64,000 nucleotides of DNA from [Zimmermannella] faecalis ATCC 13722 (GTDB lineage: Bacteria > Actinomycetota > Actinomycetes > Actinomycetales > Microbacteriaceae): the NCBI RefSeq assembly GCF_000381765.1, contig NZ_KB907080.1, positions 1-64,000 on the forward strand, in the 5' to 3' direction. Below are positions 1 to 64,000 of this stretch, piece after piece; positions within the stretch are counted from its first letter, which is position 1; every line of letters starts with the position of its first letter. A program made the translations under genes and the position numbers. Below the pieces are notes generated by a model. The model saw nothing but the letters and a program-made list of their open reading frames with translations, made no database searches and was not told the DNA's origin.

Positions 1-248
1 AGCTGATAGGCCGTGAGCCGATCCGAAACCGATAAATCTTTCCAACCAGAGGAGATGCCTCCCTGGCACATATCCAGTATTAGCCACCGTTTCCGGTGGT
101 TATTCCAGAGTCTCGGGCACGTTGCTCACGTGTTACTCACCCGTTCGCCACTAATCCACCCCAGCAAGCTGGAGCTTCATCGTTCGACTTGCATGTGTTA
201 AGCACGCCGCCAGCGTTCGTCCTGAGCCAGGATCAAACTCTCCGTAAA
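1..248 (-). rRNA. rrs: 16S ribosomal RNA, 5' end (partial)
   Basis: The plus strand carries the reverse complement of the universal 16S 5' region. The 27F priming site (AGAGTTTGATCCTGGCTCAG) reads on the minus strand from 241 down to 222. Placing that site at E. coli position 8 puts the mature 5' end near 248. The gene runs off the left edge of the window, so only about the first 250 nt are present. Transcription is leftward, away from tyrS. Confidence 0.97.
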
Positions 249-713
249 AAATTACAACACCCACCCACACCACAAAAGCGCAGGCAAGCTGAGTTCAACC
301 CAGACAACAAAACACCAAAATCAATCTGGCGATCATTATCCAAAATATAAAAGGAACCAAAATAACCAACCCCCAAAAGGGCTAGTCACGAGGTAACCAA
401 AAAAATGGCATATGACAATTTAAAGTGCACACTGTTGAGTTCTCAAAGACCGTTCGCTTCTCATTTTCACGACGCATTGCATCGCTGCTACTAAGAGCTC
501 CTCGGTGTCGACTTGCTTGCGTGTCGGACGATGTCTGACTTGGCTCGCGAGCCGATCTGTTGTTAGGTCTGCAACCTTACCCCGGCGCGCCGTGGCGCGC
601 AAGTGGCCCGAGCGTTGTAGTCTGATCGACTGCGTCGCTCTGGCTGCGACCGCTGCCCCCTTCGCGATTCGCACCAGATGGTGTTTCTTTCGCTGCGGTG
701 GCAACAGATGAAT
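249..713 (-). other. rrn leader region
   Basis: No protein gene is supported between the 16S 5' end and its promoter. The first about 170 nt upstream of 16S (249-420) are clearly AT-richer than the rest of the window. On the minus strand, 427-448 contains the element CTTTGAGAACTCAACAGTGT, which is familiar from actinobacterial rRNA leaders and is probably linked to antitermination or RNase III processing. Short ORFs here look like noise. Confidence 0.75.
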
Positions 714-742
714 ACTTTACGGAGATCCCGGGGGTCGCGCAA
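714..742 (-). promoter_or_regulatory. Candidate rrn promoter
   Basis: On the minus strand, TTGCGC (742-737) is separated by exactly 17 nt from TAAAGT (719-714), a good sigma70-type match about 465 nt upstream of 16S. I did not find a second equally good promoter in the leader, although rrn operons often have more than one. Confidence 0.6.
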
Positions 743-810
743 ATCGCTCCAGCATCCCGGGCGTGTCGCCAGTGTTTACCTGGGAAGGCGTGATTTCGAC
801 GGAAAACGAT

Positions 811-847
811 CGCGGGGCGGGAGAGCTCGCTGCTCCCCCGCCCCGCG
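811..847 (-). terminator. tyrS terminator
   Basis: An 11-bp GC-rich stem (811-821 with 837-847) lies 18 nt beyond the tyrS stop. On the minus strand it is followed by a short T run (ATCGTTTTCC), so it reads as an intrinsic terminator separating tyrS from the rrn promoter. Confidence 0.75.
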
Positions 848-865
848 TCGATATCGTCGGAAAAC

Positions 866-2167
866 TTACCGAACGATGGCACCCACGAGCGTCTTCTTGC
901 CGCGCCGAATCACCACGGCGCCGCCGGCGAGCAGATGTTGTTCACCGAGCACCGCGTGCTCATCGTCGACCTTCGCCTTGTTGATCGTCACCCCGCCCTG
1001 CTTGATCGCACGGCGTGCTGCCGAAAGTGAGCTTTCTGCCTCGGTCGCGACAAGCAGCTCGGCGACCGACTGCCCGAGGGTCGCCTCGACGTGCGGGAGC
1101 TCGGCGATTGCCTGACCCAGCACATCCTCACCGAGGGCGGCGAGATCTCCGTTGCCGAAGAGCGCCTCCGACGCGTCGATCGCCGCATCGGTCGCCTCAT
1201 CGCCGTGCACCAGTCGGGTAACCGCCGATGCGAGCGCGCGCTGCGCCGAGCGGCGGAACGGTTCGTCAGCAACCTGCTGCGCAAACTCCGCGATTTCCTC
1301 ACGGTTGTAGAACGTGAAGATCTTCAACCGGTCGACGACGTCGCGGTCATCGGTGTTGAGCCAGAACTGGTAGAACGCGTACGGCGACGTGAGCTCGGCA
1401 TTGATCCAGATGGCGTTGCCCTCGGACTTGCCGAACTTCGTTCCGTCGGAGTTCGTGATGAGCGGGGTACCGAGCGCGTGTGCCGGCTTACCCTCCGCGC
1501 GACGAATCAGGTCGACGCCGCCGACGAGGTTGCCCCACTGGTCGGAGCCACCCGTCTGCAGCTCGAGCCCGTACCGGCGATTGAGCTCGAGGAAGTCAAA
1601 CGCCTGCAGAATCTGGTAGCTGAACTCCGTGTACGAGATGCCCGCCTCGGAGTTGAGCCGCGCCGACACCGCATCCTTCTTCAGCATTGACCCGACGCGG
1701 AAGTACTTGCCGAGATCGCGAAGGAAGTCGAGCGCACTGAGGTCACCCGTCCAGTCGAGGTTGTTCGCCATGCGCGCGGCGAACTCGCCTTCGAACGACA
1801 GGTAGCCCTCGATCTGGTCGCGCAGACCGTTCACCCACTCGGCAACCGTCTCGCGCGAGTTCAGCGTGCGCTCCGACGTCGGGCGCGGGTCACCGATGAG
1901 GCCCGTGGACCCGCCAACGAGGCCGATCGGGTGGTTGCCGGCGAGCTGGATGCGCCGAAGCAGCAACAGCTGCACGAGGTGGCCGAGGTGCAAACTCGGT
2001 GCGGTCGGGTCGAAACCGCAGTAATACGTGATCGGGCCCTGGTTCATCCGTTCGCGGAGCGCGTCGAGGTCGGTGTGGACGTGGAGGTAACCGCGCCACT
2101 CGAGCTCGTCGAGGATGTGGTCGAACGACGGGTCGTTCTGCTGCCAGGAGAGATCACGTTTGGTCAC
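866..2167 (-). CDS. tyrS: Tyrosine--tRNA ligase
   Basis: Class Ic aminoacyl-tRNA synthetase that charges tRNA-Tyr in the cytoplasm. The 433-residue product shows the HIGH-type motif HLGH (60-63), the tyrosine-pocket segment around YYCGFDPTAPS, the KMSKS-type motif KFGKS (244-248) and a C-terminal S4-like RNA-binding domain (about 365-430). The start is GTG at 2167. No Shine-Dalgarno sequence is visible, but TAGCGT lies 7 nt upstream, so the gene may be leaderless. It follows argH after a hairpin and ends in its own terminator before the rrn promoter, a linkage familiar in Actinobacteria. No T-box or other leader is seen. Confidence 0.97.
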   Translation of the reverse strand: MTKRDLSWQQNDPSFDHILDELEWRGYLHVHTDLDALRERMNQGPITYYCGFDPTAPSLHLGHLVQLLLLRRIQLAGNHPIGLVGGSTGLIGDPRPTSERTLNSRETVAEWVNGLRDQIEGYLSFEGEFAARMANNLDWTGDLSALDFLRDLGKYFRVGSMLKKDAVSARLNSEAGISYTEFSYQILQAFDFLELNRRYGLELQTGGSDQWGNLVGGVDLIRRAEGKPAHALGTPLITNSDGTKFGKSEGNAIWINAELTSPYAFYQFWLNTDDRDVVDRLKIFTFYNREEIAEFAQQVADEPFRRSAQRALASAVTRLVHGDEATDAAIDASEALFGNGDLAALGEDVLGQAIAELPHVEATLGQSVAELLVATEAESSLSAARRAIKQGGVTINKAKVDDEHAVLGEQHLLAGGAVVIRRGKKTLVGAIVR

Positions 2168-2211
2168 GGCGCTAACGCTACCAACTTCGCCGCCCCACGA
2201 GGAAACGACGA

Positions 2212-2239
2212 GCGCCCCGGATCCGAGGATTCGGGGCGC
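2212..2239 (-). terminator. argGH terminator
   Basis: The stem GCGCCCCG / CGGGGCGC (2212-2219 with 2232-2239), with partial pairing continuing inside, sits 14 nt past the argH stop. There is no strong T tract. It most likely ends the argGH transcript before tyrS. Confidence 0.6.
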
Positions 2240-2252
2240 CGCGACGGATGGG

Positions 2253-3662
<1,410 letters not shown>

Positions 3663-4862
3663 CTACAGCTCGGGCTGGTCGCGGCGGGCAGCGATCTTCG
3701 AGGGCAGCGAGTGCAGCTCGATGAAGCCGCGCGCGGCGTCCTGGTTGAAGGTGTTGCCGGTGTCGTACGTCGCGAGCGAGTAGTCGTAGAGCGATTCGTC
3801 GGAGCGGCGACCCGTCACGACGGCACGGCCCTGGTGGAGGGTCATGCGCACCTCGCCCGTGACCTTCTCCTGCGTGTGATCGATGAACGTGTCGAGCGCG
3901 CGCTTGAGGCCGCCGAACCAGAGGCCGTCGTACACGAGGTTGCCCCACTCGATCTCAACGCCCCGCTTGTAGCGGTGCACGTCGCGCTCGAGCGCGAGGT
4001 CTTCGAGGTGCGTGTGCGCCTCGATGAGCGCGATCGCGCCGGGAGCCTCGTAGATCTCACGCGACTTGATGCCAACGAGACGGTCTTCGACCATGTCGAG
4101 GCGGCCAACGCCGTGCTGGCCGGCGAGCTCGTTCATGCGCTCGACAATCTGGAGCATGCTGAGGCGCTCACCGTTGATCGAGACGGGCGTGCCCGACTCG
4201 AACGCGAGCGTCACCTCGGTGGCCTCGCGCGGGGTCGTCGGGTCCTGCGTGTACTCGTAGAGGTCTTCGATCGGGCCGTTCCACGGGTCCTCAAGGAACC
4301 CGGTCTCGACCGCGCGGCCCCAGACGTTCTGGTCGACCGAGTAGGGCGACGCCTTCGACTGGCGAATCGGGAGGTTGTGCTCGCCGGCGTACTCGATCGC
4401 GACGTCGCGCGTGAGCGACAGGTCGCGGATCGGCGCGATCGACGTGAGCTCGGGCGCGACGGCCGCGACTGCGGCCTCAAAGCGCACCTGGTCGTTGCCC
4501 ATACCGGTGCAGCCGTGCGCGATCGAGTTCGCGCCGAGCTCGCGAGCGGTGCGCGCGAGGTGGCGGGCGATGAGTGGACGCGAGAGTGCTGACACGAGCG
4601 GGTAGCGACGCTGGTACATCGCGTTCGCCTTGAGGGCAGGCACGAGGTAGTCGTCGGCGAACTCGTCGCGGGCGTCGATGACGACGGCCTCGACGGCGCC
4701 GCAGTCAAGCGCACGCTGGCGAATCTGCTCGAGGTCCTCGCCCGCCTGCCCGACGTCGATCGCCAGCGCGATGACCTCTCGGCCGGTGCGCTCCTTGATC
4801 CACGGGATGGCGACGGAGGTGTCAAGGCCTCCCGAGTACGCGAGCACAATACGCTCAGTCAT
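3663..4862 (-). CDS. argG: Argininosuccinate synthase
   Basis: Condenses citrulline and aspartate with ATP hydrolysis to argininosuccinate. The 399-residue product begins [16 protein letters not shown], with the PP-loop ATP motif SGGLDTS at 10-16. The ATG at 4862 is chosen because AAGGAG lies 5 nt upstream; the open frame continues 37 codons further upstream without homology. The gene is separated from argF by a hairpin (4901-4928). A TAGACT -10-like hexamer at 4900-4895 suggests that argGH can be transcribed from its own promoter. argR, often found between argF and argG in Actinobacteria, is not here. Confidence 0.97.
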
Positions 4863-4900
4863 GTTGCTCCTTCTGGATGGGGTGGTCTGGCATAAGTCTA

Positions 4901-4928
4901 GGCGCCGGGCAGTGATCTGCCCGGCGCC
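4901..4928 (-). terminator. Hairpin between argF and argG
   Basis: A perfect 11-bp stem, GGCGCCGGGCA / TGCCCGGCGCC (4901-4911 with 4918-4928), with a 6-nt loop lies 10 nt beyond the argF stop. It lacks a long T tract and could act as a terminator or attenuator that splits argCJBF from argGH. Confidence 0.65.
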
Positions 4929-4938
4929 AAATCGGCAG

Positions 4939-5883
4939 CTAGGCCGGAAGCTCGACGCCGCGCGCCTGCGCAAGCAGCCACACGAGCAGCGCCTTCTGGG
5001 CGTGGAGGCGGTTCTCGGCCTCGTCCCAGATCGCCGACTGCGGGCCGTCGATCACGTCGGCGTCGACCTCGTAGCCGCGATCGGCAGGGAGGCAGTGGAG
5101 GAAGATCGCGTTGTCCTTCGCGTGACCCATGAGCTCCGCGGTCACGCGGTACGACTCGAATGCGGCAACGCGCTCGGCACGCTCCTCCTCAAGCCCCATC
5201 GACACCCAGGTGTCGGTGACGACGACGTCGGCGCCCGCGACGAGCGCCGCCGCGTCGGTGCCGACCTCGACCGAACCGCCCTGCTCGGCCGCGATCTCGC
5301 GCGCCCGGGCGACGACGTCCTCGCGGGGCAGGTAGCCCTCGGGCGACGCGACCGCGACGTGCATGCCGGCGAGCGCGCAGGCAAGCAGGTACGAGTGGCC
5401 CATGTTGCTCGCGCCGTCGCCGACAAACACGAGCTTTTGCCCGGCCGTCGCGCCGCGGTGCTCACGAATCGTGAGCAGGTCGGCGAGCAGCTGGCACGGG
5501 TGGAAATCGTCACTCAGCGCGTTCACGATCGGCACTCGCGCGCCCTCAGCCATCTCTTCCAGGCCCGACTGCGCGTACGTGCGCCACACGATCGCCGAGA
5601 CCATGCGCTCAAGCACGCGCGCCGTATCCGACGGGGTCTCCTTGCCACCGAGCTGGCTCGACGCCGTCGTGAAGATGAGCGGGCTGCCGCCGAGCTCCGA
5701 AACCCCGACGTGGAACGACACACGCGTGCGGGTCGAGCTCTTGTCGAAGATCACGGCCACCGACTGGGGCCCCTCGAGCGGGCGCGCGAGGAATCGGTCA
5801 CGCTTGAGCTTCGCCGCGAGGTCGAGAATCGTCGACTGCTCGGCGGCGGTGACATCGTCGTCGCGAAGGAAGTGGCGGATCAT
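4939..5883 (-). CDS. argF: Ornithine carbamoyltransferase
   Basis: Transfers the carbamoyl group to ornithine to form citrulline. The 314-residue product has the carbamoyl-phosphate motif STRTR (50-54), DFHPCQ in the ornithine domain and HCLPADRG near the C-terminus, all typical of anabolic OTCases. The start [10 protein letters not shown] at 5883 is preceded by AAAGG at a 6-nt spacing; longer in-frame starts have no support. It lies directly downstream of argB (28-nt gap). argD, which commonly sits between argB and argF in related genomes, is missing. Confidence 0.97.
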
Positions 5884-5911
5884 AGGGAGCCTTTCGGGTT
5901 GGGTGGCGCGG

Positions 5912-6808
5912 CTACGAGGAGACCTCGGTGCCGAACCCGTCGGTGGTGAAGATTTCGAGGAGCGTCGAGTGAGCGACGCGGCCATCAATGATCGTCGCAC
6001 GGGAGACCCCGCCGTCGACCGCCTCGAGGCAGGCCTGCGCCTTCGGGATCATGCCCGACTCGAGCGACGGCAGCAGTTCGCGCAGCTCGTCGCTCGTGAT
6101 CGTCGACGTGAACGACGAACGGTCGGGCCAGTTGCGGTACAGCCCCTCAACGTCGGTGAGCATCACGAGCTTGCGCGCGCCGAGCGCTACCGCGAGCGCG
6201 GCGGCGGCGCGGTCAGCGTTGATGTTCAGCGCCTTGCGGGGCTGGTCGACGTCGCTCGCAATTGTCGACACGACCGGGATGCGCCCCGCGGCAATGTCGG
6301 CCGCGACAACCTGCGGGTTCACGGCGACGATCTCGCCGACGTGGCCGAGGTCGACCGGGTTACCGGCCGCGTCGGTCGTCTTGCGGCGCGCCTGGAACAG
6401 CCCCGCATCTTCCCCCGACGTGCCGGTCGCGACCGGCGCGACGTCGTTGATCGCGGACACGAGCTCGCGGGCCACCTGTCCACCGAGCACCATGCGCACG
6501 ACCTCCATCGCCTCACCGGAGGTGTACCGGTACCCGGCGCGGAACTCCGACTCGATACCGAGGCGGTCGAGCATCCGAGAGATGTGCGGGCCGCCGCCGT
6601 GCACGACGATGGGCTTCACGCCGGCGTAGCGCAGGAACGCGATGTCCTGCGCAAACGCCTCGATGAGCTCGGGGTCGATCATCGCGTTGCCGCCGAACTT
6701 CACGACGACGATCTCGCCGCGATACTGCTGCATCCACGGGAGCGCCTCGATGAGCGTCTCGACCTTCGCGGTCGACGCGGCGAGCCACGGGAGGGTGCTG
6801 GAAGCCAT
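5912..6808 (-). CDS. argB: Acetylglutamate kinase
   Basis: Phosphorylates N-acetylglutamate, the usual arginine-feedback step. The 298-residue product has the amino-acid-kinase glycine-rich motif VKFGGNAM (36-43) and the GGGPHI substrate segment. The start ATG 6808 ([11 protein letters not shown]) is supported by AAGG four bases upstream; the 59-codon upstream extension is not. It sits between argJ and argF in the arginine operon. The N-terminal stretch before the kinase fold could form the kinking helix of arginine-sensitive hexameric NAGKs, but that is inference. Confidence 0.96.
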
Positions 6809-6822
6809 GCTGCCTTTTCTGC

Positions 6823-7986
6823 CTACGACGAGTAGGCGCTGTTCTCGTGCACGTAGTCGTGCGTGAGGTCGTTCGTGAGGATGCTCGCCGAGGCGTCGCC
6901 CGCGTGCAGGTCGATGCGCACCTCGGTCGCGCGCGGCGTGAGGTCGACCGTGTCGACCGGTGCGTCGGGCGTACCCGCGCGGCACACCATGATGCCGTTC
7001 ATTGAGACATCGATCACCTGCGGCTCGAACTTCGCGTCGGTCGTGCCGATCGCGGCGAGCACGCGGCCCCAGTTCGGGTCGTTGCCGAAAATCGCGGCCT
7101 TGAAGAGGTTCGAGCGGCTCACCGCGCGCGAGACCGCGACGGCCTCGTTTTCGGTCGCGGCCCCGACCGTCGTGATCGTGATGTCATGGCTCGCTCCCTC
7201 GGCGTCAGCCTGCAGCTGCCGCGCGAGGTCCTGGCAGAGGTCGACGAGGAGCGCCGTGAACTCGGCCGTGTCGGGCGTCACTCCGCTCGCACCCGACGCG
7301 AGCAGCGCGACGGTGTCGTTCGTCGACATCGCGCCGTCGGAGTCGAGGCGATCGAAGCTGAGGCGGGTCGCCTCGCGCAGGGCGGCATCGAGTGCCGGCG
7401 ACTCGAGGTCGGCGTCGGTCGTCACGACGACGAGCATCGTTGCGAGGCCGGGCGCGAGCATGCCCGCGCCTTTGGCGATCGCGCCGATCGCGTATCCATC
7501 ACCCTCGCGTAGCGCCGTCTTCGGCACCGAGTCGGTCGTGAGAATGCCTGCGGCCGCGTTCGCCGACGCGGCCTCGTCGCTCGCGAGCTCGGCCACCGCG
7601 GCGTCGACTCCCCGCAGCACCCCGGCGCGGAACGTCTCGTCGCCCGAGCCGATGAGTCCCGTCGAGCACACGATGATGTCGTCGGGCTGCAGCTGCAGCC
7701 GTTCGGCGGCGCGCTCCGCGGTGAGCCGCGTCGTGTCGGCGCCGAACTCGCCCGTGAAGCAATTCGCGCCACCCGAGTTGAGCACGATTGCCGAGGCCGC
7801 ACCGTCAGCGACGATGCGGCGCGACCACGTGACCGGGTGCGCCTCGCAGCGGTTGCTCGTGAACACCGCCGCGGCCGCCGCCGACGGGCCGTCGTTTACG
7901 ACGACGACGACATCGCGACCGCCGCTCGCCTTCAGGCCGGCTTCAACCCCGGCGGCACGGAATCCTTTTGGCGCGGTAATGGTCAC
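6823..7986 (-). CDS. argJ: Glutamate N-acetyltransferase / amino-acid acetyltransferase
   Basis: Transfers acetyl from N-acetylornithine to glutamate, recycling the acetyl group, and in some bacteria also makes N-acetylglutamate from acetyl-CoA. The 387-residue proenzyme self-cleaves before the nucleophilic threonine in LATML (Thr183). The oxyanion motif, here STGLIG, and the segment [13 protein letters not shown] are present. Monofunctional and bifunctional enzymes cannot be told apart by eye. It starts with GTG at 7986, overlapping the argC stop by 4 nt (GTGA), which implies translational coupling. Confidence 0.96.
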
Positions 7987-9041
7987 GGGGCAACTCCGTT
8001 CACGGGCAGGGCGGTCGCCTCGTCGAGGCCGAGCGCGAGATTGGCAGACTGGATCGCGGCGCCGGCGGTGCCCTTGCCGAGGTTGTCGATTGCGCTGATC
8101 GCAACGAGCCGGCCGGCGCGCTCGTCGATGCCGACGGCGAGCTGCGTGCGATTCGAACCGAGCACATCGCCCGTGCGCGGGTAGCGGCCGTCGGTGAGGT
8201 ACTCGATGAAGCCCTCGTCGCCGTAGGCCTCGCGGTACACGTCGTCGATGCGGGACTGGTCAACACCCTCGGCGAGCGCGCCCGAGACCGTCGCGAGAAT
8301 CCCGCGGGCCGTCGGCACGAGCACGGGCGTGAACGCGAGGCGCACGTCGAGGCCGGATGCGCGGCGGAGGTTCTGCCGGATCTCGGGGTTGTGGCGGTGG
8401 CCACCAAAGGCGTTGTACGGGGCGATGTTGCCCATGAGTTCGCTGCCGAGCATGCCCACCGACGCCTTCTTGCCAGCGCCGGATGGGCCGACCGCGAGCA
8501 CCGCGGCGAGGTCGATCGCCCCAACGAGGCCAGCGCGCAGCGCCGGGGCGAGCGCGAGCGTCACGGCCGTGACGTTGCAGCCCGGCACCGCGATGCGCGA
8601 GGCGCCCGGCAGGTTGGCGCGCTGTTTGCTGCCATCGTCGAGTACCAACTCGGGCATGCCGTAGGTCCAGGTGCCCGCGAACTCGCCCGGGTAGTAGTCG
8701 ACCCAGTCTTGTTCCCGCTCGAGGCGGTGGTCGGCGCCCGCGTCAACGACGAGCGAGGTGTCGTCGCCGAGCTCAGACGAAATCGCCGCGGACTTGCCGT
8801 GCGGCAGCGCCAGGAACACGACGTCGTGGCCGCGCAGGTGCTCGGCGTCGGTCGGCTGCAGCTCGAGGTCGCCGTACGAGAAGAGGTGCGGGTGAACCGC
8901 ACGCAACGACTGACCCGCCTGCTGGTGCGCCGTGACCGTGCGCACGTCGAACTCGGGGTGATTCGCGAGCAGCCGGAGGAGCTCGCCTCCGCCATACCCA
9001 CTGGCCCCAGCGACCGCTACCGAATACGTCATAGTCGTCAT
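7983..9041 (-). CDS. argC: N-acetyl-gamma-glutamyl-phosphate reductase
   Basis: NADPH-dependent reduction of acetylglutamyl phosphate to the semialdehyde, third step of arginine synthesis. The 352-residue product has the nucleotide-binding start VAVAGASGYGGGE (8-20) and the catalytic cysteine in VPGCNVTA (Cys155). It is the first gene of the cluster and diverges from sufS across a 32-nt gap. Two ATGs compete, at 9041 and 9032. A GTAGG sequence abuts the first, while AGG lies 9 nt before the second, so the start is uncertain by three codons. I found no convincing ArgR operator in the short divergent region. Confidence 0.95.
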   Translation of the reverse strand: MTTMTYSVAVAGASGYGGGELLRLLANHPEFDVRTVTAHQQAGQSLRAVHPHLFSYGDLELQPTDAEHLRGHDVVFLALPHGKSAAISSELGDDTSLVVDAGADHRLEREQDWVDYYPGEFAGTWTYGMPELVLDDGSKQRANLPGASRIAVPGCNVTAVTLALAPALRAGLVGAIDLAAVLAVGPSGAGKKASVGMLGSELMGNIAPYNAFGGHRHNPEIRQNLRRASGLDVRLAFTPVLVPTARGILATVSGALAEGVDQSRIDDVYREAYGDEGFIEYLTDGRYPRTGDVLGSNRTQLAVGIDERAGRLVAISAIDNLGKGTAGAAIQSANLALGLDEATALPVNGVAP

Positions 9042-9073
9042 CCTACGCGGGGCGGCGCCTAGGCTAGGGAGCG

Positions 9074-10360
9074 ATGACTTCCTCGGTAATTAGCGACGCG
9101 CGCGCCCGAGAACTGCGCCGCGACTTCCCCATTCTTCACGAGCAGGTGCACGGCGACCCGCTCGTCTATCTCGACTTCGGGGCGACCGCGCAGCGCTCGA
9201 GCGCCGTGCTCGAGGCGGAGCGCGAGTTCCTCGAGCACCGCAACGCCGCCGTCCACCGCGGCGCCCACGAGCTCGCGGCACTCTCGACGAGCGACTACGA
9301 GGAGTCCCGCGACATCGTCGCGCGCTTCGTCGGCGCCGACGCCGACGAGATCGCCTGGCAGGCCGGCGCGACCGATGCGCTCAACACGGTTGCCCTCGGC
9401 ATCGCGGCGGCGTCACGCGGACGGGGCGGCGACGACTCGGTGCCGCTACGGCTCGGCCCCGGCGACGAGATCGTCGTAACCGAGGCCGAACACCACGCGA
9501 ACCTCGTGCCCTGGCAGGAGCTCGCGCTCGCGACGGGCGCGACGCTGCGCTGGATTCCCGCGAACGAGCGGGGCACCTGGTCGATCGATGACGCCCGCGC
9601 CGTCGTCGGCCCCGCGACCCGGGTGCTCGCGTTCGCGCACGTCTCGAACGTCACGGGCATGATCGCCCCGGTCGCCGAGCTCGTCGAGCTCGCCGCTTCG
9701 GTCGGAGCGATCACCGTGCTCGACGCGTGCCAGTCGGTGCCGCACCGCCCCGTCGACTTGCACGAGCTCGGCGTCGACTTCGCCGCGTTCTCGAGCCACA
9801 AGATGACCGGCCCGAACGGACTCGGCGTACTCTACGGCCGCCGCGAGCGCCTCGCGCAGCTCCCGCCCGCCCGCACGGGCGGCTCGATGATCGAGGTCGT
9901 CACGATGGAGGCGACCACCTTCATGGATCCGCCGACCCGCTTCGAGGCCGGCACGCAGGCCGTGCCGCAGGTCGTCGGCCTCGCCGCCGCGTGCCGCTAC
10001 CTCGACCGCGTCGGCATGGCGTCGATTCGCGACCACGAGGAAGCGCTGGGCGCGCTCATGGTCGAACGCCTCGGCGCGCTCGAGGGCGTGCGGGTGCTCG
10101 GCGACGACGCGTCGGTGGCCCGCTCGGGCCTCGCCGCCTTCACGGTCGACGGCGTGCACTCGCACGACGTGTCGCAGTTCCTCGACGCGCGCGGCATCGC
10201 CGTGCGCGGCGGACACCACTGCGCCCAGCCGCTGCACCGCCGGCTCGGACTCACCGCATCGACCCGCGCCTCGACCTACCTCACGACTACGACCGACGAG
10301 ATCGACGCGCTGATCGACGCCCTCGGCGACGTACGCGCCTACTTCGGGGCCAATCGATGA
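9074..10360 (+). CDS. sufS: Cysteine desulfurase, SufS type
   Basis: PLP enzyme that removes sulfur from cysteine for Fe-S cluster assembly. The 428-residue class V aminotransferase has the PLP lysine in SSHKMTGP (Lys243) and the persulfide cysteine in GGHHCAQPL (Cys383), matching group II SufS enzymes. The ATG at 9074 may be leaderless: TAGGCT (9060-9065) ends 8 nt upstream. Its stop overlaps the sufU start by 4 nt. No SufB, SufC or SufD gene adjoins, so the scaffold components must lie elsewhere. Confidence 0.95.
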   Translation: MTSSVISDARARELRRDFPILHEQVHGDPLVYLDFGATAQRSSAVLEAEREFLEHRNAAVHRGAHELAALSTSDYEESRDIVARFVGADADEIAWQAGATDALNTVALGIAAASRGRGGDDSVPLRLGPGDEIVVTEAEHHANLVPWQELALATGATLRWIPANERGTWSIDDARAVVGPATRVLAFAHVSNVTGMIAPVAELVELAASVGAITVLDACQSVPHRPVDLHELGVDFAAFSSHKMTGPNGLGVLYGRRERLAQLPPARTGGSMIEVVTMEATTFMDPPTRFEAGTQAVPQVVGLAAACRYLDRVGMASIRDHEEALGALMVERLGALEGVRVLGDDASVARSGLAAFTVDGVHSHDVSQFLDARGIAVRGGHHCAQPLHRRLGLTASTRASTYLTTTTDEIDALIDALGDVRAYFGANR

Positions 10361-10800
10361 GCGGGCTCGACTCGCTGTACCAAGACCTCATTCTCGACGC
10401 GTCGAAACGGCGCACGGGTGAGGGGGAGATCGAGCCGTTCGATGCCGAGCACTTCGAGAAAAACCCGTCGTGCGGCGACGAGCTCCGCCTGCGGGTGCGA
10501 GTCGAGGACGGCCGCGTGGCCGAGGTCGGTTGGGTCGGCGACGGCTGCTCGATCTCGATGGCGTCGGCCGCGATCATGGTCGAGCAGCTCACCGGTGCCT
10601 CGGTCGAGCGCGCCCGCGAGGGCGTCGAGGTGCTCCGCGGCATGCTCCGCTCGCGCGGGAACGCGACGCTCACCGACGACGAAGAAGAGCTGCTCGGCGA
10701 CGCGATTGCATTCGAGGGCGTCGGCAAGTACGTCATGCGTGTGAAGTGCGCGATGCTCGCGTGGGTCGCGCTCGAAGCCGCCCTCCGCGAGGCCGGGTAG
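10357..10800 (+). CDS. sufU: Fe-S assembly sulfur transferase SufU
   Basis: Zinc-dependent sulfur-transfer partner that accepts persulfide from SufS. The 147-residue IscU-like protein has the three cysteines at the expected places: NPSCGDEL (Cys39, with Asp41), GDGCSIS (Cys64) and VKCAMLAW (Cys131). The roughly 20-residue insertion that separates SufU from IscU lies between the second and third cysteine. ATGA overlap with sufS indicates coupled translation. A very long inverted repeat follows the stop. Confidence 0.95.
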   Translation: MSGLDSLYQDLILDASKRRTGEGEIEPFDAEHFEKNPSCGDELRLRVRVEDGRVAEVGWVGDGCSISMASAAIMVEQLTGASVERAREGVEVLRGMLRSRGNATLTDDEEELLGDAIAFEGVGKYVMRVKCAMLAWVALEAALREAG

Positions 10801-10814
10801 GCCAACGCTGCTGG

Positions 10815-10877
10815 AAACCCCAAAATGGGTGGGGCATAACCGACCTGGTCGGTTATGCCCCACCCATTTTGGGGTTT
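10815..10877. terminator. 31-bp perfect palindrome between convergent sufU and pheT
   Basis: Positions 10815-10845 are the exact reverse complement of 10847-10877, around a single central T. The outer ends are AAACCCC / GGGGTTT, so each strand gets a short T run after the stem. Position suggests a bidirectional terminator, but the stem is far longer than a normal intrinsic terminator. Confidence 0.7.
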
Positions 10878-10903
10878 GCGTCCGTTTCGGGACGGAAGGC
10901 GGC

Positions 10904-13468
10904 CTATGCGCGAATCGTCGCACCGAAGCGGGTCGCAGCCTCGGCGGCGCCGGCTTCCTTCGCCTCGGTCGCCTCGGCGGCCGTGAGCGTGCGGTCGTCG
11001 GCGCGGAACCGCAGCGCGAACGTGAGGGACTTCTCGCCCTCCTCGAGCCCGCGGCCGCGGTAGTCGTCGACGAGGCGGATGTGCTCGAGCAACTCCCCCG
11101 CCCCGGCGATGACCGCGTCGCGCACGTCGGCCGCCGCGATCCCGGCGTCGACCACGAGCGAGAGGTCCTGCGTCGCGGCCGGGAAGCCGACAATCGTGCC
11201 GGCCGAGACGTGACGCTCGGAGTGCGCGAGCAGGGCGTCGACGTCGAGCTCGACCGCGCCGACGACCCGCGGCAGGTCGTGCGACTCGGCAACCTCGGGG
11301 TGCAGCTCACCGGCGAAGCCGATCGAGTGTTCGGCGCCCGCCGCATCAACGACGAACACCTCGGCGCAGCGGCCGGGGTGGAACGCCCCGTGCGTGCCCT
11401 GTCGCACCCGCAGTGTCGCCGCGGTCGCGAGCGCGACCCGGTCAAGCACCTCGAGCGCGTCCTGCCACCCGAACGCCACGGCGTCGAGGCCGGGCTGCTT
11501 CTCGGTGCGCTCACCGACGAGCATGACGGCAAGCGAGTACGGCTGCGGCGGGATCCCGTCGTTCAGCTCTGCGAGCTTCTCGTCGCTCGGGCGCTCCGCG
11601 ACCGGCGGCAGCTCGGCAACGCCGTACTCTCGGCCAGGCTCGGGACGGAACACGCGTCCGAGCTCGTAGACCGCAACGTTCGGGCGACCGCGCGACACGT
11701 TGCGGTGCGCGACGCCGGCGAGCCCGGGCAGAATGCTCCGGCGCAGCCAGGCGGTCTTCGCGTCCATCGCGTTCGCGAGCTTCACCGACGGCAGCGGCGT
11801 GCCGTCGGGCGACGAGAACAGCGTGTTCTCGGCCTCGGTGACGAACGGGTACGAGAGCACCTCGACCGCGCCGGCCGCGGCGAGCACGTCGCTGAGCTGG
11901 CGGCGAAGCGCCTGCTCGCGGCTCGGGCCGTGACCGCTCGTCGCCTGCGGCACAACCGAGGGAATCCGGTCGAACCCGCGCAGGCGGCCGACCTCCTCGA
12001 CGAGCGTGACGGGCTCGGTGAGGTCGCCGCGCCAGGTCGGCGGCGTGACCGTGAGCACGTCGTCGCCCTCGACGTCGCAGCCGACGGCGAGGAGCGCGTC
12101 GACAATCTCGGCCCGCGAGTAGTCGATGCCCATGAGCTGGCTCGGCAGCGACAGCGGCAGGTCGATCGACTCGGGCTGTTCGGGTGTGCCGAGCAGCGAG
12201 CCGGCCGCGGCGAGCGTGCCGCCGGCGAGGTCGACGAGCAGCTCGGCGACGCGCGCTGCCGCGAGCTGGGTCACGGCCGGGTCGACGCCGCGCTCGAAGC
12301 GGCGTGACGCCTCCGACGGCAGCTTGTGCCGGCGGGCCGTGCGCGCGATCGACACCGAGGCGAACGTCGCGGCCTCGATGAACACGTTGGTCGTCTCGTT
12401 CGTGAGCTCGGTCTCGGCGCCACCCATGACGCCCGCGAGACCGATCGGCCCGCGGTCGTCGGTGATGAGGATGTCCTCGTCGCTGAGCTCGCGATCGCGA
12501 CCGTCGAGCGTCGTGAGCCGCTCGCCCGCCGTCGCGCGACGCACGTGGATGCCACCGCGCAGCTGGTCGAGGTCGTAGCCGTGAATCGGCTGGCCGAGCT
12601 CGAGCATGACGTAGTTCGTGATGTCGATGAGCAGCCCGAGCGAGCGGATGCCCGCGAGCCGAAGGCGGCCCGACAGCCAGCTCGGCGTGGGGCGGGTGCC
12701 GTCGACGCCCGTGACGACGATGCCGGCGAAGACCTCGCTGAGCGGCTGATCACGCACGGCGCGCTCGTCGGCGACGGTCACCGGCACGCGCACGTCGGTG
12801 GGCGACGGAGCGAGCGCGGCGCTCGCGATCGCCGCGAGCTCGTCGCGCAGCGCCGGGTCGTGGAAGTCGGCGTCGGTCGCGTGCGAGTACTCGCGGGCGA
12901 GGCCGCGCATCGACATCGCGTAGCCGCGGTCGGGCGTCACGTTGACCTCGACCGCAACGTCGTCGAGACCGAACAGCGGCAGTGCGGGCTCACCGATCTC
13001 GCCGCCGAGACCGAGCTTGTTCAGCACGATGATGCCGTCGTGGTCGTCACCGAGGCCGAGCTCGCGCTGCGACGCCATCATGCCGTCGGACGTGTGCCCG
13101 TAGGTCTTGCGGGCGGCGATGTGGAAGTCGCCGGGCAGCACCGAGCCGGGCAGCGTCACCACGACGCGGTCGCCGACCTCGAAGTTGTGGGCGCCGCAGA
13201 CGATGCCGCGCACGTCGGCACCGCCGTCGGCCGCGGGCTGCCCGTCGGGGGCGACCCGCACCTGGCACCAGTTGATCGTCTTGCCGTTCTTCTGCGGCTC
13301 GGGCGTGCGCTCGAGCACCTCGCCGACGACGATGGGGCCCGACAGCTCGCCGCCGTGGATTGCCTCGTCTTCGAGCCCGACGCGCACGAACGCGTCGAGC
13401 ACGTCCTGCGGCGTCGCCTCGTCGGCAACCTCGACGTACTCGCGCAGCCATGAAAGGGGAATACGCAT
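10904..13468 (-). CDS. pheT: Phenylalanine--tRNA ligase beta subunit
   Basis: Large subunit of the (alpha-beta)2 PheRS, carrying the editing and tRNA-recognition domains. The 854-residue product shows, in order, a tRNA-binding EMAP-like domain (about 40-150), the B3/B4 editing region (about 210-370), a B5 domain (about 410-475), the catalytic-like core and a C-terminal ferredoxin-fold anticodon-binding domain (last about 95 residues, with GFPAATQDLSLVVD). It starts at ATG 13468, 2 nt after the pheS stop, and ends before the sufU/pheT palindrome. Confidence 0.97.
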   Translation of the reverse strand: MRIPLSWLREYVEVADEATPQDVLDAFVRVGLEDEAIHGGELSGPIVVGEVLERTPEPQKNGKTINWCQVRVAPDGQPAADGGADVRGIVCGAHNFEVGDRVVVTLPGSVLPGDFHIAARKTYGHTSDGMMASQRELGLGDDHDGIIVLNKLGLGGEIGEPALPLFGLDDVAVEVNVTPDRGYAMSMRGLAREYSHATDADFHDPALRDELAAIASAALAPSPTDVRVPVTVADERAVRDQPLSEVFAGIVVTGVDGTRPTPSWLSGRLRLAGIRSLGLLIDITNYVMLELGQPIHGYDLDQLRGGIHVRRATAGERLTTLDGRDRELSDEDILITDDRGPIGLAGVMGGAETELTNETTNVFIEAATFASVSIARTARRHKLPSEASRRFERGVDPAVTQLAAARVAELLVDLAGGTLAAAGSLLGTPEQPESIDLPLSLPSQLMGIDYSRAEIVDALLAVGCDVEGDDVLTVTPPTWRGDLTEPVTLVEEVGRLRGFDRIPSVVPQATSGHGPSREQALRRQLSDVLAAAGAVEVLSYPFVTEAENTLFSSPDGTPLPSVKLANAMDAKTAWLRRSILPGLAGVAHRNVSRGRPNVAVYELGRVFRPEPGREYGVAELPPVAERPSDEKLAELNDGIPPQPYSLAVMLVGERTEKQPGLDAVAFGWQDALEVLDRVALATAATLRVRQGTHGAFHPGRCAEVFVVDAAGAEHSIGFAGELHPEVAESHDLPRVVGAVELDVDALLAHSERHVSAGTIVGFPAATQDLSLVVDAGIAAADVRDAVIAGAGELLEHIRLVDDYRGRGLEEGEKSLTFALRFRADDRTLTAAEATEAKEAGAAEAATRFGATIRA

Positions 13469-13470
13469 CC

Positions 13471-14511
13471 CTAAATCACCATTCCAAACTGTTCGCTGAA
13501 GCGCACGTCGCCCTCGACGATGTCGTGCATGTCGGTGAGGTCATTGCGGAACATGAGCGTGCGTTCGACGCCCATGCCGAACGCGAAGCCGCGGAATTCC
13601 TCGGGGTCGAGCCCCGCCGCGCGCAGCACGTTCGGATGCACCATGCCGCAGCCGCCCCACTCGATCCACCGGGGTCCGCCCTTCGCGAGCGGGTGCCAGA
13701 TGTCCATCTCGGCGCTCGGCTCGGTGAAGGGGAAGTAGTTGTTGCGCAGGCGGATCTTCGCCTCGTCGCCGAACATCTGGCGCGCGAAGTGTTCAAGCGT
13801 GCCGCGCAGGTGGGCCATCGACAGATCGCGGTCGATCGCAATGCCCTCGAACTGCGTGAACACGGGCGTGTGCGTCGCGTCGAGCTCGTCGGTGCGGTAC
13901 GTGCGGCCGGGCGCGAGCACGTAGAGCGGCGCGCCCCGCTCGAGCAGCGAGCGCATCTGCAGCGGCGACGTGTGCGTGCGCATGAGCAGGTGGCGGTCGA
14001 CGGGGTCGACGAAGAACGTGTCCTGCAGCGCCCGCGCGGGGTGATCGGCGTCGAAGTTGAGCGAGTCGAAGTTGTACCACTCGCTCTCGAGCTCGGGCCC
14101 GTCAACGATGTCCCAGCCCATGCCCATGAAGATGTCACTCACGCGGTCGCGGAGCATCGTGAGCGGGTGGCGCGCACCCGAACGCTCGCGCGCGTGGAAG
14201 GCCGTCACATCGACGCGCTCCGCCTCGAGCCGCTCGGCAGCCTCGGCCGCAGCGACCTCGGCCTCGCGCGCCGCAAACGCCTGGTTCACGCGCCCACGCG
14301 CCTGCCCGATGAGCTGGCCCGCTGCCTTCTTCTGGTCGTTCGGCACGTCGCGCATCGACGCGTTGAGCGTCGCGAGCGCCGAGCCCTCGCCGAGGTGCGC
14401 CGAGCGAACCTGCTTCAGCGCGGCCGCGTCGGCAGCCGCCGCGATCGCCTCGAGGGCCGCGGTCTCGGCGGAGCCGACCGCTTCTGGGGTAATCGGATGT
14501 TCTTGACTCAC
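13471..14511 (-). CDS. pheS: Phenylalanine--tRNA ligase alpha subunit
   Basis: Catalytic class II synthetase subunit, 346 residues. It has an N-terminal coiled coil (about 1-90), motif 2 around TYRTDELDATHTPVF-QFEG and motif 3 GFAFGMGVERTLM close to the C-terminus. The start is GTG at 14511. A TATAGG -10 hexamer (14525-14520) ends 8 nt before that GTG, so the mRNA is probably leaderless. No phenylalanine attenuator or T-box is visible. It is followed immediately by pheT. Confidence 0.97.
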   Translation of the reverse strand: MSQEHPITPEAVGSAETAALEAIAAAADAAALKQVRSAHLGEGSALATLNASMRDVPNDQKKAAGQLIGQARGRVNQAFAAREAEVAAAEAAERLEAERVDVTAFHARERSGARHPLTMLRDRVSDIFMGMGWDIVDGPELESEWYNFDSLNFDADHPARALQDTFFVDPVDRHLLMRTHTSPLQMRSLLERGAPLYVLAPGRTYRTDELDATHTPVFTQFEGIAIDRDLSMAHLRGTLEHFARQMFGDEAKIRLRNNYFPFTEPSAEMDIWHPLAKGGPRWIEWGGCGMVHPNVLRAAGLDPEEFRGFAFGMGVERTLMFRNDLTDMHDIVEGDVRFSEQFGMVI

Positions 14512-14608
14512 CCGGCAATCCTATAGGCCCGCGGGCCGCACGCACGGGCGCGTCCGGGCGAGCATGAGCGGATGCGCAGCCCAGCCAGGCGCGCATCGTC
14601 CGGCCGCG

Positions 14609-15595
14609 CTACCTGGGCGCCTTGCCCTCGGCCGCGCGACCGGTCATGCCGTCGGCTTGACCGATCGAGAGCAGCGACGTGTCGACGCCGATCTGGCCCG
14701 GGGGCGGCGTCTGCTTCGGGCCGCCGCGCTTGTTGCCCTTGCGCTTCGCGCCGACGGCCTGCTGTGCATTGCCGCGGGCGAGGCGTCGCGCGAACCAGCT
14801 CAGCGTGAGGTTCACAGCGAGGTAGATCACGAGCGTGACGAAGAAGAACGAGAACGAGTACTTGCCCGAACCGAAGTAGTCCTTCATCGTCGTCGAGGTT
14901 CGCAGCAGCTCGGGGTACGCAACGATGTACGCGAGCGAGGTGTCCTTCAGCAGCACGACGAGCTGGGCGACAATGATCGGCAGCATCTGCTTGAACGCCT
15001 GCGGGAATTCGATGAGGAACCGCGTCTGCAGGCGCGTCATTCCGAGCGACAGCGCCGCCTCGGCCTGGCCGCGCGGGAGCGACGCGATGCCGCTTCGCAG
15101 CGCCTCGCCGATGATCGCGCCGTTGTAGATCGCGAGCGCGCCGACGACGGCGGGGTACGCCCCGACCGAAAGGCCGAGCATGATGAACAGCATCATGAGC
15201 AGCACGGGCATGCCGCGCAGGAACTCGAGGGCGACCGTGACGGGAATGCGGATCCAGGGCGAGCGGGCCATGCGGCCGAGCGCGAGCAGCACGCCGAAGA
15301 TGAGCGCGAGCACGGCGGCGAGGCCGGCGGCCCGCAGTGTTCCGAGCACGAGGCCGCGCCAGAGCAGGCCCTCCCAGACCTCGCCGGCGTCGTCGGGGTC
15401 GACGAAGATGTCCCAGCGCGAGGCGTCCCAGAGACCGTCGAGCACGGCGCCGCTCGCGGTCGTGCGAGGTTGGCCGAGCGTGAAGATGAACCAGCCGAGG
15501 AGGATGACGATGACGGCGCTGACGATCGCCGAGATGAGCCGCGAGGTGCGGCGGGTCTTCGGGCCGGGGGCGTCGTAGAGAACTGAGGCGCTCAT
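14609..15595 (-). CDS. gluD: Glutamate/amino-acid ABC transporter permease (GluD-like)
   Basis: Inner-membrane permease of a polar amino-acid importer, HisM/GlnP family. The 328-residue protein has several membrane segments (one at about 22-42, then a cluster from about 85 to 265) and the EAA loop that docks to the ATPase, seen as SLPRGQAEAALSLGM. It carries a cytoplasmic tail of about 60 charged residues rich in Lys, Gly and Pro. It is the last gene of the four-gene set, overlapping gluC by ATGA. Similarity in order and length to gluABCD of Corynebacterium is the basis for the name; the exact substrate is inferred. Confidence 0.88.
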   Translation of the reverse strand: MSASVLYDAPGPKTRRTSRLISAIVSAVIVILLGWFIFTLGQPRTTASGAVLDGLWDASRWDIFVDPDDAGEVWEGLLWRGLVLGTLRAAGLAAVLALIFGVLLALGRMARSPWIRIPVTVALEFLRGMPVLLMMLFIMLGLSVGAYPAVVGALAIYNGAIIGEALRSGIASLPRGQAEAALSLGMTRLQTRFLIEFPQAFKQMLPIIVAQLVVLLKDTSLAYIVAYPELLRTSTTMKDYFGSGKYSFSFFFVTLVIYLAVNLTLSWFARRLARGNAQQAVGAKRKGNKRGGPKQTPPPGQIGVDTSLLSIGQADGMTGRAAEGKAPR

Positions 15596-16239
15596 CGCAG
15601 CACCGCCACCTTTCGCTCGATGTACCCGGCCGCGAGCCCGAGTGGAATGGTGATGACGAGGTAGAAGAGCGCGATGCCCGCGAGCAGCGGTACGACCTGG
15701 TCACCGTTCTGATTGGCGAGCACCTTCGAGACCGCGACGAGTTCGACGACGCGGAAGCCCGAGGCGACCGACGTGTTCTTCGTGAGCGCGATAAAGACGT
15801 TGATGAGCGGCGGCACGACCATGCGCATCGCCTGCGGCATGACGATCGACACGACCGTCTGCGAGAAGTTGAGTCCGAGCGAGCGAGCCGCTTCGGCCTG
15901 CCCGAGCGGCACGCCGTTGATACCCGAGCGCAACGCCTCGGCGACGAACGGCGAGGTGTACACCGAGAGCGCGATCACGGCGCCGAGGAACGACGGTACC
16001 CCGAGCTGCAGCACCGGCAGCACGATGATGATGAGGAAGAACACGAGCGTGAGCGGCGTATTGCGCACGAGCTCGGTGTAGGCGGTCGCGGTCACCCGCA
16101 GCGCGCCGATCGGCGAGATGCGCATGAAAGCGATCAGCATGCCGATGAGCGAGGCGCCGATGCCGCCGTAAATCAGCAGCAGGAGCGTCTGGCTGAAGCC
16201 TTCGAGCACGTAGCCGAAGTTCGAGAGTATGGCTTCCAT
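15592..16239 (-). CDS. gluC: Glutamate/amino-acid ABC transporter permease (GluC-like)
   Basis: Second permease subunit, 215 residues, with about five hydrophobic segments and the EAA-loop signature GVPLGQAEAARSLGL. It pairs with the GluD-like subunit to form the membrane channel. The ATG at 16239 gives the usual short N-terminus (MEAILSNFGYVLEGFSQTL). It lies 129 nt downstream of the binding-protein gene. That gap contains imperfect GC-rich repeats that may tune expression between binding protein and permeases. Confidence 0.9.
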   Translation of the reverse strand: MEAILSNFGYVLEGFSQTLLLLIYGGIGASLIGMLIAFMRISPIGALRVTATAYTELVRNTPLTLVFFLIIIVLPVLQLGVPSFLGAVIALSVYTSPFVAEALRSGINGVPLGQAEAARSLGLNFSQTVVSIVMPQAMRMVVPPLINVFIALTKNTSVASGFRVVELVAVSKVLANQNGDQVVPLLAGIALFYLVITIPLGLAAGYIERKVAVLR

Positions 16240-16368
16240 CGATTCCCGTTCGGAGCTTCTCGGTGGTGGATGCGCGGGGCGGCGCCAGTGCCGTGTTCGG
16301 CGCCGCCCCGTGCAGATCAGGCTCCGGGTCGCAGTCGCGTCAGCGAGGTCGCGACCCGGATGCTTGGG

Positions 16369-17235
16369 CTAGTAGCGGTCGACGGCCGGGGGCTCGGGCG
16401 TCGGCAGGATGTCGCCGACGGTCGAGGTCCAGGCTTCCTCCCAGGCGCCATCGCCGTACGCCTCTTCGAGCGTGTCGTTGATGAAGCCGCGGAAGTCATC
16501 GTCGCCCTTTTCGAGGCCGATGCCGTAGGGCTCCTCGGTGAAGGTGCCCTCGGTGACCTCGAACTCGCCCTCGTTCTGGTCGACGAGGCCGGCGAGGATC
16601 ACGTTGTCGGTCGTGAGCGCGTCGGCCTCACCGGTGCGGATGGGCTCGAGGCAGTCGGAGTACTTGTCGACGGTGATGACGTTGTCCGTGTACTCACGGA
16701 TGTTGTCTTCCGAGGTCGACCCGGTGACGGTGCAGATCGTCGCGTCGCCAACCGACTCGGGGTCGGCGCCGTCGATGCCGAGCGGGTTACCCGTCGGCAC
16801 GAGGAACGACTGGCCGGCAACGTAGTACGGGCCCGCGAAGTCGATGACTTCCTTGCGCTCGTCGTTGATCGTGTAGGTCGCGATGACGAGGTCAACCTGA
16901 CCCTGCTCGATGAACGGCTCGCGGTTCTGCGAAACCGTTTCCTTCCACTCGATGTTGCTCGGGTCGATGCCGAGCTTCGCGGCGATCAGCTTGCCGATCT
17001 CAATGTCGAAGCCCTCGGGGGTGCCGTCGGGGCCCTGCAGACCGAACAGCGGCTGGTCGAACTTCACGCCGATCGTGATCTTGCCGGCCGCGTTGAGTTC
17101 GGCCATCGTCGTGCCCTCGTCGAACGTGACGTCGGTCTCAACCTCGGGTTCGCTGCCACCGCCCGAGCATCCCGTCAGCACGAGTGCTGCCGTTGCCAAA
17201 CCGGCGAATGCGGTAAATGCCTTCTTGAATCTCAC
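16369..17235 (-). CDS. gluB: Glutamate/amino-acid-binding lipoprotein (GluB-like)
   Basis: Solute-binding protein that captures the amino acid outside the membrane. The start is set at GTG 17235 because AAAGGAG sits 6 nt upstream; an in-frame GTG seven codons earlier (17256) has no such site. This gives 288 residues with a basic start, a hydrophobic stretch and the lipobox LTGC (Cys23), then a family 3 binding fold (GTMAELNAAGKITIGVKFD, PEGFDIEIGKLIA). A 108-nt gap separates it from the ATPase gene. Confidence 0.92.
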   Translation of the reverse strand: MRFKKAFTAFAGLATAALVLTGCSGGGSEPEVETDVTFDEGTTMAELNAAGKITIGVKFDQPLFGLQGPDGTPEGFDIEIGKLIAAKLGIDPSNIEWKETVSQNREPFIEQGQVDLVIATYTINDERKEVIDFAGPYYVAGQSFLVPTGNPLGIDGADPESVGDATICTVTGSTSEDNIREYTDNVITVDKYSDCLEPIRTGEADALTTDNVILAGLVDQNEGEFEVTEGTFTEEPYGIGLEKGDDDFRGFINDTLEEAYGDGAWEEAWTSTVGDILPTPEPPAVDRY

Positions 17236-17343
17236 TGGTACTCCTTTGTCAGTCACGTCGGTGAGGTCGTGATTCGAGTGAGGGGATTGCGATAGTGCGA
17301 AATTGAGTTTGTGGTTGGCGCAGCCTCTGTGCTGCGCCCGCGA

Positions 17344-18114
17344 TTACGGCAGGATTTTCGAAAGGAAGTCTTTCGCGCGATCCGACTTCGGCGCCGTAAA
17401 GAATTCGTCGGGCGACGCCTCTTCGACGATCGCGCCGTCGGCCATGAACACGACTCGGTCGGCCGCCTTTCGGGCGAAGCCCATCTCGTGCGTCACCACG
17501 ACCATGGTCATGCCCTCTTTCGCGAGGGCGACCATGACGTCGAGCACCTCGTTGATCATCTCGGGGTCGAGCGCACTCGTGGGCTCGTCGAGGAGGATCA
17601 GCTTCGGGTTCATTGCGAGCGAGCGGGCGATCGCGACGCGCTGCTGCTGTCCGCCCGAGAGCTGCGCGGGCATCTTCTGCATGTGGTCTTGCACACCGAC
17701 GCGGGTGAGCAGTTCCTTCGCGCGCTTCTCGGCCTCGGCCTTCGAGGTCTTGCGCACCTTGATCTGCGCGAGGGTGACGTTCTCGAGCACGGTCTTGTGC
17801 GCGAAGAGGTTAAACGACTGGAACACCATGCCGACGTCGCTGCGCAGCTTCGCGAGCCCCGCGCCCTCTTCGGGCAGCTTAACGCCGTCGATGAGAATTT
17901 CGCCCTCTTGAATAGTTTCGAGGCGATTAATGGTGCGGCACAGCGTGGACTTTCCGGAGCCCGACGGCCCGATCACCACGACAACTTCGCCACGGTTCAC
18001 GGTGGTGTTGATGTCTTTGAGTACGTGGTTTTCGCCGTACCACTTATTGACGCCGCGCATTTGCACCAGTGCTTCGCGCGGTGCTTCGTTGTTCTTCGTT
18101 GAACCCGAGGTCAT
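17344..18114 (-). CDS. gluA: Glutamate/amino-acid ABC transporter ATPase (GluA-like)
   Basis: ATPase that powers the importer. The 256-residue product has Walker [10 protein letters not shown], signature LSGGQQQR, Walker [11 protein letters not shown] and the switch His in VVTHEMGFA, closely matching GlnQ/GluA proteins. It is first in the gluABCD order. TAGTGT ends 6 nt before the ATG at 18114 and no Shine-Dalgarno is seen, so a leaderless start is possible. Confidence 0.92.
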
Positions 18115-18221
18115 GGCACAACACTACGGCCTCAGGGTTGCCCAACGGGAATCGGCCGCCTGCCGTTATCGACTTGTGACCGCAGTTGCGCAGACGTTTG
18201 CGGAATTCCGATTACAAAGTG

Positions 18222-19019
18222 TCAGCGGCCGCGCTGCGAAAACGCGGTTTCGTAGAGGCAGACGCTCGCGGCGGTAGCCAAGTTCATCGATTCGGCCCGA
18301 CCGTAGATCGGCACGATCAGCGTGTCGTCGCACTGCGCGAGCACCTCGTCGGGCAGGCCGTGCGCCTCGTTACCGAAGACCCAGGCCGTCGGCTCCGCGA
18401 GCAACTCGCGCGCCTCGACGAGGTCGCGACCCGAGATGTCAGCCGCGAGCACGCGCATCCCCGCCTGCTTCGCCCGCACCGCGGCGTCGTCAAAGTCGGC
18501 CTCGACGGCGATCGGCAGGTGGAAGATCGACCCAGTGCTCGCGCGCACGACCTTGGGGTTGTAGAGGTCGACCGTGCGGCCCGTCAGCACAACGGCATCG
18601 GCGCCAGCGGCGTCGGCGACGCGGATGATCGTGCCGAGGTTGCCGGGGTCGCGCACCTCTTCGAGAATCGCCACGAGTTTCGGGGCACCCTCAAACACGC
18701 GCTTCAGCGCGGTCGGGAACTGCCTGGCGACCGCAACGATGCCCTGGGGGCTGCGCGTGTCGCTCATCGCGGCCACCGCCTCTTCGCTCGCGAACACGAC
18801 CTCGTGGCCGGTCTCGCGAATGAGGTCGGCGACGTCACCATGCCGCTCGAGGGCGGTCGGCGTCGCGAACAGTTCGGTGACGAGGTCTGGGCGCGCGAGC
18901 AGCGCCTCGCGCACCGCCTGCGGCCCCTCGATAACAAACTCGCCCCGCTCGGTGCGGGCGTTCTTCTGTGAGAGGCGACGCACGTCGCGCACGCGCTGGT
19001 TCTTGGCCGATTCGATCAT
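18222..19019 (-). CDS. SpoU-family RNA 2'-O-methyltransferase
   Basis: AdoMet-dependent TrmH/RlmB-type enzyme that methylates a ribose 2'-OH in rRNA or tRNA. The 265-residue protein has an N-terminal substrate-binding domain (about 1-95) and the SPOUT knot motifs: LEEVRDPGNLGTIIR, VFGNEAHGL and PIYGRAESMNLATAAS. It lies downstream of rplT, a common actinobacterial location. Candidates are the 23S methyltransferase group that includes TsnR-like enzymes, and the target nucleotide cannot be decided from sequence. It starts at ATG 19019 with AAGGAG a few bases upstream. Confidence 0.9.
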   Translation of the reverse strand: MIESAKNQRVRDVRRLSQKNARTERGEFVIEGPQAVREALLARPDLVTELFATPTALERHGDVADLIRETGHEVVFASEEAVAAMSDTRSPQGIVAVARQFPTALKRVFEGAPKLVAILEEVRDPGNLGTIIRVADAAGADAVVLTGRTVDLYNPKVVRASTGSIFHLPIAVEADFDDAAVRAKQAGMRVLAADISGRDLVEARELLAEPTAWVFGNEAHGLPDEVLAQCDDTLIVPIYGRAESMNLATAASVCLYETAFSQRGR

Positions 19020-19070
19020 GCGGGGCTCCTTCGAGAAGAACGTGGGTACGGGGTAAGCGGGTGGGATGCG

Positions 19071-19108
19071 CGAAGGGCGGCCGACCGGGTGGGGTCGACC
19101 GCCCTTCG
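19071..19108 (-). terminator. infC-rpmI-rplT terminator
   Basis: A 16-bp stem with one mismatch (CGAAGGGCGGCCGACC / GGTCGACCGCCCTTCG; 19071-19086 with 19093-19108) lies 17 nt beyond the rplT stop on the minus strand. Confidence 0.7.
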
Positions 19109-19125
19109 GCGATGCGATGCGCGAA

Positions 19126-19512
19126 CTACGCGGCGGTCTTCGGCGCCGAGGTGTTCTCGGGCAGCGCGGCCTTGGCCGACGCGACGAGCGCGGCGAAGGT
19201 CGCGGGCTCGTTCACCGCGAGGTCGGCGAGGATGCGGCGGTCAACACCGATACCAGCCAGGTTGAGCCCCTGGATGAACCGGTTGTAGGTGAGGCCGTTC
19301 GCACGGGCCGCGGCGTTGATGCGCTGGATCCAGAGGCGACGGAAGTCACCCTTGCGGTCCTTGCGGTGGTCGTAGTTGTAGACAAACGAGTGGATGACCT
19401 GCTCTTTTGCCTTGCGGTACAGGCGCGACCGCTGGCCACGGTACCCCGAGGCGCGGTCGAGGATAGTACGACGCTTCTTCTGGGCGTTGACTGCCCGCTT
19501 CACACGTGCCAT
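19126..19512 (-). CDS. rplT: 50S ribosomal protein L20
   Basis: Primary 23S rRNA-binding protein needed early in 50S assembly. The 128-residue product begins [33 protein letters not shown], the standard L20 N-terminal basic extension, followed by the globular domain ([33 protein letters not shown]). It is third in the infC-rpmI-rplT operon, 40 nt after rpmI, and is followed by a strong hairpin. Confidence 0.98.
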
Positions 19513-19552
19513 TGCAGTGTTCTCCTAAGTTCTAAGTTCGGAACGGGCGGGC

Positions 19553-19746
19553 TTACTTGCCCAGCAGCTTCTTGACGACCTTCGCGTCCTGCGGAGCGAG
19601 GACCTGGTCCTTGTTGAGGCGAGCCTTGCGCTTGGCCGACTTCACCTCGAGGTTGTGGCGCATGCCCGCCTGCTGCTTCCGGACCTTGCCGGTTCCGGTG
19701 AGCTTAAAGCGCTTCTTCGACCCCGAGTGGGTCTTCTGCTTCGGCA

Positions 19747-19747
<1 letters not shown>
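19553..19747 (-). CDS. rpmI: 50S ribosomal protein L35
   Basis: The 64-residue small basic protein [20 protein letters not shown]... is clearly L35. Its ATG (19747-19745) shares one base with the infC stop (TGATG), so translation is probably coupled to infC. AAGGAGAAC in the infC end provides the ribosome site. Confidence 0.98.
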
Positions 19748-20391
<644 letters not shown>

Positions 20392-20675
20392 GGATGGCTC
20401 CTCTGTTCGCGTGTGAATAACTTCACGGTTGGGTGAAACTTCAGATCGTCTCACCAGTGCACACCGCGATCACACACGGCCACTCCCCTCACGAATCGCT
20501 GCGCTACTGCGCGGTGCTCGCGGCGTTCGCATCGCAATGCGTTCGCACGGGGCTAGTGGGAAACCCGGTAACCTTGGGCGGTATGCGCGGGTGGGACGAA
20601 TCCTCTTGTCTCAGAGTCTGCCAGGCAGACACCAGCGAATAGCTTATCAGCAGTTTTGTTCGGAAGGAACCCCAG
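20392..20675 (-). promoter_or_regulatory. infC leader / divergent intergenic region
   Basis: This 284-nt gap separates divergent infC and the DUF1844 gene. Just upstream of the infC Shine-Dalgarno the minus strand has TTCAC, GTGAA, TTCAC in a row (20437-20433, 20426-20422, 20417-20413). The central GTGAA can pair with either flank, giving two exclusive small hairpins. A 7-bp palindrome (GTCTGCC-A-GGCAGAC) lies near 20614-20628. Promoters could not be assigned with confidence. Confidence 0.4.
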
Positions 20676-21095
20676 GTGACCGATTCAACCTCCCCCGCAA
20701 CGCCCGACGCGCACGAGGGCCACGAGCACCTCGACGCTGCGCTTCCCACGACGGGCCTGCAGGAGGAACTCGACACCCAGGTGCGCGACATCGCCGAGGT
20801 CCCGGCGGTCGAACTCATCACGACCGTCGCGGTGCACCTCATGAGCGCCGCCGCCGTGCACCTCGGCCTCGCCGAGGAAGAGGAGCCCACGGTCGACCTC
20901 GACGAGGCGCGCAAGGTGATTCAGGCGCTCGCGGGCCTGCTCACCGCATCCCTCCCCTACCTCGGCGACCAGCACGCGCGCCCGCTGCGCGACGGCCTGC
21001 GCTCGCTGCAGCTCGCGTTCCGCGAGGCATCGCCGCGGCCCGACGCCGTCGGCAAGGGCCCGGGCGAGGACCTCACCGGCCCCGTCTTCGCGTAG
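20676..21095 (+). CDS. DUF1844 family protein
   Basis: Small acidic soluble protein of 139 residues. The conserved DUF1844 core is the central helical segment (about 38-115: EVPAVELITTVAVHLMSAAAVHLGL, then DLDEARKVIQALAGLL). Such genes commonly lie divergent from infC-rpmI-rplT in Actinobacteria, but no function is established. The GTG start at 20676 is preceded by GGAAGGA at about 7 nt. The C-terminal tail (GPGEDLTGPVFA) resembles that of other family members. Confidence 0.85.
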   Translation: MTDSTSPATPDAHEGHEHLDAALPTTGLQEELDTQVRDIAEVPAVELITTVAVHLMSAAAVHLGLAEEEEPTVDLDEARKVIQALAGLLTASLPYLGDQHARPLRDGLRSLQLAFREASPRPDAVGKGPGEDLTGPVFA

Positions 21096-21128
21096 CGATT
21101 AGCAGGGGCCGGACGCGCGCCCGTCGGA

Positions 21129-23600
21129 TCAGCCGAACGCGCGCGCCTCAGCCCGCAGGCGCCACTGGCCGTGCGCCTCGAGCAGCAGACAGCCGACCGC
21201 GGCGATGATCCCGACGCCGATGAGCACGGGGGCGTCGGGCCACGCGAACCCGAAGAACCAGACGGTGAGGGGGAAGAACAGCGCGGCGATGAACACCGCG
21301 ATGCTGCCGAGCATGACGAGCGCGAGCAGCGGCTTGAACGGTCGGCACACGAGGCCGAGCACCCACAGGCTCGTCACCGCGAGCACGAGCGCATTCGCGG
21401 TCTGCTGCTCCGCGAGGTCTTGTTCGAAGTGCCGCCCAAGCAGCGTTGACGCGATCAGGGCGAGCGTGATGACGATGCCGGCGGGCACCGCGAACTGGAG
21501 CGCCCGGCTGAAGAACCCGGGAACGTAGCGACGCGAGTTCGGCAGCAGCGCGAGCACGAACGCGGGCCAGCCGATCGAGATGCCGTCGAGCAGCGCCATC
21601 TGTCGTGGCTCGAACGGATACGGCCAGGCGAGGGCGCCGAACACGAGCGCGATGAGCACGGCCCACGACGTCTTCGAGAGGTAGAGCTTCGCGAGGCGCT
21701 CGATGTTCGCGATGGCCTGGCGGCCCTCGACGACGATGCTCGGCATGGCCTGGAACTGGTTGTCGAGCAGCGTCATGCGCGACACGGCGCGCGAGGCGCC
21801 CGAGCCGTGGCCCATCGCGATGCCGAGGTCGGAATCCTTCAGCGCGAGCACGTCGTTCACGCCGTCGCCGGTCATCGCGACGACGCGACCCTGCGCCTGC
21901 ATCGAGTGCACCATGTGGCGCTTCTGCGCCGGCGTCACCCGCCCGAACACGCGGTTGTTCGCCATGATCTCGCCGAGCTCGGCCGGGTCGTCGGGCAGCG
22001 TGCGCGCGTCAATGCCGTGATCGTCGTCGCCGATGAGGCCGACGCGGCGGGCGACCGCGGTCACCGTTCGGGGGTCATCGCCCGAGATCACCCGCAGCGA
22101 AACGCCCTCATCGGTGAAGTACCGCACGGTGTCGGCGGCGTCTTCGCGCACCCGCTCTCGGAGCGCGATGATCGCAACGCCGACTCGGTCGTCGCGCAGC
22201 ACGTAGTCGCGTGCCTCGGCCGCCGTGAGGGGCGCTTCGCTGTGGCAGAGCGCGAGCACGCGCTGGCCCTCGTCACTCAGCGTCGCGACGCGGTCGAGCA
22301 GATCGGCGTCGGTAGTAGGGCGCAGGATGATGTCGGGCGCGCCGAGAATCCACGTGCCCGCCGCGTCCTCTTCGGTGATCGAGATCGCCGACCACTTGCG
22401 CTGCGAGGTGAAGGGCACCTCGCGCTCGACGGTCGCCGCGAGGTGCGCCGGATATTCGGTCGCAAGGCAGTTTGCGGAGTCGTTTGCGTCGTCGCCCGCG
22501 GCGATCGTCGCGAGGGCCCGCTGCCAGCCGTTCGCTGCCTGCGGGGCCGGATGCGCGGAGTCGTACGCGACGCCGCCCTCGGTGAGCGTGCCGGTCTTGT
22601 CGAAGCAGAGCACGTCGACCCGAGCGAGGCCCTCGACGGCGTGGAGCTCCTGCACGAGCACCTTCCGGCGCCCAAGTTTGAGCGCGCCGGCGGCGAACGC
22701 GACCGAGGTCATGAGCAGCAGCCCAAGCGGCACCATCGCGATCGCGGCCGCGACCGCACCGACGGCGGCATCGCGCCACGCGCCCGACTCGATCGCGTAC
22801 TCCCAGCCGCCGAACGCCATGACCTGGCCGTTGATCGACACGAGCATCGCCGGCAGCAGCAGCCAGGCGACGATGCGGAGCACACGGTTGATGCCCGAGC
22901 GGATCTCGGAGTTCACGAGCGAGAACCGCTTCGCCTCGGCCGTGAGCTTCGCCGCGAAGGAGTGCGCACCGACCCGGGTGACGCGCGCGTGGCCAGAGCC
23001 CGCGACAACGAAGGCGCCTGAGAGCAGTTCCTCGCCCGCGGCCTTGTCGACCGCATCCTCCTCGCCCGTGAGGAGCGACTCGTCGAGCTGCAGCCCGGAG
23101 CTCGTGAGCACGATCGCGTCGGCCGGCACCTGATCACCCGAGCGCACAACGATCACGTCGTCGACGACGAGGTCCTCGCGCGAGAGGTCGGCCAGCTCAC
23201 CGTCGCGCATCGCCCGCGCGTGCGGCGCGTTGAGTACGCGCAGGTTGTCGAGCTGGCGCTTCGCCGAGTACTCCTGCCAGATGCCGATGATCGAGTTCGC
23301 GACGGCCGAGAAGCCGAAAATCGCATCTTGCCACCGACCGAGCACCGCGAGCAGCGCGAACGACGCGACCACGATGCCGTTGAAGAGCGTGAAGACGTGC
23401 GTGCGCAGAATCGCCCACATCGACCGGCTCGACGTCGACGGCAGCTCGTTGCGTCCGTGCTCAGCGCGCGAGCGCTCGACCTCTGCCGTGGTGAGCCCCT
23501 CGAGGCGGGTCGGGGCGACGGTTGCGGTGGCGGGCTGCTCCACGGAGTCCTCGGTGTTCGTCAGATCGCGCAGGGGCGATGGCGTCGTGTTCGGGGTCAC
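21129..23600 (-). CDS. ctpE: P-type cation ATPase, CtpE-like
   Basis: Membrane ATPase of the HAD-IC superfamily, 823 residues. It has an actuator TGE loop (178-180), the phosphorylated aspartate in DKTGTLTEG (Asp334), the hinge motif TGDGVNDVLALKDSDLG, and transmembrane helices in pairs near 65-110 and 238-310 with about six more after 600. The usual PEGL ion-site motif reads PLGL (291-294). CtpE of Mycobacterium, a calcium-uptake ATPase, has a similar layout, which is why I use that name; the ion is inferred. It starts with GTG at 23600 without a clear ribosome site and diverges from nothing nearby. Confidence 0.85.
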   Translation of the reverse strand: MTPNTTPSPLRDLTNTEDSVEQPATATVAPTRLEGLTTAEVERSRAEHGRNELPSTSSRSMWAILRTHVFTLFNGIVVASFALLAVLGRWQDAIFGFSAVANSIIGIWQEYSAKRQLDNLRVLNAPHARAMRDGELADLSREDLVVDDVIVVRSGDQVPADAIVLTSSGLQLDESLLTGEEDAVDKAAGEELLSGAFVVAGSGHARVTRVGAHSFAAKLTAEAKRFSLVNSEIRSGINRVLRIVAWLLLPAMLVSINGQVMAFGGWEYAIESGAWRDAAVGAVAAAIAMVPLGLLLMTSVAFAAGALKLGRRKVLVQELHAVEGLARVDVLCFDKTGTLTEGGVAYDSAHPAPQAANGWQRALATIAAGDDANDSANCLATEYPAHLAATVEREVPFTSQRKWSAISITEEDAAGTWILGAPDIILRPTTDADLLDRVATLSDEGQRVLALCHSEAPLTAAEARDYVLRDDRVGVAIIALRERVREDAADTVRYFTDEGVSLRVISGDDPRTVTAVARRVGLIGDDDHGIDARTLPDDPAELGEIMANNRVFGRVTPAQKRHMVHSMQAQGRVVAMTGDGVNDVLALKDSDLGIAMGHGSGASRAVSRMTLLDNQFQAMPSIVVEGRQAIANIERLAKLYLSKTSWAVLIALVFGALAWPYPFEPRQMALLDGISIGWPAFVLALLPNSRRYVPGFFSRALQFAVPAGIVITLALIASTLLGRHFEQDLAEQQTANALVLAVTSLWVLGLVCRPFKPLLALVMLGSIAVFIAALFFPLTVWFFGFAWPDAPVLIGVGIIAAVGCLLLEAHGQWRLRAEARAFG

Positions 23601-23609
23601 TCGGCGAGA

Positions 23610-24476
23610 TTAACGACGCCGGAGTCGGCGGAACAATCCTGCCTTCGGTGGTCGAGTATCCGCCGAAGGTATCGAATCTTCTGGCGCGGGGGTCGCCGCG
23701 GCCCGCAGCGGGGTGAGTTCGAGGGTGTCGACACACTCGACGAGCTCGGGCCGCTCGGCGACGCTCGCCTGCACCCGCGCGATGACGCCCTGCACGGTCG
23801 TCTCGTCGACGTCGTGCGGGAACACGAGCCCGAGGCGAACCTCGGGGCCGGCGAGTCGCGACTCGACGTCGCCCGGAACGAGATCGACGCTCACGAGCTC
23901 GGGATTCGCCGCGAGCACGGCGTTCGCGAACCCGATGACCCGCTCGTCTTGCCACGGCAGCTCGTACGGGACGTCGCGGGCGATCGCCCAGACGCCGGGG
24001 CGGCGAATTGCCGTCTCGGTCTCGCTGCCGGGGTCGAGAATGATGAGCTCGCTGCCCTCATCGACCACGGCGAGCGCGGCCTGCCGCGAGCCGACCGGTA
24101 CGGGGCGCGCCTCGGCGTTCCAGGCCTGCATCGCCGCGACCGACGTGAACATCGGGACGATGCCGCGGCCATCGGGCGCGCGCACCGTCACGATCGAGAG
24201 GTCAGCCTGTTTGTCGACCTTGACGCCGGCCTCGTTCTCGCCCTCTTCGCCAAGTTCGGCGACGAGCGGGATGAGCAGGCGCGTATCGCGCAGGGCGTCG
24301 ACGACCGCGGTGACCGGCACGCGGCGGGTGCGGAAGTCCTCGAGCGCCTGCGCGAGGGCCTCGGGCGCCGTGCCGTCGTCGTTCGACCACTGGTTCTCAC
24401 TAAAGCTGCGGCCGGCCCATGGCTGGCCCGCGGAGTCGGTCAGGTGACCCCGCAGGTGCTCGGGAAGCTCGGGCAC
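23610..24476 (-). CDS. SseB family protein
   Basis: The 288-residue protein has an N-terminal SseB-like domain (about 30-155: ALAQALEDFRTRRVPVTAVVDAL, GRGIVPMFTSVAAMQAWN) and a C-terminal half rich in acidic strands ending in a basic tail (LFRRLRRR). Members are often next to hisA/priA in Actinobacteria and their role is unknown. The start GTG 24476 is 8 nt after the priA stop; the longer open frame overlaps priA and lacks homology. There is no signal peptide, so it is probably cytoplasmic. Confidence 0.8.
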   Translation of the reverse strand: MPELPEHLRGHLTDSAGQPWAGRSFSENQWSNDDGTAPEALAQALEDFRTRRVPVTAVVDALRDTRLLIPLVAELGEEGENEAGVKVDKQADLSIVTVRAPDGRGIVPMFTSVAAMQAWNAEARPVPVGSRQAALAVVDEGSELIILDPGSETETAIRRPGVWAIARDVPYELPWQDERVIGFANAVLAANPELVSVDLVPGDVESRLAGPEVRLGLVFPHDVDETTVQGVIARVQASVAERPELVECVDTLELTPLRAAATPAPEDSIPSADTRPPKAGLFRRLRRR

Positions 24477-24484
24477 GACGCGGC

Positions 24485-25234
24485 TCAGTCGCTCGCGACG
24501 TCGAGTGCCTGGCGAAGCGTGAACGCGCCCGAGTAGAGCGCCTTGCCAACGATCGCGCCCTCGAGGCCGAGCGGCACGAGCTCGCGCAGCGCGGCGATAT
24601 CGTCGAGGTTCGCGACGCCGCCCGACGCGATGACGGGACGGTCGGTGCGCTCCATAATCTGCTTGAGCAGCTCGAGGTTCGGACCCTTCAGCGTGCCGTC
24701 CTTCGTAACGTCGGTCACGACGTAGCGCGCGCAGCTTGCGTCTTCGAGGCGGTCGAGCACGGTCCAGAGGTCGCCCCCCTCGCGGGTCCAGCCCCGAGCC
24801 GCGAGCGTCGTGCCGCGCACGTCGAGGCCGACCGCGATGAGCTCGCCGTAGCGGCTGATGACGCTCGCCGCCCACTCGGGGTTCTCGAGCGCTGCGGTGC
24901 CGAGGTTGACGCGCTTCACGCCCATGTCGACGGCGCGCTCGAGCGAGGCGTCGTCGCGAATGCCGCCGGAAAGCTCAACCTGCACCTTGTCGCGCAGTGA
25001 ACGAATGACGCGGCGAATGACGGCGCGGTTCTCGCCGCGGCCGAACGCCGCGTCGAGGTCGACGAGGTGAATCCATTCGGCGCCCTGTTCGGCGAAGTCG
25101 GCGGCGGCATCAACCGGGTCGCCATACGTGGTGGCCGAGTCAGACTCGCCCTGCACGAGGCGTACGGCCTTGCCATCGGCGATGTCGACGGCGGGGAACA
25201 GCGTCAGCTCCGGCTGCGCACTGAATTCACTCAA
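24485..25234 (-). CDS. priA: Bifunctional HisA/TrpF isomerase (PriA)
   Basis: TIM-barrel isomerase for ProFAR in histidine synthesis and, in Actinobacteria that lack trpF, also for PRA in tryptophan synthesis. Motifs include [17 protein letters not shown], the catalytic Asp of that first motif, LSGGIRDD and [13 protein letters not shown] with the second catalytic Asp. I place the start at TTG 25234 ([17 protein letters not shown]), with AAGGAAG 4 nt upstream; a second TTG at 25255 is possible. A TAGGCT -10-like hexamer near 25297 suggests its own promoter after the 126-nt gap from hisH. Confidence 0.9.
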
Positions 25235-25360
25235 TTGACTTCCTTGGTCACTCAATAATTTCGGGCCACAGCGGGCCCGTTCGCGCTGACCAGCCTAGGG
25301 GATATCCGCCGACCGTTCCGAAAGCGGGCCCGCCACGCGTTCCGGCGGTCGCTGGCGATG

Positions 25361-26125
25361 CTAGAGCGTGCCGAGCCAGTTGCGCAGCAGCTGGATGCCA
25401 GCCTCGCCAGACTTCTCGGGGTGGAACTGGGTCGCCGAGAGCGGCCCGTTCTCGACCGCCGCGAGAAAGCGCTCGCCGTAGGTCGCGTACGTGACCCGAG
25501 GCGGTGCCGCGCTCGGCACGAGCTGGGGAATGTCGAGCTCGGTCGCGGCGTACGAGTGCACGAAGTAGAAGCGCTCGGCCTCGATGCCCGCGAACAGGCG
25601 CGTTCCCTCGGGCGCATCCACGGTGTTCCAGCCCATGTGCGGGAGCCGGGGAGCGCGCAGCTCGCGCACAACGCCCGGCCACTCGGCGAGGCCCGGCGTG
25701 CCGGCCGCCGTGTCGGGCGCATCCTCGTTCCACCAGAACTCGTCAGCGTTGTGGGCGTGGATGCGCTCGGTGGCCTCGGGCTCGGCGGCGTCAGTCGCGC
25801 CCTCCGTCGTCTCGCCTGCCTCGGGGAGATCGATTCCCTCGACGCCGCGTTCGAACATCACCTGCATGCCGACGCAGATGCCGAGCACGGCACGACCGCC
25901 GGCGAGGCGACTGCCGATAATGCGGGGGCCGTCGGCGCGTGCGAGGCCCTCCATGACGCTCGCAAAGCTGCCGACGCCGGGCACGAGTAGGCCGTCGGCC
26001 GCGACCGCGCGGTCGCGGTCGGCCGTGAGCTCGACGTCGGCGCCAGCACGCTCGAGTGCCTTGACCGCGGAGTGGACGTTGCCGAAGCCGTAGTCGAACA
26101 CGACGACGCTCGGCCGCGCACCCAT
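25361..26125 (-). CDS. hisH: Imidazole glycerol phosphate synthase, glutaminase subunit
   Basis: Class I glutamine amidotransferase that feeds ammonia to HisF. The nucleophile is in LGICVGMQ (Cys84), and the His/Glu pair is in FHPEKSG near residue 236. At 254 residues it is about 40 longer than the usual 200-215. The extra part is an acidic, low-complexity insertion (about 99-145) between FERGVEG and LAEWPGVV. The ATG at 26125 shares a base with the hisB stop (TGATG). hisF is not in the window. Confidence 0.93.
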   Translation of the reverse strand: MGARPSVVVFDYGFGNVHSAVKALERAGADVELTADRDRAVAADGLLVPGVGSFASVMEGLARADGPRIIGSRLAGGRAVLGICVGMQVMFERGVEGIDLPEAGETTEGATDAAEPEATERIHAHNADEFWWNEDAPDTAAGTPGLAEWPGVVRELRAPRLPHMGWNTVDAPEGTRLFAGIEAERFYFVHSYAATELDIPQLVPSAAPPRVTYATYGERFLAAVENGPLSATQFHPEKSGEAGIQLLRNWLGTL

Positions 26126-26730
26126 CACAGGGCACCCTTGGTCGACGGAATGCCGTCAACCTCGGGGTCGAGGCGCTTCGCGGCGCGGAACGCGCGGGCG
26201 AACGCCTTGAACTCGGCCTCGGCGATGTGGTGCGGGTCGCGCCCGCCGAGCACGCGCAGGTGCACCGTCAGTGCCGCGTGGAACGTGATCGCCTCGAACG
26301 CGTGCCGCACCATGGAGCCCGTGAAGTGCCCGCCGATGCGGTGCAGCTCGAAGCCCTCGGGCTCGCCCGAGTGCACGAGGTAGGGGCGCCCCGAGATGTC
26401 GACGACGCACTGCGCGAGCGCCTCGTCGAGCGGTACGAGCGCGTCGCCGTAGCGGGCGATGCCGCGCTTGTCGCCGAGCGCCTCGCGGATCGCCTCGCCG
26501 AGCACGATCGCGGTGTCTTCGATCGTGTGGTGCTCGTCGATGTGCACGTCGCCCGAGCTTTCAACCGTGAGGTCGGTGAGCGAATGCTTCGCGAACGCCG
26601 TGAGCATGTGGTCGTAGAACGGTACGCCAGTCGAGATCGTCGACGCGCCGGTGCCGTCGAGGTTGACGCTGAGGCGGATCGACGACTCGCTCGTCGTACG
26701 TTCGACGGTGGCGGTACGGGGCGCGGTCAT
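26125..26730 (-). CDS. hisB: Imidazoleglycerol-phosphate dehydratase
   Basis: Manganese-dependent dehydration of IGP to imidazole acetol phosphate. The 201-residue monofunctional enzyme has the metal motifs [16 protein letters not shown] and FFHAALTVH-type histidines, here [10 protein letters not shown] and [16 protein letters not shown]. The ATG at 26730 overlaps the hisC stop by 4 nt (ATGA). The long upstream open frame is antisense-like read-through of hisC and is not used. Confidence 0.96.
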
Positions 26731-27842
26731 GCGCGGACTCCTTCGGTGAGCTGCAGTTCGGGTCGCTGCGCCGTGATCTCGGCGAGCGCGGTGAGAAAGG
26801 CGTCGGTCTCGGCCTCGGTGCCCGCAGTGACGCGCACGCAGTCGGCCGGGCCGGTGTTGCGAATGAGGATGCCGCGGGCGGCGAACTCGTCGAACATCGC
26901 GGCCGGGTCGGCCACCCCCGCGAAAAGCACAAAGTTCGCGTCGGAGGGATACGGCCGGTAGCCGAGGCGCTCGACCTCGGTGACGATGCGGTCGCGCTGC
27001 GTGCGGATGCGGTCGACCTGCGCGAGCATCGTGTCGCGGTGCTCGAGGGCCGCGATCGCGGCCGCCTGCGTGAGCGCCGAGAGGTGGTAGGGCAGGCGAA
27101 CGAGCCGCACGGCGTCGGCCACGGCCGGGTCGGCCGCGAAGTAGCCGAGCCGCACCCCGGCGAACGCGAACGCCTTCGACATCGTGCGCGACACGACGAG
27201 GCGCGGGCGCCCCTCGAGCAGCTCGAGCGCCGAGGGCGTGCCGTCGTGGCGGAACTCGGCGTACGCCTCGTCGACGATCACGATGCCGCTGGTTGCGTCG
27301 TAGGCGGCAGCGATGGTCTCGAGGTCGAGCGGGGTGCCGGTCGGGTTGTTCGGGGTGCACAGGAGCACGACGTCGGGCGACCCAGCCTCGATTGCTGTGC
27401 GCACCGCATCCGGAGTGAGTTCGAATCGCGCATCGCGCGGGGCCGCGACCCACTCGCTTCCGACTCCCTGGGTGAGCAGCGGATACATCGAGTAGGTCGG
27501 CGCGAAGCTCATGACCTTGCGGCCGGCGCCCGCGAACGCCTGCAGCAGCTGCTGCAGCACCTCGTTCGACCCGTTCGCGGCCCAGATGTGCTCGGGCGTG
27601 AGCCCGTGACCGAGGTACTCGGCGAGGCCCGCCCGCAGTTCAGCGAACTCCCGGTCGGGGTAGCGGTTGAGCCCCGGCAGCTGCCGCGAGATGCGCTCGA
27701 TGATCGACAGCGCGACCTCCTCGGGCACCGAGAAGGGGTTCTCGTTCACGTTGATCGTGATCGGCAGCGGCTCCTGCGGCGCGCCATAGGGCGAGAGTCC
27801 GCGCAGGTCGTCGCGAATGGGGAGGTCGTCGATGGAGGTCAC
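26727..27842 (-). CDS. hisC: Histidinol-phosphate aminotransferase
   Basis: PLP aminotransferase converting imidazole acetol phosphate to histidinol phosphate. The 371-residue fold I enzyme has NENPF (33-37), PNNPTGTP (164-171), DEAYAEF and the PLP lysine in [12 protein letters not shown] (Lys223). It is first of the hisC-B-H-A run. hisD, which usually precedes it in Actinobacteria, is absent upstream, where hairpins and the LysM gene lie instead. The GTG start at 27842 has GGATGG a few bases upstream. Confidence 0.95.
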
Positions 27843-27913
27843 CCGGCCATCCTAGATCGGCCCGTCGCTCGCGGGCGCGCCGGATGACCGTGCGCGACGC
27901 CACAGGCGCACCG

Positions 27914-28006
27914 CGGGCACGGCACCCATTCGGAGCGGATGCCGTGCCCGGCACGGTTGGTGGTGGTGCGTGGGCCCCGGGACGCAGCCGTGTCCGCGTC
28001 CCGGGG
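27914..28006 (-). terminator. Two successive hairpins after the LysM gene
   Basis: Two perfect 11-bp stems occupy the gap between the LysM gene stop (28054) and hisC. They are 27975-27985 with 27996-28006 (CCCCGGGACGC arm) and 27914-27924 with 27940-27950 (CGGGCACGGCA arm). Neither has a T tract. They probably end the SOS-induced LysM transcript before the his genes. Confidence 0.55.
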
Positions 28007-28053
28007 AGCTTGAGTGGCGCAATGTCCGGTTACCCGGAAGGCCTCTGGATGCC

Positions 28054-28398
28054 CTAGAGGTTCGGCAGCGCGAGCTGCTGGCCCGCCTGCAGCGACGAGC
28101 TGTCGAGCAGGTTGAGGCGCATGATCTCGTGCACGACGTCGCGCACGTCGTGGTCGCCCGCGATGCTTTCGGCGATGCTCCAGAGCGTCTCGCCGGCGAG
28201 CACGGTGTGCGTTTCGAAACTTTCAGCGGATGCGCTGGCCTGGTGTCCGGCAATTGCGGCCGGTACCTGCGCGATGCCGACGCCGACGCCGAGCGCGACG
28301 GGGGCGAGCAGGAGCGCCGTGAGGAGACGTCGACCACGCACGGTGAGACGCATGCGGGGCTGGCGAGTGGCGCCGGTGCTTGCGGTGAGTGCAGTCAT
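28054..28398 (-). CDS. SOS-linked LysM-domain membrane protein
   Basis: The 114-residue protein has a basic N-terminus, one membrane segment (about 27-46) and a C-terminal LysM peptidoglycan-binding domain (about 63-113: THTVLAGETLWSIAESIAGDHD, LQAGQQLALPNL). It diverges from lexA and has a LexA box at its promoter. Genes in this position, such as mycobacterial Rv2719c, and the functionally comparable YneA and DivS proteins delay cell division after DNA damage, so a division-inhibitor role is a reasonable inference. The start ATG 28398 has AAAGGA upstream with a long 10-nt spacing; longer frames run through the promoter. Confidence 0.85.
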   Translation of the reverse strand: MTALTASTGATRQPRMRLTVRGRRLLTALLLAPVALGVGVGIAQVPAAIAGHQASASAESFETHTVLAGETLWSIAESIAGDHDVRDVVHEIMRLNLLDSSSLQAGQQLALPNL

Positions 28399-28436
28399 GA
28401 TGATCGATTCCTTTCGATTCGCACGCGGTTCGCATG

Positions 28437-28449
28437 CGAACATCTGTTC
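28437..28449. promoter_or_regulatory. LexA box (LysM-gene side)
   Basis: CGAAC-ATCT-GTTC matches the actinobacterial SOS box TCGAAC-N4-GTTCGA in its core. It sits just downstream of the LysM gene -10 element, where repressor would cover the transcription start. Confidence 0.75.
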
Positions 28450-28451
28450 CG

Positions 28452-28480
28452 AATATAGATTCGAGAAAACCGGAAAGCAA
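28452..28480 (-). promoter_or_regulatory. Promoter of the LysM gene
   Basis: On the minus strand, TTGCTT (28480-28475) is followed after 17 nt by TATATT (28457-28452), one of the best sigma70-type matches in the window. Confidence 0.7.
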
Positions 28481-28509
28481 ACACTTTTTCGAAGAATCGC
28501 TCGACACGC

Positions 28510-28550
28510 TCGAAAAGGTGTTTGAGTCGGGCGCTGCTGCCACGTACTCT
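28510..28550 (+). promoter_or_regulatory. LexA box and promoter of lexA
   Basis: TCGAAA-AGGT-GTTTGA (28510-28525) is a two-mismatch SOS box. It overlaps the -35 hexamer TTTGAG (28521-28526), which lies 18 nt from TACTCT (28545-28550). This arrangement fits autorepression of lexA. Confidence 0.65.
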
Positions 28551-28615
28551 GGCTGCAACGGAACACAGCTGACCACGAGCCTGCGACATGGATTCGTGCA
28601 CACCAGGAGGACCCG

Positions 28616-29257
28616 ATGGCCATGCGACGCAAGTCCCTCTCCGAACGGCAGCGAAAGGTGCTCTCGTTCATCGCGCAGTTTCAGTACCGCCACGGGTATG
28701 CCCCGAGCATCCGGGAAATCGGCGACGAGGTCGGCCTCGGCAGCTCGTCGTCGGTCGCGTATCAGCTGACGCAGCTCGAGAACCGCGGGTACATTCGACG
28801 CTCGCAGAACCAGGCGCGCACGATCGAGCTGCTCGTCGAGATGGATGTGCCCGAGGAGCCCGGTGCCCTCTTCTCCCCCGGCCCCGCCGTGAACGTGCCG
28901 CTCGTTGGCCGCATCGCCGCCGGCGTGCCGATCACGGCCGAACAGCAGGTTGAAGAGATCTTCCCGCTGCCGCGCCAGGTTGTCGGCGATGGCGAGCTGT
29001 TCCTCCTGCTCGTCTCGGGCGATTCGATGATCGACGCGGCGATCTGCGACGGCGACTGGGTCGTCGTGCGCCAGCAGCCCACCGCGAACAACGGCGACAT
29101 CGTCGCGGCGATGCTCGACGGCGAGGCGACCGTGAAGGTTTTCCGCCAGCGCGACGGCCACACGTGGCTGCTCCCCCGCAACTCGAACTACGAGCCGATC
29201 CTCGGCGACGAGGCCCAGGTGCTCGGCAAGGTCGTAGCCGTGCTCCGCTCGGTCTAG
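28616..29257 (+). CDS. lexA: SOS repressor LexA
   Basis: Represses DNA-damage genes and is inactivated by RecA-stimulated self-cleavage. The 213-residue product has an N-terminal winged helix (about 8-70, recognition helix near [13 protein letters not shown]), the cleavage site Ala102-Gly103 in GRIAAGVPI, and the Ser137/Lys174 dyad in SGDSM and ATVKVF. ATG 28616 follows AGGAGG with a 5-nt spacing. It diverges from the LysM gene, with an SOS box for each side in the shared region. A long hairpin follows the stop. Confidence 0.98.
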
Positions 29258-29272
29258 CGCCGCACCGACGCC

Positions 29273-29324
29273 AACGAGTTCGCCCCGGCGTTCGCATGAG
29301 TGCGAACGCCGGGGCGAACTCGTT
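29273..29324. terminator. 24-bp perfect hairpin between lexA and hflX
   Basis: 29273-29296 and 29301-29324 are exact reverse complements with a TGAG loop. It lies between two convergent genes, 15 nt after lexA and 11 nt after the hflX stop, and probably terminates both. No T tract is present. Confidence 0.75.
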
Positions 29325-29335
29325 ACCGGTCGGGC

Positions 29336-31105
29336 CTAGTTGTCGGGCTCGTGCCGCGGCAGCGCGAGCACTCGCTCGGGCGCTTCGTCGCCGCGGCCCT
29401 TCGGCTTGTGCCGCACGGGCGGCTTCTTGCCCTCGGGCGCCGACCGACCCGCGACGCGATACGGCTCGAACATGCCCATCTGGTCGGGATGCACGCGGGC
29501 GCGCAGGTGCGTGCCGTCGGTGTCGTGCGTCTCGCGGAGCACACCGCCCTGATCGTGCAGGAGCGAGACGAGGTCGCCGCGACCGTAGGGCAGCACGAGC
29601 TCCACCTCGATTTCGCGCACCGGCAGCATCTCGGCGATGCGCTCCTGCAGCTCTTCGATACCCTCGCCCGTGCGCGCGGAGACGAACACCGAGTTCGGCT
29701 CGAGTGTGCGGAGCGCAAGCCGGGTGTCGTGGTCGACGAGGTCGGCCTTGTTGAAGGCGATCAGCTCGGGAATGTCGCGAGAGTCGATCTCGGCGATCAC
29801 CTCGCGCACCGTGCGGATCTGCCCCGCGGGGTCGGGGTGGCTCGCGTCGACGACGTGCACGAGCACGTCGGAGTCGGCGACCTCCTCGAGCGTCGAACGG
29901 AACGCCTCGACGAGCTGGTGCGGCAGGTTGCGCACGAATCCGACCGTGTCGGCGAGCGTGTACGGCCGCCCCTCGGGAGTTTCCGTGCGGCGCACGGTCG
30001 CGTCGAGCGTCGCGAACAGCTGGTTCTCGACGAGCACGCCGGCGCGCGTGATGCGGTTGAGCAACGACGACTTGCCGGCGTTCGTGTATCCCGCGATCGC
30101 GACCGACGGCACGAGATTGCGGCCACGCTCGGCGCGCTTCGTGTCGCGTGAGGTCTTCATACCGGCGATCTGCCGCCGGAGCTTCGACATGCGGGTGTGG
30201 ATGCGGCGGCGGTCGAGCTCGATCTTCGTCTCACCGGGGCCGCGCGAACCCATACCGGCGCCGGCCGAACCCACCTGGCCACCGGCCTGGCGCGACATCG
30301 ATTCACCCCAACCGCGCAGGCGCGGGAGCATGTACTCGAGCTGCGCGAGCTCGACCTGCGCCTTACCCTCGCGGCTCTTTGCGTGCTGGCTAAAGATGTC
30401 GAGAATGACGGCAGTGCGGTCGATGACCTTCACCTTGACACGGTCTTCGAGCGCGCGGCGCTGCGACGGTGCGAGCTCGGTGTCGGCAACGACGGTGTCG
30501 GCACCCGCCTCGCGCACGATGTCGGCGAGCTCGTCGACCTTGCCGCGGCCGAGATACGTCGCCGCGTCGGGATTCGGGCGGCGCTGCAGCACGCCGTCGA
30601 GCACGACGGCGCCGGCCGTCTCACAGAGGGCCGCGAGCTCGCGCATCGAGTTCTCGGCGTCGTCGATCGTGCCGGCGCGGTACACGCCGATGAGCACGAC
30701 CTTCTCGAGGCGAACCTGGCGGTACTCGACCTCGGTGACGTCTTCGAGCTCGGTCGACAGCCCGTCGAGGTGCTGCAGCGAGCGCCGTTCCTCGCGCTCG
30801 AGCTGCAGGCCGTCGGCATCCGACGACGAGGTTGTCGTCGCGTCCTGGAGCGACGTCGCGCGGCGGTCGTCGCGGAACATCGTCGTACGGGCGCGATTGG
30901 GTTCGCCGCTCGCGAGCACGCGATCGAGGAGTGACTCGGTGGGGTCGGTGCCGGCAAGGCGCGCGATTACCGCATCAGCCTCGGGGGCAGGGTCGGCCTG
31001 CGGCGGACGTCGGAACGCCGCCGTCTCGTGGTCGCCCGCGGCCGCATCGTCGCGGTCGAATTCGGGACTCGTTGCGCCGTTGGCGCCGGAAACATCGTCG
31101 TGCAT
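29336..31105 (-). CDS. hflX: Ribosome-associated GTPase HflX
   Basis: GTPase that splits stalled or hibernating ribosomes and, in mycobacteria, affects macrolide-lincosamide tolerance. The 589-residue product has an N-terminal HflX domain (about 130-330, with GRGKVDELADIV and the GSRGPGETKIELDRRRI helix), the G1 motif GYTNAGKSS (339-347), DTVGFVRNLPHQLVEAF (G3) and NKADL (G4). Residues 1-120 are an acidic, probably disordered extension, which makes the protein longer than the usual 430-500. ATG 31105 has GGAG only 1 nt away and TATGCT 9 nt away, so a leaderless mRNA is possible. Confidence 0.94.
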   Translation of the reverse strand: MHDDVSGANGATSPEFDRDDAAAGDHETAAFRRPPQADPAPEADAVIARLAGTDPTESLLDRVLASGEPNRARTTMFRDDRRATSLQDATTTSSSDADGLQLEREERRSLQHLDGLSTELEDVTEVEYRQVRLEKVVLIGVYRAGTIDDAENSMRELAALCETAGAVVLDGVLQRRPNPDAATYLGRGKVDELADIVREAGADTVVADTELAPSQRRALEDRVKVKVIDRTAVILDIFSQHAKSREGKAQVELAQLEYMLPRLRGWGESMSRQAGGQVGSAGAGMGSRGPGETKIELDRRRIHTRMSKLRRQIAGMKTSRDTKRAERGRNLVPSVAIAGYTNAGKSSLLNRITRAGVLVENQLFATLDATVRRTETPEGRPYTLADTVGFVRNLPHQLVEAFRSTLEEVADSDVLVHVVDASHPDPAGQIRTVREVIAEIDSRDIPELIAFNKADLVDHDTRLALRTLEPNSVFVSARTGEGIEELQERIAEMLPVREIEVELVLPYGRGDLVSLLHDQGGVLRETHDTDGTHLRARVHPDQMGMFEPYRVAGRSAPEGKKPPVRHKPKGRGDEAPERVLALPRHEPDN

Positions 31106-31142
31106 GCTCCTGCCAGCATAGGCGCTGCGCTACGTTCGAGAT

Positions 31143-31751
31143 ATGTCTGAGCACTACTTCGCCGAGCAGCCCACAGCGAACGCCGAGCAGCGCGACATCG
31201 AGGTCACCCTGCGCGGGCACGCCGTGACGGTCGCGACCGCGAACGCCGTGTTCTCGGCCGACCGGCTCGACAAGGCCACGCGCATCCTGCTCGACGAGGT
31301 GCCCGAGCCGCCCGCGACCGGCGCGGCCCTCGACATCGGCTGCGGCTGGGGGCCCATCAGCCTGAGCCTCGGGCTCGCCGCGCCCGACCTCGACGTGTGG
31401 GCGCTCGACGTGAACGAGCGCGCCCTCGAGCTCACCGCGACGAACGCGCGCCGGCTCGGGCTCGAGCGCGTGCGCGCCGTCCGGGCGGCCGACGTGCCGA
31501 CCGACCTCGAATTCGACGTCATCTGGTCGAATCCGCCGATTCGCATCGGCAAGGCGGCGCTCGACGCCCTCATGTTCGAGTGGCTCCCGCGGCTTGCCCC
31601 GGGCGGCCAGGCGTGGCTCGTCGTCGGCAAGAATCTCGGCGCCGACTCGCTGCAGCGCCGCCTCGCCGACGGACTCGGCGACGGCTACACGGTGTCGCGA
31701 CCGACGACGCAGGGCGGGTTCCGCATCCTGCTCGTCGAACGCGACGCGTAG
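31143..31751 (+). CDS. Class I SAM methyltransferase, RsmC-like
   Basis: The 202-residue protein is a single methyltransferase domain. Motif I is LDIGCGWGPISLSL (64-77) and motif IV is SNPPIRIGK, which resembles the NPPFHxG motif of RsmC and RlmG, enzymes that methylate exocyclic amino groups of guanine in rRNA. The target is therefore probably a guanine in rRNA, but this is inference. TACGTT ends 6 nt before the ATG at 31143, consistent with leaderless expression divergent from hflX. Confidence 0.85.
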   Translation: MSEHYFAEQPTANAEQRDIEVTLRGHAVTVATANAVFSADRLDKATRILLDEVPEPPATGAALDIGCGWGPISLSLGLAAPDLDVWALDVNERALELTATNARRLGLERVRAVRAADVPTDLEFDVIWSNPPIRIGKAALDALMFEWLPRLAPGGQAWLVVGKNLGADSLQRRLADGLGDGYTVSRPTTQGGFRILLVERDA

Positions 31752-31785
31752 CCGGAACCCGTAGGGAACACCGCCGCCCTGGCTC

Positions 31786-32763
31786 CTAGGTTGTGAGCAC
31801 GGATTCGAGGCGGGCGTAGCTCGCCTCCATGCCGTCGACCATGCCCGTGGCGAGCACTGTGTCGCGCAGTTCGTTGTTCGGGTACTCGATCATGAGCGTG
31901 AGCAGCGTGGCGCCGTCTTCCTCATAGAACGTGAGGTCGTTCACCGTGCCCTCGCCGGGCATTCCGACCATGCGCTCGGTTGTGACGAGGCGGTGCTGCG
32001 GGTCGATGAACAGCAGCTCGCCCTCGAAACCGAACGGCTCGCCTTCCGTGTCGCCGACCGGCTTCCACGAGGTGAGGTACTTCGCGCCGACCGTGGTCGT
32101 GAACTCGACCTCGTCAACCTCCCAGCCGTCGGGCCCGTACATCCACTTTCGAATGAGTTCCGGCTCGGTGTACGCGCGCCACACTGCCGAGGCGGGGCCG
32201 TTGATGAGGCGCTGCACACGCACGAGCGTGTCGCTGAGCAGCTCGTGCTGCGTGCCCTTGCCTGTGAAAAACTCGCGGAGGTCGTGGAGCACCGTGTCGA
32301 GCTGGTTGAACGCGAGCGTCGATCCTTCGATGGCACCCATCGCAACGACCTGCTCGAGCGCTTCGACCGACTCGAAGTACGTTACGTTCGTGAACTTCGT
32401 GCCGGTGCCAATCGGCGCGAATTCGTATGTGACGCGCATCTGGGGCATCTCGGTGTTGACGTTGCCGCTGTCGTCGGTGAACGAATCGAGCACGGTGAAG
32501 CTCGTGCCCTCGTTCACTTCGACAAACTCCCACTGCCCCGCCGCGAGCTCTCCGTTCGGACCGGTCATGTGATAGCGGGCGCGCCCTCCGGGCTGGAGGT
32601 CGAACTCGGTGAAGGTGGCGGGCCAGGTCGGCGGGCCGAAAAAGCGGCTGAGTTGCTCGGGTGTCGTGAAGGCAGCCCAGACGCGGGCGACCGGGGCGTC
32701 AAATTCCGCCTCGAGCGTCGTCGTGAGTGCCTCGGCGTCGGTGATGAAGTTGGTGACGGGCAT
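31786..32763 (-). CDS. Tandem SRPBCC (AHSA1-type) domain protein
   Basis: The 325-residue protein contains two START/SRPBCC domains of the Aha1-C-terminal type. The first is at about 15-160 (FDAPVARVWAAFTTPEQLSRFFGP) and the second at about 185-320 (INGPASAVWRAYTEPELIRKWMYGPDGWEV). These domains form hydrophobic pockets, and the ligand is unknown. Such proteins are typically encoded beside an ArsR-type regulator, as here (58 nt downstream). ATG 32763 has AAAGGA at a 6-nt spacing. The two halves differ substantially, so the fusion is not a recent duplication. Confidence 0.88.
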   Translation of the reverse strand: MPVTNFITDAEALTTTLEAEFDAPVARVWAAFTTPEQLSRFFGPPTWPATFTEFDLQPGGRARYHMTGPNGELAAGQWEFVEVNEGTSFTVLDSFTDDSGNVNTEMPQMRVTYEFAPIGTGTKFTNVTYFESVEALEQVVAMGAIEGSTLAFNQLDTVLHDLREFFTGKGTQHELLSDTLVRVQRLINGPASAVWRAYTEPELIRKWMYGPDGWEVDEVEFTTTVGAKYLTSWKPVGDTEGEPFGFEGELLFIDPQHRLVTTERMVGMPGEGTVNDLTFYEEDGATLLTLMIEYPNNELRDTVLATGMVDGMEASYARLESVLTT

Positions 32764-32821
32764 TGCGGATCCTTTGTTCAGCGTCGGCGGTGACGCGCGT
32801 TGGGTTCAGGATGCGGTGGTT

Positions 32822-33175
32822 TCAGGATGCGGTCGAGTCGGGCGCCTCGGCGAGCAGCGCGTCGAGGCGGTCGATGCGGTCGCGCCACATTCGCTCGTAC
32901 TCGGCGAGCAGGGCACGGGTGTTCGCGATCAGGTCGGGGTTCGCTCGGATGCGTCGTTCGCGCCCCTCGGCGCGCTTGATGATGAGTTCGGCCGATTCGA
33001 GCACCGCGACGTGCTTCTGCACGGCCGCGAACGACATCGAGTACTCCCCCGCGAGCTGCGAGACCGACTGCTCCTCGGCGAGGGTGCGCCGAAGAATGTC
33101 ACGCCGGGTCTGCTGCGACAGTGCGTGGAAAATGCGATCGAGGTGCGCATCGTCGAGAGCGGAATATACAACCAT
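32822..33175 (-). CDS. ArsR-family transcriptional regulator
   Basis: Winged-helix repressor of 117 residues, with the HTH at about 33-75 (SVSQLAGEYSMSFAAVQKHVAVLESAELI). There are no metal-binding CXC motifs, so it is of the non-metal group often paired with AHSA1 proteins. It likely controls itself and the downstream SRPBCC gene. The ATG at 33175 lies inside a GGTT/AACC repeat that could be its operator. The mRNA appears leaderless (see promoter at 33184-33212). Confidence 0.88.
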   Translation of the reverse strand: MVVYSALDDAHLDRIFHALSQQTRRDILRRTLAEEQSVSQLAGEYSMSFAAVQKHVAVLESAELIIKRAEGRERRIRANPDLIANTRALLAEYERMWRDRIDRLDALLAEAPDSTAS

Positions 33176-33212
33176 TTGGTTTCACATTAGGTTGTGTCCC
33201 GTCGGCCCACAA
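33170..33212 (-). promoter_or_regulatory. Leaderless promoter and putative operator of the arsR gene
   Basis: On the minus strand, TTGTGG (33212-33207), 17 nt, then TAATGT (33189-33184) ends 8 nt before the ATG. ACAACC (33168-33173) and GGTTGT (33190-33195), plus the palindrome AACCATTTGGTT (33170-33181), surround the start and make a likely autoregulatory site. Confidence 0.55.
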
Positions 33213-33294
33213 GCGCCGGTTGCTGGCAATGCCCTGTACGACGGCAGTCAAGCGGAGCCGCTGCGGCCGCCGCGCCTCGTGCGTCCTGCAGCAC

Positions 33295-33663
33295 TCAAAG
33301 CAACAATCGCAGGAGGGCGCTCGAGAACTCGAGCTGATAAGGCAGCTCCGCGAGCTCCTCCTCAGCCAACACGAGACCACGCTCCGAGGCCGCCCGAGCA
33401 ATCCGACCCCGGTCAGGGAATTCTCCGACCTCTGCGTCCCCCTCGGCGCGCAGCGCTCCAACGGCATGCTCGACCGCCTCCGGCAGGGTGAGTGGTTCTC
33501 CGAGCGACGAAACGGTGAACCCTCGAGTCTCATCAACATCAGCGCGGTCACCCGATGCGAAGGCGAGGAACTCGGTAATGCTCACACTGAGCAACTCCCC
33601 CTCAACCTGTCGCCCCAATTCACACCTCGCACCAAGTGCAATTGGCTTGTCACCTACCGGCAT
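33295..33663 (-). CDS. Hypothetical protein, atypical codon use
   Basis: An open frame of 122 codons encodes an acidic, Ala/Leu/Glu-rich protein with no signal peptide or membrane segment. I do not recognise the family. The C-terminal third (RIARAASERGLVLAEEELAELPYQLEF) is a plausible helical pair. Third-codon-position GC is clearly lower than in neighbouring genes, and no Shine-Dalgarno precedes the ATG at 33663, so it may be a recently acquired gene or a chance ORF. A GTG start inside (for example near VSITEFLAF) is also possible. Confidence 0.4.
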   Translation of the reverse strand: MPVGDKPIALGARCELGRQVEGELLSVSITEFLAFASGDRADVDETRGFTVSSLGEPLTLPEAVEHAVGALRAEGDAEVGEFPDRGRIARAASERGLVLAEEELAELPYQLEFSSALLRLLL

Positions 33664-34159
33664 CGAACAACCCAGACCACGCTAAACGCCATTGCCCACC
33701 TCGGCCCCAATTGATGACGGCTCTCCTGCCGAGGGCATTCTCGACCAATTCATTAGCTCACCAATCCAATGTCCGGGTTCACGACATAAGCGACAACTTG
33801 AACGCGACACCCGGGTCGGAACATCGGCGACACTTCCGCATCCGATACACGCAGATGCAGTGGGAAACCCGGCCACCCTCATCGCGAACTGACGGCAACT
33901 TGCGGCGATTTCAGCGGAATCGTTGCGAATTGCCGTCAGTTAGCGGAGGTAGGGATGGGTCGAGGGGCGAGTGGCAGGGGCGAAAACGCAATGAGGCGGG
34001 ACCCGAACTGTCGCTCATGTCCCGACCCATCACGACCTTGCCATTCCACGATTCGAACCGCTGTCAACTTGGCACACAATTCAAGTTTCGAATTTCCGGC
34101 CGGACGGAAGCAGTTGCAGTTATGGAATTTCCGCGGGCGCGGTGGGCCCGTTGGTGCGC
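33664..34159. other. Lower-GC intergenic stretch with hairpin
   Basis: About 500 nt with no supported gene; base composition is visibly lower in GC than the flanks. Two overlapping 66-codon ORFs on opposite strands (about 33682-33892) cannot both be real and neither has recognisable homology. A 12-bp perfect inverted repeat (AACTGACGGCAA at 33887-33898 with 33930-33941) extends inward in plus-strand RNA through further A-U, G-C and G-U pairs to about 23 pairs. It may be a remnant of a lost gene or mobile segment. Confidence 0.5.
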
Positions 34160-36325
34160 TTACGCAGTGGTGCGACGGCGCAGCAGGAGCAGCGCGCCAA
34201 CACCGATCACCGCTGCGGCGGCGAGCCCAAGCGGCAGCACCTGCGCGCCAGTGGAGGCGAGCGAGTCGCCCGCGTCATTCTTGCCGTTCGCCGGCTGCGT
34301 TGCTGCCACGTCGTCGGTGGTTTCCGGAGCGTCGCTCGCGCCCGCGGTGGCGGTCGGCTCGGCAGTGTCGGTCGGCGGCGCGGGTGCAGTCGGTGCCGAG
34401 CCCGCCTCGACGGCGAGCGGCACGCGCACGACCGTGCCGGCCTCGGCCACGGTGAGCTCGATCGTCCAGTCGCCGGCGGCCACCTCGGGCACTTCGAACG
34501 AGACCTGCGCCGCGCCATCGGCGGCCGCGAACATACCGACCTCGACGCGCTCACCATCGGCCGACACGATTTCCGCCGTCACTGACGTCGCGAGCGGCGT
34601 GCCGGCCGACGTGAGGTCGAGGTCGCCGAGCGTGAACTCGACCTGCGCGCCGGGCGCGAGCGGCGCATCCGGGGTCCCGCTCACCTGCGCGGTGCGGCGC
34701 GCGAAGTCGGGCAGGAACGGCTCGCCGTCGATCGACGCCTCGAACGCGTCGCGGAGCATGTCGAGGTCGATCCGGCCCGTGTCGGTGCTCGACACCGCGT
34801 CTTGGAACACGGGGAAGCCCGTCGTGCCGCTCGCGAGGAAGCCGTACGTGATGATGCCGTACGTCGCGTCGGGGTCGATCGGCGCGCCCTCGTAGTAGAG
34901 ATCGACGACCTTGTTCCCGACCTCAGCCTCGGGGTCGTACGTGTAGGTGAGGTTGCTCGAGAACGAGATGTGGCTGTAGCTGCCGTCGTCGTGGAACTGC
35001 TGCTCGATGAGCGTGCGCACCTGCTCGCCCGTGAGCTCAACGACGAACTGGTTGTTCACGAACGGCATGACCGACTGGAGCTCCGAGTAGCTCACGACCC
35101 CGTCGGCGCCGGCCATGAGGTCGGCGCGCACGCCGCCCGCGTTGCCCATGCCGATGTCGGCGCCGTACTGCTCCCCCTGCTCGAGCATGAGGTCGGTGAT
35201 GAGGTTGCCGAGGGCCGACTCGCCGGGGTAGGTCGTGTCGTCGGCCGCCACGCCCTCGCGGGTGATGTCGGCGCCGATCGTGCCCACCTGCACCTCGCCG
35301 AGCACGGCGGCCTCGTCGAGCGCGGCGGTGACGATGTCGTCCACCTCGGCGACGACGGGATACGTCGCAATGAGCTCGTCGACCGGGGTGTCGGTGCGCG
35401 GGCGCAGCTCACTCGTGAAGTCGACGACCTCGCCCGAGGCCGGGTCGTACGTGACCTCGATCACCGCGATGTTGTTCATGTACTCGCCGGTCTGCACGAC
35501 GGGTCGGGTCGCGCCGGTCTCCTCGACCGTGTCGACCCAGTTGTAGACGCGGTGCGTGTGCGCGTTGAGCACGACGTCGACGTCAGCGGTGAGCTCGGTG
35601 TCGATGTCCTGCATCAGGCCCGGGTTCGCGCGGGCGGAGTCCCAGGTCGCGCCGTCGGGCTCGCCCGCGGTCGCGCCGTCGTGGAAGTCGGCTACGAGAA
35701 TGTCGACGTCGTCCTTGATCTGCTCGGCGACGCGGTTGACTGCCTCGACCTCGTCGCCGACCGTGAGGCCGTCGATCGCGTCGGCCGACACGAGGGTCGC
35801 GAGATCTGCCGGCGCGGTGCCGATGACGCCGATGCGCAGGCCGCCGCGCTCGATGATGCGGTACTCGTCGAGCACCGTGTCGCCGTTGGCGTCGTAGAGG
35901 TTCGCGGCGAGCAGCGGCTGGCCGAGGTACTCCTCGATGCGGGCGACGTCGTCCATGCCCTTGTCGAACTCGTGGTTGCCCGCGGCCGTCGCGTCGACGC
36001 CGATCGCGTTCAACACGTCCATGATCGGCTCGTCGTCGGCGATCGACGACGCGAACAGGCTTGCGCCCTGGTTGTCACCGGCGCTGATGAGCACGGAGTC
36101 GGGGTTCTCGGCACGCGCCTCCTCGATCGTGCCGGCCCACGGCACCGTCATGCCGCCGATGCGGCCGTGCACGTCGTTGATCGAAATGAGCTGCACCGTG
36201 ACGGTGCCGTCGTCATTCACGGTCGTGGCGGCGGGATGCTCGGCGGCCTGCGAGATCGCGGGGAAGCTTCCCGCGAGCAGGGCGGCCGCGAACAGGCCCG
36301 AAGCGAACTTGGCTGAGGTGCGCAC
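34160..36325 (-). CDS. Secreted, wall-anchored 5'-nucleotidase / UDP-sugar hydrolase
   Basis: Extracellular metallophosphoesterase that releases nucleosides and phosphate from nucleotides. GTG 36325 is chosen because AAAAGGAG lies 5 nt upstream; it gives 721 residues with a Sec signal peptide (about 1-28, SQAAEH). Calcineurin-like motifs are DVHG (51-54), GDNQG (83-87), GNHEFDKG (116-123) and NAHTHR. A 5'-nucleotidase C-terminal domain follows (about 330-520, GNAGGVRADL). The C-terminus has a Thr/Pro/Ala-rich linker, LASTG (689-693), a hydrophobic segment and RRRTTA, i.e. a sortase signal of the LAXTG kind. Phosphate scavenging is a likely role. Confidence 0.92.
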   Translation of the reverse strand: MRTSAKFASGLFAAALLAGSFPAISQAAEHPAATTVNDDGTVTVQLISINDVHGRIGGMTVPWAGTIEEARAENPDSVLISAGDNQGASLFASSIADDEPIMDVLNAIGVDATAAGNHEFDKGMDDVARIEEYLGQPLLAANLYDANGDTVLDEYRIIERGGLRIGVIGTAPADLATLVSADAIDGLTVGDEVEAVNRVAEQIKDDVDILVADFHDGATAGEPDGATWDSARANPGLMQDIDTELTADVDVVLNAHTHRVYNWVDTVEETGATRPVVQTGEYMNNIAVIEVTYDPASGEVVDFTSELRPRTDTPVDELIATYPVVAEVDDIVTAALDEAAVLGEVQVGTIGADITREGVAADDTTYPGESALGNLITDLMLEQGEQYGADIGMGNAGGVRADLMAGADGVVSYSELQSVMPFVNNQFVVELTGEQVRTLIEQQFHDDGSYSHISFSSNLTYTYDPEAEVGNKVVDLYYEGAPIDPDATYGIITYGFLASGTTGFPVFQDAVSSTDTGRIDLDMLRDAFEASIDGEPFLPDFARRTAQVSGTPDAPLAPGAQVEFTLGDLDLTSAGTPLATSVTAEIVSADGERVEVGMFAAADGAAQVSFEVPEVAAGDWTIELTVAEAGTVVRVPLAVEAGSAPTAPAPPTDTAEPTATAGASDAPETTDDVAATQPANGKNDAGDSLASTGAQVLPLGLAAAAVIGVGALLLLRRRTTA

Positions 36326-36459
36326 GGATTCTCCTTTTCGGCGTGGTGATTCCGTCACCGTAGCCGCCGTCGGGCAACGGGATATGGCGCACCGGTAAAC
36401 GGTGAGGCGCTCCCGCTCCCCAGAGCCGGGCGGATACGCGGGTCGGCCGAGTGCGCAGG

Positions 36460-37344
36460 CTATGCCGAGAGGTCGACCACGCCGTCGAAGACGAGTTCGG
36501 CGGCGCCCGCGAGGCCGACGTGTTCGCCCTCTTCGGTGGGGAAAATCCGCACCTGGAGCGTGCCGCCGGGCACCTCGACCTGCCAGAAGTTCGGGGCGCC
36601 GGAGCCAGCCCAGTGCCGCACCGCGAGCGCGGTCGCGACGATGCCGGTGCCGCACGAGAGGGTCTCGCCGACGCCGCGCTCGTACACGCGCATCCGCACC
36701 CGGCCGACGCCGTCGCGCACGAGCGGATCGCTCGGCACGACGAACTCGACGTTCGCGCCCGCGACCGGCTCGGGGTCGAGCTCGGGGCGACGCGTGAGGT
36801 CGAGCTGCTCGAGTTCGTCGGCGCCCGCGAGCGCGACGACGACGTGCGGGTTGCCGACGTCGATGCCGAGGCCGGGCCGTGCGACGTCGAGGCGGCTCGC
36901 GTCGACGACGGGCTCGCCGCCCGCGAGTCGCCAGCGGCCGAGGTCGAGCTGGAACCCGCCGGTGCCGGTGCGCTGCACATCCTTCACCCCGGCGCGGGTC
37001 GCGATCGCGAGGGTCTCACCCGGCTCGAGCTGCGCGAACCCGCGCTCGGTCAGGAACCGCGCGTAGGCGCGCACGCCGTTGCCGCACATCTCGGCGACCG
37101 AGCCGTCGGCGTTGTAGTAGTCCATGAACCACTCGGCCTCGGGTGCGTCGGCGAGCACCGCGGCGCCCTCGGGCAGCCGTTCGCTGCGCACCGCGCGGAT
37201 GTAGCCGTCGGCGCCGACGCCGAAGTGGCGGTCGCACAGTCGCGCGATTTCGTCGGCGGTGAGCTGCAGCGCGCCGTCTGGGTCGGCGACGATGACGAAG
37301 TCGTTTCCGGTCGCCTGGGCCTTCGTGAATTCGATGCGCGTCAT
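36460..37344 (-). CDS. dapF: Diaminopimelate epimerase
   Basis: Cofactor-independent conversion of LL- to meso-DAP for lysine and peptidoglycan. The 294-residue product has the two catalytic cysteines in [11 protein letters not shown] (Cys87) and [10 protein letters not shown] (Cys231), and an N-terminal QATGNDFV motif. The start [10 protein letters not shown] at 37344 matches the family; the upstream open frame of 52 codons does not. It lies 37 nt downstream of miaA in the conserved actinobacterial miaB-miaA-dapF order. Confidence 0.96.
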
Positions 37345-37381
37345 GCGGTCATTCTCTCGTATTCGGTTGGAACGTCGTGGG

Positions 37382-38332
37382 TCAAGCTGGCTCACCGATG
37401 CCCGCGTGCGCGAGCACCTGGGCGGCGGCGCCCGGCGCGGTGGCGTCGAGGCGCAGCGCTGAGTCGTAGCGGCGGAACCACGAGACCTGGCGACGCGCAT
37501 ACTTGCGCGTGAGCGCCTGGGCCCGCGAAATCGCCTCGGCCCGCGTTAGCTCGCCGCGCAGCTGGGCCGCGGCCTGCGCGTAGCCGATCGCCTTGCCCGC
37601 CGTCGTGTCGTCGCGCAGACCCTGTGCCACGAGCTCGGCCGTCTCGTCGAGAAGCCCATCGCGCCACATGTCGTCGACGCGCGCGTCGAGTCGCTGCACG
37701 AGCTCCGCTCGCGGCGTCTCGGCGAGCACCATCGCGGTCGGGCGCCACCAGGAGTCCTGCTCGGGCAGTTGCGCCGAGAACTTCTCGCCCGTCACCTTGA
37801 TCGCCTCGAGGGCTCGCACGACGCGGCGCCCGTTCTTCGGGTCGATGCGCGCGGCGGCCTCGGGGTCAAACTCCTGCAGCCGCCGAAACAGCATTCCTGG
37901 CCCCCACTGCTCGAGCTCGGCCTCGAGCTCGGCGCGCACCTCGGGGTCGCGCCCCGGGAACGAGAGGTCGAAGACGACCGACGCGATGTAGAGCCCCGAG
38001 CCGCCGATGAGAATCGGCACGGCGCCGCGGCTGCGAACCGCCTCGATCGTCTCGCGGGCGAGCGGCTGATACCAGGCGACCGTCGCGGGCTCGGTGACGT
38101 CGAGCACGTCGAACAGGTGGTGCGGAATCCCCCGGCGCTGCAGCGGCGGGAGCTTCGCCGTGCCGATGTCCATTCCGCGATACAGCTGCATCGCGTCGGC
38201 GTTCACGATCTCGGCCGGGCGTCTCGACCGCGCGAGCAGCTCGGCGACCTCGAGCGAGAGCCCCGTTTTCCCGGTGCCCGTCGCCCCGCCGATCACGATG
38301 AGCTCGGCGGGCTCGCGGTTCGCTACTGCCAC
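37382..38332 (-). CDS. miaA: tRNA dimethylallyltransferase
   Basis: Adds the dimethylallyl group to A37 of tRNAs reading UNN codons. The 316-residue product has the P-loop GATGTGKT (16-23), [16 protein letters not shown] and the GGSGLYI segment. I use GTG 38332 as start ([16 protein letters not shown]), which overlaps the miaB end by 10 nt. Longer frames extend into miaB without homology. Its product is the substrate for MiaB, encoded just upstream. Confidence 0.95.
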
Positions 38333-39873
38333 TTCGATGGCGACGACGGTGCGCCGACGCGAATGGTCGGCAGGCCGAGGTTCACGGCGCGGCCACCGCC
38401 GGGCGTCTCGATGCCGGTGCCGCACGAGGCCGACTGCGCGGCATCCCACGCGTCGCCGGCGCGCGTGCGGCGGATGCGCAGTGGCGCGTCGCTGTCGGCG
38501 AGCAGGTAGCTCGGGGCGCCGTGCGTGATCTCGACCGTGACGACGTCGCCTGGGCGCGGGGCGAGCTGGCCCTCGGGCAGGGCGAAGTGCACGAGTCGGT
38601 TGTCTTCGGCGCGGCCCGTGAGTCGGTGGGTCGCGCCGTCTTTCTTGCCCTCATCGACCGAGACGAGCACCTGCTGCGTCGTGCCGACGAGCTTCTCGTT
38701 CTCTTCGAGGGAGATGCGGTGCTGCAGCGCGACGAGGCGCTCGAAGCGCTCCTGCACGACCTCCTTCGGCACCTGGTTCGGCATCGTCGCGGCGGGCGTG
38801 CCCTCGCGGATCGAGTACTGGAAAGTGAATGCGCTCGAGAATCGCGATGCCTCGACGACCCGCATCGTCTCTTCGAAGTCCTCGTCGGTCTCACCCGGGA
38901 ATCCGACGATGATGTCGGTCGTGATTGCCGCGTGCGGCATGCGGTCGCGCACTCGGTCGAGGATGCCGAGGAACTTCTTCGACCGGTACGATCGGCGCAT
39001 CTCGCGCAGGATTCGGTCGGAACCCGACTGCAGCGGCATGTGGAGCTGCGGCATGACGTTCGGGGTCTCGGCCATCGCGTCGATGACGTCGTCGGTGAAC
39101 GCGGCGGGGTGCGGGCTCGTGAAGCGCACGCGCTCGAGGCCCTCGATTTCGCCGGTGGCGCGCAGCAGCTTCGAGAACGCCTGCCGGTCGCGGAAGTCGA
39201 CGCCGTACGAGTTCACGTTCTGGCCGAGCAGCGTCACCTCGATCGCACCCTGGTCAACGAGGGCGCGCACCTCACGCAGCACGTCGCCGGGGCGGCGATC
39301 CTTCTCTTTGCCGCGCAGCGCGGGCACGATGCAGAAGGTACAGGTGTTGTTGCAGCCGACCGAGATCGACACCCAGCCCGAGTACGTCGAGTCGCGCTTC
39401 GTCGGCAGGGTCGAGGGGAACGTCTCAAGTGATTCGAGCAGCTCGACCTGCGCCTCTTCGTTGTGGCGGGCGCGTTCGAGCAGCACCGGCAGCGAGCCCA
39501 TGTTGTGGGTACCGAAGACGACGTCGACCTGCGGCGCGCGCTCGACGATCTGCTGCTGCTCCATCTGTGCGAGACAGCCGCCGACCGCGATCTGCATCCC
39601 CTCGTGCTCGCGCTTGCGGCTCGCGAGCTGGCCCAAGTTGCCGTAGAGCTTGTTCGCCGCGTTCTCGCGCACGGCGCACGTGTTGATGACGATGACGTCG
39701 GCGTCATCGGACTCCGCCTCGACGTAGCCGGCGGCGAGCAGCGAGCCGGTGATGCGCTCGGAGTCGTGCACGTTCATCTGACAACCGAGCGTGCGCACGT
39801 AGAAGCTCCGCTGCGAGCCATCGGCATTGCGGGAGGCGTCGGACGGAGCGATTGCGGTGGCCGTTTCAGTCAT
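38323..39873 (-). CDS. miaB: tRNA-2-methylthio-N6-dimethylallyladenosine synthase
   Basis: Radical-SAM methylthiotransferase that converts i6A37 to ms2i6A37. The 516-residue protein has an N-terminal MTTase domain with cysteines in TLGCQMN (Cys31), INTCAVRE and VGGCLAQ. The radical-SAM motif CNNTCTFC follows, then a C-terminal TRAM domain (about 385-455). A further stretch of about 50 residues past TRAM, including [13 protein letters not shown], is unusual for the family. TAGAAT ends 9 nt before ATG 39873, suggesting a very short or absent 5' leader. Confidence 0.95.
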
Positions 39874-39929
39874 GATTCGGCAATTCTACCGGCGGGTGCA
39901 GCCTTCTTTGGGCGCCCCACCGCAGACCC

Positions 39930-40316
39930 TCACCAGCAGATACAGAAGGGATGCCCGGCCGGGTCGGCATAGACACGGAACCCCTCGGGCTCGGTCACCT
40001 CTTCGTGCGCCTGCAGCAGGCGCGCGCCGAGCGCGAGCACCTCCGCCTCGGCCGCGGCGACCTCTCGTTGCTCGACGTAGATGTCGAGGTGGGCCTGCAG
40101 CTGTTGACGGCCGGGGTCATCGCTCGGCCAGTCGGGCGCGACGTGGTCGGGGGCGTGCTGCACCGCGACGACCGTGCGACCATCGACCGCGACGGTGAGC
40201 CAGTCATCCCAGTCGAACTCGTCGCGCACTTCGCCACCGAACACGGCGGCCCAAAACTCCGCCTCGGCCCAGTAGTCGACGGCATCGAGCGCGACGTAGT
40301 GCTGCGTGATCTTCAT
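39930..40316 (-). CDS. VOC (glyoxalase-like) family protein
   Basis: The 128-residue protein is a compact vicinal-oxygen-chelate fold: strand-helix pairs MKITQHYVALDAVDYWAEAEFWAAVFGGEV and LQAHLDIYVEQREVAAAEAEVLALGARLL, ending PEGFRVYADPAGHPFCICW. Proteins of this kind resemble glyoxalase/bleomycin-resistance family members with unknown substrate. The ATG at 40316 is the family start; the 51-codon upstream frame is not supported. It lies 56 nt downstream of miaB's start region, on the same strand, at the edge of the accessory block. Confidence 0.82.
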   Translation of the reverse strand: MKITQHYVALDAVDYWAEAEFWAAVFGGEVRDEFDWDDWLTVAVDGRTVVAVQHAPDHVAPDWPSDDPGRQQLQAHLDIYVEQREVAAAEAEVLALGARLLQAHEEVTEPEGFRVYADPAGHPFCICW

Positions 40317-40401
40317 GGCCGAGAAACTAGCCCTCGGGGCTGGATGCGCGGTGCACGGCTCGCCCAGCCTCGCGGCACGCTGAGCCCGTAGTTTTGACGG
40401 C

Positions 40402-40836
40402 ATGGCCGCATCGCTCCGCACTCTGCTTGACCAGCTCGGCAACTCCCGCTCCACGCTCTTCGGCGTCACCTCATCGGCCGCGCTCGCCGCCCTCGCGCTC
40501 GTCGAGCCACGGGGCGCATCCTCGACCCGAAAGCTGCTCTACCGCGGCGCGATCGGCGCCGTGGCCGCCTGGTCGGCCATCGCCGCGGCTCGCACCGAAT
40601 CCTCGCGGCCCATGACCGGCAAGACCCTGGCTTCCGTGGCCGGGGCCGTCGGTGTCGCATCCGCGGCCCTCTCGCCGGTCTCCGAACGGCTCGACGCGAA
40701 GCTCGTCGACGCCCTGGCCCGCGGCCGAGTGACCCGGCCTCGCCTCGTGCTCGCCGCGGCGACGGCGGCGCTCAGCGTTGCCGTGTGGTGGTTCGACCGA
40801 CGCTCGGTCAGCGCCGAGGCCACGCCCGAGCGTTAG
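40402..40836 (+). CDS. Small membrane protein of unknown function
   Basis: I do not recognise this 144-residue protein. It has up to four moderately hydrophobic segments (about 23-35, 48-62, 75-92 and 112-127) separated by basic loops, so it is probably an integral membrane protein. Codon use is normal for the genome. It converges with the LysR gene, overlapping it by 4 nt at the stops, and diverges from the VOC gene. No clear Shine-Dalgarno is seen near ATG 40402. Confidence 0.6.
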   Translation: MAASLRTLLDQLGNSRSTLFGVTSSAALAALALVEPRGASSTRKLLYRGAIGAVAAWSAIAAARTESSRPMTGKTLASVAGAVGVASAALSPVSERLDAKLVDALARGRVTRPRLVLAAATAALSVAVWWFDRRSVSAEATPER

Positions 40837-41717
40837 CCGCGCGCGGATTCCACGAGGCACTCGACGAACGCGGTCGCGGCCGAGGATTCGCCGCCGCTCG
40901 GCGCCGTCACCGCGACGAGTCGCGAGCGCAGCTCGGTGTCGATCGGCACGGCGCGAATCGACGCCGGCAGCTGTTCTCGCACGGTCTCGGGCAACACGGT
41001 CAGCCCCTCGCCCGCGGCGACGAAACCGAGCGCGGTCTCTTCGTGCACGACCTTGTGGGCGTAGCGAAGCTGCGCGCGAGCCGCCGCGAGGGCCGCGTGC
41101 ACGAGGTCGACGAACCCCGCCATCAGGTGGCGCGGGTAGCCGATGAGCGGATGCGCCACCACCTCGGCCGGCGTCACCAGGTCGGCGGCCGCGAGCGCGT
41201 GGTCGCGAGGGACACAAACGACGAGGCGTTCGGAGCGCAGCGGGGTCGAGGCGTAGAGCGCGCTCTCGGCGGGGTCGCGCACGACGCCGACGTCGAGCTG
41301 CCCCTCCTGCACGCGCTCGATCTGCTCAGACGTGGTGAGCGGCTGGAGCCGCGGTTCGACGTGCGGTCGCAGCTCGCGGAAGCGCCGCAGCCCAGCCGGC
41401 AACACGGTGTAGCTCGCCGAGCTGACGAAGCCGATCGACACGCGTCCGCGCATCCCGAGCCGCACCTCGTCGAGCCCGGTCAGGGCTTCGTCGAGCAGCG
41501 GCAGCACCTGTGCGAGCCGTTGCTGCAGCTCGAGCCCGGCGGCGGTGAGTTCGACGCGTCGCGTCGACCGGTCGAGCAGCGACACCCCGAGGTCGTCCTC
41601 GAGCTTGCGCAGTTGCACGCTCAGCGGCGGCTGCGACATGTGCAGGCGTTCGGCGGCGCGGCCGAAGTGGAGCTCCTCTGCGAGCACCGAGAAGTAGCGA
41701 AGCTGCCGCAATTCCAT
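40833..41717 (-). CDS. LysR-family transcriptional regulator
   Basis: The 294-residue protein has an N-terminal winged HTH (about 4-62: LRQLRYFSVLAEELHFGRAAERLHMSQPPLSVQLRKLEDDLG) and a periplasmic-binding-like effector domain (about 90-290). I start it at ATG 41717 (MELRQLRYF), the standard LTTR N-terminus. It diverges from the sarcosine-oxidase-like gene with a palindromic site between them, so it probably regulates that gene or the nitrogen block in response to an amine or amino-acid derivative. Confidence 0.92.
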   Translation of the reverse strand: MELRQLRYFSVLAEELHFGRAAERLHMSQPPLSVQLRKLEDDLGVSLLDRSTRRVELTAAGLELQQRLAQVLPLLDEALTGLDEVRLGMRGRVSIGFVSSASYTVLPAGLRRFRELRPHVEPRLQPLTTSEQIERVQEGQLDVGVVRDPAESALYASTPLRSERLVVCVPRDHALAAADLVTPAEVVAHPLIGYPRHLMAGFVDLVHAALAAARAQLRYAHKVVHEETALGFVAAGEGLTVLPETVREQLPASIRAVPIDTELRSRLVAVTAPSGGESSAATAFVECLVESARG

Positions 41718-41726
41718 TGCAGCACG

Positions 41727-41741
41727 ATAGCCGAACGCTAT
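41727..41741. promoter_or_regulatory. Candidate LysR binding site
   Basis: ATAG-N7-CTAT is a 15-bp interrupted palindrome with the T-N11-A pattern of LysR-type sites, 10 nt upstream of the regulator start. A second ATAG half-site follows at 41754-41757. Confidence 0.5.
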
Positions 41742-41856
41742 GAATAACCGTGACATAGGTATTGGACATCGAACTTATCGGCGGCTGTACTTGACCCACG
41801 AGCCGCGACGGCCACGCCCGGTGGTCGCGATGGGCCGAGACAGGTGGGCACACACG

Positions 41857-43032
41857 ATGACAGAGCTGGACTCGACGCAGGTGCTGATTATTGGCGCAGG
41901 CTTGATGGGGTCGGCCGCGGCGCATCAGCTCGCGGCCCGCGGCACCGAGGTGGCGGTCGTCGAGCGCGACACCGCGCCGAGCGAGCACGGCAGCTCACAC
42001 GGCTCGGCGCGCATCTTCCGCTACGCCTATCCCGACCCCTTTTATACCGGCCTCGTCGACCAGGCTCGCGCCCGGTTCTCGGAGCTCGAGCGCCTCGCGG
42101 GCCAGCAGCTCATCACGCCCGGCGGCGCCCTCGACTTCGGCGCGCGACGCGACCCGCGCCAGCTCGCCGGGGTGCTCGACGAGGTCGGCATCGAACACGA
42201 GCTCCTCCCCGCAGCGGTCGCGGCCGAGCGCTGGCCGGGCATCAACTTCGACACCGACGTGCTCTGGCAGCCGGGCGGCGGCGTCATCGATGCCGAGTCG
42301 ACCGTGCTCGCGCAGCTGCGCCTGGCCACCGAGGCTGGCGCCCGCGTGCACGAACACTGGGAGGCCGCGAGCGTGCGCCGCGACGGCACCGGCTACGTCG
42401 TCACGTCGACGACGGGTGACACGATCCGCGCCGCACAGGTCGTCGTTGCCGCGGGCGCGTGGCTGTCGAAGCTGCTCGCCGAGACCGACCTGCCGAGCGC
42501 GTTCGTCGACCGGCTCCCCCGGCCAGTCGTGACGCAGGAGAACGCCTACCACTTCGCCTACCGGGATCCGGCCGACCCGGGCGAGCCCACGCCGGGCAGC
42601 GCGACAAGCTGGCCGACGTTCATCCACAAGTCGGAGCACATCCTCACCTACAGCCTGCCGGGTGGCCGCGACGCCGACTTCCGCGGCCAAAAGCTCGCCG
42701 AGTTTCTCGGCGGCACCCCGATCGCCGACGGCAGCGCGCAGACGGGCACGATCGACCCCGCGAACCGCGAGCGCATCATCGAGTACGTGCGCGAGCAAGT
42801 GCCGGGCCTCGTGCCCCAGCCCTACGCCGAGACGACGTGCCTGTTCACAATGCTGCCTGAGGAAGACTTCCTGCTCGACGCCGCCGAGGGCCTCGTGATC
42901 GCTTCGCCGTGTTCCGGTCACGGCGCGAAGTTCGCCCCGCTCATCGGTGAGTTCATCGCCGAGCTCGTCGCGGGCGCGGCCGCGCATCCGCGGTTCGCCG
43001 TGACCTCGCCGGCCTGGACGGCGGCCCGATGA
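41857..43032 (+). CDS. soxA: Monomeric sarcosine oxidase / N-methyl-amino-acid oxidase-like flavoenzyme
   Basis: FAD enzyme that oxidatively demethylates secondary amino acids. The 391-residue product has the dinucleotide motif GAGLMGSAAAHQLA (13-26) and the covalent-FAD cysteine in SPCSGHGAKFAP (Cys352), the hallmark of monomeric sarcosine oxidase and N-methyltryptophan oxidase. The exact substrate cannot be told from sequence. ATG 41857 has AGGTGGG about 8 nt upstream. It overlaps the next gene by ATGA. Its company (amidohydrolase, AmtB, Ocd) points to nitrogen scavenging, with released methylamino nitrogen as the goal. Confidence 0.88.
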   Translation: MTELDSTQVLIIGAGLMGSAAAHQLAARGTEVAVVERDTAPSEHGSSHGSARIFRYAYPDPFYTGLVDQARARFSELERLAGQQLITPGGALDFGARRDPRQLAGVLDEVGIEHELLPAAVAAERWPGINFDTDVLWQPGGGVIDAESTVLAQLRLATEAGARVHEHWEAASVRRDGTGYVVTSTTGDTIRAAQVVVAAGAWLSKLLAETDLPSAFVDRLPRPVVTQENAYHFAYRDPADPGEPTPGSATSWPTFIHKSEHILTYSLPGGRDADFRGQKLAEFLGGTPIADGSAQTGTIDPANRERIIEYVREQVPGLVPQPYAETTCLFTMLPEEDFLLDAAEGLVIASPCSGHGAKFAPLIGEFIAELVAGAAAHPRFAVTSPAWTAAR

Positions 43033-44243
43033 GCACGCCCACCGCCGACCTCCTCGCCGAGCTCGCCGACATCGGCCGCGACCCCGTTCGCGGCGGCTAC
43101 ACGCGCCCCGGCCTCGGCGAGGCCGAACTCGAGCTGCGCGCCTGGTTCATGGAACAGGCCGCCCGACGCGGCCTCGAGGTCGAGCTCGACCGGAACGGGA
43201 TCGTCTGGGCCTGGTGGCTCCCCGAAGGCAGCGACCGCAGCGGTGCCGTGATCACCGGCAGCCACCTCGACTCGGTGCCGGGCGGCGGCGCGTACGACGG
43301 CCCGCTCGGCGTCGTCAGCGCGCTGCGCGCTTTCGACCTCCTGCGCGAGGGGGCCGAGTTCCCGACCCGGCCACTCGCGCTCGTCGTGTTTCCCGAGGAG
43401 GAAGGCTCGCGCTTCGGCGTGCCCTGCCTCGGCAGCCGGCTCGTCACCGGCGCGCTGACGCCCGAGCGCGCACGCAGCCTCACAGACGCGGATGGTGCGA
43501 CCTTCCCCGAGGCGGCTCGCACCGCGGGCATCGACCCCGACACGATCGGCCCCGACCCGGAGCGCTTCGCGGACATCCACGCGTTCGTCGAACTCCACGT
43601 CGAGCAGGGCCGCGGGCTCGAGGACCTCGGTCAGCCCGTCGCGATCGGCCGCTCGATCCTCGCGCACGGCCGCTGGCACGTCGAGATCCACGGCCGAGGC
43701 GACCACGCCGGCACGACGCGAATGCAGGATCGCCACGACCCGATGGTGGCGCTCGCCGACGCGATTCTCGCGGTGCGCGAGGCCGCCGAACAGGTCGACG
43801 AGGCGCGCGGCACCGTTGGCCGCCTGCGCGCGATCCCCGGCGGCACGAACGTCATCGCCTCGAGGGCCGACCTCTGGTTTGACCTGCGCCACCGCGACGA
43901 ATCGGTCGTGCGCGAGCTTCTCGCCCGCATCACCGAGCGCATCCGCGCCGCGGGTGAGCGCGAGGGCTGCACCGTCGAGGTGCACGAGGAGTCGTTCAGC
44001 GGCGAGGTTCGGTTCGACCCACAGCTGCGCACCCGACTCGAGGCGGCGCTCCCGGACGCGCCCGTGCTCGACACCGGCGCGGGCCACGACGCCGGCGTGC
44101 TCGCGAGCGTCATTCCGACCGGGATGCTCTACGTGCGTAACCCCTCGGGCACCTCGCACGCCCCCGACGAGGGCGCCTCGGACGACGATGCCGAGGCCGG
44201 CTCGGTCGCGCTCGCGACCGCACTGGAGGCCCTCATGCGCTAG
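43029..44243 (+). CDS. M20 amidohydrolase (allantoate / N-carbamoyl-L-amino-acid hydrolase type)
   Basis: Binuclear-metal hydrolase of 404 residues. The metal ligands and catalytic residues are seen in GSHLDSVPGGGAYDGPLGV, FPEEEGSRFGV, FVELHVEQG and NPSGTSHAPDE, and the dimerisation lid in IHGRGDHAGTTRM. Relatives are allantoate amidohydrolase (AllC) and L-carbamoylase (HyuC), both of which release ammonia or ureido nitrogen. No ureidoglycolate or hydantoinase genes are adjacent, so the substrate stays open. It is coupled to the soxA-like gene by a 4-nt overlap and followed by a strong terminator. Confidence 0.88.
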   Translation: MSTPTADLLAELADIGRDPVRGGYTRPGLGEAELELRAWFMEQAARRGLEVELDRNGIVWAWWLPEGSDRSGAVITGSHLDSVPGGGAYDGPLGVVSALRAFDLLREGAEFPTRPLALVVFPEEEGSRFGVPCLGSRLVTGALTPERARSLTDADGATFPEAARTAGIDPDTIGPDPERFADIHAFVELHVEQGRGLEDLGQPVAIGRSILAHGRWHVEIHGRGDHAGTTRMQDRHDPMVALADAILAVREAAEQVDEARGTVGRLRAIPGGTNVIASRADLWFDLRHRDESVVRELLARITERIRAAGEREGCTVEVHEESFSGEVRFDPQLRTRLEAALPDAPVLDTGAGHDAGVLASVIPTGMLYVRNPSGTSHAPDEGASDDDAEAGSVALATALEALMR

Positions 44244-44258
44244 CCGCGCCACTCCCGC

Positions 44259-44313
44259 AAGCGCACCGGGACGACCTTTCGCCAGATCGGCAAAAGGTCG
44301 TCCCGATGCGCTT
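44259..44313 (+). terminator. 25-bp hairpin terminator after the amidohydrolase gene
   Basis: 44259-44283 pairs with 44289-44313 over 25 positions with two mismatches (C-A in plus-strand RNA) and a 5-nt loop. It is followed by TTCTTTT, a good T tract, so it is an intrinsic terminator for the soxA-like operon. Confidence 0.85.
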
Positions 44314-44444
44314 TTCTTTTCCCTGATCAGAACGTATTTTCATCCATCATTGTGATCATTTCGTTACCATTTCGAGTTGGTCATAACTTGCTGTTCCACG
44401 CAAACTATCTTCAAGTATTCACGCACAGCAAAGGCGGATTGGTC

Positions 44445-45725
44445 ATGGAGACAACGTCAGCGATCAACACCATGTGGGTCCTCGTGACATGCGTGTTCAT
44501 GGTGCTCATGGTGCCGGGGCTCGCGCTCTACTACGGCGGCATGTCCCGCACGAAGAACGTGCTCAACAGCATCATGATCGTGCTCGGCGGCTTCGCCGTC
44601 GGCGCGGTACTGTTCGTGCTGTTCGGCTACAGCCTGATCCTCGGCAATTCGGTCGGCGGCCTCGGCATCATCGGCGACGCGACCGAGGCCCTCGGCATCC
44701 AGTCGATCCTCGCGGGCACTCCCGACGAGGGCGTCGCCTCGGCGGTCGCGACGGCCGCGTTCCACCTCATGTTTGCTGGCCTCGCCACCGCGATCGTCGC
44801 CGGCGCGATCGAGGGCCGCATGAAGTTCGGCGCCTGGCTGCTCTTCGCCGGCCTCTGGGTCACCCTCGGCTACTTCCCCGTCGCCCACTGGGTGTTCTCG
44901 TTCAGCTCCGATGACGGCAGCCACATCGGCGGCTGGATCGTCAACAACCTCGGCGTGCACGACTTCGCCGGTGGCATCGCGGTGCACACGAACGCCGGCG
45001 CCGCGGCCCTCGCCCTCTCGATCGTGCTCGGCCGCCGCAAGGGCTTCCCGACCCCCGGGCGTCCCGGCAACGTGCCGTTCATCGTGCTCGGCGCCTGGCT
45101 GCTCGCGTTTGGCTGGATGGGCTTCAACGCCGGTTCGACCGGGGCGATGAACGAGTTCGCCGCGCTCGCGATCCTCAACTCCCTCGCCGCGCTCTGCGCC
45201 GGCCTCCTCGTCTGGCTCGTCATCGAGCGCAGCCACCGCGGCGCTACCACGACCGCTGGCGCCGTAACCGGCCTGCTGGGTGGCCTCGTCGCCGTCACGC
45301 CGGGTGCGGACATCCTCTCCCCCGTCGGCGCACTCATCGTCGGTGGTGTCGGCGCCGCGGTCGCCTACTGGGCGGTCGGCCTCAAGGCGCGCTTCGGCTA
45401 CGACGACGCGCTCGACGCCGTCGGCGTGCACCTCGTGCCCGGCCTCGTCGGCAGCGCCCTGCTCGCGTTCCTCGCCGACCCGGCCGCCGGCGGCGGCGCG
45501 AACACCGAGTTCGTCGGCATCCTCTACGGCGGCAGCTGGTCGTTCCTCGGCTCGCAGCTCATCGGCATGGCCTCGGTCGCGATCTACACCTTCGTCATCT
45601 CCTACCTCATCGCCACCGTGCTGAAGCGCACCATCGGCCTGCGCGTACCCGACGCGACCGAGATCTCGGGCCTCGACCAGCCCATCCACGCCGAAACCGC
45701 CTACGTCGGCAGCGACGAGCGCTAA
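44445..45725 (+). CDS. amtB: Ammonium transporter AmtB
   Basis: Trimeric ammonium channel of the Amt/Rh family, 426 residues with about 11 membrane segments. The twin pore histidines are in AGGIAVHTNAG (His181) and DAVGVHLVPG (His329), and ALYYGGMSRTKNVL opens the family signature. ATG 44445 (METTSAINTMWV) is the family start, with AAAGGCGGA upstream; an in-frame ATG at 44352 would add 31 unrelated residues. It is followed 36 nt later by glnK, the regulator that plugs the channel. The roughly 130-nt upstream region after the terminator is AT-rich and must hold its promoter. Confidence 0.96.
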   Translation: METTSAINTMWVLVTCVFMVLMVPGLALYYGGMSRTKNVLNSIMIVLGGFAVGAVLFVLFGYSLILGNSVGGLGIIGDATEALGIQSILAGTPDEGVASAVATAAFHLMFAGLATAIVAGAIEGRMKFGAWLLFAGLWVTLGYFPVAHWVFSFSSDDGSHIGGWIVNNLGVHDFAGGIAVHTNAGAAALALSIVLGRRKGFPTPGRPGNVPFIVLGAWLLAFGWMGFNAGSTGAMNEFAALAILNSLAALCAGLLVWLVIERSHRGATTTAGAVTGLLGGLVAVTPGADILSPVGALIVGGVGAAVAYWAVGLKARFGYDDALDAVGVHLVPGLVGSALLAFLADPAAGGGANTEFVGILYGGSWSFLGSQLIGMASVAIYTFVISYLIATVLKRTIGLRVPDATEISGLDQPIHAETAYVGSDER

Positions 45726-45761
45726 GCCGCCGGCCCGACCCTTCAAGCAAAGGACACCCCA

Positions 45762-46103
45762 GTGAAACTCATCACCGCAATTCTGCAGCCGAGCGTGCTC
45801 GTTCCCGTCAAGCTCGCCCTCGCCGAACAGGGCGTCAAGGGCGTCACCGTCACCGACGCCCGCGGCCGCGGCACGCAAGAGGGCAAGACCGAGTTCTTCC
45901 GTGGCCAGACCTACACCGTCGAGTTCGTCGACAAGGTGCGCCTCGAGATCGTCGTCACCGACGAGACCGTCGACGCCGTCGTCGCGAACGTTGCCGACGC
46001 CGCCAAGACGGGCGAGATCGGCGACGGGAAGATCTGGGTCACCGACGTGCTCTCGGTGGTGCGCGTGCGCACCGGCGAGACCGGCGACGACGCCATCAAC
46101 TAG
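45762..46103 (+). CDS. glnK: PII signal protein GlnK
   Basis: Trimeric nitrogen sensor that binds ATP/ADP and 2-oxoglutarate and blocks AmtB when ammonium is ample. The 113-residue product has the T-loop with Tyr51 (FFRGQTYTVEF), the residue that is adenylylated in Actinobacteria, and the B-loop TGEIGDGKIWV (about 84-94). The start is GTG 45762 with AAAGGA about 7 nt upstream. The modifying enzyme GlnD, often the third gene of an amtB-glnK-glnD operon, is replaced here by an Ocd-like gene. Confidence 0.96.
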   Translation: MKLITAILQPSVLVPVKLALAEQGVKGVTVTDARGRGTQEGKTEFFRGQTYTVEFVDKVRLEIVVTDETVDAVVANVADAAKTGEIGDGKIWVTDVLSVVRVRTGETGDDAIN

Positions 46104-46176
46104 CCGACCGCATCCCGCACCGCCGCCAAACTCGCCACCGCGAAACTCGCACCAACAACACCAGGAGATTTCCCCG

Positions 46177-47319
46177 ATGACCTCGTCAACCCGCATCGAC
46201 ATGCTCTACCTCAACGAACCCGACATGATCGCCGCCGGCGTCACCGACATCAACGCGTGCATCGACGTCATGGAAGAGGTGCTCGTGCTCGTCGCCAAGG
46301 GCGCGTACCGCATGGCGGGCAACACCGCGAACTCGCACGGCGCGATGATCACGTTCCCCGAGAGCTCCCCGTTCCCCGAGATGCCGACTGACGCGGCCGA
46401 CCGTCGCTTCATGGCCATGGATGCGTACCTCGGCGGGCGCTTCGACGTCGCCGGAGTGAAGTGGTACGGCTCGAACATCGACAACCGGGAGCAGGGCCTG
46501 CCCCGGTCGATCCACCTCATCGTGCTCAACGACCCCACCACGGGCGCGCCGTTCGCGATCATGTCGGGCAACCTCGAAAGCGCCTACCGAACGGCCGCCG
46601 TGCCCGGCGCCGCCGCCCGCAAACTCGCGCCCGAGCACGCCGAGTCGATCGGCCTGATCGGCCCCGGTGCCATGAACAAGTCGGCCCTCGACACCTTCGT
46701 GAAGGTGCGCCCGAGCCTCACGACCGTGCGCATCCAGGGCCGCCGCCGCGTCACCTCGGAGCGCTTTGCCGACTTCGTGCGCGAGAACTTCCCGCAGTTC
46801 ACGACGATCGAGGTCGTCGACACCGCCGAGGAGGCCGTGCGCGACTCCGACATCGTGAGCGTCGCGGTGACCGGTCTCGTCGGTTCCGAGAACTACCCGT
46901 ACATCAACGGCGACTGGATCAAGCCGGGCGCGTTCCTCAGCCTCCCCGCGAACCTGAAGATGGACAAGGACTACACGCTGAGCGGCAAGGCCCGTCTCGT
47001 CGCCGACGCGAAGGCGATCTACGAGGCGTGGGCCGAGGAGTACCCGGCACCCTCGCACGAGACCGCGTTTGGCATGATCGGGCTCTACTGGCAAGACCTG
47101 ATCGACCTCGGCGAGCTCGACGAGGCGCGGGTCGTGAACATCGGCGATGTGCTCGAGGGCACCGCCGAGGGCCGGGAGTTCCCCGAGCAGCCGGTGCTGT
47201 TTAGCGTCGGCGGCATGGGGGTTGAAGACGTCGCGTGGGGCAAGACGGTGTACGAGAACGCCTGCAAGCAGGGTCTCGGCACCAAGCTCAATCTGTGGGA
47301 TGCGCCGCACCTCGCGTAG
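46177..47319 (+). CDS. ocd: Ornithine cyclodeaminase / mu-crystallin family protein
   Basis: NAD(P)-dependent enzyme of 380 residues. Ornithine cyclodeaminase proper converts ornithine to proline and ammonia, while relatives act on other amino acids (SbnB type, ketimine reductases). Seen here are the substrate segment AGVKWYGSNIDN, IMSGNLESAYRTAAVPGAAARKLAP and the Rossmann motif IGLIGPGAMNKSAL. ATG 46177 has AGGAGA 9 nt upstream, and an overlapping longer frame reads through glnK. Position behind amtB-glnK links it to ammonium release from amino acids. Confidence 0.88.
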   Translation: MTSSTRIDMLYLNEPDMIAAGVTDINACIDVMEEVLVLVAKGAYRMAGNTANSHGAMITFPESSPFPEMPTDAADRRFMAMDAYLGGRFDVAGVKWYGSNIDNREQGLPRSIHLIVLNDPTTGAPFAIMSGNLESAYRTAAVPGAAARKLAPEHAESIGLIGPGAMNKSALDTFVKVRPSLTTVRIQGRRRVTSERFADFVRENFPQFTTIEVVDTAEEAVRDSDIVSVAVTGLVGSENYPYINGDWIKPGAFLSLPANLKMDKDYTLSGKARLVADAKAIYEAWAEEYPAPSHETAFGMIGLYWQDLIDLGELDEARVVNIGDVLEGTAEGREFPEQPVLFSVGGMGVEDVAWGKTVYENACKQGLGTKLNLWDAPHLA

Positions 47320-47376
47320 CTGCGGAGCCTCGCGCGACCGATGCTGCCGTCCCGACCGCACCTCGGGGCGGCGGCA

Positions 47377-47405
47377 TTGTTTTCGGGAGCCGCGGGCCGT
47401 ACAGT
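47377..47405 (+). promoter_or_regulatory. Promoter of the ABC-F leader
   Basis: TTGTTT (47377-47382), 17 nt, then TACAGT (47400-47405) is a strong match. The -10 ends 8 nt before the ATG of a four-codon ORF, so transcription should begin at or next to that ATG. Confidence 0.7.
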
Positions 47406-47413
47406 TGCCGATT

Positions 47414-47428
47414 ATGAAGATCTCCTAG
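47414..47428 (+). CDS. Leaderless four-codon leader ORF (MKIS)
   Basis: ATG AAG ATC TCC TAG forms a complete mini-ORF placed where the transcript should start, about 110 nt before the ABC-F start codon. Short leader ORFs control many ribosome-protection and rRNA-methylase genes by antibiotic-induced stalling. Here the position is the main evidence; translation has not been shown. Confidence 0.45.
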   Translation: MKIS

Positions 47429-47537
47429 TGTCCCGGTTCGCGTGCGGCGCCCCGATTGGCGGCTGGCCCGGCGAACCTTCTCGTTCGACGCATCGCGTCG
47501 ACGTGTCGCGCGATCGTTGCGCGGAAGGCACAGGAAA
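47429..47537 (+). promoter_or_regulatory. Structured 5' leader of the ABC-F gene
   Basis: Three successive stems can form: GGTTCGC / GCGAACC (47435-47441 with 47471-47477, with an inner CGCC/GGCG stem), TCGACGC / GCGTCGA (47485-47491 with 47495-47501, loop ATC), and CGCGC / GCGCG just ahead of the GGAAGG that precedes the TTG start. No T-rich terminator is seen, so control would be translational or Rho-dependent. Confidence 0.45.
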
Positions 47538-49220
47538 TTGGCACACACAACCACACTTCATTCGGCGCGCCGCCGGGGCGCTCATCTGCAGGCGCGCGAG
47601 CTCACGGTACTTCGTGGCGAGCGGCGCGTGCTCGACCGCTTCGATATTCGAGTCAGCCCCGGCGAGCGGGCGGGACTCATCGGCGCGAACGGCGCTGGCA
47701 AGTCGACGCTGCTCTCGACGCTCGCGGGGGATTTCGAGCCGACTGATGGCGAGGTGACCTCCCCCGCCGAGCTCGGCTTTCTGCGGCAGGAGCTCGAGCT
47801 GCCCGGCGACACGACCATCGACGACGTCGTCGCGGGGGCCGTCGCGCCGATCCGCCAGCTCGAACACGAGCTCGAGGTCGCGGGTGCGGCGCTCGCTGAC
47901 GGCGGCGCCGCGGTCGCCGACGAATACGCGCGGCTGCTCGATGCGGCCGAGCAACGTGGGCTCTGGGAGCTCGACGCACGCATCGAGGCCGTGCTCGCCG
48001 GGTTGCAGCTCGGCGGGCTCGACCGCGACCGTCCGATCGCGGAGCTTTCGGGCGGGCAAGGGCACCGGCTCGCGCTCGCGGCGCTGCTGCTCGAGCAGCC
48101 GACGGCGCTGCTTCTCGACGAGCCGACGAACCACCTCGACGACGCGGCCCTCGAGTTTCTCGCCGAGCAGCTGCGACGGTGGCGCGGACCGGTGCTGTTC
48201 GCGTCGCACGACCGGAGTTTTCTCGACGACGTGGCGAACGTCATCGTCGACCTCGACGAGTCACCCGCGCAGGAGGGCATCGCCCACGGCATGGTGCGCG
48301 GTCGGCGCTACCGCGGTAACGTGCACGACTACCTCGCGGCGCGGCGGCGCGACCTCGAGCAGTGGCGGCGAAACTACGACGACGAGCTCGCCGAACGAGC
48401 ACGGCTCGAGCGGGTGATTGGCGTGGATGCGCGCAACATCTTTCACACGACAAAGCCCCGCAGCGAGTCGCGCATGGCCGCGAAGTTCGAGGCCGACCGC
48501 GCGGCGAAGACGGTTGGTTCGCGGCTCCGGCAGGCGCGCTCCGCCCTCGCCGAGCTCGACCGTCATCCGGTGCCCGTGCCGCCGCGGCCGCTCGAGTTCG
48601 GCGGCTTCGCGCGCGGTCGGGCGCTCGGGAGCGGCACCGCCGCGCAGCTCACGGAGGCCGCGGTCGAGCGGCGACTCGGGCCCGTCTCGCTCGAGTTGGT
48701 CGCGGGCAGCCGCACGCTCGTGACGGGGCCGAATGGCGTGGGCAAGTCGACGCTGCTCGGTGTGCTCGCACGTCACGTGCGCGCGACCTCAGGCGAGGTT
48801 GCGGTGACGCGCAGCGTCGGGATGCTCGGGCAGGAAGACGTCTGGCCCGACCTTCGGGTGTCGGCCGCCGAGGCGTACCGGCGCGGCCTGCGGCAACCGA
48901 GCGCGGCGCCGACGCTCGAGGACCTTGGCCTGCTCGACGAGCCGACGTCGCGGCGGGCGCTCGGCGAACTGTCGTACGGGCAGCGTCGTCGGGTCGCGCT
49001 TGCGCCGCTGATTGCCGAGCCGCCCGCGCTGCTGCTGCTTGACGAGCCGACGAACCACCTCGCGATTGATCTCGTCACGCAGCTCGAGGCCGCGCTCGAC
49101 GGGTACCCGGGCACGATCGTGATCGCGTCGCACGACCGCTGGCTGCGCGAGCGCTGGCGGCACGACGAGCTGCGACTCAGCCCATACGGGCCGCCGCAGC
49201 TGCGCAGTGCCGAACGATGA
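47538..49220 (+). CDS. ABC-F family ATPase (ribosome-protection type)
   Basis: Soluble twin-ATPase of 560 residues without membrane segments. Walker A motifs are GANGAGKST (49-57) and GPNGVGKST (about 397-405). Signature motifs are LSGGQGHR and LSYGQRRR, each followed by LLLDEPTNHL. An inter-domain linker with a charged stretch (about 250-340) would reach the ribosomal P/E site. ABC-F proteins of this kind confer macrolide, lincosamide or pleuromutilin resistance or tune translation. The start is taken as TTG 47538 (MAHTTTLHSA), with GGAAGG 10 nt upstream; upstream in-frame starts fall in the structured leader. The 3' end overlaps pcp tail-to-tail by 44 nt. Confidence 0.88.
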   Translation: MAHTTTLHSARRRGAHLQARELTVLRGERRVLDRFDIRVSPGERAGLIGANGAGKSTLLSTLAGDFEPTDGEVTSPAELGFLRQELELPGDTTIDDVVAGAVAPIRQLEHELEVAGAALADGGAAVADEYARLLDAAEQRGLWELDARIEAVLAGLQLGGLDRDRPIAELSGGQGHRLALAALLLEQPTALLLDEPTNHLDDAALEFLAEQLRRWRGPVLFASHDRSFLDDVANVIVDLDESPAQEGIAHGMVRGRRYRGNVHDYLAARRRDLEQWRRNYDDELAERARLERVIGVDARNIFHTTKPRSESRMAAKFEADRAAKTVGSRLRQARSALAELDRHPVPVPPRPLEFGGFARGRALGSGTAAQLTEAAVERRLGPVSLELVAGSRTLVTGPNGVGKSTLLGVLARHVRATSGEVAVTRSVGMLGQEDVWPDLRVSAAEAYRRGLRQPSAAPTLEDLGLLDEPTSRRALGELSYGQRRRVALAPLIAEPPALLLLDEPTNHLAIDLVTQLEAALDGYPGTIVIASHDRWLRERWRHDELRLSPYGPPQLRSAER

Positions 49221-49827
49221 GCGCGAGGCCGGTCGCGATGCCGTCGAAGTCGAGGGCGGAACCGAGGCCGGCGGGATGCTCGGGGCCACCCGCCACGTCG
49301 GTCTCGCCGCCGACCGTGGCCGCCGCGCCGCTGCGCGCCGCGGGAACGTGGACGAACAGGGTTGGCTTGGCTCGCTCGTAGAGCAGGTACGCGAGGTGGT
49401 TGCAGAGGAAGCCGCCCGCGTCGTCACTCACGCTCGCGGGCAGGCCAGCCGAGCGGAGCTCTTCGACGACCGACTCGACCGCAAAGCGGGTCGTGAGCCG
49501 CTCGGGCCCGCCCTCGCGGATCGCCCCGCTCGGTGACGCCCTGGCGTTGTCGGGAATGCGGGCCTCGATGCGGTTCCGACCGTACCGCTCGGGGGTGAGC
49601 TCGTCGCGGCGACCGGCCTCCCCCACCCCGATGATAAGGTCGGGCCGCGATTCGGCGACCGCACGGGACAGGGCCGACTCGAGTTCGCCGAACACGACCG
49701 GCAGGGTCGCGGTCGAAAGCTCGAGGCCGAGTTGCGACCAGCCGACAGCGAGTCGGGCGACCGCCTCGGCGCTCGCGTTCTCGGTGTCGGCGCCGAACGG
49801 TTCGAATCCGGTCACGAGGATGCGCAC
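49177..49827 (-). CDS. pcp: Pyroglutamyl-peptidase I
   Basis: Cysteine peptidase (C15) that removes N-terminal pyroglutamate from peptides. The 216-residue product has the triad Glu80 (TPERYGRN), Cys142 (GGFLCNHLAYLLYE) and His160 (LFVHVPA), and starts MRILVTGFEPFG. The start codon is GTG at 49827, 8 nt after the recX stop, so it is probably the last gene of the recA-recX transcript. Its last 44 nt overlap the end of the convergent ABC-F gene. Confidence 0.93.
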   Translation of the reverse strand: MRILVTGFEPFGADTENASAEAVARLAVGWSQLGLELSTATLPVVFGELESALSRAVAESRPDLIIGVGEAGRRDELTPERYGRNRIEARIPDNARASPSGAIREGGPERLTTRFAVESVVEELRSAGLPASVSDDAGGFLCNHLAYLLYERAKPTLFVHVPAARSGAAATVGGETDVAGGPEHPAGLGSALDFDGIATGLALIVRHCAAAAARMG

Positions 49828-49835
49828 GCCACGAC

Positions 49836-50606
49836 CTACTTGAAGTACGGGCCCGAGCGGCGCTGCGGCTGCAGCGCGAGGTCCACGACCTGGCTGACGA
49901 CCGCGCCCGAGAACCCGCGGCGACCCAGATAGCCGTAGAGCCGGCGGCGGGCGACCTCCGGCTCGAGATCCTGGAGGCTCCGCGCCCGCTTGTTCGCGAG
50001 TTCGAGCGCCGTATCGAACTCGCTCGCATCGCTCTCGTCGAGGGCGTCATCGATCGTCTCGGTGTCGAGCCCACGCTGCCGGAGCTCGCGCGCCATGCCC
50101 GCTTTGCCGAGCCCCTTGCGCGCGAGCCGCCCGTTCACGAGCTGCTCGGCAAGGCGCGCATCGTCGAGGTAGCCGTAGCCGCGCATCCGTTCGAGCACCT
50201 CGGCCCGCTGCGAGGCATCGAGCTCGGTCTGCTCGACGAGGTAGGCGTCGCACTCGCGCTCGGACTTCGGGCTGCGCGCGAGCCACTTCGTGAGCCGGGT
50301 GACGGCGTCGTCGAGCAGTTCGTCGGCGCTCAGCGCGGAGGCCTCGTCGGCAGGCTCGGGCAGCGCCGTCACGTTGCTCGGCGGCGCGCTCGCGGCGGGC
50401 GCCGGGTCGGCTGGTTGCCCACTCGGCTCGGATTCAGCCTCGACCTCGACCTCTGCAATTTTTGTGCGCAGGCGCGCCAGCCGTTCGGCTTTCTCGGCGG
50501 CCGTCGGCAGCGCGTCAGCGGTGCTCGCGGGTGCCGAATCCCGACCGCCCGGAAACGCGATGACGTTCGATCGGTCTGGCTCGGTGTTGGTGGGGTCGGT
50601 CGACAT
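49836..50606 (-). CDS. recX: Regulatory protein RecX
   Basis: Binds RecA filaments and limits recombinase activity. The 256-residue product has a C-terminal RecX three-helix repeat domain (about 100-250: LTKWLARSPKSERECDAYLVEQ, GYLDDARLAEQLVNGRLARKGLGKAGMARELRQRGL). It is preceded by an acidic Pro/Ala-rich extension of about 95 residues absent from short RecX proteins. ATG 50606 has GGAG 7 nt upstream. A hairpin lies between recA and recX, so recX is probably expressed by read-through. Confidence 0.93.
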   Translation of the reverse strand: MSTDPTNTEPDRSNVIAFPGGRDSAPASTADALPTAAEKAERLARLRTKIAEVEVEAESEPSGQPADPAPAASAPPSNVTALPEPADEASALSADELLDDAVTRLTKWLARSPKSERECDAYLVEQTELDASQRAEVLERMRGYGYLDDARLAEQLVNGRLARKGLGKAGMARELRQRGLDTETIDDALDESDASEFDTALELANKRARSLQDLEPEVARRRLYGYLGRRGFSGAVVSQVVDLALQPQRRSGPYFK

Positions 50607-50647
50607 GTGTCAACTCCTCGTCTCGAAGGTTCGCGGGGACAACGAAG

Positions 50648-50681
50648 GAGGGCAGGCGCCTCAGCTGTGGCGCCTGCCCTC
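50648..50681 (-). terminator. recA-recX hairpin
   Basis: A perfect 13-bp stem (50648-50660 with 50669-50681), loop 8 nt, lies 7 nt beyond the recA stop. Like the weak recA terminator of E. coli, it could limit recX expression to a fraction of recA transcripts. Confidence 0.75.
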
Positions 50682-50687
50682 GGTTCG

Positions 50688-51755
<1,068 letters not shown>

Positions 51756-51940
51756 GATGGGTGCTCCTTGAGAGTCGGTGATGTTGTTGCCCACAGGCTG
51801 TCGTGCGCTGATAGAGAGCACCGCGACAGGGCTGCGACCGGGTGTGAACCTGATGCCATCAAGCTAGGTTGTGCCTCCGACATTTCCGGCGGCGGGCCAG
51901 TTTGATGTGGAAAAGGTCTCCTCCACAGGTCGCACGGTTG

Positions 51941-51970
51941 ACACTACACGGACTCGAACAATGATTCGAA
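51941..51970 (-). promoter_or_regulatory. recA promoter with LexA box
   Basis: TCGAAC-AATG-ATTCGA (51954-51969) differs from the SOS consensus TCGAAC-N4-GTTCGA at one base. It lies between a minus-strand TTCGAA -35-like hexamer (51970-51965) and TAGTGT (51946-51941), spacer 18. This implies a recA leader of about 180 nt. The rest of the 314-nt gap 51756-52069 shows nothing else certain. A plus-strand TTGACA at 51938-51943 could also place the divergent gene under the same box. Confidence 0.65.
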
Positions 51971-52069
51971 CGATATCGGGCGTGTCGCGACGAAGATTCG
52001 AACTTGCCAGGCGCGCATCCACCTACGCTGGACTCAGCGACGACCCGCCGACCACCAGGGAGGAGCACC

Positions 52070-52828
52070 ATGGCACCCGCGCCAATCGGACACATGCCGG
52101 CCTACGGCGCCGAGCACCTCTCGGTACTCGCAATCACCGTCGTGCTCGCCGTCGCACTCCCCCTGCTCGCAGACCGACAACGCCGCGCACCGCGGCTCGA
52201 CCGCGCACTGACCGCCTCCGGCTGGGCACTCCTCGTCGTCGCCGTGTTCTGGCTCGCCTGGGGATTCCTCCCGGCCAACTGGAACCTCGCCGAATCCCTC
52301 CCATTTCATTTCTCGGATGGCCTGCGGATCTTCGCCGCGGTTGCGCTCATTACCCGCGCGCCGTGGGCCGTGCTGATTGCCTACTACTGGGGCTTCACCC
52401 TCAACCTCATGTCGCTCCTCACGCCCGACCTCAACTACTTCGTCGCCCCGGCGCTCGAGTTCACGCTCTATTGGGTGCTCCACGTCGCGGTACTCCTCGT
52501 TCCGCTCGTACTCATGGTCGGCGTCGGCCTGCGGCCGACCTGGCGCGGATACGCACTCACCCTGACACTCACGTGCGGCTGGGCTGCGCTCGCGATGCTC
52601 GTGAATTCCCTCACGGGCGCGAATTACGGTTATCTCGCGCACGCGCCGCGCGGCGCGTCGCTGCTCGATGCCCTCGGCCCGTGGCCCACCTACCTCCTGT
52701 GGGAGCTCGCACTCGTCGCCGTCGTGTGGGCACTCATGACCTGGCCGTTCACGACGCGCCGGTCACTGGCCGCGACCGAGCCGGTCGGGTCAGGTCGATG
52801 GCTGCGGGTCGTGTCAGCCTCACGCTGA
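52070..52828 (+). CDS. TIGR02206/YwaF family membrane protein
   Basis: Integral membrane protein of 252 residues with about seven segments. Conserved-looking features are GAEHLSVLAIT at the start, LPFHFSDGLRIFAA and the NSLTGANYGYL motif, which fit the YwaF/TIGR02206 family of unknown function. ATG 52070 has GGGAGGAG 5 nt upstream; an upstream GTG/ATG (52004) is less likely. It diverges from recA and may share the SOS operator, which would be new for this family. A non-coding gap of about 55 nt separates it from the next promoter. Confidence 0.8.
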   Translation: MAPAPIGHMPAYGAEHLSVLAITVVLAVALPLLADRQRRAPRLDRALTASGWALLVVAVFWLAWGFLPANWNLAESLPFHFSDGLRIFAAVALITRAPWAVLIAYYWGFTLNLMSLLTPDLNYFVAPALEFTLYWVLHVAVLLVPLVLMVGVGLRPTWRGYALTLTLTCGWAALAMLVNSLTGANYGYLAHAPRGASLLDALGPWPTYLLWELALVAVVWALMTWPFTTRRSLAATEPVGSGRWLRVVSASR

Positions 52829-52881
52829 GACGAGGATTCGAGTTCGAACGACCGGGGTCGACGGCAGCACCGCCACCAGAT

Positions 52882-52909
52882 TTGAGAGTTAGGCTAACCT
52901 AACTAAATT
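52882..52909 (+). promoter_or_regulatory. Promoter with DtxR/IdeR-like iron box
   Basis: TTGAGA (52882-52887), 16 nt, TAAATT (52904-52909) forms a promoter. Its spacer is filled by AGTTAGG-CTAA-CCTAACT (52887-52904), a perfect 7-bp-arm palindrome containing the conserved right part of the IdeR/DtxR consensus (TTAGGCTAACCTAA). Iron-loaded repressor bound here would block RNA polymerase, so the operon downstream should be iron-repressed. Confidence 0.75.
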
Positions 52910-52989
52910 GCCTGGATCTCGACCGTCAGGAGCGCGATTGTCTCGTTCGTCTGCCCACCCCTCTCGCATCGTCACGGGAGGCTGAGCGA

Positions 52990-53610
52990 ATGCAACGCCC
53001 CTTCGCGGGCTTCACGACCCGCAGCCTCCTCGCCTGCGTCGTGCTCGGCGCGTTCACCGCCGCGTTCGTACACCTCTCACGCGTGTTCGGGGTGCTCCTG
53101 TGGTCAACGGCCCCGTGGCTCGGTGCCCCGGCGCCATTTATCCCGTGGTTCCTCACGATCATCCTGGCGGGCATCCTCATCCCCCGCTTCGGCTCGGCCC
53201 TCATCACGTCGCTCATCGGCGCGGTGGTCGGCATCGGGTCGATGGCGTTCGTCGCGGGCATCGTCGCCGAGATCGTCTTCACCGTCGCACGCGCACAGCA
53301 GCGCCGACGCGGCACGGAGTCCGCGCCAGCCGGCGACCGACGCTGGCTCGTCTGGAGCATCGTTGCCGGCATCGCGATCGGACTCGTGAGCTACGGCATG
53401 ATGTTCACCGTCGCTGAGTTCCGCCTACTGTCGTCCGACCTCATGCTGCTCGCACTCGGCATCCGGCTCGTCGCGGGCGCCGCCTGGGGCGTTATCGCCT
53501 ACCTCCTTGCCAAGGCACTCCTTCGGGCCGGCCTGAATCTCGAGGGAACCCGGCGGCGACGCCCCGCCACCGCGAGCAGCACATCCGACTTCCCCGGGGA
53601 GCCGATCTGA
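52990..53610 (+). CDS. ECF transporter substrate-specific component, YkoE-like
   Basis: Membrane S component that should bind the transported nutrient. The 206-residue protein has about five hydrophobic segments and the general look of the YkoE/HMP-thiamine-precursor family (LLACVVLGAFTAAFVHLSRVFG, FLTIILAGILIPRFGSALITSLIGAVVG). ATG 52990 has GGGAGG 8 nt upstream. The 80-nt leader is too short for a TPP riboswitch and instead follows an iron box. The real ligand may therefore be an iron chelate, haem-related compound or other metal-linked nutrient; this is inference. Its stop overlaps the next gene (CTGA). Confidence 0.82.
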   Translation: MQRPFAGFTTRSLLACVVLGAFTAAFVHLSRVFGVLLWSTAPWLGAPAPFIPWFLTIILAGILIPRFGSALITSLIGAVVGIGSMAFVAGIVAEIVFTVARAQQRRRGTESAPAGDRRWLVWSIVAGIAIGLVSYGMMFTVAEFRLLSSDLMLLALGIRLVAGAAWGVIAYLLAKALLRAGLNLEGTRRRRPATASSTSDFPGEPI

Positions 53611-55046
53611 CCGCCGCGGTCGCCGTCCGGGGGCTCCGGGTTAGCTTCGCCGGGCGGCCCGCAGTGCTCGATGGCCTCAACCTCAGCTTCGAGCGCGGCA
53701 CGTACACGCTGATCGCCGGGCCGACCGGCTCCGGCAAGAGCACGCTCGCGCTCGCAATACTCGGCGCGCTCGAAGACGTCGCCCGCGCCGACGTGGAGGG
53801 CGAGGTGCTCGTTGACGGCACCGTCATGACCGAGGCCGACGCCCTCACGCGGGCCCGCCTCGTGAGCGCGGTGTGGCAGCGTCCCGAGGCGCAGCTGTTC
53901 CGGTCGACGATACTCGATGAGGTGCGATCGGCCCTCGACTACCGACTCGTGCCGGCGGCCGAGGCGGATGCGCGGGCTCGCGAACAGCTGCGGCTCGTCG
54001 GGCTCCACGCGATCGACGAGGAGCGGCACCCGGCGACGCTCTCGGGCGGGGAACGGCAGCGGCTCGCACTCGCGGCCGCACTCCTGCAAGAAGCCCCGGT
54101 GCTCGTGCTCGACGAGGCGACGAGCGCCCTCGACCGCGCCGCGACCGACCTGTTCGTGGCGGCGCTCGAACGCGCCCGCGCGACCCGCGACCTCACCGTC
54201 ATCGCGATTGACCATCGCCCCGACGCGCACCTCGAGGCGGCCGACCGCCTCGTCGTGCTCGAGGCCGGGCGGGTCGCGCTCGACGGGACGCCCGCGAGCG
54301 TCCTCGCCGAGCCACACGCGGGCGAGCTCGGGCTGCGCCGCCCCGGCGAACGCTCGCGCACGCTGCCGACGCTCGCCGACGCCCGAACCGAGGATCCCGC
54401 GCACGCGACGCTCCGGCTCGACCGGGTCGGCGTGCGGCTCGGCGACTCGGCGATTCTCGACGACCTCACCTGTGCCCTGCCGACGGGCGCTGTCGCCCTC
54501 GTCACCGGAGACAACGGGGCGGGCAAGTCCACGTTCCTGCGACTGCTCGCCGACGAGCTTCGCCCGGCGGCGGGCCGGGTCGCACCGCGTGGACGAGCGC
54601 GAACCCGCGCCGGTATCGGCGCCGCACCGCAGCACGCCGCCGACCTGTTCTTCACCGAGCGCGTCATCGACGAGGTCGGCACGGTGCTCGCTCGCGGGCG
54701 ACGCCCCTCCGGCGAGCTGCGCGGCCTCGCTCGCGGCCACCTCGAGCGCGCTGGCCTCGCGGCCGAGGCCGACACGCATCCGCTTCGGCTCTCGGGCGGG
54801 CAGCGGCAGCGGCTCGCGGTGTTGCTCGCGACCGTCGCCGCGCCCGGTACCCCGCCAGCGCTCGTGCTGCTCGACGAGCCGACGAGCGCCCAGGATCGCG
54901 CGGGCGCCGACCTCGTGTGTGCGCTCATCCAAGCGAACGCTTCAGAGCGCGTCACCATCATCGCGACGCACGAACCCGCCGCGTTCGCATCGTTCGCGAC
55001 GCACCTGCTCGCGTTCGATCGCATCCCCGCCGAGGTCGACGCATGA
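53607..55046 (+). CDS. ECF transporter ATPase with two fused ABC domains, CTG start
   Basis: Energy-coupling ATPase of 479 residues carrying both A domains in one chain, as in YkoD. The first Walker A is GPTGSGKST (38-46) with LSGGERQRLALA and VLVLDEATSALD. The second is GDNGAGKST (about 308) with LSGGQRQRLAVL and [11 protein letters not shown]. Homology (TAAVAVRGLRVSFAGRPAVL) extends upstream of the first ATG/GTG codon (GTG 53664). The only codon that fits is CTG 53607, which overlaps the previous stop as CTGA and has GGGGAG about 5 nt upstream. I therefore propose a CUG start. It overlaps the T component by ATGA. Confidence 0.88.
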   Translation: MTAAVAVRGLRVSFAGRPAVLDGLNLSFERGTYTLIAGPTGSGKSTLALAILGALEDVARADVEGEVLVDGTVMTEADALTRARLVSAVWQRPEAQLFRSTILDEVRSALDYRLVPAAEADARAREQLRLVGLHAIDEERHPATLSGGERQRLALAAALLQEAPVLVLDEATSALDRAATDLFVAALERARATRDLTVIAIDHRPDAHLEAADRLVVLEAGRVALDGTPASVLAEPHAGELGLRRPGERSRTLPTLADARTEDPAHATLRLDRVGVRLGDSAILDDLTCALPTGAVALVTGDNGAGKSTFLRLLADELRPAAGRVAPRGRARTRAGIGAAPQHAADLFFTERVIDEVGTVLARGRRPSGELRGLARGHLERAGLAAEADTHPLRLSGGQRQRLAVLLATVAAPGTPPALVLLDEPTSAQDRAGADLVCALIQANASERVTIIATHEPAAFASFATHLLAFDRIPAEVDA

Positions 55047-55780
55047 CCCCGCGGTGGCGGCCGCACCCCTTCGCGGTCGCGTTCTTGCCGGTGCCAGCAA
55101 TCGTCGCGGTGCTCGTCGCGCCCGGCGTCACGTTCGGGCTCATCTGCGCCGCGGCGTCGGTGGTCGCGATCCTGGCGAAGAGCTGGCGGCTCGCGCTTGT
55201 CGCCGCGGCCACGGCCGTGTTGGGCACCGCGATCCTGTGGTTCGGGTTCGCCATGTCGCTTCCCGCCGAGCCGTTCGGCACGCCGAGTGCGACCGTCGAC
55301 TGGCTCCCGCTGCGGCCGACGGTCGATCAGGCGCTCGCGGCGCTCAGGGGTGCCCTGCGGGTCGTCGTGGTCATGCTGTTATTCGTGGCGGGCTCGGCAC
55401 ACGTTCGCGGCACCGTCTTCACCGATTCGCTGATCCGCTATGTGCGCGTGCCGTATCGCGTCGCCGACGTGATCGCGCTCGGCGCGCAGTTCGCCGTCGG
55501 TATTCGCCGCGACGTTGCCGCCGCCCGAGCCATCGCCCGGCTGCGGGCACGCGGCCGAGGGATGGGAGCTGCGCGAATCGGCGCGAGGCTGACCGTGCCT
55601 GTGCTCATGGCGTCGTTCCGCCGCGCCGACGAACTCAGCGTCGCGATGGAAGCCCGCGGGTTCGCGGCGCTGCCTGACCGGACGCTCCATTACGCGGTCG
55701 CACCGAGGGCGCTTGACGCGGTACTGCTCGCGCTCGGCTGGTGCGTCACGGTCGTAGTCGCCATGGCGGTGCACGGATGA
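55043..55780 (+). CDS. ECF transporter transmembrane component (EcfT-like)
   Basis: Membrane scaffold that couples the ATPase to the S component, 245 residues. It has membrane segments near 10-60, 105-120 and at the C-terminus, plus the two coupling-helix motifs with Ala-Arg-Gly: RAIARLRARGRGM and VAMEARGFAAL. ATG 55043 overlaps the ATPase stop (ATGA), and its own stop overlaps the hydrolase start the same way, so the four genes form one tightly coupled operon. Confidence 0.9.
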   Translation: MTPRWRPHPFAVAFLPVPAIVAVLVAPGVTFGLICAAASVVAILAKSWRLALVAAATAVLGTAILWFGFAMSLPAEPFGTPSATVDWLPLRPTVDQALAALRGALRVVVVMLLFVAGSAHVRGTVFTDSLIRYVRVPYRVADVIALGAQFAVGIRRDVAAARAIARLRARGRGMGAARIGARLTVPVLMASFRRADELSVAMEARGFAALPDRTLHYAVAPRALDAVLLALGWCVTVVVAMAVHG

Positions 55781-56703
55781 GCGCGGCGAGATCGACAGTC
55801 GCCACGCTCGACGAGCTCGTCGGCGCGCGTACCGACATCGACCACAACGGCCGTCGCCTCAGTGTCCGCTCGCTCGGTGGCGCCACCGGTGGTGCCCCCG
55901 GCGCGGGTAGCAGCGTGCTCTGGCTCGCGGGAATGGGGATGTCGGCGAACTATCTCGCGCCACTCCACCAACGCATCGCGCGCGAGACTCGCTCGGTACT
56001 GTTCGACCGCGCGGGACTCGGGCGGAGCGATCCCGACACGCGCCCGCGCACCCTCGAACGCGCGGCGGATGAGGTCATCGCCGTCCTCGAGGCACTCGAA
56101 CTCGACGACGCCGTGCTCGTCGCGCACAGCTGGGGTGGGCCGATTGCCCGGGTCGCGGCGGCGCGGGTGCCGCATCGAGTGCGCGCGCTTGTGTTACTCG
56201 ACCCGAGCGACGAGCACACCCGCGTGGGCGCGCTACTCGCGCATCGTCGGCGCGGCGCGGCCCTCGCCCGCGCGACGCGGCTTGCCGGGATGCTCGGTCA
56301 GCTTCGGCTGCTGTGTGCCCGCGGGTACCACCCCGCCGTGCTCGCCGAACTGCGGGCCGTCGACCTCTCCGCGCGGGCGCAGCGCGCCTACCTCGCCGAG
56401 CTCGCGGAGTACGAGCGCGAGCTGGATGCGCTGATCGCCGCCCCGCTCCCGCTCGGCGACGTGCCGATCACGCTCGTTTCGGGGCAGTTACTCCCCCGTT
56501 CGGGCCGCGTTCGGGCCCGGCGCGAGGCGATGGTCCGGGCCCACGAGGCGAGCGCCCGCGACACATCCGGTGTCCGACTCATCCGCGCCGAGTCGTCGGG
56601 ACACCTGCTCCCGATCACCGATCCCGACCTCGTCATCGCCGAGGTCGTGCGCGCGCTCCGATCCGACCGCGCGGGCAGCGAGGCCGACGAGCTCAGGCCG
56701 TGA
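55777..56703 (+). CDS. Alpha/beta hydrolase in the ECF operon
   Basis: Soluble alpha/beta-hydrolase fold enzyme of 308 residues. The nucleophile elbow is AHSWGG (Ser118), the oxyanion region is LWLAGMG, and the catalytic His is in SSGHLLP (His276). There is no signal peptide, so it acts in the cytoplasm, after uptake. Being the fourth gene of an iron-boxed ECF operon, it could release iron or cofactor from an imported ester-type chelator or process the imported vitamin, but the sequence does not decide this. It converges with the DUF3046 gene, 19 nt away. Confidence 0.85.
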   Translation: MSAARSTVATLDELVGARTDIDHNGRRLSVRSLGGATGGAPGAGSSVLWLAGMGMSANYLAPLHQRIARETRSVLFDRAGLGRSDPDTRPRTLERAADEVIAVLEALELDDAVLVAHSWGGPIARVAAARVPHRVRALVLLDPSDEHTRVGALLAHRRRGAALARATRLAGMLGQLRLLCARGYHPAVLAELRAVDLSARAQRAYLAELAEYERELDALIAAPLPLGDVPITLVSGQLLPRSGRVRARREAMVRAHEASARDTSGVRLIRAESSGHLLPITDPDLVIAEVVRALRSDRAGSEADELRP

Positions 56704-56722
56704 CCCCTACCGTTTCAACCCC

Positions 56723-56947
56723 CTACCGCTTCGGGTCGAGCAGCCCGACGCCGTACCAGCGCTCGCGCGGCACATCCATCGCCGAGCACACCGCGAGCCA
56801 CACCGAGCGGGCATCCTCGCCGTCGTCGAGCGCCTGGCGCGCCGTGCGGTCGCCGAGGGCGCCGATGACGACATCGCGCACGACCGACGTGCCATAGGCC
56901 TCGCCAAACTCGTCGCGCACTGCCCGCTGGAACTCGCTCAATCGCAT
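56723..56947 (-). CDS. DUF3046 family protein
   Basis: The 74-residue protein MRLSEFQRAVRDEFGEAYGTSVVRDVVIGALGDRTARQALDDGED... matches the DUF3046 pattern: an N-terminal (M)R-L-x-x-F motif, a central Leu/Gly-rich helix and WYGVGLLDPKR near the end. The function is unknown. In many Actinobacteria it is encoded close to recA and ClgR, as here. ATG 56947 has no strong Shine-Dalgarno. It is a single gene between two terminating structures. Confidence 0.85.
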   Translation of the reverse strand: MRLSEFQRAVRDEFGEAYGTSVVRDVVIGALGDRTARQALDDGEDARSVWLAVCSAMDVPRERWYGVGLLDPKR

Positions 56948-56965
56948 GTCGCACAGCCTAACGGC

Positions 56966-57000
56966 CTCGGCCCCGACCGGAGAATCCGATCGGGGCCGAG
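56966..57000 (-). terminator. Hairpin after clgR
   Basis: CTCGGCCCCGACCGG (56966-56980) pairs with CCGATCGGGGCCGAG (56986-57000) with one mismatch and a 5-nt loop, about 45 nt beyond the clgR stop on the minus strand. It probably ends the clgR transcript before the DUF3046 gene. Confidence 0.7.
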
Positions 57001-57045
57001 GGCTCGAAGGTATAAAGGGCCATCGCTTCGGTGAAGCGACGCGGG

Positions 57046-57387
57046 TTAGTGCGTCGTGACCACCGGCTCGTGGCGCGCCGCGCCAGCGAGCAGGTTGTCG
57101 GGGACGGTGTCGGGAATCACCTGCGTGAGGCCGTGCTCGCGTGCGAGCAGCGTCTCGTTCTTCGCGAGACGGTTGCCGACCTCGTGGTAGATCGTCGACA
57201 GCGGCGTGTCGAGCGCTTCGGCAACCGAGGCGAGAATCTCGCTCGATGCTTCCTTCTGCCCTCGCTCAATTTCCGACAAGTATCCGAGCGCCACCGAAGC
57301 GCGACCGGCCACCTGACGGAGGGTGTCGCCGCGACGTAGACGGACGTCCCGCAGCACCTCGCCCATTTCATGTCGTACCAGCACCAT
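57046..57387 (-). CDS. clgR: XRE-family regulator ClgR
   Basis: Transcription activator of Clp protease and stress genes in Actinobacteria. The 113-residue protein has a single HTH_3 domain (about 8-66: LRDVRLRRGDTLRQVAGRASVALGYLSEIERGQKEASSEILASVAEAL), closely matching ClgR, and a C-terminal tail which in ClgR proteins is the Clp degradation signal. ATG 57387 has GGGAGG 6 nt upstream. It lies downstream of cinA-pgsA, the usual location, with a 114-nt gap that may hold its own promoter. Confidence 0.92.
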   Translation of the reverse strand: MVLVRHEMGEVLRDVRLRRGDTLRQVAGRASVALGYLSEIERGQKEASSEILASVAEALDTPLSTIYHEVGNRLAKNETLLAREHGLTQVIPDTVPDNLLAGAARHEPVVTTH

Positions 57388-57501
57388 ACGGAACCTCCCT
57401 TCCTAATAAGTTCGTGGCTCGCACGGTTCGTGAGCCTTGAAGTCTACAACCGAAGCCTCCGCGATCGCATTCCCGAGTTCGGCAATGCTGTCGGGAAATC
57501 T

Positions 57502-58242
57502 TCAGGCTCCCGCGAATTCCGCGAGATGTTCGAGCAGATTGAAGATCGCGGCCTCGACGGTCGCGATACGGATGCGGTGGCGCGAGCCGATCGGGTCGTC
57601 GGCCCGCACGAGGTTCCCGAAGTCGAGTTCGACGACGCGGTCGCCAAAGATTGAGTCGATGCCGATGAACACGCGGCCCGGAGCGCTCCCGTCGGAGGGC
57701 TCGGGGCCAGCGACCCCGGTCGTCGAGATGCCGATGTCGACCTCGCGCTCGTGCTTGAACGAGAACTGTCGCCGCACGCCGGCCGCCATCTGCTGCGCGA
57801 CCTCTGGGTGCACGGCCCCGACCGCGCCAAGCAGCGACTGCTCGACGCCGAGCAGCTCGCGCTTCGCCGCGAACTGATACGCGACCGTCGCCCCTTGGAA
57901 CACGGCCGAAATACCCGGCACGCGCACGAGCTCGGCGGCGAGCTCGCCGCCGGTGAGCGACTCGGCGACCGCGATCGTGAGGTCGGCCCGCAGCAGCAAG
58001 TCGCCGAGCTCGGCGGTCTGCGCGGGGATTGCGTTGACCTCCGACTCGACGGGCGGCAGGCCCGGCATGTCGGGTTCGGGCTCGGTGTCGCCGGCCGCGC
58101 GTTCCGCTTCCGCGGCGGCGACGACCTCGTCGCTCACCCGCACGGCGTTCTCGTCACCCTCGTAGTTGATGGGCTCGAGCACCTCGGCCTCCCAGTACTC
58201 AACGGGCTGCGTGCGGTCGTCGTTCGTGTTGCGGTCGCTCAT
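57502..58242 (-). CDS. cinA: CinA C-terminal domain (nicotinamide-nucleotide amidase) protein
   Basis: Deamidates NMN in the pyridine-nucleotide salvage cycle; the domain is also known from competence-damage protein CinA. The 246-residue protein has the CinA/PncC motifs VAESLTGGELAAEL (92-105), GATVAYQFAAKRELLGV and GISTTGVAGPEPSDG. The usual N-terminal MoCF-like domain is absent. In its place are about 75 acidic residues ([22 protein letters not shown]...). ATG 58242 overlaps the pgsA stop by ATGA. Confidence 0.92.
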   Translation of the reverse strand: MSDRNTNDDRTQPVEYWEAEVLEPINYEGDENAVRVSDEVVAAAEAERAAGDTEPEPDMPGLPPVESEVNAIPAQTAELGDLLLRADLTIAVAESLTGGELAAELVRVPGISAVFQGATVAYQFAAKRELLGVEQSLLGAVGAVHPEVAQQMAAGVRRQFSFKHEREVDIGISTTGVAGPEPSDGSAPGRVFIGIDSIFGDRVVELDFGNLVRADDPIGSRHRIRIATVEAAIFNLLEHLAEFAGA

Positions 58243-58907
58243 GCGTGCTCCCCCGAGGCCTGCGCCGACGCGCCATCGGCGTCGGTCTTCTTTGGCCAGT
58301 ATGCCCGCACGAGGTAGTCGATTCCCGACCAGATGGTGAGAACGAACGCGGCCGCCATGGTGATGCCGTTGACCCAGTGCATCCAGTCGCCGAGGAGCGC
58401 CGGCAGCGGCGCAATCGCGAGCGAGATCGCGATCGCCTGCATGACCGTCTTGAGCTTGCCGCCGCGCCCCGCCGGCAGCACGATGCGACGCGCCTCGACG
58501 AGGCGCCACACGGTGATGCCAAGCTCGCGCAGCAGAATCAGCCCCGTGACCCACCACGGCAGCTCGCCGAGCAGGCTCAGCAGAATGAGCGCGGCGCCGG
58601 TGAGTGCCTTGTCGGCGATCGGGTCGAGCAGCTTGCCGAGGTCGCTGATGAGATTCCGGCTGCGCGCAAGGTGGCCGTCGATCGCATCCGAGCCGATGCC
58701 GACGACGAACAGCGCGAGCGCAACCCAGCGCAGCGCGCCGTGCTCCCCCGCGTCGGCGAGCATAGCCCACGCGAAGGCCGGCACGAACAGGATGCGCACG
58801 ATCGTGATGAGGTTCGGCACGGCCCAGTTGCTCACGGGGCCGTCGCCGGCGCGCCAGACGCGCGGGCGCGTATCCGCCCCGCCCGCCGCGTTCGAAGACT
58901 CAGTCAC
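58239..58907 (-). CDS. pgsA: CDP-diacylglycerol--glycerol-3-phosphate 3-phosphatidyltransferase
   Basis: Membrane enzyme that makes phosphatidylglycerol phosphate. The 222-residue product has the CDP-alcohol phosphotransferase motif D-x2-D-G-x2-A-R-x8-G-x3-D-x3-D (Asp74 to Asp99) and about five to six membrane segments. The GTG start (58907) lies 8 nt inside the ftsK end. It is followed by cinA with an ATGA overlap. PgsA homologues in Actinobacteria include PIP synthases, but the N-terminal and motif context beside cinA favours PGP synthase. Confidence 0.92.
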
Positions 58908-61746
58908 GACCGGTCAGCTCCCACGCGTCCTCGGACTCCGACGACTCGACCTCTTCGAGACCCTCGTACTCGGCGGCGATCGGGTCGCTGCCGTAGGGGT
59001 CGTCGTCGCCGTCGTCGCTCGGCGCCGCGGGCGGCGGGCCGTCACCGCGGAGCATCGCGAGCACCTCGGGCAGCTGCTCGGGTGACGCAAGCACGTCGCG
59101 GGCCTTCGAGCCCTCCGAGGGTCCGACGATTTCGCGCGACTCGAGCAGGTCCATGAGCCGGCCCGCCTTCGCGAAGCCGACGCGAAGCTTGCGCTGCAGC
59201 ATCGAGGTCGACCCGAACTGCGACGTGATGACGAGCTCGGCGGCCGCGAGCAGCGGCTCGAGGTCGTCGCCGATGTCGGCGTCGATCTCGCGCTTCTCTG
59301 CCGGCGCCGTGACATCGGCCCGGTACTCGGGCTTCGCCTCGGACTTCACGTGCGTGACGACCTGGTGAATCTCGTTATCGCTCACCCAGGCGCCCTGCAC
59401 GCGAATGGGCTTCGACCCCTGCGGCGAGAACAGCGCGTCACCCTGGCCGATGAGCGTCTCGGCGCCGGTCTGGTCGAGAATGACGCGCGAGTCGGTCGAG
59501 CTCGTCACCGCGAACGCGAGGCGCGAGGGCACGTTCGCCTTGATGAGGCCCGTGACGACGTCGACCGAGGGGCGCTGGGTCGCGAGCACGAGGTGGATTC
59601 CCGCGGCACGGGCGAGCTGTGTAATGCGCACGATCGAGTCTTCGACGTCGCGCGGCGCCGCCATCATGAGCTCCGCGAGCTCGTCGACCACGACGAGCAG
59701 GTACGGGTAGGGCTTGAGCTTGCGCTTCGATCCCTCGGGCACCTCGACCTGGCCCGCACGAATCGCCGCGTTGAAGTCGTCGATGTGGCGGAACCCGAAG
59801 TTTTCGAGGTCGTCGTACCGCATCTCCATCTCTTTCACGACCCACTGCAGCGCCTCGGCGGCCTTCTTCGGGTTCGTGATGATGGGCGTGATGAGGTGGG
59901 GCACACCCTGGTACGGGGTGAGCTCGACGCGCTTCGGGTCGACGAGCACCATGCGCACCTCCGACGGCTTCGAGCGCATGAGGAGCGACACGATCATCGA
60001 GTTCACGAAGCTCGACTTACCCGAACCGGTCGAACCGGCAACGAGCAGGTGCGGCATCTTCGCGAGGTTCGCGAGCACGAACCCGCCCTCGACGTCCTTA
60101 CCGACGCCGATCGTCATCGGGTGGTGCGCCTTGAGCGCCTTCTGCGAGGCGAGCACGTCGCCGAGCTGCACGGTCTCGCGGTCGGTGTTCGGAATCTCGA
60201 TACCGATCGCTGACTTGCCGGGAATCGGCGAGAGGATGCGCACCTGGTTCGAGCGCACCGCGTACGCGATGTTCTTCGAGAGGTTCGTCACCTTCTCGAC
60301 CTTCGTGCCGGGCGCGACCTCGACCTCGTAGCGCGTCACGGTCGGGCCCCGTGAGAAGCCCGTGACCTTCGCGTCGACGTTGAACGACTGGAACGTCTGG
60401 TTCAGCGCCTCGATCGTCGTCTCGTTCGCCTCGGTCTTCGACTTCGGCGCGGCGCCCCGTTCGAGAATCCGCTGGGCCGGCAGCGCGTAGGGCGCCTCGT
60501 CGGCGCCCGCCTCGGTGCGCGTATCCCAGTTCGCGGTCTCGTCTTCTTCAACCGCGGCGAGCGCGTCGGCCTCGCTCGGCTCCGACGACGCGGCCGGAGC
60601 GGGCGCGGCGGATGCACCGGGGCGCGGTGCCGGGGCGGACTGCGAGCTCGACTGGCTCGCGGCCTGCTCGGGCAGCGGCTGCGTGTTCGACCGCAGGGGT
60701 GGGAGCACCTCGGTCGGGTTCTCGAGGGGCGCGGGATCGGCGAAGTTTCCAATTGGCGACGCGTCGTCGCTCGGCGCCTGCACGTCGTCGAAGATCTCGG
60801 TGCCGAACACCTCGGTCGCCTCGTCGCGGCGGCGCTTGCGGCCGCGACGCCCCTTCTTGCCGTCGTCGAGCACGCGCGTCTCGGCGGTGCCCTCGCGGTT
60901 GTCGGGGTCGACGAGCGGCGAGTCGTAGGCCGGGTCTTCCTCTCGGCCCGTGTCGTTGCGGCGCCACCACGGCAGGTCATCGTCGGCCGCGTCGCGCGGT
61001 TTCGCCGACTCGGTGGCCGTGGCGGGCTTGCTCGCTTCGCCCTCGGGCTTCTCGGCGCCGACGAGCCAGTTCCAGCCCTGCACGATGCGGGTGGGGAGCT
61101 GGCGCGGCGGCGTCTTCGTGAGCACGAACAGCGAGAGCACAAAAATGAGCGCGAGCACGACCGTCGCGCCGATGACCGTGATGAGAAAACCGAGCGAGCC
61201 GCCGACCATCCAGCCGAAAATGCCGCCGGAGCGCGCGAGGGCGGGCATGCCCTCGGCGGGCTGCGGCTGGCCGGAGTGGAGGTGGCAAATGCCGGACGCC
61301 GTGAACAGGGCCATCGCGAGGCCCGTGAACACGCGGCCGTTGTCGTAGACCGATGCCGGGTGGCGGTAGAGCCAGAGCGCGAGGCCGACGAGCACAACCG
61401 GCATCGCGTACGCGACGAGGCCGAACAGGCCGCCGAAGCTGAAGGCGTTGAGGTTCTCGGCGACGACGTTGCCCGGGAAGAACCAGAGCGTCACGCCCCC
61501 GAGTACGCCGAGCAGCACGAGCACGGTCGGGAACGTGTCGCGACGGTCTTCTTTCGCGAGATCATCCCGGCCGAGCGAGCGCGCGGCGCCGCCCATCAGG
61601 TGTGCGAAGCCGTTCCAGGCGCGCGCGCCCCAGCCCAGCTCTTCGTTCGTGAACTGGACCTTCGTATCGTTCTTCGCGGCGCCGCGAGACCGGCCGCTCT
61701 TGGCAGCGGTCTCCTTCTTCCCACGGTTCGAGGCAGTATTCGGCAT
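58900..61746 (-). CDS. ftsK: DNA translocase FtsK/SpoIIIE
   Basis: Pumps chromosome DNA through the closing septum and helps dimer resolution. The 948-residue protein has four N-terminal membrane segments (about 75-205), a long Pro/Ser/Asp-rich linker (about 235-420), the alpha-beta motor with Walker [10 protein letters not shown] (about 580) and VVDELAEL (Walker B), and a C-terminal gamma winged helix (about 850-905) for DNA polarity signals. The acidic tail (DDGDDDPYG...) is additional. ATG 61746 is chosen over TTG 61755, though neither has a strong ribosome site. Confidence 0.95.
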
Positions 61747-61833
61747 GGATACCAAGGTACTTCCCAGGCCCGGATTTGCCCGGGTTCGCCGCGGAGTGCC
61801 CGCGAATTGCCTCGCGTATCCGCCGGGGGTCGG

Positions 61834-63537
61834 CTACTCGGCGGAGTTCGCGAACGTCACGACCGGCACGATCATCGGCCGACGGCGCTGCTTCGTACCC
61901 GCCCAGCGGCCCACGACGCGACGCACGGCCTGCGAGAGGCGGTACGTGTCGCGCACGCCGTCGTCGAGCGCATCCTCAAGGGCCTTGCGTACCTGCGGCA
62001 CGAGCGGCTCGAACACGCGGTCGTCGGGCGCGAAGGCGCGGGCGTGGAACTCGGGGCCCGCGATGATCTTGCCGGTCTTCGGGTCGACGACCGTGTAGAT
62101 CGAGATGAAGCCCTCCGACGAGAGCGTCAGGCGGTCCTTGAGGTCATCTTCGGTCACCGTGCCGACGGTCTTGCCGTCGACGTACACGAACCCGACCGGC
62201 ACCTCGCCGACCTTGGTCGGCACGCCGTTCTTCAGGTCGATGACGCCACCGTTCTCGGTGATGATCGTGTGGTCGGGTCGCACGCCCGACTTCACGGCGA
62301 TCTTCGCGTTCGCCGTGAGGTGACGCCACTCGCCGTGTACCGGCATGGCGTAGTTCGGCTTGATGACGTTGTACGCCGCGAGCAGTTCGTCGGCGAAGCC
62401 GTGGCCCGAGACGTGCACCTTCGCGTTGCCCTTGTGCACGACGTCGGCGCCGACCTTCATGAGGTTGTTGATCATGTTCGACACCGGCACCTCGTTGCCG
62501 GGCACGAGGCTCGAGGCGAGCACGACGCGGTCGCCCTCGCCTACCTCGATCGCGTGGTCGCCCTGCGCGATGCGGTTGAGCACGGCGAGCGTCTCGCCCT
62601 GCGAACCGGTGCACACGAACACGACCTTGTCGCGCGGCATGCCGAGCGCCTTCTTGTAGTCGACGATGACGCCGTCGGGAGCGCGCAGGTAGTCGAGGTC
62701 GAGCGCGATGCCCATGTTGCGCACCATCGAGCGACCGACGAACGCGATCTTGCGGCGGTTCTCGGCCGCGGCGTTGATGACGTGCTGCACGCGGTGCACG
62801 TGGCTCGCGAAGCTCGAGACGATGACGCGGCCCGTGCTCGTGCGCACGGCCTCGTGAATCGCGGGGCCGACCGAGGCCTCGGAGCCCGAGTGGCCCGGCA
62901 CCTCGGCGTTCGTCGAGTCGCAGAGGAACAGGTCGACGCCCTGCTCGCCGAAGCGGCCGAGGGCGCGCAGGTCGGTGAGGCGGCCGTCGAGCGGCGTCGG
63001 GTCCATCTTCAGGTCGGCCGTGTGAATGAAGCTGCCGGCTTTCGACGTGACGTGCACGCCGAGCGAGTCGGGAATCGAGTGGTTCACGGCCCAGAACTCG
63101 CACTTGAAGGGGCCGAACTCCTCGACGTCGCCCTCGTGCACCGTGAGGGTGTACGGCGTGATGCGGTGTTCCTTGAGCTTCGCCTCGACGAGCGCGAGCG
63201 TGAGCGGCGAGCCGATGAGGGGAATGTCGGGCTTGCGCTTGAGCAGGTAGGGCACGCCGCCGATGTGGTCTTCGTGGCCGTGCGTGAGGAAAATGCCGAC
63301 GACGTCGTCGAGGCGGTCGAGGATGATCTCGATGTCGGGCAGGATCAGGTCGACGCCCGGCTGCGTCGACTCGGGGAAGAGCACGCCGACGTCGATGATG
63401 AAGATCTTGCCGTTGAGCTCGAACGAGGTCATGTTGCGGCCGACCTCGCCGAGTCCGCCGTGCGGAATGATGCGCATCGTGTCGCGCGCGAGGGTCGGAA
63501 GCTGGACCGGGATTGATTCAGTTGTGGTCTGAGTCAT
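61834..63537 (-). CDS. rnj: Ribonuclease J
   Basis: Metallo-beta-lactamase RNase with endo- and 5'-exonuclease activity, central to RNA decay and rRNA maturation. The 567-residue product has the zinc motif THGHEDHIGG (HGHEDH 86-91), the beta-CASP domain (about 225-380) and the C-terminal motif SGHGFADELL with a conserved C-terminal domain. ATG 63537 (MTQTTTESIPVQL) has AGG 6 nt upstream; the longer frame overlaps dapA. It lies 70 nt downstream of dapA, the usual order in Actinobacteria. Confidence 0.96.
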   Translation of the reverse strand: MTQTTTESIPVQLPTLARDTMRIIPHGGLGEVGRNMTSFELNGKIFIIDVGVLFPESTQPGVDLILPDIEIILDRLDDVVGIFLTHGHEDHIGGVPYLLKRKPDIPLIGSPLTLALVEAKLKEHRITPYTLTVHEGDVEEFGPFKCEFWAVNHSIPDSLGVHVTSKAGSFIHTADLKMDPTPLDGRLTDLRALGRFGEQGVDLFLCDSTNAEVPGHSGSEASVGPAIHEAVRTSTGRVIVSSFASHVHRVQHVINAAAENRRKIAFVGRSMVRNMGIALDLDYLRAPDGVIVDYKKALGMPRDKVVFVCTGSQGETLAVLNRIAQGDHAIEVGEGDRVVLASSLVPGNEVPVSNMINNLMKVGADVVHKGNAKVHVSGHGFADELLAAYNVIKPNYAMPVHGEWRHLTANAKIAVKSGVRPDHTIITENGGVIDLKNGVPTKVGEVPVGFVYVDGKTVGTVTEDDLKDRLTLSSEGFISIYTVVDPKTGKIIAGPEFHARAFAPDDRVFEPLVPQVRKALEDALDDGVRDTYRLSQAVRRVVGRWAGTKQRRRPMIVPVVTFANSAE

Positions 63538-63607
63538 TGTTGCCTGTCGATTGGGCAGCCGCGTCGCGGCCGGGATGTTCCCGGTGCGGCGGCCGCGGTG
63601 GAGACGC

Positions 63608-64000
63608 CTAGCGCGTCGTGCCCGCGATCTTCGGCAGCGCGCCACCTGCGGCGGCGTTGCGATCCGGGCGGAAGTTTGAGAAGTCGACGCCGGCGAGCCC
63701 GTGCACCTGTGCGACGTCGTTCTCGATGACCTCGGCCTCGGGTTCTTCGGGCCCGACGAGCGGCAGACGCACGCGGGGGCTCGAGATGAGGCCAAGGCCG
63801 TGGAGGATGTACTTGGTCGAGACGGTGCCGGGGATGTGCGTCATGGTCGCACGGGCGAGCGGCTCGAGGAGCTTGTGTTCGGCCGTCGCGGTGGCGAGGT
63901 CGCCCCGGTTGACGGCGTCAACGATGGTTCGGTAGGGCTGCGGCGCGATGTTCGCGGTGACGCCGATGAGCCCGGTCGCGCCGATCGCGAGCTCGGGCAG
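63608..64000 (-). CDS. dapA: 4-hydroxy-tetrahydrodipicolinate synthase, C-terminal part (partial)
   Basis: Condenses pyruvate with aspartate semialdehyde in the lysine/DAP pathway. Only the last 130 codons are in the window; the gene continues past the right edge. The visible part begins LPELAIGATGLIGVTANIAP, the family segment that follows the Schiff-base lysine, and includes KYILHGLGLISSPRVRLPLVGP and the C-terminal helices. The catalytic lysine itself lies outside. It is followed by rnj. Confidence 0.93.
   Translation of the reverse strand: MPELAIGATGLIGVTANIAPQPYRTIVDAVNRGDLATATAEHKLLEPLARATMTHIPGTVSTKYILHGLGLISSPRVRLPLVGPEEPEAEVIENDVAQVHGLAGVDFSNFRPDRNAAAGGALPKIAGTTR

Follow-up and report, generated by a model that had tools for sequence, protein, structure and literature searches.

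An ECF importer operon behind an iron box in [Zimmermannella] faecalis: a well-supported role in iron acquisition and a likely siderophore cargo

In a 64,000-nucleotide stretch of [Zimmermannella] faecalis DNA (hereafter the window), we found an operon that probably encodes a group I energy-coupling factor (ECF) importer for iron starvation, with a ferric siderophore as its most likely cargo and a siderophore-interacting protein (SIP) or a hydrolase as the means of cytosolic release. Its role in iron acquisition is well supported, and delivery of the iron by a siderophore is likely. Vitamins and nickel/cobalt are established cargoes of ECF importers, and a chloroplast ECF-type module reportedly serves metals.

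Four plus-strand genes stand behind one promoter and encode an S component (the substrate-binding membrane subunit; 206 aa, 52990–53610), a fused double ECF ATPase (EcfA-EcfA'; 479 aa, 53607–55046), an EcfT-like transmembrane scaffold (245 aa, 55043–55780) and an alpha/beta hydrolase (308 aa, 55777–56703). As an earlier note on this DNA had claimed, neighbouring frames overlap, by 4 bp at all three junctions (CTGA, ATGA and ATGA), and share a promoter: the sigma-70-type site at 52882–52909 on the plus strand (-35 TTGAGA, 16-nt spacer, -10 TAAATT) is the sole promoter-like site in 52780–57000, where 0.1 would be expected from shuffles. The ATPase is indeed a fusion, with two ABC_tran domains in a single protein (E = 6.5e-45) and two copies each of Walker A, the signature motif and Walker B. 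No ATG, GTG or TTG start for it was found near the S stop codon; CTG at 53607, overlapping that stop as CTGA, is the likely start, and a CTG start of the ATPase was also found in two orthologs. The T protein, whose C-terminal half contains two ARG motifs, matches CbiQ/EcfT as proposed, at 22.7 bits, 2.3 bits short of the cut-off of 25. An operon that brings together its own S, T and ATPase genes has the layout of a group I ECF importer, with the S component recognized by a distant profile match only. The same layout, S plus double ATPase plus T, is found in YkoEDC, an ECF transporter for thiamine precursors (PF09819; PDB 5edl).

The palindrome that had been placed between -35 and -10 is an IdeR/DtxR-like iron box, AGTTAGGCTAACCTAACT (52887–52904, no strand assigned), lying inside the promoter spacer. 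It agrees at 15 of 19 positions with a 19-mer that we take to be the DtxR consensus, and the next best site in the 64-kb window scores 12; boxes were called at a threshold of 13 or 14 matches. Pattern searches of the genome, which supplied the regulon statistics, revealed four exact TTAGGNWANCCTAA sites, the operon box being one of them. Of the eight other genome sites with no more than one mismatch, six lie next to siderophore-type, HtaA or sdh genes; these encode Peripla_BP_2/ABC, sdh cytochrome b, Peripla_BP_2, HtaA, SIP and FecCD. When two mismatches were allowed, 53 strand matches were obtained, not clearly more than the 43 of a backwards control. The near-exact copies before siderophore-type, sdh and HtaA genes indicate an iron regulator, and together with the SIP partners of relatives they argue against import of a cobalt, corrinoid or manganese compound controlled by a DtxR-family repressor that senses some other metal. 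We consider that reading very unlikely, although PF09819 bears the Pfam name ABC_cobalt, the T component is CbiQ-like and one of the three DtxR-family proteins encoded in the genome could be MntR.

Absence of the box before orthologous operons had been set beforehand as a result that would refute the iron-linked reading. All five orthologous operons carry it upstream, with scores of 15, 16, 14, 13 and 15, and the reading withstood this check. The weakest box (13/19) belongs to P. soli, the closest S ortholog, yet one with interrupted ATPase and T frames. Scores of at least 13 occurred in 43 of 3000 random 300-nt stretches, drawn from a pool that includes the boxed loci. A box in the promoter, conserved before orthologs, suggests membership of an IdeR/DtxR regulon, within the bounds of a presumed consensus and a weak P. 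soli box. Rfam gave no family near the operon, and we therefore rejected a leader riboswitch, whether TPP or another known kind, in line with the earlier note. Its further claim, that iron control replaces the TPP riboswitch, is supported by the boxes at the orthologous operons and at related loci.

Profile comparison suggests that the S component is distantly related to YkoE, and it falls short of the Pfam threshold. Against Pfam and NCBIfam it gave chance-level families only, and the window protein had no match to PF09819 at E ≤ 1; four orthologs scored at most 15.1 bits (cut-off 25.2), with sub-threshold scores in two of the four. The S profile was homologous over its length to eight YkoE-type proteins, five of them confirmed as PF09819 (hhalign, 99.0%). 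The PDB match to YkoE 5edl was weak (E = 0.047) and ranked below a designed protein (E = 0.0078) whose match consists of short repeats. Thus the YkoE likeness claimed earlier holds as profile homology, and filing the protein as YkoE was rejected because it scores below the Pfam cut-off and lacks two of the contact residues. Filing by structure was likewise rejected, as the AlphaFold model, mostly helical, is too poor (pLDDT 49, low confidence); a siderophore pocket is without structural support.

According to the available part of PMC5037267, Gln95, Asp131, Glu77 and Trp49 of YkoE contact thiamine, with Trp49 stacking on the pyrimidine. In an alignment that took in 15 of 23 boxed S proteins (described below), Gln95 and Asp131 were present in 13/13 proteins of the TPP group and 0/15 boxed proteins, and Trp49 was retained in 14 of the 15; Glu77 is not diagnostic (TPP group: E in 4, S in 9). 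The retained Trp49 and the distant YkoE homology would suit an importer of a thiamine precursor or another vitamin under iron control, for example one that spares iron-sulfur biosynthetic enzymes. We nevertheless regard this as highly improbable, given the loss of Gln95 and Asp131 in every aligned boxed protein. Moreover, none of the 23 boxed loci has a TPP riboswitch, but thiamine-type YkoE loci mostly do (15/20 and 19/20 TPP-type loci of two sets), five TPP riboswitches stand elsewhere in this genome, and the SIP association would be left unexplained. In the second set, BLAST classed 29 of 40 loci as TPP-type, and the 27 of the 40 run through Rfam comprised the 20 TPP-type loci (L209 included on its riboswitch) and seven others, of which none had a TPP riboswitch.

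The narrow S profile found, phylum-wide, the window and one weak match; the wider class emerged from weak order-level matches and a second profile. Wide flanks were taken for six of the 11 order-level matches besides the window, and the other five showed no box of 14 and no SIP within about 3.3 kb. The second profile gave 44 matches, 43 of them covered by 40 fetched loci, some of which end early at contig ends; the last is L001, a second YkoE-class copy in this genome, which has no box. Collectively, 23 boxed YkoE-class loci in two families were recognized: the window, L031, L034 (a cheese element counted once, standing also for L029, L032, L033, L035, L080 and L107), L030, L067, L075, L078, L159–L164, L195–L198, L202 and the orphan-S loci L069, L070, L073, L076 and L077. 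Boxed related ECF loci thus occur in other genera and in one other family, to which the six operons L159–L164 belong. The 23 are not independent cases, since several are closely related (five belong to genus g106, three, with SIP, to g114, and six to the one other family). In 13/13 operons checked, the box is located at the start of ATPase homology or no more than ~130 nt from it, and this homology was used to place the box in several A-T-S operons whose longest open frame overruns it. Non-thiamine YkoE-class genes also occur unboxed (L001, L068, L071, L072, L074, L199, L200, L201 and L203), and boxed loci do not form one clade, with four changes needed on the tree; L074 was omitted from the later tree and alignments for its very long branch.

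Eight of the 23 boxed loci have a SIP gene as partner, two a hydrolase and 13 neither. The SIP cases span about six lineages, and SIP was confirmed by Pfam at L030, L034, L067, L159, L195, L196 and L198 and by BLAST only at L197. By comparison, SIP was found in 0/30 TPP-type loci of one set, taken with only about 1.5 kb of flank, and 0/29 of the other; thiamine-type YkoE loci had neither SIP nor a strong box. The link to siderophore import therefore holds for part of the boxed class: SIP is absent from the window operon and, by tblastn, from the 64-kb window, where the hydrolase stands alone. Because some relatives travel with siderophore reductases, siderophore-carried iron is the probable cargo. 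The earlier note had proposed an iron-linked cargo, which the recurrence of SIP genes beside ECF genes supports; this recurrent partner narrows its wider range, "chelator, haem-like or corrin-like", in the direction of a ferric siderophore or a comparable chelate. SIP-family flavoproteins may also use other ferric compounds.

The same partner bears on haem. LhaSTA of Staphylococcus lugdunensis, located in the isd locus, is described in the available text of PMC7299338 as an iron-regulated ECF transporter for haem, and a haem or porphyrin importer controlled by iron in this manner would leave the hydrolase to act on a bound ester or as a passenger. This organism probably uses haem, as judged from its iron-boxed HtaA-domain protein, and His28 of the S component is invariant in the four aligned orthologs. 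Even so, haem import seems unlikely to us, since a siderophore-interacting reductase is what recurs beside the ECF genes and L067 lacks His28. Likened by description, LhaSTA shares with the present operon an ECF importer for iron supply under an iron repressor, and it differs in having Fur rather than IdeR/DtxR, a single ATPase gene and haem cargo; neither SIP nor hydrolase is named in the available text (PMC7299338). The operon also resembles FecCD/binding-protein siderophore ABC importers in its iron box, the SIP partner of its relatives and the likely import of an iron chelate, but it is of ECF type: its S component is a membrane protein, and the operon lacks a gene for a binding protein. 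FecCD/binding-protein-type and SIP genes are present elsewhere in the genome.

For the preferred reading, import of a ferric siderophore, we propose the following mechanism. In iron-replete cells, the spacer box would be occupied by an IdeR/DtxR-type repressor, which would block transcription. When iron is low, the S component would be made and would bind chelated iron, most likely a ferric siderophore that neighbours may have made, and EcfT and the double ATPase would power its entry. In relatives with SIP, this flavin reductase would free the iron in the cytosol; here, the alpha/beta hydrolase would probably cleave an ester or amide bond in the carrier to yield cytosolic iron, and SIP proteins encoded at other sites in the genome could likewise release it.

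The fourth gene is an alpha/beta hydrolase as had been stated (Abhydrolase_1, E = 1.6e-16). AHSWGG is its putative nucleophile elbow, and the catalytic Asp and His likely lie in LLDPSDEH and SGH, respectively. Its model (pLDDT 60.6) matches many alpha/beta hydrolases, among them AqdC (ring-cleaving), haloalkane dehalogenases and esterases, and singles out no one substrate. It may open the cargo, or it may be a passenger with an unrelated substrate beside an iron-siderophore importer, which we hold to be a serious if less probable possibility. Consistent with a passenger, the hydrolase accompanies just 2/23 boxed loci, in the kind of survey that the earlier note had suggested. In addition, the neighbouring ORFs of nine hydrolase relatives in other genomes, listed by eye, included no ECF or SIP gene. 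Against it, the same gene is kept at 48% identity in two differing arrangements, downstream in one locus and divergent in the other, which suggests selection for the pairing. The orphan S gene L073 adjoins a weak alpha/beta hydrolase match (E = 6e-6, 30% over 101 residues), which was not counted as a case of this hydrolase.

On balance, we favour the view that these loci represent an unrecognised Micrococcales class of YkoE-related siderophore ECF importers, in which IdeR boxes replace TPP riboswitches, the thiamine-contact residues are missing, SIP and hydrolase are alternative partners for cytosolic iron release, and mobile DNA has spread copies among cheese actinobacteria. Our literature search found no siderophore cargo for ECF importers. 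"Siderophore-interacting protein" and the hyphenated "energy-coupling factor" came together, among the papers searched, only in an Alteromonas transcriptome study, and YkoE with DtxR, IdeR or iron terms gave none among the best 20 of 481, 15 of 84 and 10 of 1,419 results. If our reading is true, siderophores would be an added cargo class for ECF importers, and Gram-positive siderophore uptake would be possible without a binding protein. The alternation of SIP and hydrolase makes actinobacterial iron release directly testable.

One relative takes the form of a mobile element of 3.7 kb, found in cheese actinobacteria: the SIP-S-A-T set on the mobilizable plasmid pCASE2 and chromosomal copies have identical DNA over 3,701 bases. 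Its S gene is annotated "hypothetical protein", and genes of this kind would gain a role if the siderophore reading holds; the mobile copies would tie an ECF importer to iron competition in a food microbiome. The RUSTI siderophore islands, as described in the available text of PMC5526665, similarly combine iron-uptake genes with a siderophore reductase and have spread horizontally among cheese actinobacteria. We rejected RUSTI as the vehicle of the copies in cheese actinobacteria: the main text has no ECF or energy coupling terms, and the transporter described there, made up of two binding proteins, a pair of permeases and a single ATPase, is of another type than the ECF importer found here (PMC5526665).

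The four genes at 52990-56703 run on the forward strand in the order S component (52990-53610), fused double ATPase (53607-55046), EcfT-like protein (T, 55043-55780) and alpha/beta hydrolase (55777-56703), and each neighbouring pair shares 4 bp. The host genome is 2.85 Mb, and the window lies on its contig 7. The promoter-like site at 52882-52909 is the only one within 52780-57000 and carries the palindrome AGTTAGGCTAACCTAACT in its spacer (52887-52904); an Rfam scan of the window found no family near the operon. Gene calls, promoter scan and Rfam thus bore out the earlier note's description of four overlapping genes behind a single promoter with a palindrome in its spacer and no riboswitch in the leader.

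Scored against the DtxR consensus, the iron box of the window matched 15 of 19 positions, and the next best site elsewhere in the 64 kb matched 12. The 14-mer TTAGGNWANCCTAA has four exact sites in the genome; allowing one mismatch brings the number to nine, the window's own among them. Six of the other eight adjoin genes for Peripla_BP_2 with an ABC ATPase, sdh cytochrome b, Peripla_BP_2, HtaA, a siderophore-interacting reductase (SIP) and FecCD; the remaining two adjoin genes for an alcohol dehydrogenase and an MmgE/PrpD protein. Only these near-exact sites carry weight, because with two mismatches allowed the 53 strand matches were not clearly above the 43 of a backwards control. Three DtxR-family proteins are encoded in the genome. 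At L016 829-3012 (G000:C4), a single protein joins a SIP domain to ABC membrane and ATPase domains, an architecture resembling mycobacterial IrtA.

Profile and DNA scans identified four more operons whose S protein is related to that of the window (49, 44, 62 and 35% identity), two in Gulosibacter sp. 10 and one each in Pseudoclavibacter soli and genome G198. One Gulosibacter copy is a mobile element (the cheese element), of which 3,701 bases are shared with at most one mismatch across all hosts: Gulosibacter sp. 10, Agrococcus casei, Frigoribacterium sp. JB110, Actinomycetales JB111, genome G168 and the Corynebacterium casei mobilizable plasmid pCASE2. The box proved to be conserved upstream of all five orthologous operons (scores 15, 16, 14, 13 and 15 of 19, P. 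soli being weakest). Their partner genes differ: a downstream hydrolase in the window, where no SIP was found in the 64 kb; a divergent hydrolase, 48% identical to it, in Gulosibacter copy 1; a SIP at the head of the cheese element's operon; and a divergent SIP in both P. soli and G198, all three SIPs being Pfam-confirmed. The P. soli S protein is the nearest relative of the window's on both trees, so closely related transporters adjoin different candidate iron-release enzymes; the ATPase and T reading frames of P. soli are interrupted. A single 856-aa frame (L067 5539-8109) encodes the two ATPases together with T in G198, where the divergent SIP has a His-rich stretch at its N-terminus. The SIP-S-ATPase-T operon of A. 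casei lies between two near-identical transposase-like genes (L034 3670-4977 and 8934-10241; ISL3-like by eye), and that of pCASE2 (L107) is flanked by a TetR-type gene and an IS1380 transposase.

The fused ATPase has no ATG, GTG or TTG start close to the S stop. A CTG overlaps this stop as CTGA in the window (53607-53610) and in the orthologous operons L031 (1828-1831) and L030 (6573-6576); in the cheese element and in G198 the overlap reads ATGA. Judged from sequence, the ATPase likely starts at the conserved CTG with translational coupling.

In the two nearest congeners, no more than about 30 bases separate a TMEM164-like gene from the DUF3046 gene after it; in the window, these two genes have the operon between them. 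Queries with S, ATPase, T and hydrolase gave no match at this site in any of ten congeners (one, L128, ends too early to judge), so the operon is accessory, either acquired in this genome or lost from the others. The TMEM164/TIGR02206 membrane acyltransferase-like gene (52004-52828, between recA and the operon) is present at this site in two of the ten congeners, the ten including one that is cut short.

An intended negative control altered the picture: PF09819-type S genes of another genus of the family (five genomes) were also boxed (14-16), as were ECF operons in a third genus (14-16), and other PF09819-type genes in the same control were without such boxes. Six weak order-level matches in another family are ATPase-T-S operons, and in each of them box sites scoring at least 13 are confined to a single place within the 10-13.5 kb covered; in G507 the order is ATPase-T-S-SIP. 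A class-wide search with these wider S proteins gave 44 matches, and boxes of at least 14 were present in five of the 40 loci examined (L195-L198 and L202), four of them with SIP between T and S. The SIP was Pfam-confirmed in L159, L195, L196 and L198, and identified by BLAST in L197. All 13 wider operons carry the box at the start of ATPase homology or no more than about 130 nt from it. The 23 boxed loci in total comprise eight with SIP, two with hydrolase and 13 with neither. Nine non-thiamine YkoE-class loci are without a strong box (L001, L068, L071, L072, L074, L199, L200, L201 and L203). Among them, L001 1474-2049 (G000:C2), the second PF09819 gene of the genome under study, has no iron box in 300 nt upstream and no TPP riboswitch in 3.3 kb. 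Orphan PF09819-type S genes in genus g106 (L069, L070, L073, L076 and L077) carry a strong box near -55; no ECF module was found within about 5 kb of them, and they may use one encoded elsewhere. Genus g114 has a further S-type gene immediately ahead of the iron box and ATPase gene (L195 4552-5097, L196 4837-5379 and L202 4502-5044), so a single ECF module may be shared there by two S components.

A PF09819 match occurs in 159 of 189 genomes of the family, 150 of them, by table count, at E 1e-29 or better. A TPP riboswitch scored over threshold in 15 of 20 high-scoring PF09819 loci scanned; none of 30 such loci had a box above 12 upstream or, in the short flanks searched, a SIP or hydrolase. 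Similarly, in the class-wide set a TPP riboswitch was detected in 19 of 20 thiamine-type loci scanned versus none of seven others, and neither SIP nor a box of at least 14 in 29 thiamine-type loci. No boxed locus (0/23) had a TPP riboswitch. Phylogeny of 36 S proteins put those of the TPP group in a single clade (100/100) and those of the five closely related operons in a separate one (100/99); the boxed label required four changes, which implies repeated gain of the box or its loss in some lineages. The YkoE structure report describes Trp49, Glu77, Gln95, Asp131 and Tyr46 as the residues that hold thiamine (PMC5037267). Gln95 and Asp131 were present in 13/13 TPP-type versus 0/15 boxed proteins aligned, although this alignment is distant, single columns are to be read with care, and the Gln95 column is a gap for the window's group in both alignments. 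Trp49 was kept in 13/13 and 14/15, respectively, and Glu77 did not discriminate. The component parts are of known kinds. We read the system as a variant ECF transporter: its layout is that of a group I importer, and YkoE identity was rejected by threshold, residues and regulation. No report of siderophore import by an ECF transporter turned up in the paper listings searched, which lack most subscription journals.

We propose that IdeR-type repression would silence the operon when iron is sufficient, and that under iron starvation the transporter would import an iron chelate, with iron released in the cytosol by SIP or, in the window operon, by the hydrolase. The SIP partner points to a ferric siderophore as the likeliest cargo; haem, which the ECF transporter LhaSTA imports (PMC7299338), would be the main alternative. 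A Ser/Asp/His set was assigned by eye in the hydrolase, and its modelled fold indicated no single substrate. A relative of the hydrolase at L099 lies near genes that, by eye, resemble a DtxR/MntR-type regulator and an Nramp metal transporter.
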